From the NCBI GenBank assembly GCA_020629135.1, contig JAHDDX010000020.1:1-39746 (forward strand): 39,746 bases of DNA. Reading direction: 5' to 3'. The position numbers and the translations under genes were made by a program. Positions 1 to 39,746 of the stretch are shown one piece after another. The notes beneath the pieces are model-generated. The model did not search any database and was not told the origin of the DNA. It saw only the letters and a program-made list of their open reading frames with translations. Source of the DNA: Hellea sp. (GTDB lineage Bacteria > Pseudomonadota > Alphaproteobacteria > Caulobacterales > Maricaulaceae). Each line of letters starts with the position of its first letter. Within the stretch, counting starts at the first letter, position 1.

Positions 1-1
1 G

Positions 2-313
2 TTCTCCGGCCCAGAGAATTTCCTGACGCGTCAACCCTTCCACCGTCACAATGCGGGACGGGTCCAACAAGCCATAAAGCCCGAGCGGGTTAATCGCCCG
101 CACATCCCGCCCCAATCCAATCCAGATCACCGGGCCATGGCTCGCCCCGGCAAAAGCCGCCAGAAAGCCATCCCGGCCCGGCCCGATGACTTCGTGTGTG
201 CAGCCCCGGCGCAAGGACAGGTCCGGACGCACCGATAGCCCGGCCCGTTCGTCCAGCTTCACACGCCCCAGCACAGGCCGAGACAGGCCTTGTATGATCT
301 GATCCATTTGCAT
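2..313 (-). CDS. imuA: ImuA-like SOS mutagenesis protein, N-terminal part (cut by window edge)
   Basis: This reads leftwards out of the window; 104 codons are present from ATG at 313 (a second in-frame ATG is at 307; an in-frame TAA lies just upstream). The text GCTHEVIGPGRDGFLAAFAG followed by GPVIWIG and LYGLLDPSRIVTVEG matches the N-terminal pattern of ImuA, a RecA-like accessory protein. In known alphaproteobacterial imuA-imuB-dnaE2 operons it supports DnaE2/ImuB translesion synthesis. A LexA-type box lies two bases before the first ATG, which supports an SOS gene. The ATP-binding core and the rest of the operon lie outside the window, so the family call rests on the N-terminus and the box. 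Another RecA-like SOS protein is possible. Confidence 0.6.
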   Translation of the reverse strand, partial: MQMDQIIQGLSRPVLGRVKLDERAGLSVRPDLSLRRGCTHEVIGPGRDGFLAAFAGASHGPVIWIGLGRDVRAINPLGLYGLLDPSRIVTVEGLTRQEILWAGE

Positions 314-315
314 AT

Positions 316-330
316 GTTCTTATTTTGTTC
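316..330 (-). promoter_or_regulatory. LexA (SOS) box, GTTC-N7-GTTC
   Basis: GTTC at 316-319 and GTTC at 327-330 are separated by exactly seven bases (TTATTTT). This is the direct-repeat LexA operator known from alphaproteobacteria. It sits immediately before the ATG of the imuA-like gene, so bound LexA would cover the promoter or start region. The second ATG at 307 would leave slightly more room for a ribosome-binding site. The spacing and exact half-sites are seen directly; the repressor is inferred. Confidence 0.8.
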
Positions 331-492
331 TTTCTTAGCGCAAAGAGTCAAGGGTTTAGGAATTTTTTCCTGTGAATGAAATTAGCAAGTCAAATCAATG
401 GAAAATTCCAAAAAATCGTCAGGATACAGAAAAAGTACACAATATAATGTATTTTAATCTGGACGATATTACAGACTCTGTATAAAGCCCGG

Positions 493-643
493 AAATCATC
501 AATTGTGGGGAATTGATCAGGAGTTAAGGACCCAGGTCCAAATACAAATTATCACTTACATTTTGTAGAATACCTCTTTAAAAGAGGTTAGAGCTCGGCA
601 CTACCATTGCGCCCCGTGTAGTCGCCGGGCTCGCTTGTTTTTA
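493..643 (+). ncRNA. Putative structured sRNA, copy 1 of a tandem pair
   Basis: Three hairpins in order are visible. P1: ATCAATT 498-504 pairs with AATTGAT 511-517 around loop GTGGGG. P2: ACCTC 572-576 pairs with GAGGT 584-588. P3: GAGCTCGGC 591-599 pairs with GCCGGGCTC 624-632 (one G-U), enclosing CTAC 601-604 paired with GTAG 618-621 and a 13-base loop containing GCGCCCCGT. A T-rich tract (GCTTGTTTTT) follows, so P3 looks like an intrinsic terminator. A TATAAA at 481-486 could be the -10, placing the start near 493. No open reading frame with a ribosome-binding site is present. The same architecture recurs at 701-867 with compensatory changes. I do not recognise a named RNA family. Confidence 0.55.
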
Positions 644-700
644 CCATAAAAAAATTCATTCAGATAACGTTCACCCAATCGAATGTAACTTTAAATAAGG

Positions 701-867
701 GATCAAATTCGATGTGGGGCACTTCAAATTTGACACGAGCAAATGCTCTAAGGCGATGCCGCAATAGAACATGTTTCAGCATAGCTGGAACCCGAATGCC
801 TCTTTACGGGGCTAGAGCCCGGCCTTCTACCATTGCGCCCCGTGTAGTTGTCGGGCTCGCACTCTTT
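701..867 (+). ncRNA. Putative structured sRNA, copy 2 of a tandem pair
   Basis: This is a diverged copy of the element at 493-643. P1: TCAAATT 703-709 pairs with AATTTGA 727-733, again presenting GTGGGG. P2: GCCTC 798-802 pairs with GGGGC 808-812. P3: GAGCCCGGC 815-823 pairs with GTCGGGCTC 850-858, with CTAC 827-830 / GTAG 844-847 and the same 13-base loop as copy 1. CACTCTTTTG follows the stem. Relative to copy 1, the closing pair of P2 changes from A-U to G-C on both sides, and P3 pairs change between G-U and Watson-Crick, which supports selection on RNA structure. ACGGGGC at 806-812 is also complementary to the loop GCCCCGT, so an alternative fold is possible in this copy only. TTAAATA at 691-697 is a possible -10. 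Confidence 0.55.
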
Positions 868-999
868 TGACATTTCAACAATCTTAAATGACGGTCACAT
901 TCAACCAAACCGCCCAATCATTTACCTTTCGTTAAACTTTATGTTCAGATATTATTCAACTTGGAATTGCTAAAAATACAACCGTTGCAATTTCAGCGT

Positions 1000-1029
1000 T
1001 TAAAATTGTCCGAATATCCGCAATTTTAA
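1000..1029. promoter_or_regulatory. Inverted repeat, probable operator before the LuxR-like gene
   Basis: TTAAAATTG (1000-1008) and CAATTTTAA (1021-1029) are perfect 9-base inverted repeats separated by 12 bases, so the half-site centres are two helical turns apart. The repeat lies about 60 bases before the TTG start at 1090. That geometry suits a dimeric DNA-binding regulator acting on this promoter, although a weak RNA hairpin is also possible. The regulator cannot be named; the motif is not a textbook lux box. Confidence 0.4.
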
Positions 1030-1089
1030 GCACATATTATTGATTGCGCATGACAGGTTTGTATCGGGGAAACAGACTCGGAGCGTCAC

Positions 1090-1641
1090 TTGTATAGTTT
1101 ACAACAAATGGACCAGATGAGTGCCTATGAGCACGCTTGCCAAGAGGCAAACTCAATCTCAAAGCTTGAGCGGGTTATGAAACAAGCCGTTTCAGACGCA
1201 GGCGCCAGAATATACAGCTATCATCATTTATCCCCCACAGAGGAAAGGACACGCTTGACCAGTGCCCTCATCTGTCAATTTGGTTATGATGATGGATGGA
1301 TCAATTATTACAACACGCCACAATTCGTAGAAAAAGATCCGGTTTCATTCCTCGCCTTCGAGCTTAACAGGCCTTACTGGTGGGATGAGGCATTTGACCA
1401 TATCACGGACCGGTTTGAACGCGAAAAGGTTATTGAAGCCATGCAGGTCAGCGGCTTGAAATGCGGGTTATCCCTGCCGGTTTTCATTCCTGGTCAAAAA
1501 AGCGGGTTATCACTACTGGGTTTTCGGGTCGATAAGTCCCGAATTTCGGATGAACTTGTCAGTATTTTACAATGGGCCGGCCAAATCAGCCACCAACGCT
1601 ATCTAGCTTTGTCAGAAACCGAGTACCGTTTAACCGGATAA
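1090..1641 (+). CDS. LuxR-type autoinducer-binding domain protein lacking the HTH domain
   Basis: The 183-residue protein matches the acyl-homoserine-lactone-binding domain of LuxR/TraR regulators. Conserved pocket residues are visible: W70 and Y74 in W-x3-Y, the D83-P84 pair, a tryptophan in YWWDE (97-98) and the glycines of SGLKCGLSLP. Full LuxR proteins run to about 240 residues with a C-terminal GerE-type helix-turn-helix. This one stops at residue 183, where the linker to that domain would begin, and the next gene's stop is at 1646, so no remnant follows. The TTG start is chosen because GGAG at 1080-1083 is spaced six bases before it; ATG 1108 has no such site. It may act as a ligand sink or as a heterodimer partner inhibiting another LuxR, as the truncated TraR paralogue TrlR does. 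That role is inference. Confidence 0.75.
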   Translation: MYSLQQMDQMSAYEHACQEANSISKLERVMKQAVSDAGARIYSYHHLSPTEERTRLTSALICQFGYDDGWINYYNTPQFVEKDPVSFLAFELNRPYWWDEAFDHITDRFEREKVIEAMQVSGLKCGLSLPVFIPGQKSGLSLLGFRVDKSRISDELVSILQWAGQISHQRYLALSETEYRLTG

Positions 1642-1645
1642 CGCC

Positions 1646-3079
1646 TTAATCGTTCACCGTTCGCGGCAATTCCAGAGTTACCTTCAAACCGCCAGTTTTG
1701 GCGCGGCTGAGCTGGAGCGCCCCCTTATAGGCCTTGGCCAGATCATCAACGATCGCCAAACCAAATCCGGTACCCGGTGTAGCTTCGTCCAGACGTGCAC
1801 CACGCTTTAGCGCTTCTTCATAATTAGAGGGGTCCACGCCCGGTCCGTTATCCGCGACGAAAATGACAAAGTCGCTATCGTCCGAGGTAGAAATATGGGT
1901 TCCGATCGAAACTTCAGACTTGGTCCACTTACAGGCATTGTCGAGCAGGTTTCCAATCATTTCTTCCAGATCACGTTTCTCGCCCCGAAACCGCAATCCA
2001 TCCAGAATGTCGACATCGAAATCAATATCCTTATTGCGATAAATGCGCTCCAACGTTCGAACGAGTGACATAACCACTTCGTCCACCGGCGTGCTGACAC
2101 CAATCACCTGACCGCGCGCCGCAGCTCTGGCCCGGCGCAAGTGATGATCAACCTGCCGGCGCATCTCCTCGGATTGACGCGTCACCACGTCAGAGAGTTG
2201 TGACTTAGAGGTTTCGGCCTCGTTTAAAAGAACGGCAATGGGGGTTTTCAAGGCATGGGCCAGATTGGCGACATGGGTTCGAGCCCGTTCAACCACATCG
2301 CTATTATGGCCGATTAATGTATTGAGTTCATCGGCAAGCGGTGCGATTTCTGACGGATATTGACCGTCTACGCGTTCAGAGCGGCCCTGTCGAACATTAG
2401 CGACCTCATTGGTCAGGTCGAACAGGGGTTTCAGGCCGAGACGCACCTGGCTCAATACCCCAAAAATCAACCCGCCCGATAGAAATAACAAGAGCAAGCT
2501 GGCCAGAGCCGCGAAGCGTTTGATCGCTTGATTAGCAGCCGAAACATCCGCCGCCGCAATCATAACTACCGGCGTATTTTCCATGCCCGGCAGAATGACT
2601 GATCGGGCGATGACCCGTAATTGTTCATTACTGTCCCGGTCGGGCCCATTCGCTACCGAACGCAACTCGTCTCCGGGGCTTTTCAATATCGTGGCCGCAT
2701 CTGTAACCGGCAAGGTCAATGTCTCGCCTGCCATAGACCGTGAGGCCTGCAAAACCTTGATCTCACCAGTTTCATCAAGGTTCCCGATCAACCAGTACCG
2801 ACCGGATAATGCACGTTGATAACGCGGATCAATTGGTTCGCTGGACAGGTCAACGGCCCAGTTTCCTTTATCATCAGGGCTGGCCTGAGAGGTCGCAATG
2901 AGAGAGGTTATCGCGCTTTCCAGTGGTTCATCGAAAATACGATAGGTTGAACTGCGATAAAACCAGGTCAGTGCGACAGCGGTTAATGCCAGGATCGGCA
3001 ATACCCACATTACGGCACTGCGAACCAGCCGCCGAACCAGCGACCCGTCATGATGTGTGACCACTTGTGGGTCAGACAT
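1646..3079 (-). CDS. PhoQ-like membrane sensor histidine kinase
   Basis: The 477-residue protein has a membrane segment near residues 22-40, a periplasmic sensor region (about 41-187), a second membrane segment near 188-210, then a HAMP linker. The dimerisation/phosphoacceptor helix carries H275 in AHALKTPIAVL, which is the PhoQ-type H-box. The ATPase domain shows the N box (NLLDNACKW, near 377), G1 (DNGPGV, 410) and G2 (GTGFGLAIV, 436). It would autophosphorylate and pass phosphate to the OmpR-type regulator encoded two bases upstream, whose stop at 3082 nearly abuts this ATG. The ligand cannot be read from sequence; divalent cations or antimicrobial peptides would be the PhoQ precedent. It converges on the LuxR-like gene with four bases between stops. 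Confidence 0.85.
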   Translation of the reverse strand: MSDPQVVTHHDGSLVRRLVRSAVMWVLPILALTAVALTWFYRSSTYRIFDEPLESAITSLIATSQASPDDKGNWAVDLSSEPIDPRYQRALSGRYWLIGNLDETGEIKVLQASRSMAGETLTLPVTDAATILKSPGDELRSVANGPDRDSNEQLRVIARSVILPGMENTPVVMIAAADVSAANQAIKRFAALASLLLLFLSGGLIFGVLSQVRLGLKPLFDLTNEVANVRQGRSERVDGQYPSEIAPLADELNTLIGHNSDVVERARTHVANLAHALKTPIAVLLNEAETSKSQLSDVVTRQSEEMRRQVDHHLRRARAAARGQVIGVSTPVDEVVMSLVRTLERIYRNKDIDFDVDILDGLRFRGEKRDLEEMIGNLLDNACKWTKSEVSIGTHISTSDDSDFVIFVADNGPGVDPSNYEEALKRGARLDEATPGTGFGLAIVDDLAKAYKGALQLSRAKTGGLKVTLELPRTVND

Positions 3080-3081
3080 GG

Positions 3082-3762
3082 CTATTTTTTATTATTTTCA
3101 GCGGCAGGATCGAGCAGACGGTATCCCAGACCCCGCACCGTTTCTATCCGGTCCGTTCCGATTTTGCGGCGTAAACGCCCGACAAAAACTTCAATCGTGT
3201 TTGAATCCCGGTCAAAGTCCTGATCATAAATATGTTCAACCAATTCGGTTCGAGAAATCACTCGCCCCCGATGCATGGCGAGATAAGACAAGAGACGAAA
3301 CTCATGAGACGTCAATTTGATCGGCATCCCGTCAACGAAAGCCCGTGCCGCGCGATTATCGACCATAAGGCCACCGACTTCAATTGTATCGGTCGTATGA
3401 CCGGCGGCTCGGCGTAGCAAAGCCCGAAGACGCGCGAGGAGCTCTTCCGTGTGAAACGGTTTGGTCAGGTAATCATCCGCACCGGCGTCAAAGCCAGCGA
3501 CCTTTTCGCTCCATTGATCACGGGCTGTTAAAATCAATACCGGGAAGGTTTTGCCATCCGCTCGCCATTTCTGCAAAACACTGACGCCGTCAATAACCGG
3601 GAGGCCAAGATCCAGCACAACCGCGTCATAAGGTTCAGTGTCACCCAGGAAATGACCCTCTTCGCCGTCATTGGCAACATCAACGGCATAACCCATATCC
3701 TTGAGAACCTCGCCAAGCTGGCGGCTGAGATCAGGATCATCTTCGACGATTAGTACACGCAT
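3082..3762 (-). CDS. OmpR/PhoP-family response regulator
   Basis: This is a 226-residue two-domain regulator of the usual length. The receiver domain carries the acidic pair near D8-D9, the phosphoacceptor D51 in VVLDLGLP, and the conserved lysine in DDYLTKPF. The C-terminal winged helix contains LTSHEFRLLSYLAMHRGRVISR and ends in VRGLGYRL, typical of OmpR DNA-binding domains. It is the middle gene of a PepSY-regulator-kinase operon and should be phosphorylated by the kinase that follows. Its ribosome-binding site (GAGAGG) lies within the 3' arm of a 9-base-pair hairpin that starts right after the PepSY stop codon, which suggests that its translation is coupled to that of the PepSY gene. Confidence 0.88.
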   Translation of the reverse strand: MRVLIVEDDPDLSRQLGEVLKDMGYAVDVANDGEEGHFLGDTEPYDAVVLDLGLPVIDGVSVLQKWRADGKTFPVLILTARDQWSEKVAGFDAGADDYLTKPFHTEELLARLRALLRRAAGHTTDTIEVGGLMVDNRAARAFVDGMPIKLTSHEFRLLSYLAMHRGRVISRTELVEHIYDQDFDRDSNTIEVFVGRLRRKIGTDRIETVRGLGYRLLDPAAENNKK

Positions 3763-3763
3763 T

Positions 3764-3792
3764 ATAACCTCTCTCTAATTATTAGAGGTTAT
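3764..3792 (-). promoter_or_regulatory. Intercistronic hairpin covering the response-regulator ribosome-binding site
   Basis: On the minus-strand transcript, ATAACCTCT directly follows the TAG of the PepSY gene and pairs perfectly with AGAGGTTAT, which contains the AGAGG Shine-Dalgarno sequence. One base separates the hairpin from the ATG at 3762. The loop is 11 bases. A ribosome finishing the PepSY gene would open the hairpin, so translational coupling is the simplest reading. A DNA operator cannot be excluded. Confidence 0.5.
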
Positions 3793-4140
3793 CTATCGGA
3801 CACGACCGGTCGCCGCGTCAATAAAAACATCAACAACGCGACCGTCACGGCGGATCAGGCGAACCCGATAAGTACCGCCATTTAACACAATATCGACAAC
3901 TTCTGCGCCCGGAACCCGGCGCATAGCGATAGATTTTGCTTCACTGGCGGAAATTTTACGCTGAGCCCATTGCGGCAGCGTTGTACGTTCAGTTGGCATA
4001 TAGCTTTGGGAAACACCGGAAAAAGCCCCAAATGGGTCCTTTTTACGCTTTTTACCCGAATCAGCCTGCGCTGGCGTTGCGGCCAAAACCGCAGCTAAAA
4101 CCACGCTGCTTATCACTGATATGTGCTTTAGTTTTTTCAT
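3793..4140 (-). CDS. Secreted PepSY-domain protein
   Basis: This 115-residue protein has a signal peptide (positive MKKLKH, hydrophobic stretch, cleavage likely after TPAQA at residue 26). A basic linker KKRKKDP follows, then a C-terminal PepSY-like fold: ISASEAKSIAMRRVPGAEVVDIVL, then YRVRLIRRDGRVVDVFIDAATGRV. PepSY proteins are small periplasmic domains often encoded next to two-component systems or peptidases, where they are thought to inhibit or sense. It is the first gene of the operon with the OmpR-type regulator and PhoQ-like kinase, so it may modulate the kinase's periplasmic domain; that is inferred from position. A direct repeat upstream may be the operon's autoregulatory site. Confidence 0.75.
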   Translation of the reverse strand: MKKLKHISVISSVVLAAVLAATPAQADSGKKRKKDPFGAFSGVSQSYMPTERTTLPQWAQRKISASEAKSIAMRRVPGAEVVDIVLNGGTYRVRLIRRDGRVVDVFIDAATGRVR

Positions 4141-4165
4141 CTTGCCCCGTATCTAACCCATCCGC

Positions 4166-4195
4166 CCTGAACGAAATCTGAATATCGAGTTCAGG
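4166..4195 (-). promoter_or_regulatory. Candidate autoregulatory box upstream of the PepSY two-component operon
   Basis: CTGAAC (4167-4172) and CTGAAT (4178-4183) form a direct repeat with an 11-base period, the arrangement bound by PhoP/OmpR-type dimers. CCTGAAC (4166-4172) also forms an inverted repeat with GTTCAGG (4189-4195). The site is 25-55 bases before the PepSY ATG. A TTAGAT between box and gene could be a -10, but it would put the transcript start very close to the ATG, so promoter placement is uncertain. Confidence 0.35.
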
Positions 4196-4211
4196 AAACA
4201 TCAATCCTTTT

Positions 4212-5111
4212 TTACCTTTTCAAAGGTGCCCGAGGATCAAACTCACTGTCTATTTGGGTAGACTCAGCCCAGCTTACAAGAGATTCCGCATCGGAATCGT
4301 CCAAAATGATTTGCGTGGTGACGACGAGGTCACCACCATTTATTCCCTTCCCCTTAAGCCGGAGTTTTTTACCACTATTGGTACCGGCCGGAATATTCAA
4401 ACTAACTGAACCCTGGGGCATGGGAATACGGACTTTACCGCCCAGAACCGCTTCTTTGAGCGAAATCGGCAATATTAGTCGCAATATGTTACCATCACGG
4501 CTAAAATATTTATGGGGCGTCACCGTAATATCAACTTTGGCATCCCCCGCCGACCCGCCATTGGTTCCGGCTTGTCCTTTACCACGAAGGCGTAATGTCT
4601 GACCGTCTTCGACACCTTTGGGAATTTTGACATCCAGGGTTTGACCATTACCCATTTTGACCCGTTTTTTACCGCCTTTGAGAGCCTCAAGAAAATCAAG
4701 TGTGATTTTATAGCGAATATCGGCGCCTTTTTTCGGGCGAACGAATTGGCTCCGTCGTGGATCGGTTCGCGCGCCCATATTCATTCCAAACAAGGATGAA
4801 AACAGATCAGCCATTTCATTGAAATCACCGCCCTCAAATTGCCGGTTCTGAAATCCACCTGAGCCAAACCCAAATGGCGCCTGTTGCTGGCCACTGGCAT
4901 CGACCTGGCCACTGTCATAGCGCGCGCGCAAATCCTTATCGGACAACAGGTTATAGGCCGCCGTGACTTCCTTGAAGCGGGTTTCCGCAGCTTTATCGCC
5001 CGGATTGACATCTGGATGCAGCTTCTTCGCCAAAGCCCGGTAAGCTTTCCGAATTTCGGCTTCAGATGCCGTTTTGGGTACGCCCAGTAATTTGTAAGGG
5101 TCTTTGGCCAC
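4212..5111 (-). CDS. CbpA-type DnaJ co-chaperone
   Basis: The 299-residue protein begins with a J domain (about residues 4-70) carrying the HPD motif at 32-34. A Gly/Phe-rich linker (PFGFGSGGF and following, about 79-100) and a DnaJ C-terminal substrate-binding domain (from about 125) follow. There are no CxxCxGxG zinc repeats, so this is the CbpA class rather than DnaJ itself. It should stimulate a DnaK-type Hsp70 ATPase and deliver unfolded clients in the cytoplasm. It lies upstream of the PepSY/two-component operon in the same direction, with a 71-base gap. I see no CbpM modulator gene beside it. Confidence 0.85.
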   Translation of the reverse strand: MAKDPYKLLGVPKTASEAEIRKAYRALAKKLHPDVNPGDKAAETRFKEVTAAYNLLSDKDLRARYDSGQVDASGQQQAPFGFGSGGFQNRQFEGGDFNEMADLFSSLFGMNMGARTDPRRSQFVRPKKGADIRYKITLDFLEALKGGKKRVKMGNGQTLDVKIPKGVEDGQTLRLRGKGQAGTNGGSAGDAKVDITVTPHKYFSRDGNILRLILPISLKEAVLGGKVRIPMPQGSVSLNIPAGTNSGKKLRLKGKGINGGDLVVTTQIILDDSDAESLVSWAESTQIDSEFDPRAPLKR

Positions 5112-5262
5112 GCATTTCTCCTACCTAATATTTAGGCGTAAAAATGGCGGACGCAATGGCATTAAAAGCGGATTTCAAAAATTCCCGAAATTTCAGAATA
5201 CTAGCGTCGCAATTCAATACATATGATCTAAAGCCTACAAGATCGATTTATTCGGCAATGGA

Positions 5263-6297
5263 CTATCGAACGATATATTTTTCCTGATCCGATCCAAACA
5301 TACCTTTCATGAAGGCCTGCTCGGCTGACGCCGCCGAGTCGATATAAAAATATTTCGTGTTATCCCCACCAGCACAATCTCTAAACAGTTGCTCCTTTGA
5401 TGACATCCCTCCAAACCGAACTGAGATAAGATTAATCCCGCGATCCCGAATGATTTGGCATTGTTCGAGAATCTTGTCATCAGCCCCGCAAAAACCATCC
5501 CCATCATGCATGAAGAATATAACATTCAGATCGTCCGAAAACACCGTTTCAATCGTGTCATTGGCTTGCGCCAAAGTCTCCCAACCACAGGCCGCCCCTC
5601 CATCTGTATGTGACGGTGAACTGGCCATAATTGCTAAATTATTGATGTAGGATTCTATGGCAAGTTTATCTAATGCGAAATCTTGTTCCGCAATCAATGT
5701 ATTGGCGTTTCGATTGGTATCATATTGCGAATATGGAAAAACAGAAAATTCACCGTCGAATCCCTGTGCATCCAATTCCGCGTGAAGTGTGTTAACAGCG
5801 GCTTTGACGCTGGGAAGCAGACTTGTCATCGAAGTCGACACATCCCAGGAAATGGCGACATTTGCTGCATTATAGATTACGCCGGATGGGAGACTTACAA
5901 CAGATTCAACATCAAACGCATATTCCTTCATACCAAACATTTTACCAAATATCGGTTCAACCCGTACTTCTGATGAAACTCGTAAATGTCCATCCGATGT
6001 AATCTCGCTTTGAACAGGTTGTAGTTTCGCGCCAGACAGGCTTTTTAGATTTGAAGCAACGTAATCTTTGATGTCTTTATTTGAAGCGCCAACATTCTCA
6101 GCTGTTTCTGCATTGGCAAAAGCCAATGCAGCCGAATCGAGCGCGTCCTGGGCCTTTGAACGTTGAAGATTGACTTGACTGTGATCCACGGCAAGTCCGA
6201 CCGCACTAATGATGACAGACAATATCAAAGCGGTAAAAATTGCAAACTGACCTTGATTACAAACAAACCACTGCCGAACTTTGATAAATGAGGTCAT
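5263..6297 (-). CDS. TadG-like Flp pilus assembly protein with vWA domain
   Basis: The N-terminus has the TadE/TadG pattern: a short cytoplasmic lead, the segment GQFAIFTALILSVIISAVGLA as a membrane anchor (about 17-37), then D-x-S-x-V and KAQDALDSAALAFANA, the conserved stretch after the anchor in TadG-like proteins. A von Willebrand A domain follows with the metal-site motif D152-x-S154-x-S156 in WDVSTS. At 344 residues it is shorter than many TadG proteins. No other tad or flp genes are in the window, so it may be an orphan TadG-like envelope protein. It is transcribed alone, with about 150 bases to the next gene and no clear terminator. Confidence 0.75.
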   Translation of the reverse strand: MTSFIKVRQWFVCNQGQFAIFTALILSVIISAVGLAVDHSQVNLQRSKAQDALDSAALAFANAETAENVGASNKDIKDYVASNLKSLSGAKLQPVQSEITSDGHLRVSSEVRVEPIFGKMFGMKEYAFDVESVVSLPSGVIYNAANVAISWDVSTSMTSLLPSVKAAVNTLHAELDAQGFDGEFSVFPYSQYDTNRNANTLIAEQDFALDKLAIESYINNLAIMASSPSHTDGGAACGWETLAQANDTIETVFSDDLNVIFFMHDGDGFCGADDKILEQCQIIRDRGINLISVRFGGMSSKEQLFRDCAGGDNTKYFYIDSAASAEQAFMKGMFGSDQEKYIVR

Positions 6298-6435
6298 CGC
6301 CCAATTCCCACAAAACCTATTGGAGAAATTGATTAGTGAGAAGGAATAAAAGATTGGCTAATTAAAAGGATTAACGATTGCTGACCAAAAATTTGGATTG
6401 AACAATGACTATGGCGCTATACGTCATTTAGTCCC

Positions 6436-6464
6436 AAAAAAAATAGCGGACCCGAAGACCCGCT
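6436..6464 (-). terminator. Intrinsic terminator of the Met/Lys/Glu-repeat gene
   Basis: On the minus strand AGCGGGTC and GGTCCGCT form an 8-base-pair stem (two G-U) with a TTCG tetraloop. After one A comes a run of eight T (the A-run at 6436-6443). It lies 23 bases after the stop at 6487. Confidence 0.8.
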
Positions 6465-6486
6465 AAAAAATAGATTAAAAGCGGAA

Positions 6487-7077
6487 TCAGCTTGCTGGAC
6501 GTTGCCCCGTATTGCGGTCAATACACGCCTGCAAAGCCGCCCGTTCATTTGCGACACAATGGTTTAAGGCGTCATCAAAGCTCATCTTTTTGATCTGGCC
6601 AGGTGCTTTGGCATGGGCTTCGGCATCTTTGCGGTGATCCATGGATTTCATGGTCGCTTCTTCCTTCTTCATCATGCCGTGTTCTTTTTTCATCTGGCCT
6701 TCTTCTTTGCGCATCATTGCGTCTTCTTTCTTGGCCATGGCTTCTTCCTTTTTAGCCATCGCCTCTTCTTTCTTCACCATGGCCTCTTCCTTCTTGGCCA
6801 TAGCTTCTTCTTTTTTCATCTTGGCCTCTTCCTTTTTGGCCATAGCTTCTTCTTTCTTCATCATGGCCTCTTCCTTCTTGGCCATGGCTTCCTCTTTTTT
6901 CATCATGGCCTCTTCCTTCTTGGCCATAGCTTCTTCTTTTTTCTGCATCGCCTGTTCGGATTTTGCCTTGCCCTTATTCGGCTTATCTTTAGGGCCGCTG
7001 GCACTTGCCATTGAGGCACTGGCCAAAACCAATGCGGTGCTGAATGTTAAAGTTTTAAGTGTTTTTGAAATTTTCAT
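6487..7077 (-). CDS. Secreted heptad-repeat protein rich in Met, Lys and Glu
   Basis: This 196-residue protein of unknown function has a signal peptide (cleavage near SMASA, residue 26), a short K/G/P-rich spacer, and then about 14 consecutive seven-residue units close to (A/M)KKEEAM at residues 45-142. It ends in a non-repetitive domain with C174 and C185 (C-x10-C). The K/E pattern permits i to i+4 salt bridges, so a long charged helix is expected, with an Ala-Met-Ala/Met stripe once per heptad. The Met content suggests possible soft-metal binding or oxidant scavenging, which is speculative. AGGAGG lies six bases before the ATG and a strong terminator follows, so it is a well-expressed single gene. 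The C-terminal cysteine motif resembles that of the gene at 8194-8502. Confidence 0.75.
   Translation of the reverse strand: MKISKTLKTLTFSTALVLASASMASASGPKDKPNKGKAKSEQAMQKKEEAMAKKEEAMMKKEEAMAKKEEAMMKKEEAMAKKEEAKMKKEEAMAKKEEAMVKKEEAMAKKEEAMAKKEDAMMRKEEGQMKKEHGMMKKEEATMKSMDHRKDAEAHAKAPGQIKKMSFDDALNHCVANERAALQACIDRNTGQRPAS
6652..6945 (-). repeat. 21-base tandem repeat encoding (A/M)KKEEAM heptads
   Basis: About fourteen in-frame 21-base units encode the heptads of the secreted protein at 6487-7077. Units vary mainly at the first codon (Ala, Met, Val) and by synonymous changes. The last three units are the most diverged (GQ, HG and AT replacing AM). Such arrays can change copy number by slippage without breaking the frame. 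Confidence 0.8.
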
Positions 7078-7167
7078 AAGGTCCTCCTAGGGGTTTGGTT
7101 AACCATGCTATATGGGCAAAAATGTGGCGAGTATTTTCACATTTTATAACAAAAATTTCATCTCGTG

Positions 7168-7707
7168 TTAGGGTATGGTTTTACCGGCATCCTGCGTTAC
7201 CCAGATTAATTCATCGGTATCAAAACCCAATTCGGATGCCTGAGACATAAAATCAGCTCGAACGTCCTCGGAAATTTCCGGTTGTCGCGCCAACAACCAA
7301 AGATATTTCGTGGAATTACCAGAAATGAAAGCCTGTTGGTAATCATCGTCCAAATCAAAAATCACATAAGAACCGTAAAACGGTCCAAAAAAGGATACTT
7401 TCAAATGCCCAATATCGGGTTCATCGACGAAATAGGCTTTGCCCTTCGCTGTCTTCCATACCTGTGATTTCTCTTTAAATCCTTTATTTAAAACATCTAT
7501 TCCGCCGTCATCACGCCTTGTGTAGGTCGCCGTTACTTGGCCCATTCCGCGTTCAAACCCATGATCTAACCGAGCAATTTCATACCAGGTGCCAAGATAG
7601 CGATCAGCGTCAAAACCGGTAACGGGTTTGATATTTTCAGGAACGCTGACACAGGCGGAACACAAAATTCCGAACCATAAAACTATGATCAATTTGAGTC
7701 GGTGCAT
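7168..7707 (-). CDS. blc: Outer-membrane lipocalin, Blc type
   Basis: This 179-residue bacterial lipocalin has a lipoprotein-type N-terminus (hydrophobic stretch then CSAC, lipidated Cys probably C19) and the lipocalin signature YLGTWYEIARLDHGFERG (about 37-54). Later strands include TATYTRRDDGGIDVLNKG, KVSFFGPFYGSYVIFDLD and YLWLLARQP, all typical of Blc. Family members bind fatty acids or lysophospholipids at the inner face of the outer membrane. The ATG is three bases after the yjbQ stop, so the two are co-transcribed. The lipobox has Cys rather than Leu at -3, a mild deviation. Confidence 0.85.
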   Translation of the reverse strand: MHRLKLIIVLWFGILCSACVSVPENIKPVTGFDADRYLGTWYEIARLDHGFERGMGQVTATYTRRDDGGIDVLNKGFKEKSQVWKTAKGKAYFVDEPDIGHLKVSFFGPFYGSYVIFDLDDDYQQAFISGNSTKYLWLLARQPEISEDVRADFMSQASELGFDTDELIWVTQDAGKTIP

Positions 7708-7710
7708 TAT

Positions 7711-8136
7711 TTATCCAGATTGAGAAATATGCGCTACAATACGGCGATGATGTGGCGCCTGTCTATGTTCAAACACATATATGCCTTGCCAGGTCCCCAA
7801 CATTACTTGGCCTTCAGAAATTGGTATAGACAACGAAACAGGTGTTAGTGCGGCTTTAATATGTGCCGGCAAATCATCTGGCCCCTCAGCCGTGTGAATT
7901 ATCCAGGACTGAGTGGGGTGATCTGCGGGGGGGACCAAGCGCTCAAAAAAAGTGTTTAAATCCCGTCTAACATCCGGGTCTGCATTTTCCTGAATAAGCA
8001 AAGAACAGCTGGTATGCCGACAATATAGGGTCAATAGAGCTGTGGACAAATTGAAGCCAGAAACCCAGCCTTTGACTTCGCGGGTCATTTCATAAAGGCC
8101 GGGTCCCCGGGTTGAAATTGTAAACTCTGTTTGCAT
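7711..8136 (-). CDS. yjbQ: YjbQ family protein (UPF0047)
   Basis: The 141-residue protein has the full YjbQ length and motifs: QTEFTISTRGPGLYEMT at the start, LYCRHTSCSLLIQENADPDV in the middle, then LGTWQGIYVFEHRQAPHHRR. The family is sometimes annotated as secondary thiamine-phosphate synthase because some members rescue thiE mutants; its normal role is not settled. It is first in an operon with the Blc lipocalin. There is no ribosome-binding site: the ATG is directly preceded by a perfect 25-base palindrome, so start access may be regulated or the message leaderless. Confidence 0.82.
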   Translation of the reverse strand: MQTEFTISTRGPGLYEMTREVKGWVSGFNLSTALLTLYCRHTSCSLLIQENADPDVRRDLNTFFERLVPPADHPTQSWIIHTAEGPDDLPAHIKAALTPVSLSIPISEGQVMLGTWQGIYVFEHRQAPHHRRIVAHISQSG

Positions 8137-8161
8137 GCAAACCCGGTAATACCGGGTTTGC
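8129..8161 (-). promoter_or_regulatory. Nested palindromes at the yjbQ start codon
   Basis: GCAAACCCGGTA (8137-8148) and TACCGGGTTTGC (8150-8161) are a perfect 12-base inverted repeat around a single base. A second perfect palindrome, GTTTGCATGCAAAC (8129-8142), overlaps it and contains the yjbQ ATG. The three GTTTGC/GCAAAC arms allow alternative pairings. No T-run follows, so it is not a terminator. It could be a repressor operator or a start-occluding RNA hairpin. Confidence 0.55.
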
Positions 8162-8193
8162 GGAGGGAACTGAAGGGGTTTAGTTTTCGCGAG

Positions 8194-8502
8194 CTAGCTT
8201 TTCGGTCCGTATTTTGCCATTTTCTTTGTTACACAGGCTTCAAGATCTTTGGCCCCGTATTTTTGACACTTTGCCGTTGCCTGTTCTACCGTCAATGGCG
8301 CGTGGGCCTTGTGTTCTTTAGCTTTTGGCGCTTCGGCACTCGCGTCCAATACTGCGGTCGCTGTAGGCGCAACTTCGGTGCTCATCGCCGCTTTTTGTTT
8401 GTGGTCGCAGTCTTTGCCCGCACCTGCATAGGCAACCCCACCTGTCATGGCGATAGCAGCAATAGTAGCCCCGGCGATTTTCACTGTTTTCGAGAATGTC
8501 AT
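8194..8502 (-). CDS. Small secreted protein with C-x10-C motif
   Basis: This 102-residue protein of unknown function has a signal peptide ending near GGVAYA (residue 26). The mature part is short, with an early CDHK, an Ala/Lys-rich low-complexity middle, and a C-terminal helix-like segment with C79 and C90 (ATAKCQKYGAKDLEACVTKK). The spacing and the surrounding A-C-(V/I) pattern resemble the C-terminus of the heptad-repeat protein at 6487-7077. AAGGAGGAC is spaced four bases before the ATG, an unusually strong ribosome-binding site. A 32-base near-perfect palindrome about 55-90 bases upstream is probably its operator. Not recognised as a known family. Confidence 0.7.
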   Translation of the reverse strand: MTFSKTVKIAGATIAAIAMTGGVAYAGAGKDCDHKQKAAMSTEVAPTATAVLDASAEAPKAKEHKAHAPLTVEQATAKCQKYGAKDLEACVTKKMAKYGPKS

Positions 8503-8558
8503 TTAGTCCTCCTTGGTTCTGACGAGTCGGACTATTTCACATGTTATAGCATTACAGG

Positions 8559-8590
8559 ATTACAAAAACGACAGGTGTCGTATTTGTAAT
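8559..8590 (-). promoter_or_regulatory. 32-base near-perfect palindrome upstream of the small C-x10-C gene
   Basis: ATTACAAAAACGACA (8559-8573) and TGTCGTATTTGTAAT (8576-8590) pair at 14 of 15 positions around GG. The two-base spacer disfavours an RNA hairpin and favours a dimer-bound DNA operator. A TATAAC near 8543-8548 on the minus strand could be the -10 of the gene starting at 8502, which would place the palindrome over the -35 region. I cannot assign the regulator. Confidence 0.55.
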
Positions 8591-8606
8591 GTTTTGGAGA
8601 GGAAAC

Positions 8607-8630
8607 AAAAAAGAGGCCCGAAGGCCTCTT
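8607..8630 (-). terminator. rpoD intrinsic terminator
   Basis: On the minus strand AAGAGGCC and GGCCTCTT form an 8-base-pair stem with a four-base loop, and a T-run (complement of 8607-8612) completes it. It begins four bases after the rpoD stop codon. Confidence 0.85.
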
Positions 8631-8633
8631 GAA

Positions 8634-10682
8634 TTATTGATCCAGGAAGGACCGCAATTTTCGCGATCGTGATGGATGTTTCAGCTTTCGAAGTGCCTTA
8701 GCTTCAATTTGGCGAATCCGTTCCCGGGTGACCGAGAATTGCTGCCCGACCTCTTCCAGAGTATGGTCCGTATTCATCCCAATACCAAATCGCATCCGAA
8801 GAACGCGCTCTTCCCGCGGTGTCAGAGACGCCAGAACACGGGTTGTCGTTTCACGTAGATTAGACTGGATAGCCGCTTCAATCGGTAAAATCGCATTATT
8901 GTCTTCAATAAAGTCACCCAGCTGACTGTCCTCTTCGTCGCCAATTGGCGTTTCCAGAGAAATCGGCTCTTTCGCAATCTTCATGACTTTGCGTACTTTT
9001 TCCAATGGCATGGAAAGTTTAGCCGCCAATTCTTCGGGTGTTGGTTCACGACCAATCTCATGCAGGATCTGGCGCGATGTACGGACAATCTTATTGATCG
9101 TCTCGATCATGTGAACCGGAATACGAATAGTTCGCGCCTGATCGGCAATAGATCGAGTTATAGCCTGACGGATCCACCAGGTCGCATAAGTCGAAAATTT
9201 GTATCCGCGGCGATATTCAAATTTATCCACCGCTTTCATCAGGCCGATATTACCCTCCTGGATCAAATCCAGGAATTGCAGGCCGCGATTCGTGTATTTT
9301 TTGGCAATTGAAATGACAAGACGCAGATTGGCTTCGACCATTTCTTTCTTGGCCTGACGCGCTTCGCGCTCGCCTTTTTGCACGGTTTGTACGATGCGTC
9401 GGAATTCATCAACTGGCACACCGGTTTCCTGAGCCAATTCACCGATCTCGTCCCGGATACGTGCAATGGATTTGGCCTCGCGCTTGATAAAGCGATCCCA
9501 GGCATCCGACTTGCCCGCCATATCTTCGAGCCAGTTAGGATTCAATTCAGACCCTAAATAGGCTTCAAGGAATTCATGACGCGGGACACCATTGCCATCG
9601 GCCAGACGCATCAGACGGCCTTCCAGCGAGATAAAACGCTTATTAATCGCGTAAAGCTGTTCAATCAGAGCATCAATACGGGCATTATTGAGCTGAAGGG
9701 ATTTAATCTCTTCAATAATGCCGACCTGCATCGCCTCATATTCTTCATATTGAGGCTGGCGCATTTTCCGCCCGGATAGTCGGGCCCGAATAAGCATTTG
9801 CTGCAGTTTCTGGAAACGCGCAAAGTCATCAGAGATCGCATCCAGCGTGACCATGACATCCTCACGCAAGGCCTGTTCCATCGCAGCCATTGAGAGATTT
9901 GTTTTATCTTCTTCCTCGTCCTCATCATCGTCGATGGGTTTTTGACCTTCTTCATAATCCCGTTCGATTTTGATCGTGCGGCGATTATCACGCGCATTGG
10001 CGAGGTCCTCTTCGGTCGCTTCGATTTCACCTTTTTCAATTTTCTCGCGGCGCACAGCGGCCGCAGAACGGTCTTCCTGTATATTACCAATTGAGCGGTT
10101 ATAGGTTGTGTCCAAGTCGATAATATCGCGGAGCAGAATACGCCCTTCTTCGAGTTCTTCGCGCCAAACCATAATCGCTTCAAAGGTCAGTGCGCTTTCT
10201 GACAGACCTTTGATCATGGTGTCGCGACCAGCCTCAATACGCTTAGCGATCGCAATCTCGCCCTCACGCGATAGCAGCTCGACCGTGCCCATTTCTCGCA
10301 AATACATGCGAACCGGATCATCCGTTCGGTCGAGTTCTTCTTTCGAATTGCCACCTTTTACGGCGGTGGTTGTCGTACGGGCCAATGTCTTTGGCCCCAT
10401 GGTTTCGTCCTCTTTGTCATCAATCACGGAAATGCCGAGATCGGACAATTGCGCGAGCGTGACCTCGATGTCATCCGGTGTGATACCTTCCAGATCGATA
10501 TATTTATTGAGTTCCGTCGTTGACAAAAGACCACTTTTTCGGGCCTTTGTGATCATTCGTTTTACTTCAATATCGTCCATGTCCAGACGCGACGTTCCCG
10601 GCGCGGCTTTTTCGACCTTTTTGTCTGCGGATGATAGTTGAGTTTCGACGGCCGTTGCGTCTTTCGTGGCTTCTTCTGCCAT
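8634..10682 (-). CDS. rpoD: Primary sigma factor RpoD (sigma-70)
   Basis: The 682-residue housekeeping sigma factor has an N-terminal region 1.1, region 1.2 with [20 protein letters not shown], an acidic non-conserved insert ([10 protein letters not shown]), and region 2 with [20 protein letters not shown] and the promoter-melting stretch [20 protein letters not shown]. Region 3 follows. Region 4 has [20 protein letters not shown] and the -35-binding helix [17 protein letters not shown]. It directs RNA polymerase to -35/-10 promoters. It follows dnaG in the same direction (83-base gap), the usual order in this class, and ends at a strong terminator. The ATG at 10682 has GGAG upstream, somewhat far away. 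Confidence 0.97.
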
Positions 10683-10765
10683 GTATTACTACTCCAAACC
10701 GGGCAAGCTTTCACAAGCCCCACAATGCCAAAGCCCTCCCAAAACGTGTGTTTCGGGGGAAAATC

Positions 10766-12577
10766 CTATTCTCGAATACCGCGTGAAGACCGCATCAACC
10801 GCAAAAGCGCGTCTGCATTGTCCTCGCGGATGGTATCCGCCAGTCTGGATTGGGTGTCTTTTCGCGCGTCCGCATCTTGATATTGCCCACTCAGGGCATT
10901 GGCTTCGGCTCGCCATAAAGCCAGTCTGGTTTCAAGATCCGCGTCGGGGCCTCCCATAGCCGCCACCGTCAGGCGACGCTGTCTGCGAAGATTTTGTAAA
11001 AGCTTTTCCAATCCTTGGGCCTCTATATGGGCAAGCAAGGCAGACTTTTCAACCGTATTTATGACACGCCAGTAAGATAATAAGGCGGTTTGCAAGGATT
11101 GATAAGCTTCTGAAGCGAATTCGATGCCAAAAAACTGTTGATCAATGTGAGTAAGCAGGTCCGGCCACTCAAAAATCGCGCCCAAAACCCGAGTTTCGCG
11201 CGCTTGTTTCATAGCATCCGAGCCCATAGCCATTTTCTGTGTTGGACTAACCCGCTGATTCTCGGATAGTCGGCGGTTCGGGGTCCATTTTCGTCGACCA
11301 TATTCCTTGTCAAATCGCTCTAACAAGGCCGTTTTGTATTGGTCACGGACACCGTCATGAGAGAACTCGCGAAGGACCTTAAAAATTCTGTCTTTCAGGC
11401 CGGCTTTCGCCTCAGGCGAGTCGAGCGGTTCAGCAGTGACTTCGCGCTGCCACAGCATTTCAATTAAAGGCACGGATTTTTCCAGCACGTCCGACATGGC
11501 CGCGCGACCTTTGCTTTGAATAAGGTCATCCGGATCTTGACCATCCGGCAATAATGCGAACCGCAAGGTTTGGCCCGGTTTGATTTTAGGTATGGCCCGT
11601 TCAACCGACCTGAAAGCTGCGCGCAGCCCCGCCTTATCTCCATCAAAACACAAAACGGGCTCCGGCCCTGCCCGCCACAATAGATCCAGCTGATCCTCAG
11701 TTAGCGCTGTACCCAAGGGAGCAACTGCATGATCAAAACCCGCCCGCGCCAAAGCGATCACATCCATATAGCCTTCAGCTACAATCAAACCTCGCGCAGG
11801 GTTTTGTGGGTTAGACAAAGATTGTCGGGCCTCAGGGTAATGATAAAGCACGCGACCTTTATGAAAGATCGACGTCTCCGGTGAGTTGAGATATTTGGCC
11901 TTGGCATCTTTTTCCATGGCGCGCCCACCAAAGGCAACTAAACGTCCACGTGGATCCCGGATTGGAAACATAATTCGGTTGCGGAACCGATCCCAGGGTT
12001 CGCGGCTTTTATCTTCCGGTTTGATGACCAAACCAGCCTCTATCAAAATCTCGTGCGTTGCGCCTTTTTGAACCAGAGCATCGCGAAGCGCATTAAAGCT
12101 ATCCGGTGCAAATCCGATCCCAAATCTTATAGCCGCTTCTTTATCCAACCCTCTGCTTTTGAGGTATTGCCTCGCCTCCCGCCCTAAATCCATAAACAAG
12201 GCTTTGTGAAAAAAGGCCTGAGCCTCGTCCATCCAGTTAATCGTAATTTTGTTTTGCGCCGCGCGCTTTTCCGCCTCGGGATCTTCTTTGGGCAAAGTCA
12301 TGCCTGCCATATTGGCCAGCTGTTCCACGGCCTCAGGGAAAGAAAGTCCCTCGACTTCCATTAAAAATGAAATTGCGTCGCCATGCTTTCCAGACGAAAA
12401 ACAGTGATAAAACCCTTTGTCATCATTGACGAAAAAGCTGGGCGTTTTTTCGTTTGTGAAGGGAGATAATCCTGCAAATTCGCGTCCTTGGCGTTTTAAT
12501 TTCACATGCCGACCAATCACATCCGAGGGTCGAATGCGGGATTTAAGCTCTTCTAGAAAACTTTCACCAAAACGCAT
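10766..12577 (-). CDS. dnaG: DNA primase DnaG
   Basis: The 603-residue replicative primase makes RNA primers at the fork with the DnaB helicase. The N-terminal CHC2 region reads LSPFTNEKTPSFFVN then FYHCFSSGKHGD, where three of the four usual zinc ligands are replaced (S38, T41 and S62; only C59 remains). The catalytic TOPRIM core is intact, with VAEGYMDVIAL and CFDGDKAGLRAA carrying the acidic metal-binding residues. The helicase-interacting C-terminal part is present and diverged. Degenerate zinc ribbons are, as I recall, common in alphaproteobacterial DnaG. It is transcribed ahead of rpoD, as in the macromolecular-synthesis operon. Confidence 0.96.
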   Translation of the reverse strand: MRFGESFLEELKSRIRPSDVIGRHVKLKRQGREFAGLSPFTNEKTPSFFVNDDKGFYHCFSSGKHGDAISFLMEVEGLSFPEAVEQLANMAGMTLPKEDPEAEKRAAQNKITINWMDEAQAFFHKALFMDLGREARQYLKSRGLDKEAAIRFGIGFAPDSFNALRDALVQKGATHEILIEAGLVIKPEDKSREPWDRFRNRIMFPIRDPRGRLVAFGGRAMEKDAKAKYLNSPETSIFHKGRVLYHYPEARQSLSNPQNPARGLIVAEGYMDVIALARAGFDHAVAPLGTALTEDQLDLLWRAGPEPVLCFDGDKAGLRAAFRSVERAIPKIKPGQTLRFALLPDGQDPDDLIQSKGRAAMSDVLEKSVPLIEMLWQREVTAEPLDSPEAKAGLKDRIFKVLREFSHDGVRDQYKTALLERFDKEYGRRKWTPNRRLSENQRVSPTQKMAMGSDAMKQARETRVLGAIFEWPDLLTHIDQQFFGIEFASEAYQSLQTALLSYWRVINTVEKSALLAHIEAQGLEKLLQNLRRQRRLTVAAMGGPDADLETRLALWRAEANALSGQYQDADARKDTQSRLADTIREDNADALLRLMRSSRGIRE

Positions 12578-12732
12578 GGGCCAGATGTAAGGGAGGAGGC
12601 ACCTAATTGCCAGATGGGATTTGCGGGAATTTGATGCATTTTAGCGCTATTTCGCATGATTCTAAGATTGCAAAAAATTAATCTTGTGTTTACCTTGCGC
12701 GCAGTGGGGCTGATTTGTTCATGGGGGAAGAT

Positions 12733-13176
12733 ATGAACACGAAACTATTGATGGCCGGAATTATTACGGCAACGTTATCTTTGGGCGCATGTCAGGCAGC
12801 TGACAAAGCGGCTGAAAAAACTAAAGAAGCGGCGGAAGCCACGAAAGATGCCGCAGCTGCGGCAGCTGAAAAAACCGGTGAAATGGCGTCTGACGCTATG
12901 GAAGCCACAGGCGATGCCATGGAAGCCGCCGCTGACAAAGCAGGTGAGATGGCATCAGACGCAGTTGAAGCCACAGGCGATGCGGTAGACGCCGCCGGTG
13001 ATATGGCTTCGGATGCGGCAGAAGCAACTGGCGACGCGGTGGAAGCTGCGGCTGACAAGGCTGGTGAAATGGCCTCTGACGCCAAAGACGCCACAGGCGA
13101 TGCCATGGAAACTGTCATGGATAAAGCTGAAGAAGTTGCTGAAGACGTTAAAGACGCAGCAACGCCTGACAAATAA
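12733..13176 (+). CDS. Repeat-rich lipoprotein with 11/22-residue amphipathic repeats
   Basis: The ATG at 12733 is chosen because GGGGGAAG precedes it and because the protein then starts with a clean lipoprotein signal (MNTKLLMAG then LSLGAC, lipidated C20). The 147-residue product is almost entirely Ala, Glu, Asp, Lys, Met and Thr in repeats close to DKAGEMASDAxEATGDAxEAAA, about 22 residues long and built from 11-residue halves. This resembles LEA-type or apolipoprotein-like amphipathic helices. A role in envelope stress, desiccation or membrane association is plausible but not shown. It is transcribed alone, divergently from dnaG, and ends at a strong terminator. No family recognised beyond this architecture. 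Confidence 0.75.
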   Translation: MNTKLLMAGIITATLSLGACQAADKAAEKTKEAAEATKDAAAAAAEKTGEMASDAMEATGDAMEAAADKAGEMASDAVEATGDAVDAAGDMASDAAEATGDAVEAAADKAGEMASDAKDATGDAMETVMDKAEEVAEDVKDAATPDK

Positions 13177-13207
13177 GCTCACTCCTACTCCAAAGCGATT
13201 TTGGAAC

Positions 13208-13232
13208 GCGCCCTTTATGGGCGCTTTTTTTT
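13208..13232 (+). terminator. Intrinsic terminator of the repeat lipoprotein
   Basis: GCGCCC (13208-13213) and GGGCGC (13219-13224) form a 6-base-pair GC stem with a five-base loop, followed by eight T. Confidence 0.9.
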
Positions 13233-13294
13233 GCCTTATAATTGGTCGAAACACACTAATTCTAGATCACCTAGAAACATATTCACGAGACCCA

Positions 13295-14821
13295 ATGATG
13301 TTGCAATTCAGTTCACCGGAAAACACCATGGAAATGCTGACGGGCACCGCCATTCGCGGGTTGAACCTCTTGGGTTCAATGTTCCTGTTCGCACTGGGGA
13401 TTTTGGTTCTCGGATTTGTTATTTTGTTCATTCTCGATATTTCTCAGACTCAAGATGCGGTTCGTCGCAACTATCCAGTCATTGGTCGCTTTCGAAAACT
13501 ATTCTCCACATTAGGTGAGTTTTTCCGCCAATACTTTTTTGCCATGGATCGAGAGGAATTGCCGTTTAACCGGGCCGAACGGGATTGGATCGAAGGCGTC
13601 ACCAAGCATGGCACAGAGACCGTTCCGTTTGGGTCTACGCGGTCAATGGCCCCAGGCGCGGCCATTTTTGCCAATGGCATGTTTCCCAAGCAAGACGGAG
13701 AACACACGCCTCAACCGGCTTTTGTGATCGGGCGAGATACGCCCAATCCATACGCCCCCACAAGTTTCTTTAATATTTCAGCTATGAGTTATGGATCATT
13801 ATCTAAACCCGCCGTCCAGGCCCTCTCGCACGGGGCCCAGCTCGCCGGGTGCTGGCTCAATACAGGCGAAGGCGGAGTCTCACCATATCATATGGAAGGC
13901 GAATGCGATCTTGTGTTTCAATTGGGCACCGCCAAATTCGGCGCTCGAAATGATGACAGCAGCCTTAATCCGGAAAAACTGAAAGAGATTTGTCAAAACC
14001 CGAATATCAAAATGATCGAGCTGAAGCTCAGCCAGGGGGCCAAGCCCGGTAAAGGCGGAATTCTACCAGCCAAAAAGGTCACCGAAGAAATCGCGCAAAT
14101 TCGCGGCATTCCGGTAGGGCAATCGGCTATTTCGCCTAATCGCCACGTTGAAGCCTCAAACCCTGCTGAACTCTTGGATTTGCTCAATCAAATTCGCGAC
14201 GCGTCAGGCAGACCAACTGGTATAAAGTTTGTGATTGGCAATATGCACCCCGTAAAAGAACTCGTGGCGGAAATCAAAAAGCGCGGCGCGAAAAGCGCCC
14301 CTGATTTCATCACTATTGATGGGGGGGACGGCGGAACCGGCGCCGCCCCGCTGCCTTTGATCGATAATGTCGGCTTGACCATTCGCGAAAGCCTGCCAGC
14401 AATGGATGACCTCTTAAGGGATAATGATTTGCGGGACCGTATCGCCCTCATCGCCAGTGGTAAGTTAATCACACCTGCTGAAGTCGCCTGGGCCTTTTGC
14501 GCAGGGGCTGATTTCGTCAACTCGGCGCGTGGCTTCATGTTTTCACTTGGCTGTATTCAAGCTTTGAAATGCAATCAAAACACCTGTCCGACAGGTATAA
14601 CGACCCATGACAGACGACTTCAAAAGGGTTTGGACCCGGAACGTAAATCGGTTCGGGTTTCAAATTATTGCAAATCTATGTGCAAAGAAGTCGAGATGAT
14701 CGCTCATTCCTGCGGCGTTGATCACCCCCGCCAACTCACCCGGGATCATGTCATGATTGTCCAAGCATCCGGGCGCTCAAAACCATTTTCGCAAGTTTGG
14801 GACCGCAGTCGCTATTTATAA
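13295..14821 (+). CDS. Membrane-anchored FMN-binding glutamate synthase-like protein
   Basis: This 508-residue protein has an N-terminal hydrophobic segment (GSMFLFALGILVLGFVILFI) and then the FMN-barrel/iron-sulfur domain of glutamate synthase large subunits. Visible motifs are FNISAMSYGSLS, NTGEGGVSPYH, IKLSQG-like KLSQGAKPGKGG, DFITIDGGDGGTGAAP, and the [3Fe-4S] cysteines GC-x5-C-x4-CPTGI. The glutaminase and C-terminal domains of GltB are absent, so it is a stand-alone barrel protein of the kind annotated as the FMN-binding glutamate synthase family; its substrate is not established. The start could be 13295, 13298 or 13328, since none has a strong ribosome-binding site. Its stop overlaps the stop of the convergent dehalogenase-like gene by six bases. 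Confidence 0.85.
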   Translation: MMLQFSSPENTMEMLTGTAIRGLNLLGSMFLFALGILVLGFVILFILDISQTQDAVRRNYPVIGRFRKLFSTLGEFFRQYFFAMDREELPFNRAERDWIEGVTKHGTETVPFGSTRSMAPGAAIFANGMFPKQDGEHTPQPAFVIGRDTPNPYAPTSFFNISAMSYGSLSKPAVQALSHGAQLAGCWLNTGEGGVSPYHMEGECDLVFQLGTAKFGARNDDSSLNPEKLKEICQNPNIKMIELKLSQGAKPGKGGILPAKKVTEEIAQIRGIPVGQSAISPNRHVEASNPAELLDLLNQIRDASGRPTGIKFVIGNMHPVKELVAEIKKRGAKSAPDFITIDGGDGGTGAAPLPLIDNVGLTIRESLPAMDDLLRDNDLRDRIALIASGKLITPAEVAWAFCAGADFVNSARGFMFSLGCIQALKCNQNTCPTGITTHDRRLQKGLDPERKSVRVSNYCKSMCKEVEMIAHSCGVDHPRQLTRDHVMIVQASGRSKPFSQVWDRSRYL

Positions 14822-15724
14822 GCTGGCGCAAAAGTCGACGATAATTTCGGACAATTCTTTGGGACAGTCTTCCTGAAGAAAGTGCCCGCCACCTTGGACC
14901 GTGGTATGGGCTTGCCCCTCACAACCGGGTATTAATTTTTGAAGCAGTTTATCGGACCCTTTGGTGACCGGGTCTGAATCAGAAAAACAGGTCAAAAACG
15001 GCTTTTCAAATTTAGACAGGACTTTCCAGGCTTTAACGTTGTCGGCCGCGCCGTCCATATCTTCGGATACGGGCACTAAAGACGGAAAAATCCGCGCCCC
15101 CGCTTTAAAGGTTTCATCCGGATAAGGCGCATCATAGGCCTCTCTGACACCTTCGCCGAGCTCCTTGACTGTCCCGCCTTGGATAACACCGCCCGTCGGA
15201 AAAACCGGTACAGTCTGCGAAAAGGTTTTCCAGCTTTCAAAGGCCTCTGAAGGTTTGCCACGCCCCGTCGGCAAAAACGTATTGCCCGCGATAACACCAG
15301 AAAACCTATCCGGAAAATCAGCAACAAGTCGCAATCCGATTAACCCGCCCCAATCCTGACAAAACAGGACAGCGTCATTGACATTCACCCGTTCAAACCA
15401 CTCCCGCATCCAACTTACATGCTTCGTATAGGTATAATCACTTGTCTTAGAGGGCTTATCCGACCGGCCAAACCCCACAAGATCAGGGGCCAGAACGCGC
15501 ATTCCAGCGGCGGACACATTTTTGATCATATATCGATACAGATAAGACCAGCTCGGTTCACCGTGCATCATTATGACGGTGCGGCCATCTGCAGGCCCTT
15601 CATCCACAAAGTGAATACGAATATCGCCGAGGTCCGCATCCTCGATATTCAAATATCTTGGGGTGAAATCATAGCCGGGGAGATTTACAAACTGATTGTC
15701 TGGGGTTCGTAATACGCGGCTCAT
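14816..15724 (-). CDS. Haloalkane dehalogenase-like alpha/beta hydrolase
   Basis: The 302-residue protein has motifs of subfamily I haloalkane dehalogenases (DhlA/DhmA type). HGEPSWSYLYR carries E56, CQDWGG carries nucleophile D124 with halide-binding W125, a cap-domain tryptophan lies in ESWKTF (W165), the acid is in FSDSDPVT, and H281 is in GGGHFLQED. An aspartate nucleophile followed by tryptophan separates these enzymes from serine esterases. The expected reaction is hydrolysis of haloalkanes to alcohol and halide; the natural substrate is unknown. A related epoxide hydrolase is less likely because of the HGEP and DW motifs. It follows the ParB-fold gene by eight bases, in an apparent operon. 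Confidence 0.8.
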   Translation of the reverse strand: MSRVLRTPDNQFVNLPGYDFTPRYLNIEDADLGDIRIHFVDEGPADGRTVIMMHGEPSWSYLYRYMIKNVSAAGMRVLAPDLVGFGRSDKPSKTSDYTYTKHVSWMREWFERVNVNDAVLFCQDWGGLIGLRLVADFPDRFSGVIAGNTFLPTGRGKPSEAFESWKTFSQTVPVFPTGGVIQGGTVKELGEGVREAYDAPYPDETFKAGARIFPSLVPVSEDMDGAADNVKAWKVLSKFEKPFLTCFSDSDPVTKGSDKLLQKLIPGCEGQAHTTVQGGGHFLQEDCPKELSEIIVDFCASL

Positions 15725-15732
15725 GATCTCTC

Positions 15733-15978
15733 CTAATGTTTTCGGGCCTGGACAATATGCGCATCAATATGAACGCTGCCTAACAATTTGAGAGCCTCTA
15801 ACCTATGTAACCCTTCTTGCAGGACATAACGTCCTTTGCCCTCCCGGACATAAATCGGACTTTTCTGCCCGTTTTCCAGTATATCTTCGGCCAAGGGCAT
15901 AATTTTATCCTCGTCCAAAGTCTTTTTCTTTCCGGCCGGAATGTAAACTTCTGAAATCGGAATTTTAACGACGCGCAT
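15733..15978 (-). CDS. Stand-alone ParB/sulfiredoxin-fold mini-protein
   Basis: The 81-residue protein consists only of a ParB N-terminal-like domain: VVKIPISEVYIPAGKK, then MPLAEDILENGQKSPIYVREGKGRYVLQEGLHRLEALKLLG. The GLHR motif corresponds to the G-x-x-R/H box that, in ParB, binds nucleotide. There is no helix-turn-helix or dimerisation domain, so a chromosome-partitioning role is unlikely. Such single domains may act as nucleotide-binding or kinase/nuclease-like modules. GGGAGG precedes the ATG by eight bases. It is first in a two-gene unit with the dehalogenase-like gene, and divergent from the FAH-family gene. Confidence 0.7.
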   Translation of the reverse strand: MRVVKIPISEVYIPAGKKKTLDEDKIMPLAEDILENGQKSPIYVREGKGRYVLQEGLHRLEALKLLGSVHIDAHIVQARKH

Positions 15979-16042
15979 TGGCGGGCCTCCCTCTTTAGTT
16001 TAATATGACCGAGCGGGCCCGGGCACGCAATGAGGAACCGAT

Positions 16043-16693
16043 ATGGAATATGTATTTTCTCCAGCTGAACCAGTAAGCTTGCCCGTGGCGGGCACTGAAA
16101 AGCGGTTTCCTGTACGCCGGATATATTGCATCGGTAAGAATTATACGGATCATGTCATTGAAATGGGCGGCGACGTCGAGCGATCAGAGCCAGTGTTTTT
16201 CACGAAAGCCGCTGAAACCATCGTTCACACAGATTCCGAAATTCCGTTTCCACCTAATACTGAAAACTTGCATTATGAGGTCGAACTGGTGGTGGCTATA
16301 GGCCCTGACGGCGTTTTTGGGTATGGCGTCGGGATAGATATGACCCGGCGTGACATTCAGGCCGCCGCTAAATCCAAAGGCGCACCCTGGGATCGAGCCA
16401 AGAGTTTTTCAAAAAGCGCGCCTTGCTCCAAGCTGACCCAGGCCAAAGAGGTGGACGTCTCAAAGGCCCATATGGTTCTTCGTAAAAATGGTGAGATTGT
16501 TCAGGCCTCCTGCGTCTCAAATATGATCTGGTCTGTAGACGAAATCATCTCTCGTCTTAGTGAAGACATGGATCTGCAGGCTGGCGATCTGATTTTCACC
16601 GGAACTCCGGAAGGTGTCGGACCTGTGGTTCCTGGTGATGAATTGTCTGGTGGGATAGAAGGCTTAGAACGGATTAGTGTTCGTTTCGTCTAG
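16043..16693 (+). CDS. Fumarylacetoacetate hydrolase (FAH) family protein
   Basis: The 216-residue protein has the single-domain FAH length. Motifs: RRIYCIGKNYTDHVIEMGG, PVFFTKAAETIV, the metal-binding YEVELVVAIG, and FTGTPEGVGPV near the end. Family members are divalent-metal hydrolases or decarboxylases acting on acylpyruvates and related 2-oxo acids. The closest described types of this size are acylpyruvase/oxaloacetate decarboxylase (FAHD1-like) enzymes, but the substrate cannot be read from sequence. GAGGA precedes the ATG. Its stop overlaps that of the convergent DUF1684 gene by four bases. Confidence 0.85.
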   Translation: MEYVFSPAEPVSLPVAGTEKRFPVRRIYCIGKNYTDHVIEMGGDVERSEPVFFTKAAETIVHTDSEIPFPPNTENLHYEVELVVAIGPDGVFGYGVGIDMTRRDIQAAAKSKGAPWDRAKSFSKSAPCSKLTQAKEVDVSKAHMVLRKNGEIVQASCVSNMIWSVDEIISRLSEDMDLQAGDLIFTGTPEGVGPVVPGDELSGGIEGLERISVRFV

Positions 16694-17586
16694 CGTTTCG
16701 CGTCCTCAAAACTTTCTCCCATTGGGATAGCCGCATCGATATGGGTCGGAATAACGGGACAGTTATAGGCATCCGTTCGCGCACAATAGGGATTATACAA
16801 ACGATTTAAATCTATTGTCACGGTTGTAGGCGGATAAGCTCCAAATCCGACAACGTCGAGATAGCGACCAACGCCGTAACTTGTTTTCCCGCTCGTCGCG
16901 TCCGTAAACCCGGTGAATAGGCTGGTAATACCTTCGGACTTTTCAGGCAGGGTGTAGGAATACATAGGGAGAGATATAGTCTCATTATTATATTCGAATT
17001 CGGCGCTGCCCAGCTTATAAAACCGCTTGGTCATTCCGCGTTCGGTATCCAAAATTACAGGCACAACAATTGGATCCTGCTTATAGTTGGCCGTCACAAT
17101 GCCTTGCGGTTCGTAGGAATAAAAAGTCAGTCCTTCGAATTCGGAAACAACTTCACTCTGATCATCAAACATTATCAAGCGAATTTGTTGCTGGGTATCC
17201 GAAAGAAATTCGGTCGACTTTATCAGCGTAAATCGATCATCAAGTTTTAGCACCCGATCTATAACCCCGGTTTCCGGCATTTTTGCATCCGCCGATATGG
17301 GGCTCCAAAGAACATCCCCTTTTTCGTGACGTATCCGCCAGACGATATTGGCATCATCGCCGGGTTTAGTCGTGAGGTCCAATTCATCGCCAAGCTTTAC
17401 AACATAAGCCGTTTCACCCTCAGGCAGATAAGTATAATCGACATTTTTCAAAATGGCTGTGGGTCCGGCTGTATAGGCCGCTTCCAACCCATTGGCCCAT
17501 TGCTGCCAGTGTGATTGATCGGTCGGCATAGTGGCGCAGGTTGTGAGGGCAAAAGTCGTTGCAAAACCAAGAATAATTTTTTTCAT
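16690..17586 (-). CDS. DUF1684 family envelope protein
   Basis: The ATG at 17586 is chosen because it gives a signal sequence (MKKIILGFATTFALTTC), while the longer frame upstream would run through the globin gene. The signal ends in TTCATMP, which could be a weak lipobox with Cys at residue 17. The 298-residue product carries the DUF1684 pattern: LTFYSYEP, a middle beta-rich part, then GVGRYLDV, DLNRLYNPYCARTDAYNCPVIP and the closing GESFEDAKR. The function of the family is not known. It is 46 bases downstream of the globin gene and may be read from the same promoter. Confidence 0.75.
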   Translation of the reverse strand: MKKIILGFATTFALTTCATMPTDQSHWQQWANGLEAAYTAGPTAILKNVDYTYLPEGETAYVVKLGDELDLTTKPGDDANIVWRIRHEKGDVLWSPISADAKMPETGVIDRVLKLDDRFTLIKSTEFLSDTQQQIRLIMFDDQSEVVSEFEGLTFYSYEPQGIVTANYKQDPIVVPVILDTERGMTKRFYKLGSAEFEYNNETISLPMYSYTLPEKSEGITSLFTGFTDATSGKTSYGVGRYLDVVGFGAYPPTTVTIDLNRLYNPYCARTDAYNCPVIPTHIDAAIPMGESFEDAKR

Positions 17587-17632
17587 AGCTCGTCTTAGCA
17601 AGGCGATCAGCCGATGCAAGCTTAGAACACCG

Positions 17633-18055
17633 TCAGCGCTGGCGGGATCGCAAAGCCGAAACCTCTTGAAAAGCATGATCAGCCTCGCCCATTTTATCAT
17701 AATGAAAGGCCAGGCCCATTTGTAGGCTTTGCGCAATTCTCTCCGCCATTTCGCCAAAAGCTCGCGCTTTGTCTTCGGATAATGCTTCTTCAGCTGTGTT
17801 CGAAAACAAATCGAGCCAGCGCCGAAAATGTGTCGGGGTCAGTCCGGATAAAGTCAGATGCTTAAGCATTGGATTACCTTTAAACCGTCCGGTTTTTAAA
17901 AAAATAGACGACCAGAAATCAACGATATGCTTTTCATGCCGATCCCATTGGTCCGCATTAATTCGGATGGCAAATACGGGGCCGAGCAAATCATCACGGC
18001 GAATGCGGGCATAAAACCGACTAACCACTAGCTCTATGTCAGCCTCACTGATCAT
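17633..18055 (-). CDS. Group III truncated haemoglobin
   Basis: The 140-residue protein has trHb3 features: FYARIRRDDLLGPVF at the start, WDRHEKHIVDFWSSIFLKTGRF (helix B-E region), then LTPTHFRRWLDLF with the proximal histidine H76. Group III globins bind haem and react with oxygen and nitric oxide; several are induced by NO. It is encoded downstream of a small membrane protein and across from an nsrR gene with an NsrR-like site between, which points to NO detoxification. A seven-base gap to the small gene indicates co-transcription. Confidence 0.88.
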   Translation of the reverse strand: MISEADIELVVSRFYARIRRDDLLGPVFAIRINADQWDRHEKHIVDFWSSIFLKTGRFKGNPMLKHLTLSGLTPTHFRRWLDLFSNTAEEALSEDKARAFGEMAERIAQSLQMGLAFHYDKMGEADHAFQEVSALRSRQR

Positions 18056-18062
18056 GGGAAAC

Positions 18063-18233
18063 TAACGCAAAGCAATCGGCAATATGATCATCACGCCGAG
18101 TGCACCCCAAAACACCATATTAAGAAGCGAACGAAATACGCCCCCATCATTTTCGACCGAAATATCCAGCGCATTCAGAACTAAGGTTCCCGGCAAAAGA
18201 AACAAATTGGTCAATGCTTTGAGAAAGCTCATA
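18063..18233 (-). CDS. Small membrane protein (56 aa) in the NsrR/trHb module
   Basis: This short frame runs from ATG 18233 to TAG at 18063. AGGTGA is spaced three bases before the ATG. The product starts MSFLKALTNLFLLPGTLVLN and ends in a hydrophobic segment, NMVFWGALGVMIILPIAL, so one or two membrane segments are expected, with a polar SVENDGG loop between. It is the first gene after the NsrR-like site and ends seven bases before the truncated haemoglobin, so the two are probably translated together. It could anchor the globin or help a respiratory complex; that is inference. I do not recognise the family. Confidence 0.65.
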
Positions 18234-18243
18234 AATCACCTAT

Positions 18244-18266
18244 AATACGTATTTAATTTGCGTATT
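18244..18266. promoter_or_regulatory. NsrR-like operator between nsrR and the globin operon
   Basis: The 23-base sequence fits the 11-1-11 NsrR layout. AATACGTATTT matches the consensus half-site AAGATGYATTT at 9 of 11 positions; the other half, read on the minus strand, is AATACGCAAAT (7 of 11). The inner AATACG/CGTATT arms are exact. It begins 11 bases before the small membrane gene's ATG and about 50 bases before nsrR, so one site could control both directions. Candidate promoter elements for the left operon are TTGCTT and TAAATA on the minus strand. Confidence 0.5.
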
Positions 18267-18315
18267 AAATAAAGCAACTCTATAGATCAAGTGACAGACT
18301 GCCACAGGGAACCTT

Positions 18316-18747
18316 ATGCAAATTACGACATTTTCCGATTATACTCTTCGCGTCTTGATTTATCTGGCGACACGACCAAACGAAAAAACCACGGCCGCCG
18401 CCATAGCCCAAGCTTACGGTGTATCATTTCATCATATTGCGAAAACCGCCCAATGGTTGTCCCGGCATGGCTATGTCGCGTCTGAACGCGGACGCAATGG
18501 CGGCCTTTATCTGACCCGCGACAAAACTGAGATCAATATTGGAGCAGTCTTGCGTCAAACTGAGGCTGATACGTCATTGGTCGATTGCATGAAATCCGAT
18601 GGTGGCGATTGCTGCATCGCCCCGTCATGTGGACTGAAATTCGCGCTCACTCAGGCGCAAGAAGCATTCTATAAGGCGCTGGATCAATTCACCTTGAATG
18701 ACATCACCCAAAAGCAAACCGCACTTTCTGAGTTACTTGGCCTTTAA
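18316..18747 (+). CDS. nsrR: Rrf2-family nitric-oxide-sensing repressor NsrR
   Basis: The 143-residue protein has the Rrf2 winged helix (MQITTFSDYTLRVLIYLATR, then HHIAKTAQWLSRHGYVASERGRNGGLYLTR). The cluster-binding cysteines follow the NsrR pattern: C91 in LVDC, C99/C100, and C105 in CCIAPSCGLK. NsrR holds an iron-sulfur cluster that NO destroys, releasing repression of NO-protection genes. IscR and RirA have different cysteine spacing. Its divergent neighbour is a truncated-haemoglobin operon with an NsrR-like site between, so it probably represses that operon and perhaps itself. Confidence 0.88.
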   Translation: MQITTFSDYTLRVLIYLATRPNEKTTAAAIAQAYGVSFHHIAKTAQWLSRHGYVASERGRNGGLYLTRDKTEINIGAVLRQTEADTSLVDCMKSDGGDCCIAPSCGLKFALTQAQEAFYKALDQFTLNDITQKQTALSELLGL

Positions 18748-18839
18748 GAGATATTGTTGCGCAGCCATTCAAATTTATGTCTTGGCCTTGCGCATAGTTC
18801 GGCGTTAGCTTCCACTGAACCAAAAATAAGGAATCCCGC

Positions 18840-19361
18840 ATGAGCAATACAATTTCAATGATGGTCACGTCATCGACCACACAAATGCTGACCACCCTCG
18901 CCCACATCCTTAAGAAAGGTCAGGATCACGCCAAGTCACGCGAGATTGACGAAGCCAATTTCCTCAACATGCGGCTATCACCTGATATGTTCAATTTGAT
19001 CAAACAGGTTCAAACCGCCTGCGACTTGTCAGCGCGCGGTGCCGCCCGTCTGGCCGGCGCGGATATGCCCAGTTTCCCCGACGAAGAAACCACATTTGAT
19101 GAGCTGATTAAACGGGTCAATGATACGCTCGCATTTGCACAGGCTCAGGACAATGACGCTATGGACAAGGATCCCATGTCCATTGTCACTTTGGAAACGC
19201 CGCGTGGTAACCTGGAATTTCCGAAAATGGCCTATATGTCGAACTTCCTCTTGCCGAACATCTACTTTCATACGTCCATGGCCTATGCGCTTTTGAGACA
19301 CGGCGGAGTGGAACTTGGTAAGCTGGACTTTCTCGCTGGCGGAAGAATGCCGGGGGGATAG
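18840..19361 (+). CDS. DUF1993 family protein
   Basis: The 173-residue cytoplasmic protein matches the DUF1993 pattern: MVTSSTTQMLTTLAHILKKGQDHA, then LSPDMFNLIKQVQTACDLSARGAARLAG, TFDELIKRVNDTLAFA, and NFLLPNIYFHTSMAYALLRHGGVELGKLDFLAG. Members are helical proteins distantly related to DinB-type four-helix bundles. The function is unknown. It starts about 90 bases after nsrR with AAGGAATCCCGC before the ATG, and could share nsrR's transcript, although the gap suggests its own promoter. Confidence 0.8.
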   Translation: MSNTISMMVTSSTTQMLTTLAHILKKGQDHAKSREIDEANFLNMRLSPDMFNLIKQVQTACDLSARGAARLAGADMPSFPDEETTFDELIKRVNDTLAFAQAQDNDAMDKDPMSIVTLETPRGNLEFPKMAYMSNFLLPNIYFHTSMAYALLRHGGVELGKLDFLAGGRMPGG

Positions 19362-19430
19362 GTGACTGCAAGCTCCTATCGACAACAGGCTGTAAATTTT
19401 TATATTACGCGCGATTAAATGGGGGGATTT

Positions 19431-19832
19431 ATGTCCACACAAAAAAAACTCGCTTTGCTGCCATTTTTACTAGCTGTTCCAGCAGTGCTGTTCGCAAATG
19501 TGGCATTCGCCGAGGATGCTTATGAAATCGCTTACCCGCCATATATTAAATCAGTATATCAGAAAGAAGATTTTGCCGCGCAATGTGTCGTTGTTTATGA
19601 GCAAGCCAAAAGAAATGCGGTCGACGAAAGCAATGAACGCCGCGCGGAATTGCGTGTTGATTTATGGGAACAAGAACTCGAAACATTAGTCGAGAAGAAA
19701 AAACGCCGCAAGAAACTCGTTAAAAATGAGCGCAAATCATATAGTTCAAACGATCTTCTCTCAGCGATTAAAAATGCGAAAAAGTCCATGCAATGTGACT
19801 TTCCGACCGAAGATCTTAGAAATATCGGTTAA
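19431..19832 (+). CDS. Secreted protein of unknown function, charged helical
   Basis: The ATG at 19431 is preferred over 19419 because GGGGGGA lies just before it and the protein then starts with a clean signal peptide (MSTQKKLALLP, cleavage after ANVAFA near residue 25). The mature part starts EDAYEIAYPPYIKSVYQ, has one Cys in AAQCVVVYEQAK, a highly charged helical middle (VEKKKRRKKLVKNERK), and a second Cys near the end (SMQCDFPTEDL). The two cysteines could form a disulfide closing a helical hairpin. No family recognised. Its stop is six bases from the stop of the convergent mtnP. Confidence 0.65.
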   Translation: MSTQKKLALLPFLLAVPAVLFANVAFAEDAYEIAYPPYIKSVYQKEDFAAQCVVVYEQAKRNAVDESNERRAELRVDLWEQELETLVEKKKRRKKLVKNERKSYSSNDLLSAIKNAKKSMQCDFPTEDLRNIG

Positions 19833-19838
19833 ATCCGT

Positions 19839-20714
19839 TCAACCCAAAACCCGGCCCGCAACAGCGTCCAGCTTGGCGATCAATTTTGGGTCGCGGGCTT
19901 CAGGCGCGGTGATCAAAGCAACGTCGAGATTGGTCTCTATGCCCTGTGGGCTAGGTGTGCGTTCGGTCTTGGCCAAATGGGGGATCAGATGCCGAACCGT
20001 ATCTCGCGCCGTATGCGCATTTTTCATCAAGACCGCAATAACGGCCGCAACATCGACATTGCCATGATCCGGGTGCCAACAATCGTAATCTGTCACCATA
20101 CCTATCGTAGCATAAGGAAGCTCAGCCTCGCGGGCGAGCTTGGCTTCCGGCATATTGGTCATGCCGATAATATCGCAACCCCATTGCCGATAGAGCTCAC
20201 TTTCGGCGCGGGTTGAAAATTGCGGCCCTTCCATGGCCAGATATGTACCGCCGCGATGGACCTTTGCGCCAGCGGCTTTCGCCGCGGCCGCCGCCACCCC
20301 GGCCAATCGATTACAAACCGGATCCGCCATAGACACATGGGCCACCAGTCCTTTGCCAAAAAAGGACGAGACACGCCCCTTGGTGCGGTCAATAAACTGA
20401 TCGACAATGACGAAATCCCCGGGCGCGTAGTCTTCTTTCAAAGAGCCCACCGCCGACAAAGACAACAGATCCGTACATCCTGCCCGTTTGAGCGCGTCTA
20501 TATTGGCGCGGAAGTTTAAATCGCTTGGCGATAAAGGATGACCGCGTCCATGACGCGGCAGGAAGCGGAGTTTTACGCCGTCGAGCTCGGCAAATAAAAT
20601 ATCGTCCGAGGGCTGTCCCCAGGGTGTATCAATCGAGATCCACTGACGGTTCTCAAGCCCGTCGATATCGTAAAGACCGGACCCACCGATTACACCCAAT
20701 ACCCATTCACTCAT
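19839..20714 (-). CDS. mtnP: S-methyl-5'-thioadenosine phosphorylase
   Basis: This 291-residue enzyme of the PNP/MTAP phosphorylase family has VIGGSGLYDIDGL at the N-terminus, FLPRHGRGHPLSPSDLNFRANI (phosphate binding), DFVIVDQFIDRTKGR, AMEGPQFSTRAESELYR, IIGMTNMPEAKLAREAELPYA, and VTDYDCWHP. The TNMPEA and D-Y-D-C-W signature indicates MTAP rather than purine nucleoside phosphorylase. It cleaves methylthioadenosine, the by-product of polyamine (and homoserine-lactone) synthesis, to adenine and methylthioribose-1-phosphate in methionine salvage. It is separated from petC by a terminator, so it has its own promoter. Confidence 0.92.
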   Translation of the reverse strand: MSEWVLGVIGGSGLYDIDGLENRQWISIDTPWGQPSDDILFAELDGVKLRFLPRHGRGHPLSPSDLNFRANIDALKRAGCTDLLSLSAVGSLKEDYAPGDFVIVDQFIDRTKGRVSSFFGKGLVAHVSMADPVCNRLAGVAAAAAKAAGAKVHRGGTYLAMEGPQFSTRAESELYRQWGCDIIGMTNMPEAKLAREAELPYATIGMVTDYDCWHPDHGNVDVAAVIAVLMKNAHTARDTVRHLIPHLAKTERTPSPQGIETNLDVALITAPEARDPKLIAKLDAVAGRVLG

Positions 20715-20741
20715 GACAATCTCCTTGCCCTAACCCCTAAC

Positions 20742-20772
20742 AAAAAAACCGCCCGGTACAAGCGGGCGGTTT
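20742..20772 (-). terminator. petABC operon terminator
   Basis: On the minus strand AAACCGCCCG and CGGGCGGTTT form a 10-base-pair stem with a seven-base loop, running into a T-run (complement of 20742-20748). It starts about 24 bases after the petC stop. Confidence 0.9.
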
Positions 20773-20795
20773 CTAAACTTGCTGTGATCGGCGTC

Positions 20796-21593
20796 TTAGT
20801 GTTCAACGTTCCGCCAGACCCGCTTATAGGAAATATAAGCCAGGATTGCGAGGATCAGCAGATAGATCATAGTCGCGGTACCGGTCTGCTTGCGGACTTC
20901 CATTTTCGGGTCAGCCGACCAGGCCAGGAATTCGGTCACGTCTTTCGCCATTTGGTCCACGGTCGCTTCGGTACCGTCGGCATATTCAACCATGCCGTCA
21001 GAAAGCGGAGCCGCCATGGCCATCTGACCACCATAGGCTTTGTTGTAGAACACGTCGTCCTTATCGTAGCTGATCAGGATATTATAGAGCCAGTCTGCAC
21101 CGCCCGTGCGGGCTTTGGCCATAACCGACAGATCCGGCGGCGCTTTGCCATTATTACTGGCTGCTGCTGCGGCTGCATTGTCATAGATCGCCGGGAAGCG
21201 GTCTGCTGGAATACCGGGGCGCTCAATGGCGTCACCTGTATCCAGATCGATGTCCTGAATTGTCCAGTCCGCTGCAAAAGCTTTGACATAAGGATTGTCA
21301 TTCGGGTTCGGATAGGCCTCGTCATAATAAGGGCCGCCCTTATCGCCGAGGTGCCGGAAAGACAGGAATTTCAGCTGGTGACAGGATGAACAAACCTCAC
21401 GGTATACCTGATAGCCGCGTTGCATAGCCGCACGATCATAGGTTCCGAAAGGTCCGTTAAAGTGCCAGTGCACATGTTTCATTTCATAGTCGCTGGAACC
21501 TCCGGCGGCATAAGCGACGCCCAGGCCAACACCGGTAATCGCCGCAAGAGATGTGGCTGCGATCAGGAGCGTTTTCTTCATGACAGTTTTCAT
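20796..21593 (-). CDS. petC: Ubiquinol-cytochrome c reductase, cytochrome c1
   Basis: This is the 265-residue cytochrome c1 of complex III. An N-terminal export signal (MKKTLLIAATSLAAITG) precedes the haem c site C68-S-S-C71-H72. The family stretch CHQLKFLSFRHL, the region around GGQMAMAAPLSDGMVEY with the Met axial ligand, and the C-terminal membrane anchor MIYLLILAILAYISYKRVW are all present. It passes electrons from the Rieske centre to a soluble cytochrome c. It is the last gene of petABC, two bases after petB, with a strong terminator behind. Confidence 0.95.
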   Translation of the reverse strand: MKTVMKKTLLIAATSLAAITGVGLGVAYAAGGSSDYEMKHVHWHFNGPFGTYDRAAMQRGYQVYREVCSSCHQLKFLSFRHLGDKGGPYYDEAYPNPNDNPYVKAFAADWTIQDIDLDTGDAIERPGIPADRFPAIYDNAAAAAASNNGKAPPDLSVMAKARTGGADWLYNILISYDKDDVFYNKAYGGQMAMAAPLSDGMVEYADGTEATVDQMAKDVTEFLAWSADPKMEVRKQTGTATMIYLLILAILAYISYKRVWRNVEH

Positions 21594-21595
21594 GC

Positions 21596-23026
21596 TTACG
21601 CCTCCCCTAATACGGCTTTGGTAATTGATTCAGGCCGTTCTTTCGGTTTCTCAACCAGCCCTAAGATCGGCAGGATAAAGAAGAAGCCGAAATAAAGGAA
21701 AGTCGCAATACGTGACAACCAGACAAAATTCAGACCTTGAGGCGTTTGCGAGCAATATTCAGGCAGCGCATGTCCAGCCGCAAGCTCGGACTGACAGGCC
21801 GCAAGGGCGTCAGCCGTGAAGGCACGGGTCTGATCTTCGATAAATTTTACATTTTCGCCGGACGGGAATTCCGCGCCGATACTGGCGAGATATCCACCAA
21901 GGTCACTGACACCAAGCTTTTGGCCAACGGTGAAGACCATATCAGACGGTGTTTCAGCACCACACCATCCAAGGATGAAGCAGGCCACGAGGAAGATGTA
22001 GAAGAAACGACGGGCCAGTGGGCGGAATCGCATGGATTTGACTTTGGAAGTATCAAGCCAAGGCAAGACAAACAGCACGGCAATCGCACCGATCATCAAT
22101 AGGATACCCATCAGCTTATCCGGAACCGCGCGCAGGATCGCATAGAACGGCAGGAAGTACCATTCCGGCACGATGTGGGCCGGCGTTTCCATCGGGTTGG
22201 CTTCAATATAGTTATCGGCGTGACCTAGCGCATCCGGCTGATAAAAGACGAAAAACGCGAAGACCAGCAAGAAGAGAACCACAGCAAAACCGTCTTTCAC
22301 CGTATAATAAGGGTGAAATGACAAGGTATCTTTCTTGGATTTAGGCTCAACACCGATCGGATTGTTCTGTCCAGCATGATGCATGGCCCAAACGTGCAGA
22401 CCAACAATACCAGCGATAACAAACGGCAATAGATAATGCAGAGAGAAGAACCGGTTCAAAGTCGCATTTGAGACCGAGAAACCGCCCAGTAGCCATTGTT
22501 GCAGGCTTTCACCGACCACAGGTACCGCGCCAAAAAAGCCGGTAATCACAGTCGCGCCCCAGAAGGACATTTGTCCCCAAGGCAATGTATAACCCAAGAA
22601 AGCGGTCGCCATCATAATCAGATAGATCACACATCCCAGGATCCAGATCATTTCACGTGGCGCCTTGTAAGACCCATAATAAAGACCACGGAACATGTGA
22701 ATATAGACGGCCAGGAAGAACATGGACGCGCCAACGGCATGCATTGGCTGTAACAACCAGCCGAATGGCACATCGCGCCTAATGCGCTGAACACTATCAA
22801 AGGCCATATCCACATGCGGGACATAGTGCATGGCCAGGATGATCCCGGTAATAATCTGAGACACCAGACACAGCGTCAGAATACCGCCAAAAGTCCACCA
22901 GTAATTGAGATTACGCGGACTCGGATAGGTCATGAAATCCGCACCCATACGGATAATCGGAAGTCGTTGGTCTAGCCAGCGCGTCGCCGCATATTTTGGC
23001 TCATAAGTAGAAGGATGTCCGCTCAT
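21596..23026 (-). CDS. petB: Ubiquinol-cytochrome c reductase, cytochrome b
   Basis: The 476-residue polytopic subunit carries both quinone sites and haems bL and bH. Paired histidines are visible in [20 protein letters not shown] and in [20 protein letters not shown]. The Qo-site PEWY motif is in [17 protein letters not shown], and [14 protein letters not shown] gives the cd-helix region. It is longer than typical bacterial cytochrome b (about 400-440) because of a periplasmic-type loop near the C-terminus ([18 protein letters not shown] and after) before the last membrane segment. It is the middle gene of petABC with two-base gaps on both sides. Confidence 0.96.
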
Positions 23027-23028
23027 AA

Positions 23029-23589
23029 CTAACCGACCTTAATCACTGTATCTGATAAATATTCGTATGGGGGAATTTCGAGGTTCTTTGGAGCCGGTCC
23101 TTTGCGGATCCGACCTGCCGTATCATAGTGTGAACCGTGACATGGGCAGTACCATCCCCCGAAATCTCCGCTTTCGCCGACTGGTACACAGCCAAAGTGT
23201 GTACAAACACCGACCATGACGAGATATTTCGGGTTCACCTTCCCATCGGGCGTCGGCACAAGGCGCTCGGCATCTGTTTCCGGGTCGGGACATTTAGAAA
23301 TATCTGTATTCTCGGCTTCGGCAATTTCCGCTGGCGTCCGATGGCGCACAAAAACCGGCTTGCCGCGCCATAGCATTTTAAGTTGCTGACCTTCGGCGAT
23401 GCCCGAGAGATTAATTTCAATTGATCCGGCGGCCATGGTATCCGCGGCCTTACCCATTTGAGCGACAAGCGGCCAGGCAAAGGTTGCGGCGCCTGCGGCA
23501 GCAACAGTCCCGGTTGCAATTAAGATGAAGTCGCGTTTACCTTCATCGACATGGTCGTCGTGATGTTCACTATTTGCAGTTTCAGACAC
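23029..23589 (-). CDS. petA: Ubiquinol-cytochrome c reductase, Rieske iron-sulfur subunit
   Basis: The 186-residue protein has an N-terminal membrane anchor ([20 protein letters not shown]) that would also serve as a Tat signal, although the twin arginine is Lys-Arg here. The [2Fe-2S] ligands are in CTHFGCVP and CPCHGSHYD, with the cysteine pair that forms the stabilising disulfide. It moves between cytochrome b and c1 to carry electrons from ubiquinol. It is first in petABC, divergent from trmL-hemF across 127 bases that should hold both promoters. Confidence 0.95.
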
Positions 23590-23716
23590 TCTGAGACCTT
23601 TCTTAAATTGTGCGCACGTAATCGAGCGTGGTAATAGCCCAAAAAATTACAAAATTGCCACCTTTTATTCGCGGCAGAACGCCGCAATAAGAAGACAGGA
23701 ATAGCGCAGGAATTAT

Positions 23717-24175
23717 ATGAAAATTACGCTTTATCAACCGGATATCGCCCAGAATCTGGGATCTATCATGCGCTTGAGCGCTTGTTTCGGTGTCTCACTC
23801 GACATTATTGAGCCTTGCGGCTTTCCATTAACGGCCAAGGCGTTACGCCGAACGGCTATGGATTACGGCGAACCCACGGCCCTCACCCGGCATAAAAGCT
23901 GGGAAATTTTTCATGATTCGCACAAGGATAGCCGCCTGATTCTGTTTACGACCAAAGGCGCGACAGCCCTTGACCAATTTGAATTCAGACCTGACGACAC
24001 CTTATTATTCGGCCGCGAAAGCGCGGGCGTACCGGATGACGTGCACGCGGCGGCAGACGCACGGGTGATTATTCCCCTTAACCCAGACGTGCGCTCTTTT
24101 AACCTCGCGACAAGCGCCGCGATTGGGATATATGAAGCGCTGAGACAGACTCAACAACTCCCGGCCGCGTTATGA
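23717..24175 (+). CDS. trmL: tRNA (cytidine/uridine-34 2'-O)-methyltransferase TrmL
   Basis: This 152-residue minimal SPOUT methyltransferase has the three family motifs: [27 protein letters not shown], and [25 protein letters not shown], which form the trefoil knot that binds S-adenosylmethionine. TrmL methylates the wobble ribose of specific leucine tRNAs. The [10 protein letters not shown] text is slightly off the usual RSLNLS form but keeps the Arg and Asn. Its TGA overlaps the hemF ATG by four bases, so the two are co-translated. Confidence 0.9.
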
Positions 24176-25035
24176 CCCCAGAAGATAAGAAAGCCTCTGC
24201 TGCGATTTGGTTTCTAACGCTCAGGAATAAAATCTGCGCAGAGTTTGAAGAACTTGAAAAAGACGCCCCGCTCGGACTTTATGATGACACGCCAGGCGAG
24301 TTTGTGTTTGAAGACTGGACTCGTAAAAACGATGGCGGCGGCGGAACCGGCGGTATGTTACGCGGACGTCTGTTCGAAAAATGCGGCGTGCATATTTCGG
24401 TTGTTCACGGAGAGTTTGAAGGCGAAATGCGCGAAACCGTACCTGGCGCCAAAGATGACCCCCGTTTCTGGGCGGCCGGGATCAGCCTGATTGCGCATAT
24501 ACATAACCCGCATATTCCGGCCGTGCATATGAATACCCGTTATATTGTGACGACCCAGGACTGGTTTGGCGGTGGTGCGGATCTGACCCCGACTCAGGCC
24601 AAAGACCGCACACAGGATAGTCCCGATAGTCTGGCCTTCCATGCCGGGATGAAATCTGTTTGCGACGCCCATGATTGCGCCGACTATGATAAATATAAAA
24701 ACTGGTGCGACGAATATTTTCACCTCAAACACCGGGACGAACCACGCGGCATTGGCGGTATTTTCTATGATCGACATAATAGCGGAGACTGGGACGCGGA
24801 TTTTGCTTTTACCAAAGATGTCGGCCTCGGATTTCTCAAGACCTATTCTGACATTGTCCGATCTCGATTTGATCAACCCTGGACAGACGGAGATCGCGAA
24901 GAGCAATTAATAACGCGCGGACGATATGTGGAGTTCAACCTGCTCTATGACCGCGGTACGACATTTGGCCTTAAAACCGGCGGCAATGTCAAAACGATCT
25001 TGTCGTCCATGCCCCCGGTTGTGAAATGGCCATAA
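24172..25035 (+). CDS. hemF: Oxygen-dependent coproporphyrinogen III oxidase
   Basis: The 287-residue enzyme has the HemF signature throughout: [73 protein letters not shown], and [24 protein letters not shown]. It converts coproporphyrinogen III to protoporphyrinogen IX using O2 in haem synthesis, which fits its place beside the haem-containing bc1 complex genes. The full length is present. The terminator of the convergent protease gene begins in its stop codon. Confidence 0.96.
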
Positions 25036-25059
25036 AAAAACCGCAGCCGAAGCTGCGGT
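25034..25059 (-). terminator. Terminator of the subtilase gene
   Basis: On the minus strand ACCGCAGC and GCTGCGGT form an 8-base-pair stem with a TTCG loop followed by a run of seven T. The T-run complement (25034-25040) overlaps the hemF stop codon (25033-25035), so the two convergent genes share these bases. Confidence 0.85.
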
Positions 25060-25084
25060 CAAAATTGTTGATATGAATGACGAC

Positions 25085-26467
25085 TTACTTGGCTGTCGAT
25101 CCATAAGCATTGACCCGGCCGTGACCGTAATCGTCATCTTTGCCTGGCTTACCCAGATCATCCGCACCATTGCGAAGCGCTTTCGCAACCTGGGCCGGAT
25201 CCATATCGCCGCCATTGGCGCCGATGATCAATGCAGCTACACCTGTCGCATGCGGTGCGGCCATACTGGTCCCGGCATTCCATGACCATCCACCAGTTGA
25301 AGTACTCAGCACCATGTCATAAACGTAACATGGACGCCCTGGAAGGACGGGCCCATTACAAGGGGTTAGACCGTAGTCAAAAAAGACATCAAAATCACCA
25401 CCCGGAGCCGCAAGATCGGTTCCGTTCTTACCATAAGTCGAGTATGACGCCCGCTCGTCAAGATCCACACTCGGATCAAATCCCCAAAGATATGGAGCTG
25501 TAGCGGAAACGGAGATCACGTGATTGGCACCACCTGGCAACGTACCCGTACTCTTGTCAAAGTTAGTGTGGCGACCGTCGTTGCCGGCAGAAGCAATAAT
25601 CGTCGTGCCCGCTTGATTTACGTATTGGGTGACCCGATTATATGCGACGAAAATCTCATTACAATCGCTGGCCGGGAAGTGTGTATCTCCAAAGGTGCAG
25701 TTATGCGGAAGGCCGCCTCTGATTCCGAGACTCATATTGATGACATCAGCCTCAATATCCGCAGCATAAACCATCGCTGCCAAAATTCCAGAAGTCGCAC
25801 CACTTCCGGTAACCGGCGATAATGCTTTCAGCGCAACAAGTTCAACTTCAGGCGCGATACCGATCACACCAAACGCATTGTCAGCAGCGCCAATAGTCCC
25901 CGCAACATGTGTCCCGTGGGAACCCGCAGGCGCGTTATAAGCTTCGCCTGGAACGAATGATGCGCTTAAGGCCGTGTTCAAATTTGGGGTAAGGTCGGGG
26001 TGGTTTGAATCGATTCCAGAGTCGATAACAGCCACTCGGACGCCGTTACCTCGATGACCCGCTTCCCAGGCCTCCGGCGCGTCAACGGCATCATGACCCC
26101 ATTGCAGATCGAAAAAGAAATCATCGTCACCTGTGAAAGGCGGACTTACGGCATCCAAGGACACCATTATTTCTTCCGCACCTTCAGGACGGATCAGGCT
26201 GGATTCGAAATCGTTAAAAGCCGAGCGGATCCCATCGATCCCTGCGGCAACAGTTCTGAAATCGTCTCCCGGATAAGACACAGCCATCAGGCCGACTTGC
26301 GGGATACTACGTGTAACTTCGCCACCGGCTGCCTGAATGTCGGCAACCATTTTGTCGCTAATACCATTACCCTGCGCCATGACGATATAATCGCCAGCAT
26401 ATGCAGTGCAGCCAAGACCCATGGCCAATGTTGACGTGAAAGTCAGCGCTAATTTTTTGATTGTCAT
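25085..26467 (-). CDS. Secreted S8-family serine protease (subtilase)
   Basis: The 460-residue preproprotein has a signal peptide (cleavage after TAYA, about residue 24) and a propeptide-like region (about 25-110) with the inhibitor-fold pattern YIVMAQGNG...GLMAVSYPGDD. The subtilisin domain carries catalytic D149 (VAVIDSGIDSNHPDL), H187 (GSHGTHVAGTIGA), oxyanion N296 (ASAGNDGR) and S401 (AGTSMAAPHATG). All catalytic residues are present. It should be an exported protease of broad specificity. No C-terminal beta-barrel, P domain or secretion repeat is seen. Single gene with its own terminator and a 5' leader hairpin. Confidence 0.92.
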   Translation of the reverse strand: MTIKKLALTFTSTLAMGLGCTAYAGDYIVMAQGNGISDKMVADIQAAGGEVTRSIPQVGLMAVSYPGDDFRTVAAGIDGIRSAFNDFESSLIRPEGAEEIMVSLDAVSPPFTGDDDFFFDLQWGHDAVDAPEAWEAGHRGNGVRVAVIDSGIDSNHPDLTPNLNTALSASFVPGEAYNAPAGSHGTHVAGTIGAADNAFGVIGIAPEVELVALKALSPVTGSGATSGILAAMVYAADIEADVINMSLGIRGGLPHNCTFGDTHFPASDCNEIFVAYNRVTQYVNQAGTTIIASAGNDGRHTNFDKSTGTLPGGANHVISVSATAPYLWGFDPSVDLDERASYSTYGKNGTDLAAPGGDFDVFFDYGLTPCNGPVLPGRPCYVYDMVLSTSTGGWSWNAGTSMAAPHATGVAALIIGANGGDMDPAQVAKALRNGADDLGKPGKDDDYGHGRVNAYGSTAK

Positions 26468-26485
26468 AAATTACCCTCTTTTTTT

Positions 26486-26514
26486 GTATGTCGCAATCTG
26501 AACGGATTGCATAC
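26486..26514 (-). promoter_or_regulatory. Leader inverted repeat before the subtilase gene
   Basis: GCAATC (26493-26498) and GATTGC (26505-26510) pair exactly and are flanked by GTAT/ATAC arms offset by a three-base bulge. On the minus strand a run of A and the ribosome-binding site GAGGG follow, then the ATG at 26467. It could be a stabilising 5'-UTR hairpin or an operator. Confidence 0.35.
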
Positions 26515-26684
26515 CCGTACCGATAGAGAATTTCTCGCCAGAATCAACTCTCTTTCGCTTAAAACATGAAGCCTGTAAAAAAAATACACGTAAAAACAGA
26601 ATTTTAGAACCCCGGTCGACCTTGAAATTCACCCGTAGATCCTATTTCTAAGATCAAAATTGTCGGTCGATTTATATGAAAAAT

Positions 26685-27917
26685 CTATTTCCGATGAATC
26701 AAAGCTAATGCCATGAGTAGCTTATCTTTATTCGCCGTAAATCCACTCCGAACCCATAAGGCTTTCAACGCTCGTAAAATTTTTCCCATTTCGGGACCGT
26801 CCTGAACACCCGCTTTTTTAAGATCCCTGCCTTTGATCGGAAACTCCGGCTGCTCCCAACGGAGTGCGAAATCAGACAGTGACGTCCACCGATCTGCAAT
26901 GACAGGATCTGTCGCGCCGGCAGCTCGGACCAATGACCGATCAGATATTGTTTGAGCACCCGCATTATAAACTGCCGCTTTTTTGTCTCGTTCATTCATA
27001 TCTGGAGACAAGGCCGATTGATCACCGGCCCAGGCTAATAATCGATTTTTTTCAGAATTTGATAGTTTCAACCGCTTGCATAAACCAGCCATTCCAAATT
27101 CGTCCCGAGCCCCCATCGCCATTAAACGCCGCAAGGGGTCTGAAGACAGCCCCTGGGCGTTCTCTAAAGAAACCATCAGAGCAAGTCCCTCACTATTGCT
27201 GGCTTCGGGCAAAAGCGTTTCCAATATCTCATTGGTCTGCATAATACGAACGGCCCGTCCGGGGTCCGGAGCAGATAGTAATTTCTTAAGTTCGGACCAA
27301 ACCCTTTCAGCGGACAGCTTTTTCAATCCCGTTCTGTTTTCTCGACAGGCCCGCAATGCCTCTGCATCAATTTTTCCATCTTTTGAGTACCAGGCTAGAA
27401 ACCTGAAAAACCGCAAGATACGGAGATAGTCTTCTTGAACGCGGTCATCGGCGTTTCCGACAAATCGGAATTTACGGGTTTCAATATCCTTAAGTCCATG
27501 CCCCGTGGGATCAAATAAAGTCCCGTCTGGTCCGGCATAAAGCGCGTTTATCGTGAAATCCCGGCGTTCGGCGTCTTCTGCCCAATCATACGTATAGGCA
27601 ATGACGGCGCGACGCCCATCGGTTTCGACGTCTTTGCGTAAAGTTGTAATTTCAATCGGCACGCCACCCACAATGGCTGTGATCGTTCCGTGATCAATAC
27701 CAGTGGGTACCGTCCGAATACCGGCCTTGTTCAATAGCACATTCACATCATTTGGAGGTAATTGCGTCGCCAGATCGATGTCATTGACAGGTTCTCTCAA
27801 TAGAGCATTGCGAACACAACCGCCAACGAACCGGGTTGTTCCGACCGGCAGGGCCGCAAAAATCTGCTCCGCCGCTTCGGACATCATCCAATCTTGGTTT
27901 TGAGGATCAAGCTTCAT
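26685..27917 (-). CDS. cca: CCA tRNA nucleotidyltransferase / poly(A) polymerase family
   Basis: This 410-residue class II enzyme has the head-domain motif FVGGCVRNALLREPVNDIDLAT with the catalytic D-x-D, EITTLRKDVETDGRRA, the RRDFTINALYAGPDGTLFDPTGHGLKDI motif, and RVQEDYLRILRFFRFLAWY. It repairs or adds the 3' CCA of tRNAs. The ATG at 27917 is preferred over a TTG two codons upstream. It overlaps the upstream NUDIX gene by 11 bases and is the last of a DUF1285-NUDIX-CCA run, an arrangement I know from other alphaproteobacteria. Confidence 0.92.
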   Translation of the reverse strand: MKLDPQNQDWMMSEAAEQIFAALPVGTTRFVGGCVRNALLREPVNDIDLATQLPPNDVNVLLNKAGIRTVPTGIDHGTITAIVGGVPIEITTLRKDVETDGRRAVIAYTYDWAEDAERRDFTINALYAGPDGTLFDPTGHGLKDIETRKFRFVGNADDRVQEDYLRILRFFRFLAWYSKDGKIDAEALRACRENRTGLKKLSAERVWSELKKLLSAPDPGRAVRIMQTNEILETLLPEASNSEGLALMVSLENAQGLSSDPLRRLMAMGARDEFGMAGLCKRLKLSNSEKNRLLAWAGDQSALSPDMNERDKKAAVYNAGAQTISDRSLVRAAGATDPVIADRWTSLSDFALRWEQPEFPIKGRDLKKAGVQDGPEMGKILRALKALWVRSGFTANKDKLLMALALIHRK

Positions 27918-28506
27918 TTTCAAATCCCCGTTGAAAAACCCGGTAAATCATCATCGCCGTCATACCCCAGATATTACGATGAATGCCATCGGGGCCTTGA
28001 TAGGGCATATCCCATAAACGATGCGACTCGCCGTTAAAGGAAATTTCGCGCGGCACGTGATTTTCGCGGTTCATTAAAAACGACATGGGGGTCTCAAACA
28101 CATCTGCGACTTCAACCGGGTCGGCGATGATATGTGCCTCTGGTGACACTATCCCAACAAAAGGTGTTACGCGGTATTCACTGACCGCATTAAATGACGG
28201 TAGGCGCCCTAACAATTCAATCGAACCGTGTTTTACGCCGATTTCCTCTTCAGTTTCGCGTAAAGCGGCCGCCCGTGCCGTTTCTTCGCCTTCCACTTTA
28301 CCGCCCGGGAAGCTGATTTGGCCTGGGTGGCTCGGCATGGTCTCAGGACGCTGAGTTAAAATGACCTGCCAGTTCTCACGCATTACTAATGGCATTAACA
28401 CGGCCGCCCGACGCTGTCCGGCCCGTTTAATTTGGTCGGTTCCGTCTGAAATTTCGAGGGGCAATAAGGCCCGCTTTACCCCTTCCAGAATTTGCTCAGA
28501 CGTCAT
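27907..28506 (-). CDS. NUDIX CoA pyrophosphatase-like hydrolase (NudL type)
   Basis: The 199-residue protein has the CoA-pyrophosphatase lead-in LTQRPETMPSHPGQISFPGGK running into the Nudix box GGKVEGEETARAAALRETEEEIG. The RE-x2-EE metal ligands are intact. The family hydrolyses CoA and acyl-CoA to 4'-phosphopantetheine and 3',5'-ADP. ATG 28506 is chosen because AGGTG precedes it; a longer frame uses TTG. It overlaps the DUF1285 gene upstream and the CCA gene downstream by 11 bases each, so all three are translated as a coupled set. Confidence 0.88.
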   Translation of the reverse strand: MTSEQILEGVKRALLPLEISDGTDQIKRAGQRRAAVLMPLVMRENWQVILTQRPETMPSHPGQISFPGGKVEGEETARAAALRETEEEIGVKHGSIELLGRLPSFNAVSEYRVTPFVGIVSPEAHIIADPVEVADVFETPMSFLMNRENHVPREISFNGESHRLWDMPYQGPDGIHRNIWGMTAMMIYRVFQRGFENEA

Positions 28507-29101
28507 GCGCACCTGCCGGACCAAGGGGGAAAAACGCGCCCTGACTGATTACGCCGAGTTGCGGCCCGTTGCCAACATCCCGCTCAATTCCGTATTCCAC
28601 CATTTCGTAAAAAACCGGGCGGGTCATAGCCGCTTCCAGGCGCCCTCTGACGGTCACATATGGATCGGGTTCCATCGTGTCGGGGTTCGTCTCAACGCGA
28701 ACCGGGTTATTCGGACCGGCTAACACCACATCCCCCATATCCGTCGTGAAATAGAGATTTTGGACGTCACCCTCACCTTCTTTGTCAACGCGTATGGCTT
28801 GAAAATGAGCGCGCTCTACCTGAATGCCGATTTTTTCAACCGGGGTCACCAGATAGGTGCGTCCGTCCGCGTCTTTTCGTAGAATACTGGCGAAGAGTTC
28901 GATTAAGGGCTGACGGGTGATACGCGTGCCTTCATGCCACCAGCTCCCATCCGTTTTGATGACCATATCCATTTCTCCGCAATAGGGCGGGTCCCATTTT
29001 TCAACCGGGCGCACGCCCTCACCGGCTTCTTGGGCTTTGGCCGTACGAATAATCTCGGATAAATCAAATCCGGACTTAAGGGTTTTTAATGAATCGGGCA
29101 T
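28496..29101 (-). CDS. DUF1285 family protein
   Basis: The 201-residue cytoplasmic protein has the DUF1285 core: WDPPYCGEMDMVIKTDGSWWHEGTRITRQPLIELFASILRKDADGRTYLVTPVEKIGIQVE, in family terms a beta-rich domain with conserved G-x-W and R-x-x-L elements, then YFTTDMGDVVLAGPNNP and RPVFYEMVEYG. The function is unknown. The ATG at 29101 gives the best-fitting start, though no strong ribosome-binding site is visible and a TTG two codons earlier is possible. It is first in the DUF1285-NUDIX-CCA run and divergent from the MoxR operon across about 100 bases. Confidence 0.82.
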   Translation of the reverse strand: MPDSLKTLKSGFDLSEIIRTAKAQEAGEGVRPVEKWDPPYCGEMDMVIKTDGSWWHEGTRITRQPLIELFASILRKDADGRTYLVTPVEKIGIQVERAHFQAIRVDKEGEGDVQNLYFTTDMGDVVLAGPNNPVRVETNPDTMEPDPYVTVRGRLEAAMTRPVFYEMVEYGIERDVGNGPQLGVISQGAFFPLGPAGAHDV

Positions 29102-29199
29102 AGACAAATAGGTATCGATTCCGCATCAAGTACACATTAAAGATGAACACCATAGCCATAAAAGACTTTGTGTAAATTCACTCCTGAAGAAAACGCCTT

Positions 29200-30204
29200 A
29201 TGAATATGCAAACCACCACACCCATCACCGCTCAGATCGAAAAATCCGCAGAGAAAGCCGGCGCGAAACTGCAATCGGCACGCGACGGTATTTCGCAAGT
29301 TATTTTAGGCCAGAACCGTGTGATTGATCTGACCCTCGCGACGATCTTGTCGGGCGGACATGGCTTGCTCGTTGGTGTCCCCGGACTGGCGAAAACGCTT
29401 TTGGTTGAAACCATTGGCACCGTATTGGGGCTGGATGATAAGCGGGTTCAATTTACGCCGGATCTGATGCCCTCTGATATTGTAGGCGCCGAGGTGCTTG
29501 AGGAAACGACCAAAGGCAAACGGTCGTTCCGTTTCATTCCGGGTCCGATATTTTGTCAGCTTTTAATGGCCGACGAAATCAATCGGGCCAGTCCGCGCAC
29601 TCAATCTGCCCTATTACAGGCTATGCAGGAGCGGTTTGTAACCGTTGCCGGTCAACGGCACGACCTTCCAAAGCCTTTTCATGTTCTGGCCACACAGAAC
29701 CCGATTGAACAAGAAGGTACCTACCCCTTGCCCGAAGCCCAACTGGACCGTTTCCTTTTACAAATTGACGTGAGTTTCCCGGAACTGGATACTGAAAAAC
29801 AAATTTTGCTGGCCACGACAGGCGCAGACGAGCTCAAGGCGAAAAAGGCCATGACCCCTAAACAGCTGATGGATATGCAAAACCTCGTCCGACAGCTCCC
29901 CGTCGGTGAAAAAGTTGTCGACGCGATCCTGGCTCTTGTCCGCAATGCGCGACCTGACCAATCGAAGATAAGTTCCATATCCGATATCGTTGCCTGGGGC
30001 CCAGGCCCCCGCGCTGGTCAGGCCCTAATGTTGGCAAGCCGTGCCAAAGCCCTAATCGATGGGCGCCTCTCCCCATCCATTGATGATGTTTTGGATTTGG
30101 CCGAGCCGGTTTTGAAACACAGAATGGCATTGACCTTTGCGGCACGCGCCGATGGACAAACGCTGACGCAAACGATTGAGACGCTCAAAGAGAGTATCGC
30201 TTAG
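29200..30204 (+). CDS. MoxR-family AAA+ ATPase
   Basis: The 334-residue MoxR-type ATPase has Walker A GVPGLAKT at 59-66, the segment RVQFTPDLMPSDIVGAEVLE, Walker B LLMADEIN with D125-E126, RASPRTQSALLQAMQE, and the sensor motif FHVLATQNPIEQEGTYPLPEAQLDRF. MoxR ATPases act as chaperones or metal-insertion motors for vWA-domain partners. It is followed by DUF58, BatA/DUF4159 and vWA-like genes with tiny gaps or overlaps, so its partners are probably those proteins. The substrate is not known for this branch. Confidence 0.93.
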   Translation: MNMQTTTPITAQIEKSAEKAGAKLQSARDGISQVILGQNRVIDLTLATILSGGHGLLVGVPGLAKTLLVETIGTVLGLDDKRVQFTPDLMPSDIVGAEVLEETTKGKRSFRFIPGPIFCQLLMADEINRASPRTQSALLQAMQERFVTVAGQRHDLPKPFHVLATQNPIEQEGTYPLPEAQLDRFLLQIDVSFPELDTEKQILLATTGADELKAKKAMTPKQLMDMQNLVRQLPVGEKVVDAILALVRNARPDQSKISSISDIVAWGPGPRAGQALMLASRAKALIDGRLSPSIDDVLDLAEPVLKHRMALTFAARADGQTLTQTIETLKESIA

Positions 30205-30209
30205 GCTAT

Positions 30210-31097
30210 ATGGCTGACACTGCCGTAAGTCCCCAGGAATTACGCCGCCGATCCGAACAATTGGCCGCGGCTTTTCCGGCCCTTTTGGCCGAAGCCGAGC
30301 GCGTGGCTGCGATCGTTGCGCAAGGGGTGCATGGCCGCCGGCGTCCGGGTCAGGGCGAAACCTTCTGGCAATATCGAAATTATCATAACTCAGACCCTTC
30401 AAACCGGATTGACTGGCGACGCTCGGCCCGCGGCGATAATGTCTTTGTACGCGAGACAGAGTGGGAAGCCGCCAATACCGTCTATATCTGGCGTGATGGC
30501 AATCCAGGTATGGACTGGAAATCCAAAAATAATTTCCCGACTAAACAAGACCGGGCCAGTGTGATCTGCATGGCACTTGCCAGTCTGTTAATGCGCGCGG
30601 GCGAACGCTGTGCTGTCCTCGGTGAGTCAGAACGCCCACGGACCGGACGTGTTGGATTGGAACGGATTTCAAGGCGGATCGCGCTCAGCCCTGGCCCCAC
30701 ACAAAATTTGTCGGGTGAAATCCCGTCACATGCCAGACTGGTTATTGCCTCAGATTTTTTGGAAGACCCAAATATATGGGCTGAGCGGCTCGCCCGGTTT
30801 TCTGCCAGGCCGGCAAAAGGCGTATTACTGCGCCTGATTGATCCTGCGGAAAATCACTTCCCGTTTCGCGGACGGATCAAAATGGAATTTCCCGGCGCGT
30901 CCGTACTCGCCCCTTTATTGATCGGGCGGGCGGAAAAATCCCGCGAAGACTATCAAAACCGGTTCGCCGCCCACACTGAGCAACTTGAATCCATTGCTCG
31001 GCGGCTCGATTGGCCTTTGATTACCCATCAAACCGACAAATCACCAAACACAGCTTTAACCGCTTTATATGCCGCCATTGCCGGAGAAAATCTGTGA
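30210..31097 (+). CDS. DUF58 family protein
   Basis: The 295-residue protein carries the DUF58 signature GRRRPGQGETFWQYRNYHNSDPSNRIDWRRSARGDNVFVRETEWE, the basic R-x-I-D-W-R-x-S-A-R block that defines the family. A vWA-like second half follows (LVIASDFLEDP gives the expected acidic turn). DUF58 proteins almost always sit beside MoxR ATPases and are thought to bridge them to membrane vWA proteins. It begins five bases after the moxR-like gene and its TGA overlaps the next gene's GTG, so translation is coupled. Confidence 0.9.
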   Translation: MADTAVSPQELRRRSEQLAAAFPALLAEAERVAAIVAQGVHGRRRPGQGETFWQYRNYHNSDPSNRIDWRRSARGDNVFVRETEWEAANTVYIWRDGNPGMDWKSKNNFPTKQDRASVICMALASLLMRAGERCAVLGESERPRTGRVGLERISRRIALSPGPTQNLSGEIPSHARLVIASDFLEDPNIWAERLARFSARPAKGVLLRLIDPAENHFPFRGRIKMEFPGASVLAPLLIGRAEKSREDYQNRFAAHTEQLESIARRLDWPLITHQTDKSPNTALTALYAAIAGENL

Positions 31098-33844
31098 CCC
31101 CGGTTTTGCTCACCTTAGGACCCATTACATTTCTGGCGCCGCTTGCCTTGCTCGGCTTGCTGGCCTTGCCCTTGATCTGGTGGATTTTGCGGGTGACGCC
31201 ACCAACACCTAAAAATCAGACCTTCCCACCTCTTCGGATTTTAAAGGACGTTATGACCGAAGAGGAAACGCCCAATAGCACGCCATTATGGCTTTTATTA
31301 TTCCGATTATTTCTCATCAGCCTGATTGCAATTGCTTTAGCCCGACCCTTGATTTTCGAACCTGAAGGACAAACGGATCGACCATTAGTGCTTATAATTG
31401 ATAATGGCTGGGACGCCGCCTCGAACTGGCAAGCCGCTATCAATGATGCGGAAAACCGCCTGAGCGAAGCCCGGCGAAAAAACCTTGAAACAGTTGTCCT
31501 TACCGCCATTGCGCCGGAACCGGTCGCTGAGTTCGGCCCCGCCCAGGACAGCCTGAAACAAATCGAAAGTCTTGGTCCTCGCCCATTGCCCCCAGATTAT
31601 AAGAGCCTAGCAACATCGCTTGGCGCTCTTGATTTAAGTCAAAGCAATGTGGTTTGGCTATCTGGTGGCCTGGCCTTTGACGGGGCTGAAGCCGTGAGCG
31701 AATTATTACGTAAGAGCCCCAACCCGGTCCGCTTAACGCCGACAAGTGAAACGATCGCAATTTTCCCTGGAAAAGCAGAGGAAACCGCGAACGGGTTTCG
31801 CAGCGTCTGGCACCGGGCTGATGGCCGTAGTTTGCGAACAACGGATATAACAGCCCATAGTCGTGACGGGCGTATTTTGGCCCGAGAAAGCCTGACCTTT
31901 GCACCTGGCGATCGCACAGCGGAAGTTTCGTTTGATCTGCCAACTGAACTTCGAACACGCATTACCGCCCTTCGCGCTGCGGATAGTGCGTCGGCGGCGT
32001 CGGTAAAATTATTTGACGATAGCTGGGGACGACCGCTTGTCGGCATCGTGGAGCCTGAAGGTGAAAGTGGCAGTCCGTTACTGTCCGAAACCTTTTATGC
32101 GAATTCCGCCCTGCAACCCTATGCCGATATTTTTTCAGGATCTGTTAATGAACTTCTGGCTTTGTCACCCAGCGTCCTGGTTATGACGGATGAATCTCGT
32201 GCAGAATCTGATCAGCTCAACGAATTTGTTGAAAATGGAGGCCTGTTGATCCGATTTGCAGGCCCCAAACTGGCCAAACGGCCGGACGCGCTTTTGCCTG
32301 TACCCTTGCGATCTGGAGGCCGCGAATTTGGCGGCGCTTTGACTTGGGAAGACCCTCAAAAGCTGGCACCTTTTTCCAAAGATAGTCCTTTCTTTGGTCT
32401 GAAGATACCGGATGAGATCACCGTGAAACGACAGGTTATGGCCGAACCGGGTGCGGAAACCGATGCCCGGACCTGGGCACGTCTGGAAGACGGATCCCCG
32501 GTGGTGACATCTGATCAATTCGGATTTGGTCGTATAGTTTTGTTCCATGTAACCGCAGGTCCCGAATGGTCCAATCTGGCCATTGGCGGTCTTTATGTAG
32601 ATATGCTGCGCCGTATGCTCGGCATGGCGCGTTCGTCTCCTTCCCAAACTCAAACATCTGATGGTGATTGGGCACCGGAAAGAGTTCTCAACGGTTTTGG
32701 CCGATTGGAAGCCCCTGACATTTTTGCAAAGCCTATTGCGGATGCCGACTTTAACACGACTTCAATTTCTCAGGCTCATCCTCCAGGATTATATCGTCTT
32801 GGGGCGCGGCGAAAAGCGCTGAATACCGTGTCCGCACCCGAGGACATTCAAATCTTATCGGGGATAAACGGCATCAAATCTGGGGCTTACGGACAGACCA
32901 AGTCGCGAACACTAGGGGGGATGCTTTTAACACTCGCTCTGATTTTACTGGCCATAGACGCGGTTTTCGCTTTGATTGTCTCGGGCCGCATTGGATATTT
33001 AAAACCATCTCGCCTCATTCGAACAAGCGCGACGATATTGGTTGCCGGAATGTTTTTGATTCCGAATGGAGGCCTAGCCCAGGACCCCGGATATGACGAA
33101 GCAGCGTTGGATCTTTACCTGGCTTATGTCGAAACAGGAGATGCCCGTACGAACCAATTAAGTGAAGCGGCTTTATCCGGCCTGGTCGACGCCCTTAATC
33201 GGCGCACGACTATCGAACCCAAGGGTGTTCGCAGCGTTAACCTAGAAACCGATATCCTCGTTTATTATCCTTTCCTCTATTGGCCGGTTGACCGCAATGA
33301 AAGCACACTATCTGCAAATGTATCCGCCAAGCTAAACGATTATATGGCCAGCGGCGGAACCATTGTTTTTGACACTCAGGATCACGCTGAACAGTCCTTT
33401 TTGGGTGGCAATCCTCACCCGGGTCTCGCCAAGATCACAGAAAATCTCGATATCCCCAATCTCATGGAAGTTCCGGAAGACCATGTCCTGACCAAATCCT
33501 TTTATCTGCTTCAAGTCTTTCCCGGTCGTTGGGCAAATGGACGGGTCTGGGTTGATCAGAATACGAACGGGGCGGCGCGGGACGGTGTCAGCAGTGTTGT
33601 CATTGGCAGTAATGATTGGGCGGCCGGATGGGCACAGGACGAAAACAATATTCCATTGGTCGATCTGGAACGTGAAATTCCCAATCAACGCGAGATGTCT
33701 TTGCGATTTGGTGTCAATCTTGCGATGTTTGCTCTGGCCGGAAATTACAAAACCGATCAGGTACATTCCGCCGCGCTGGTCGAACGTCTCGGCCGACAAC
33801 AGCTAGAGCCGAGAAATCTTGGGCCTTCCGGAGATCGCGACTAA
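31094..33844 (+). CDS. BatA N-terminal/DUF4159 membrane protein
   Basis: Starts at GTG 31094, which overlaps the DUF58 stop (GTGA); the longer frame would overlap DUF58 deeply. The 916-residue product begins with a BatA-type N-terminus: two membrane segments (FLAPLALLGLLALPLIWWIL and LWLLLFRLFLISLIAIALARP) around a short loop. A large region with vWA/GATase-like strands follows (LVLIIDNGWD; FVENGGLLIRFAGP). A membrane segment near GGMLLTLALILLAIDAVFALI leads to a second hydrophobic stretch, then a C-terminal DUF4159 domain with ILVYYPFLYWPVD and MASGGTIVFDTQD. This is a known alphaproteobacterial architecture of unknown role, presumably the membrane partner of the MoxR/DUF58 pair. Confidence 0.85.
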   Translation: MTPVLLTLGPITFLAPLALLGLLALPLIWWILRVTPPTPKNQTFPPLRILKDVMTEEETPNSTPLWLLLFRLFLISLIAIALARPLIFEPEGQTDRPLVLIIDNGWDAASNWQAAINDAENRLSEARRKNLETVVLTAIAPEPVAEFGPAQDSLKQIESLGPRPLPPDYKSLATSLGALDLSQSNVVWLSGGLAFDGAEAVSELLRKSPNPVRLTPTSETIAIFPGKAEETANGFRSVWHRADGRSLRTTDITAHSRDGRILARESLTFAPGDRTAEVSFDLPTELRTRITALRAADSASAASVKLFDDSWGRPLVGIVEPEGESGSPLLSETFYANSALQPYADIFSGSVNELLALSPSVLVMTDESRAESDQLNEFVENGGLLIRFAGPKLAKRPDALLPVPLRSGGREFGGALTWEDPQKLAPFSKDSPFFGLKIPDEITVKRQVMAEPGAETDARTWARLEDGSPVVTSDQFGFGRIVLFHVTAGPEWSNLAIGGLYVDMLRRMLGMARSSPSQTQTSDGDWAPERVLNGFGRLEAPDIFAKPIADADFNTTSISQAHPPGLYRLGARRKALNTVSAPEDIQILSGINGIKSGAYGQTKSRTLGGMLLTLALILLAIDAVFALIVSGRIGYLKPSRLIRTSATILVAGMFLIPNGGLAQDPGYDEAALDLYLAYVETGDARTNQLSEAALSGLVDALNRRTTIEPKGVRSVNLETDILVYYPFLYWPVDRNESTLSANVSAKLNDYMASGGTIVFDTQDHAEQSFLGGNPHPGLAKITENLDIPNLMEVPEDHVLTKSFYLLQVFPGRWANGRVWVDQNTNGAARDGVSSVVIGSNDWAAGWAQDENNIPLVDLEREIPNQREMSLRFGVNLAMFALAGNYKTDQVHSAALVERLGRQQLEPRNLGPSGDRD

Positions 33845-35931
33845 TGCCGGAAATCCCGAATATCGCCTTTGACCCATTGGTTTCAGATTGGCTCATCATT
33901 CTGCTTGGCAGTATGGGTTTTATAGCCGCCATTCTCGCAGGTTTCGGTCGGCTCCGCAGTTTCTTATTCCGTTTACTGGCAATGATTGCATTATGTGCGG
34001 CGCTGTTAAACCCGCAAACGGTAGAGGAAGACCGGGAACCCCTCAAAGATGAAGTCCTCATTTTAAAAGATGAAAGTGAAAGTCAGCGCCTTGGCAACCG
34101 CGCCGCATATTCGGACCGGATCTATAACGAGCTGATCGAAAAACTGGGCCAAGATTCGGGATTGGAAGTCACGACTGCCACGATAGGCACCGATATTAAT
34201 GGTACGCAATTGACCCAAAACTTAATTGAAAATTTGGGTAATTTACCGCAAAATCGACTGGCTGGCGTGATCGCAATAACAGATGGTCAAGTTCATGATC
34301 TGCCTGAAGATGCAGCCAGCCTTCTGCCCGACAACGTCCCTTTTCACAGCCTGATTGTCGACGATCCCAATGGGCGGGATCGACGTATACGGGCTATTGT
34401 GGCGCCGCGCTTTGGCCTCGTTGGTGAACAGAGTGAATTTATTGTTCGGGTTGACGACCCCGGATTTGAGGGCGAACGCGCGAGAATAGAGATTAAACTA
34501 AACGGTGAAATCAAAGCCCGTTTTCCAGCCATTATCGGTGATCAGGTTTCAATTCCTCTCAATGTCGAAAAACGTGGCATCAATACCATCGAACTTACCG
34601 TTGAACCGGTCGAAGGCGAGTTGACGATCAAGAACAATCTATTTGTTTCTGAGTTATCCGGTATTCGGGACCGCATGCGTGTCCTTTTGGTTACGGGTGA
34701 ACCGCATCGCGGCGGACGGGCCTGGCGTAACCTGCTCAAAAGCGACCCGGCGGTCGACCTTGTGCATTTTACGATTTTGACCAATCCGGGCACAAAATTT
34801 CCGAATGCCCGCGAACATGAATTATCTTTGATCCGGTTTCCAACTCGTCAGTTATTTGAAGAAAAACTGGATGAATTTGACTTGATCATCTTTGATCAGT
34901 TTACCCGCCGCCAGGTACCCGGACGTTCGGGACGCGCGACCCCTATCTTATTGCCCTATTATCTTCAAAACATCGCAAATTATGTTGAAAACGGCGGGGC
35001 ATTATTGATCGCAACCGGACCTTCTTTTGCAGGAGATAACAGCTTGTTCCGGTCCGCATTGGCCGCCGTTTTACCGGCTCGGCCAACCGGCGAAATCGCC
35101 CAATATGGCTTCAAGCCACGGCTGAATGATAAAGGCGAGCGGCACCCGGTAACGGCGCCGTTTCGTGGGTCAGATGATCAAAACTGGGGCCGTTGGTTTC
35201 GGATTATTGAAAGCAATGTCGTCAGCGGCGACATATTGATGGAAGGTCCAGGCGCTGAACCATTATTGGTAATTGAACGGGTTGGCGACGGCCGCGTGGG
35301 CATGGTAATGTCAGATCAGGCCTGGCTTTGGGCCCGTAATTTTGACAATGGCGGTCCCTACCAGGAAATGTTCCGCCGGCTCGCTCATTGGCTGCTCGGT
35401 GAGCCAGACCTTGACGCAGAAAAAATCATCGCGCGCGCGGAAGGTGAAACCCTCACGATCGAACGCCGAACTCTGACCGACACACCTCAAAAAGTCATTG
35501 TGCAATTGCCTGACGGAAGCGCCGAAACAATTGACCTCGACAAGATCAGCAACGGCGTTTACCGCGCCCAAATTCCAGCCGATGAGCAAGGGGCATATCG
35601 ATTATCGGCAGGTGACGTTAATACAGTCGCCGCAATTGGAGCTTTAAATCCTACTGAATATTCAAACCTAAAGCCAACAGTTGATATATTAGGTCAATTA
35701 TCAAGCGATACAGGGGGATTGGCACAGGCAATTAAGCCCGATCAGAGCCTTCCAGACATTCGGCGTGTGAAAGCCACAGGACAAATGTCAGGCGATAATT
35801 GGATCGGGCTGGTGGCCCATAATGATTATGTAACGCGAACCTCACGTCGGGCTCCGCTCGCCCCTGGCCTTCTGTTTTTTGTACTGGCATTACTGTTCAC
35901 AGCGCTGGCATGGCGGCGCGAAGGTCAGTAG
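33844..35931 (+). CDS. Membrane protein with vWA-like and GATase-like regions
   Basis: The 695-residue product starts in the last base of the previous stop (TAATG), so it is translationally coupled. Two N-terminal membrane segments (about 13-32 and 39-55) are followed by a vWA-like region with a D76-x-S78-x-S80 metal motif (KDESES) and GVIAITDGQVHD. A beta-sandwich-like part and a Rossmann/GATase-like region (RVLLVTGEPHRGG; YVENGGALLIATGP) come next. It ends in a membrane anchor (GLLFFVLALLFTALAW). The GATase-like region has no obvious catalytic Cys-His-Glu triad, so it is probably non-enzymatic. It is the last gene of the MoxR operon; function unknown. Confidence 0.8.
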   Translation: MPEIPNIAFDPLVSDWLIILLGSMGFIAAILAGFGRLRSFLFRLLAMIALCAALLNPQTVEEDREPLKDEVLILKDESESQRLGNRAAYSDRIYNELIEKLGQDSGLEVTTATIGTDINGTQLTQNLIENLGNLPQNRLAGVIAITDGQVHDLPEDAASLLPDNVPFHSLIVDDPNGRDRRIRAIVAPRFGLVGEQSEFIVRVDDPGFEGERARIEIKLNGEIKARFPAIIGDQVSIPLNVEKRGINTIELTVEPVEGELTIKNNLFVSELSGIRDRMRVLLVTGEPHRGGRAWRNLLKSDPAVDLVHFTILTNPGTKFPNAREHELSLIRFPTRQLFEEKLDEFDLIIFDQFTRRQVPGRSGRATPILLPYYLQNIANYVENGGALLIATGPSFAGDNSLFRSALAAVLPARPTGEIAQYGFKPRLNDKGERHPVTAPFRGSDDQNWGRWFRIIESNVVSGDILMEGPGAEPLLVIERVGDGRVGMVMSDQAWLWARNFDNGGPYQEMFRRLAHWLLGEPDLDAEKIIARAEGETLTIERRTLTDTPQKVIVQLPDGSAETIDLDKISNGVYRAQIPADEQGAYRLSAGDVNTVAAIGALNPTEYSNLKPTVDILGQLSSDTGGLAQAIKPDQSLPDIRRVKATGQMSGDNWIGLVAHNDYVTRTSRRAPLAPGLLFFVLALLFTALAWRREGQ

Positions 35932-36007
35932 GCTATTCAGCGCAGTTTCATTTATGATTTGCTAAATCTTTAACAGCTAGACTGTTCTAAACATTCTCGA
36001 GGATAAC

Positions 36008-36442
36008 ATGCGGCGTCAATCTCTTCTTATTTCAACGGTCTTGGTTGCGGCTTTGGGTTTGTCAGCCTGTGGCGTCGCTAAGACGACAGCCAAAGTTGCG
36101 ACCTTACCAGTCAAAGCAACGGTCAAAACGGGTGAAGTCGCCGGAAAAGGTGTCTATCATACGGGTAAAGGCGTGTATCATACGGGTAAATTTGCCGGTG
36201 AAGCCGCTTATGCGACAGGTAAAGCCGTCTACTATGTCGGATCCGTTCCTGTAGAGATTACGGATCGGGCTTTGGATACGACAACCAAAGTCCTAACGGT
36301 TACGACTCAGGCCGTCGACTTGGCCGGTAAAACCGTGGTCTATGCCAAACAAATCCAGGCGGCTGATCTTGAGGTTGAACTCGAACGCATCAAACTTATG
36401 CGTAACGTCATTCGGGTTTTTGTGGACATTGCTCAAATCTGA
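36008..36442 (+). CDS. Small lipoprotein with GVYHTGK-type repeats
   Basis: The 144-residue lipoprotein has the signal MRRQSLLISTVLVAALGLSAC with lipobox LSAC, lipidated C21. A short repetitive section follows (VKTGEVAGK, then GVYHTGK twice in tandem, FAGEAAYATGK and AVYYVG), giving a Gly-x-Tyr-x-x-Gly-Lys rhythm about every seven residues. The C-terminal part is helical (LDLAGKTVVYAK and ELERIKLMRNVIRVFVDI). The role is unknown; such proteins are usually anchored at the outer membrane. It lies 76 bases after the MoxR operon and probably has its own promoter. Confidence 0.7.
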   Translation: MRRQSLLISTVLVAALGLSACGVAKTTAKVATLPVKATVKTGEVAGKGVYHTGKGVYHTGKFAGEAAYATGKAVYYVGSVPVEITDRALDTTTKVLTVTTQAVDLAGKTVVYAKQIQAADLEVELERIKLMRNVIRVFVDIAQI

Positions 36443-36528
36443 ATAATTTTTCATCTGAGTGAATTTGAGAAAATTCCGGTTTTATGGTAGTCTATGGATC
36501 CTGGCGGGAGACATTGAAGGAGATCACG

Positions 36529-37152
36529 ATGAAACGTTTCATGGCCCTTGCATTGGGTTCAATCCTTATGGCTTCAGCTCCTGCTCTGGCAGGCAGTTCG
36601 CAAAAGTTTGAAACAACACTTACGCATTCCATCAATTCCCCAATTTCGGTCGAAGTTGTGATTGGTGAGGATTTGGCCTTTTTGGCAGAAAATATGTCGC
36701 CAAGAATGGCTGATCGAAGCTCTCGAAGACTTAACGCAGCCTTTGCCGATAAAGGCTATTACGGGAACCGGGACCTGGACCGCCTGGCTGAAAGGCTGGA
36801 ACGCAAGCTCGAATCTCGACTTGAAAAATACGGCGTCGCAACAGATCCCAACGCTGCAACCAAAGTCAGGCTTGTCATAACTGACGCCGATCCTAATCGC
36901 CCGACTTTTAATCAACTCGGTAAAGAGCCCGGCCTTTCCTATGAAAGTTTCGCCATAGGCGGCGCCGAATTTGAAGGCTCCATTTTCAACGGTGATACGG
37001 AACTCGGAACACTCCGTTATGCATGGTATGAAACCGATATTCGTGACGCTAAGTATGGCGGCACTTGGTCAGATGCCAATCGGGCTATCGACCGATTTGC
37101 CAAAAAGACGGCCAAAATGCTGGCCTCTGCACAATCCGGAGCCGGGAGCTAA
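36529..37152 (+). CDS. Secreted protein of unknown function
   Basis: ATG 36529 is chosen because AAGGAGA is spaced five bases before it. The 207-residue product then starts with a signal peptide (MKRFMALALGSILMASAPALA, cleavage after residue 21). The mature part contains paired charged helices (RLNAAFADKGYYGNRDLDRL, LERKLESRLEKYG), a strand region TKVRLVITDADPNRPTF, and a Trp/Tyr-rich end (LRYAWYETDIRDAKYGGTWSD). The fold resembles periplasmic/lipoprotein families with an alpha-beta domain such as DUF3313/DUF4410, but I am not certain. Its stop overlaps the convergent queE stop by four bases. Confidence 0.65.
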   Translation: MKRFMALALGSILMASAPALAGSSQKFETTLTHSINSPISVEVVIGEDLAFLAENMSPRMADRSSRRLNAAFADKGYYGNRDLDRLAERLERKLESRLEKYGVATDPNAATKVRLVITDADPNRPTFNQLGKEPGLSYESFAIGGAEFEGSIFNGDTELGTLRYAWYETDIRDAKYGGTWSDANRAIDRFAKKTAKMLASAQSGAGS

Positions 37153-37778
37153 CGGATACCGACCCATTTATGGGTCTGTAAGCTTAACCGCCATTTCGGA
37201 TTAGCAATACAATATTCAAAGCAGGCCTGCATATGTTCGGCCTGCTTTTGATTATCAAGCGGTTGAAGCGAGAATATCACGAAATCGAGATTTTCAAAAT
37301 CTTCCGGTTGATTTTCTAGTTGCGGATATACCAGCTTAAGTTCCTGCCCAGATGTTTGCTCGAGTTTAGCATTCGCTTTAGGACTGACACACAACCAGTC
37401 TATGCGCTCAGGCGCTTCAATAGTCCCATTGGTTTCAACTGCGATCTTAAATCCGGATGCATGGAGCGCTGTGATTAACGCATCGTCCAATTGTAACAAT
37501 GGCTCACCCCCTGTACACACGACCCAGGGCTGGCCGCCACCGGGCCAATGAGATTTGACTGCCTTTGCCAACGCCTCTGCGCTCTTAAATTTGCCCCCGC
37601 CGGTCCCGTCAGTTCCAACAAACTGAGTATCGCAAAACTTACAAACTGCGTTCGCTCGGTCCTTCTCCAGACCGGACCAAAGATTACAGCCCGCAAATCT
37701 AAGAAACACAGCCGGAATGCCGGCTTGCGCGCCCTCTCCCTGGACCGTTAGGAAAATCTCTTTGACGGAATAGGTCAT
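37149..37778 (-). CDS. queE: 7-carboxy-7-deazaguanine synthase QueE
   Basis: This 209-residue radical-SAM enzyme has VQGEGAQAGIPAVFLRFAGC and a cluster motif of the QueE variant type: C31-x14-C46-x2-C49 (CNLWSG then AVCKFCD) instead of the usual C-x3-C-x2-C. WVVCTGGEPLLQLDD and KIAVETNGT, further family motifs, follow. It converts 6-carboxytetrahydropterin to 7-carboxy-7-deazaguanine, the second committed step to preQ0 and queuosine. It starts two bases after the queC stop, so the two are co-transcribed. Confidence 0.93.
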   Translation of the reverse strand: MTYSVKEIFLTVQGEGAQAGIPAVFLRFAGCNLWSGLEKDRANAVCKFCDTQFVGTDGTGGGKFKSAEALAKAVKSHWPGGGQPWVVCTGGEPLLQLDDALITALHASGFKIAVETNGTIEAPERIDWLCVSPKANAKLEQTSGQELKLVYPQLENQPEDFENLDFVIFSLQPLDNQKQAEHMQACFEYCIANPKWRLSLQTHKWVGIR

Positions 37779-37780
37779 TT

Positions 37781-38491
37781 TCAGAAATCACCTGTCTTAT
37801 AATTGTCCCAACCGGTTTTTCGTAATTCGCAGGCCGGACATTTTTCGCAGCCATAACCCCAATTGTGACGATGACCGCGTTCGCCCAGATAACAGGTGTG
37901 CGTGCTTTCTAAGATGACGTCGACTAAAGCCGGTCCGCCCAACTTCTCGGCCAGATCCCAAGCCCCCGCTTTGCTGAGATGCATTAAGGGCGTTTGCAAG
38001 GAAAACGCCCGGTCCATGCCAAGTGAAATTGACGTCATAACCGCATCGAGAGTTTCCTGGCGGCAATCGGGATACCCGGAATAATCTGCCTCGCACATGC
38101 CGCCAACAAGTTGAGCAATTCCCCGGCGATAACCGATTGCGGCTGCAAAATTTAGGAATATCAAATTGCGTCCAGGCACAAAGGTCGAGGGAAGCCCGGA
38201 TGTGTCCATTTCGATTTCCACATCTCGTGTCAAAGAGGTTTCACTGATTTCACCCAAGACCGACAAATCTACAATATGATCTTGGCCTAACCGATCCCGC
38301 CATTTCGGGGTCAATTTAGCTATTTCCTTGCGCACCTGATCCCGGCATTGCATTTCGATGGAATGGCGCTGTCCATAATCAAATCCAACAGTTTCGATAA
38401 GATCAAAATTTGACAGTGCCCAAGCGAGACAGGTCGCCGAATCCTGGCCACCAGAAAATAACAATAATGCCGATTTAGGTTTCGCGGTCAT
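37781..38491 (-). CDS. queC: 7-cyano-7-deazaguanine (preQ0) synthase QueC
   Basis: The 236-residue enzyme begins with the PP-loop ATPase motif [14 protein letters not shown], has [27 protein letters not shown] and the substrate-side [12 protein letters not shown]. It ends in the QueC zinc motif (HTCYLG then [15 protein letters not shown]). It converts carboxy-deazaguanine to preQ0 with ATP and ammonia. ATG 38491 is chosen over a GTG 12 codons upstream, because the GTG has no room for a ribosome-binding site. It pairs with queE; queD and queF are not in the window. Confidence 0.93.
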
Positions 38492-38598
38492 ATCGGGCCT
38501 ATATCGCGCATTTTCGTCAGGCGCCACCCCTCTGGCATCATTCTTGAAACGTTAACCCTGGATTGTCCGAAATCAGGAATCGGATCAAAGAGGGTGAC

Positions 38599-39090
38599 AT
38601 GAAAAAACGCTATTGGGCTATGGGACTTATTGGACTGGAAATCCTGGCATTTCCAGCGGCGGCCCAAATGCTCGACCGCGTCAGCTTCACGGTTCCACAA
38701 AGAGCGGTTCATGTACAATTCCCAGAGGAACCCGGGCTGGCCCGCATGTTCATTACCAGCAATGCACCATTTTCAATTACAAGCGAAGGCGTTGTTGGCG
38801 ACTACCAGATATCGGTCACGGCATCGGGTGTTATTGGCGGGCAACACTTTGGTGAAAACGCCCAATTGCCCGGAGAGGCAGAAAGCTGTTCAACGGCTAC
38901 TCGAACAGATCGCGAAGTCATTTACAAAGCCTATCAAAAAACCGCCAAGACGCGCGGTGGCCCGGTCAGTCAGGCCGTGCTGGTCGAAATTCGATATGAT
39001 AAGAATTTAACACCTATATTCGATGTCTTGACCGAGAAAAATTCAGCTGAAATGACTCTCGCGGCACCTTGCCTTGTTACTATATCCTGA
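38599..39090 (+). CDS. Secreted protein of unknown function
   Basis: ATG 38599 is chosen because GAGGG is spaced four bases before it. The 163-residue product has a signal peptide (MKKRYWAMGLIGLEILAFPAAA, cleavage near residue 22). The mature protein is beta-rich (VSFTVPQRAVHVQF, MFITSNAPFSITSEG, YQISVTASGVIGG), with two cysteines (AESCSTATR and LAAPCLVTIS) that may form a disulfide. The composition suggests an immunoglobulin-like or pilin-accessory-like sandwich. I do not recognise the family. It is divergent from queC and 29 bases before the MaoC gene. Confidence 0.65.
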   Translation: MKKRYWAMGLIGLEILAFPAAAQMLDRVSFTVPQRAVHVQFPEEPGLARMFITSNAPFSITSEGVVGDYQISVTASGVIGGQHFGENAQLPGEAESCSTATRTDREVIYKAYQKTAKTRGGPVSQAVLVEIRYDKNLTPIFDVLTEKNSAEMTLAAPCLVTIS

Positions 39091-39119
39091 GTTAGGGAAC
39101 TCCGGTTAAAGGAGATCTC

Positions 39120-39575
39120 ATGGCCGGATTATATTTTGAAGAATTTAAACAAGGTCACGTTTTCAAACATGAGCTCAGGCGCACAGTAACTGAAAGCGAC
39201 AATATGTTGTTTTCAAACATGACCCTGAACCCGCAACCCCTTCACATTGATTTTGATTTTGCGTCACGTACGGAATTTGGCAAACCCCTGGTCAACAGCC
39301 TTTTCACATTGGGCCTGATGATTGGTATCTCAGTCAATGATACGACAATCGGTACAACAGTTGGTAACCTCGGCATGAGCGAAGTTAAATTTCCCCATCC
39401 ATTATTTCATGGTGATACGGTTCATGTGGAAACCGAAGTCAAAGAAACCCGTGAAAGTCGGTCACGTCCAAGTCAGGGGATCGTCACCTTTATACACCGC
39501 GCTTACAATCAAGATGACATATTGGTTGCGGTATGCGAACGCGCGGCGCTGATGCATAAGACCCCGAAAAAGTAA
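39120..39575 (+). CDS. MaoC-family (R)-enoyl-CoA hydratase-like protein
   Basis: The 151-residue hot-dog-fold protein has the MaoC hydratase motif: TVTESDNMLFSNMTLNPQPLHIDFDFA, carrying the family's catalytic Asp and His, then GKPLVNSLFTLGLMIGISV and VKFPHPLFHGDTVHVETEV. MaoC proteins hydrate or dehydrate CoA thioesters such as crotonyl-, mesaconyl- or itaconyl-CoA. The substrate is not fixed by sequence. AAAGGAGATCTC precedes the ATG, a very strong ribosome-binding site. It ends at a hairpin shared with the convergent receptor gene. Confidence 0.85.
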   Translation: MAGLYFEEFKQGHVFKHELRRTVTESDNMLFSNMTLNPQPLHIDFDFASRTEFGKPLVNSLFTLGLMIGISVNDTTIGTTVGNLGMSEVKFPHPLFHGDTVHVETEVKETRESRSRPSQGIVTFIHRAYNQDDILVAVCERAALMHKTPKK

Positions 39576-39598
39576 ACCCCGCGACACGCGCGGGGTTT
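39574..39598. terminator. Bidirectional terminator between MaoC and the TonB-receptor gene
   Basis: AAACCCCGCG (39574-39583) and CGCGGGGTTT (39589-39598) form a 10-base-pair stem with a five-base loop. On the plus strand only TTT follows; on the minus strand TTTACTTTTT follows, which is a better U-tract. It overlaps the last bases of the MaoC stop. Confidence 0.7.
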
Positions 39599-39671
39599 GG
39601 AGAGAGATCTACGTTATAACGGAATTTCAATCATCAAGGCAATGGTATTTTGCCGCAGATAATATCTACTA

Positions 39672-39746
39672 TCAATTTCCGAATTTACGACGCAATGTTA
39701 CGCCATACATGCGGGGCTCTTGCAAGAAGGCCGACCGTGATCCTGA
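39672..39746 (-). CDS. C-terminal end of a TonB-dependent outer-membrane receptor (cut by window edge)
   Basis: Only the last 24 codons and TGA are inside the window. They read SGSRSAFLQEPRMYGVTLRR then KFGN. The segment EPRMYGVTLR-K-F is the closing beta strand typical of TonB-dependent receptor barrels, which end in a short aromatic-terminated strand (normally Phe last; here Phe is third from the end). The rest of the receptor and its substrate are not visible. It converges on the MaoC gene, with the shared terminator between. Confidence 0.6.
   Translation of the reverse strand, partial: SGSRSAFLQEPRMYGVTLRRKFGN

Follow-up and report, generated by a model that had tools for sequence, protein, structure and literature searches.

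A probable small RNA family with an invariant C-rich loop, predicted to belong to a PhoP/PhoQ-like regulon, in Hellea and related bacteria

INTRODUCTION

Control of small RNAs (sRNAs) by PhoP-like two-component systems is best known from enterobacteria. In Salmonella, PhoP binds two hexamers in direct repeat, 5 nt apart, and can do its work from a site 12 nt ahead of the -10 element (PMC3335776). The closest alphaproteobacterial systems come from Caulobacter. GsrN of Caulobacter crescentus has an exposed C-rich loop that pairs with the G-rich leader of katG (PMC5869019), while ChvR, from the same species, is controlled by a two-component system and pairs via stem-loops (PMC6237742). The alpha-r8 siblings SisA-D have in common a C-rich pairing stretch that is opposed by a G/A-rich stem-loop of the sponge RNA CrfA (PMC12559287).

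Here, we examine a 39,746-nt stretch of Hellea sp. DNA (assembly GCA_020629135.1, contig JAHDDX010000020.1, positions 1 to 39,746), which as a whole we call the window. A sequence-only reading had proposed that two tandem RNA elements near its left end are sRNAs that pair with targets through a C-rich loop, and had likened them to the Qrr RNAs of quorum sensing. We compared these elements with their relatives in other genomes and asked which parts of that proposal hold.

RESULTS

Two paralogous structured elements lie in tandem

Two paralogous structured elements occupy approximately positions 498-642 and 703-868 of the window, both on the plus strand and both presenting the same 13-nt loop, CATTGCGCCCCGT, closed by CTAC and GTAG. 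Each consists of three hairpins, of which the 5' one presents GTGGGG in its loop, the middle one is short, and the 3' one bears the CATTGCGCCCCGT loop on a long stem. Direct reading of the coordinates confirmed this layout, which the sequence-only reading had described.

Copy 1 opens with the hairpin ATCAATT-GTGGGG-AATTGAT (498-517), whose loop we call a G-loop, and continues with the hairpin ACCTCTTTAAAAGAGGT (572-588), which aligns with the first hairpin of the wider family. Its terminator-like C-loop hairpin (591-632), which shows covariation, pairs the arms GAGCTCGGC (591-599) and GCCGGGCTC (624-632), with the closing CTAC (601-604) and GTAG (618-621) flanking the loop that we propose as the seed (605-617); TTGTTTTT follows at 635-642. 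The family covariance model matches this copy at 568-637 with 63.9 bits. Copy 2 is preceded by a PhoP-box-like direct repeat, ATTCAGATAACGTTCA (658-673), and, 12 nt past it, by a -10-like TAACTT (686-691), which together form a putative promoter. Its 5' hairpin (703-733) presents a GTGGGGC G-loop, the arms TCAAATT (703-709) and AATTTGA (727-733) enclosing GTGGGG at 714-719. The hairpin GCCTCTTTACGGGGC (798-812) again aligns with the family's first hairpin, and the C-loop hairpin (815-858; model match 794-863, 57.5 bits) has the arms GAGCCCGGC (815-823) and GTCGGGCTC (850-858), the closing CTAC (827-830) and GTAG (844-847), the loop at 831-843 and, behind it, TCTTTT (863-868).

Folded singly, the two window copies were only moderately better than shuffled sequences (z scores of -2.37 and -1.94); the comparison with relatives was decisive.

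The structure covaries and the loop core is invariant

A search for the loop pattern in 61 genomes, with up to two mismatches allowed, found it in eight. All eight belong to the window's genus, which counts 10 members. This search yielded 18 genus copies, including a third copy in the window's own genome on contig C45. These copies include eight pairs of tandem siblings, the window pair counted, so the tandem arrangement noted earlier is a recurrent one. We built an alignment of 40 copies from 32 sources by adding 22 loci from other genera, fetched out of the 31 other-genus genomes with a covariance model match.

For the structure named, 91.2% of cells were paired in the 18 genus copies versus 80.2% in shuffles, and 36 cells were doubly changed versus 11.1. 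In the 40 family copies, 92.7% of cells were paired versus 70.8% in shuffles and 33-49% when the structure was slid, and 153 cells were doubly changed versus 43.7; since the alignment was fitted to the structure, the shuffles ignore relatedness and the loop aids detection, all of these figures lean in favor of the structure. The first short hairpin was the weakest part, with 76.5% pairing in both alignments, while the loop-closing stem varied in a compensatory manner (CTAC/GTAG, TTAC/GTAA, CTTC/GAAG and CTGC/GCAG). The loop core GCGCCCCG was unchanged in 40/40 aligned copies, an invariance that is partly ascertained because the loop drives detection.

The family core thus has two hairpins, a short one and, 3' of it, one with a long stem and the C-rich loop; in several copies a T-rich tail comes next. 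This combination of conserved structure and an invariant unpaired stretch is that expected of a trans-acting base-pairing sRNA, and the covariation in both alignments supports the earlier suggestion that selection has acted on the RNA structure and its fixed loop.

Relatives occur within one bacterial family

At E<=0.05, the covariance model (R1) matched 40 of 137 same-family genomes, spread over 7 of 19 genera, with the weakest of these matches uncertain; homologues with covarying stems, for which the sequence-only reading had advised a search, are thus present in related genomes. An order-wide search matched 23 of 398 genomes, all in the same family except G049 (E=0.0027), which we judged a chance match, the fetched stretch being without GCGCCCCG. 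In a class-wide search of 385 genomes, the window's own genome alone matched (1/385). A match in G004 (E=0.0446) was also ascribed to chance, because no promoter box of the kind described below occurs there. A scan of named genomes for CCATTGCGCCCCGYG returned at least 117 stretches, mostly from unrelated groups, and the best R1 match in 80 of those at least 117 stretches, on a Nocardia contig (E=0.0035), was likewise taken as chance.

Several matches stand outside the 40 counted copies. These are the uncertain G009:C95 and G006:C132 (both without a box) and G073 (boxed), the boxed G137, G136, G131, G129 and second G035 copy, and the unboxed G083, G094, G085 and G088. Opposite-strand matches of L207 and L013 (E=0.0051) were excluded by a stricter cut-off. 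At a contig end (L001:1-25, G000:C6), we also observed GCGCCCCGTGTAG without the remainder of the element, which is either a cut copy or chance.

The Rfam 15 covariance models gave no matches at their gathering scores in the window and 12 related loci, and a permissive threshold brought up no related family; a TD-2 match at 932-1035 was under its cut-off and outside both elements. Our search of the literature for the loop sequence, related sRNAs and regulators returned nothing on this sRNA family among the entries listed. On this comparative evidence, we regard this sRNA family, known in kind but apparently not described before, as very probably real; its members would be small regulatory RNAs that share one unvarying C-rich loop.

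A promoter-like box is shared with a PhoP/PhoQ-like operon

A direct repeat such as GTTTAGGTTACGTTCA precedes the canonical copies. The pattern TTYA-N7-TTYA occurs upstream of 27 of the 40 copies (17/18 in the genus, window copy 1 being the exception, and 10/22 elsewhere), and in 23 of the 40 (13/18 and 10/22, respectively) a TA lies exactly 12 nt on, an arrangement we call box-12-TA. No EcfG (GGAAC-N15-18-CGTT), ChvI or sigma-54 (TGGCAC-N5-TTGC) pattern was found upstream of any of the 40 copies. Both the 5-nt gap and the 12-nt distance are the values given for Salmonella PhoP boxes (PMC3335776).

We drew the box pattern from genus sequences, and therefore only the other genera and the operon described below provide independent tests of it. 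Genus-wide, box-12-TA had 48 matches versus 13 for the reversed pattern; without 12 sRNA and 7 operon sites the comparison was 29 versus 13, and five of the 29 belong to a second sRNA-like element. Within the window there were four matches, versus a Markov mean of 0.28 and a maximum of 3. The bare box without the TA was not specific (62 matches versus 47 reversed in 37 genomes; at two mismatches in the window, 40 versus 31.9 expected, with 5 of 100 shuffles as high).

One of the window's boxes, ATTCAGATTTCGTTCA (4168-4183, minus strand, 12 nt before TAGATA), stands ahead of a presumed operon on the minus strand (1646-4140). Its genes encode a PepSY-domain protein (first gene, 3793-4140), an OmpR-type response regulator that we propose as the activator (3082-3762), and a sensor histidine kinase (1646-3079). 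The best NCBIfam model for the kinase was PhoQ (153.8 bits versus a cut-off of 497), and for the regulator it was PmrA, with QseB and PhoP close behind (PhoP, 194.3 bits versus 336); as all of these were below cut-off, we call the system PhoP/PhoQ-like rather than PhoP/PhoQ. We looked for regulator orthologs in 23 distinct genomes (10 from the genus and 13 from other genera, with G004 searched again) and found box-12-TA upstream of the gene in 21/21 genomes where the regulator was found (9/9 genus, 12/12 other-genus). The architecture of a PhoP-type promoter, a direct repeat with an 11-nt period placed 12 nt before TA and ahead of the regulator's own operon, was therefore seen in all 21. In the genus loci, reading placed the PepSY gene between box and regulator; its model match, like that of the kinase, comes from the window alone.

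Closeness of this operon to the sRNA genes was seen in this genome only, and its comparative support as the gene set tied to the sRNA family comes through the shared promoter box. The box could instead belong to another OmpR-type regulator, the PepSY-regulator-kinase operon being merely another of its targets. Several OmpR-type regulators bind direct repeats of this period, and the link drawn here between regulator and box comes from sequence. Nevertheless, when a regulator's operon has the box at this spacing before it in 21/21 genomes, that is a usual sign of autoregulation, and we consider control by another regulator unlikely. We think it probable that a PhoP-like two-component system, itself autoregulated, controls the sRNA in part of the family's range.

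The association varies across that range. The box was absent from 11/11 sRNA loci of genus g9 and from the sRNA of G010, yet the operon was boxed in the six g9 genomes tested and in G010, and control of the sRNA may have changed in these lineages, perhaps to another regulator. A GRTGAC-type motif occurs in 11 of these 12 unboxed loci, by a pattern chosen post hoc. In the g9 loci (L220-L223, L225-L228, L232, L233 and L236), by the same kind of post-hoc pattern, GGTGAC with a TA approximately 15-19 nt on replaces the box in 10/11. G135 has a boxed sRNA and no regulator match at E<=1e-70, G007 (75% complete) has the regulator and no sRNA match, and in G004 a regulator match and a credible sRNA are both lacking.

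Other sites under the box and other window features

We also noted other genes and elements behind the same box. The second sRNA-like element (G000:C24:29604-29683, minus strand; L186, L203 and L269-L271; five genus loci read) consists of box-12-TA, a hairpin-like ACTTGTCGATTTGATGAGTT, then TCTCTCTCTT and a terminator-like hairpin. Its pattern, at up to two mismatches, was present in 15 of 137 family genomes, including 9/10 of the genus, and four loci tested had no Rfam match. Two aquaporin-like genes, L188 (G008:C37) and L205 (G003:C47), of which the one tested belongs to the MIP family, may share the sRNA regulon, since each has an upstream box with TA at 12 nt. Small XRE-type regulator genes lie approximately 130 nt past the box in L179 (G008:C17), L185 (G007:C115) and L189 (G003:C38), with HTH_3 matched in the one tested. 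The fourth box-12-TA of the window (35936-35964) lies approximately 70 nt before an ORF at 36008 that is lipoprotein-like by eye. Separately, GTTCTTATTTTGTTC at window positions 300-345 resembles the alphaproteobacterial LexA box GTTC-N7-GTTC. It lies beside the point where a minus-strand ORF begins at the left end of the window; the part of this ORF within the window had no Pfam match.

The C-rich loop and its possible partners

In a search for targets near start codons, the pattern ACGGGGCG-N2-13-ATG had 183 matches versus 75 for the reversed pattern. At least 14 of these are the antisense strand of the RNA copies themselves and, by eye, no gene recurred near an ATG among the matches listed, so we set this search aside as evidence. 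A loop without a single change in 40/40 copies, and with no supported target, would suit a structured RNA that binds a protein through this loop, as a sponge or scaffold, rather than pairing with mRNA, as well. Nothing we observed hints at a protein partner, however, and pairing by such C-rich loops is known, as that of GsrN pairs with katG (PMC5869019). Protein binding thus seems unlikely to us, and by analogy the sRNA probably acts by pairing through its C-rich loop.

G-rich loops accompany the C-loop. Behind the core, 12/18 genus copies have a hairpin that carries CGGGGG at its top and had 18 doubly changed cells versus 5.7 in shuffles. GGGG occurs within 100 nt downstream in 7/10 boxed other-genus copies, two of which (G020 and G144) show TTTCGGGGGAAAG; of the other-genus copies that lack the box, none of 12 has it. 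The two window copies carry their G-loop 5' instead of 3'. In the 12 other genus copies with box-12-TA, the box is just 64-68 nt ahead of the loop match, a spacing too short for a 5' GTGGGG hairpin. It therefore seems that the window copies have acquired this hairpin in addition. The "middle stem" of the sequence-only reading corresponds to the family's first hairpin.

Computed for free strands, pairing of the C-loop with these G-loops and with the GTGGGG loops of the window gave -8.6 to -12.3 kcal/mol, values that are suggestive only, because any C4 and G4 would pair. A possible though doubtful extension is that the sRNA antagonizes itself. Each long transcript would carry, besides the C-rich seed loop, a G-rich loop complementary to it, and a kissing complex between the two would hide the seed; transcripts that end at the C-loop hairpin or lack the G-loop would have it free. 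Tandem siblings with and without the G-loop could then serve as agonist and built-in sponge within one two-component regulon.

Canonical copies stand downstream of a nitroreductase-like gene

We took the longest same-strand open frame ending 40-600 nt 5' of each copy and judged its C-terminal pattern by eye. A common C-terminus was present in 22/22 fetched other-genus loci, ending 100-194 nt before the loop core, and in 14/18 genus copies, at 82-328 nt. The four genus copies without such a frame are two on G006:C64 (none in the stretch examined) and the two window copies. The frame was a nitroreductase by Pfam in both of two tested. The C45 copy of the window's own genome is flanked on one side by the nitroreductase-like gene and on the other by a gene for an acyl-CoA dehydrogenase, beyond which a Rid-family gene is found. 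Canonical copies of the sRNA thus stand downstream of a nitroreductase-like gene and, as those copies (C45 included) occupy that position, the simplest account of the window pair is that it is a relocated, diverged duplicate.

Most copies being just 3' of this gene on the same strand, with a terminator-like hairpin, one could read the element as a cis-acting terminator or attenuator of the adjacent gene instead of a separate transcript. A scan of window positions 320-1100 found no terminator and no plus-strand promoter, and the T-rich tails were judged by eye. Against a cis role, a promoter-like box lies upstream of 27/40 copies (none for window copy 1), copies occur in tandem, a further hairpin with a T-rich tail lies behind 12/18 genus copies, and the window copies adjoin other genes. 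Taken together, these features make a cis-acting element improbable.

The LuxR-like gene is a local neighbor

The LuxR-like gene beside the window pair encodes a lone autoinducer-binding domain; no HTH matched. In nine other genus genomes, we found no match to it at E<=1e-8 in six and 25-26% identity in three, and two of these three matches contain internal stops. In those genomes, the sRNA lies 3' of a nitroreductase-like gene. The LuxR-like gene has its own box, GTTCAGATATTATTCA (943-958, plus strand; TA at 971, 12 nt on), and may for this reason belong to the same regulon in this genome. The CGGGG at 1065-1069, once suggested as a target of the loop, carries little weight, as this 5-mer is expected approximately 0.05 times per 60 nt in the window. 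That these are tandem Qrr-like sRNAs of a quorum-sensing circuit beside a LuxR-type receptor, for which the position in this one genome and the box at 943-958 could speak, is highly improbable given that synteny speaks against it, no HTH matched and the sigma-54 pattern was absent in 40/40 copies. Of the mechanism put forward in the sequence-only reading, then, the sRNA part stands and the quorum-sensing part falls.

DISCUSSION

The explanation we favor, and consider likely as a whole, is that the two window elements arose by duplication, have diverged, and represent a new family of trans-acting sRNAs, which would belong to a PhoP/PhoQ-like regulon and pair with G-rich mRNA sites via their C-rich loop. 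The response regulator would activate the sRNA as well as its own operon. Through its C-rich loop, the sRNA would then pair with envelope-related mRNAs at G-rich sites, most likely where ribosomes bind, and so repress or modulate them. More tentatively, a complementary G-rich loop, in the downstream CGGGGG hairpin of many copies or at the 5' GUGGGG of the window copies, might pair with the C-loop and tune its availability. Our results define an sRNA family for a little-studied bacterial group, with a predicted regulator, binding site and seed.

Several described sRNAs resemble this family in part. Like GsrN, it is an alphaproteobacterial sRNA with an exposed C-rich loop suited to a G-rich leader. 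However, the C-rich loop of GsrN is in its 5' part, while here it is in the second, terminator-like hairpin of the core, behind another hairpin, and GsrN is under sigma-EcfG (PMC5869019), whose pattern had 0/40 upstream matches here in its strict and relaxed forms alike. ChvR, which is under a two-component system and pairs via stem-loops, resembles what we predict here, but chvR is termed specific to C. crescentus (PMC6237742), and the ChvI consensus TTGC-N3-GCAA, called putative in its source (PMC9731502), was absent upstream in 40/40 copies here. The Qrr RNAs differ in their sigma-54 pattern, of which the strict form was sought here. SisA-D and CrfA set a C-rich stretch against a G/A-rich stem-loop, as may happen here, although the common stretch of SisA-D is single-stranded UUUCCUCCCU and their sponge is a separate RNA, whereas here the G-loop is in or beside the same element (PMC12559287).

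The PhoP-activated enterobacterial sRNAs, PinT among them, were compared in sequence through Rfam alone, with 0 matches. The half sites of enterobacterial PhoP promoters are (T/G)GTTTA, while those seen here are TTYA/TTCA, and the regulator is below the PhoP cut-off. In layout, however, PhoP-activated promoters of Salmonella resemble what we find here, with a direct-repeat box whose halves are 5 nt apart and which works at a distance of 12 nt from the -10 (PMC3335776). If our explanation is right, PhoP-like two-component control of sRNAs has a counterpart in these bacteria, where another conserved sRNA-like element also stands behind this box.
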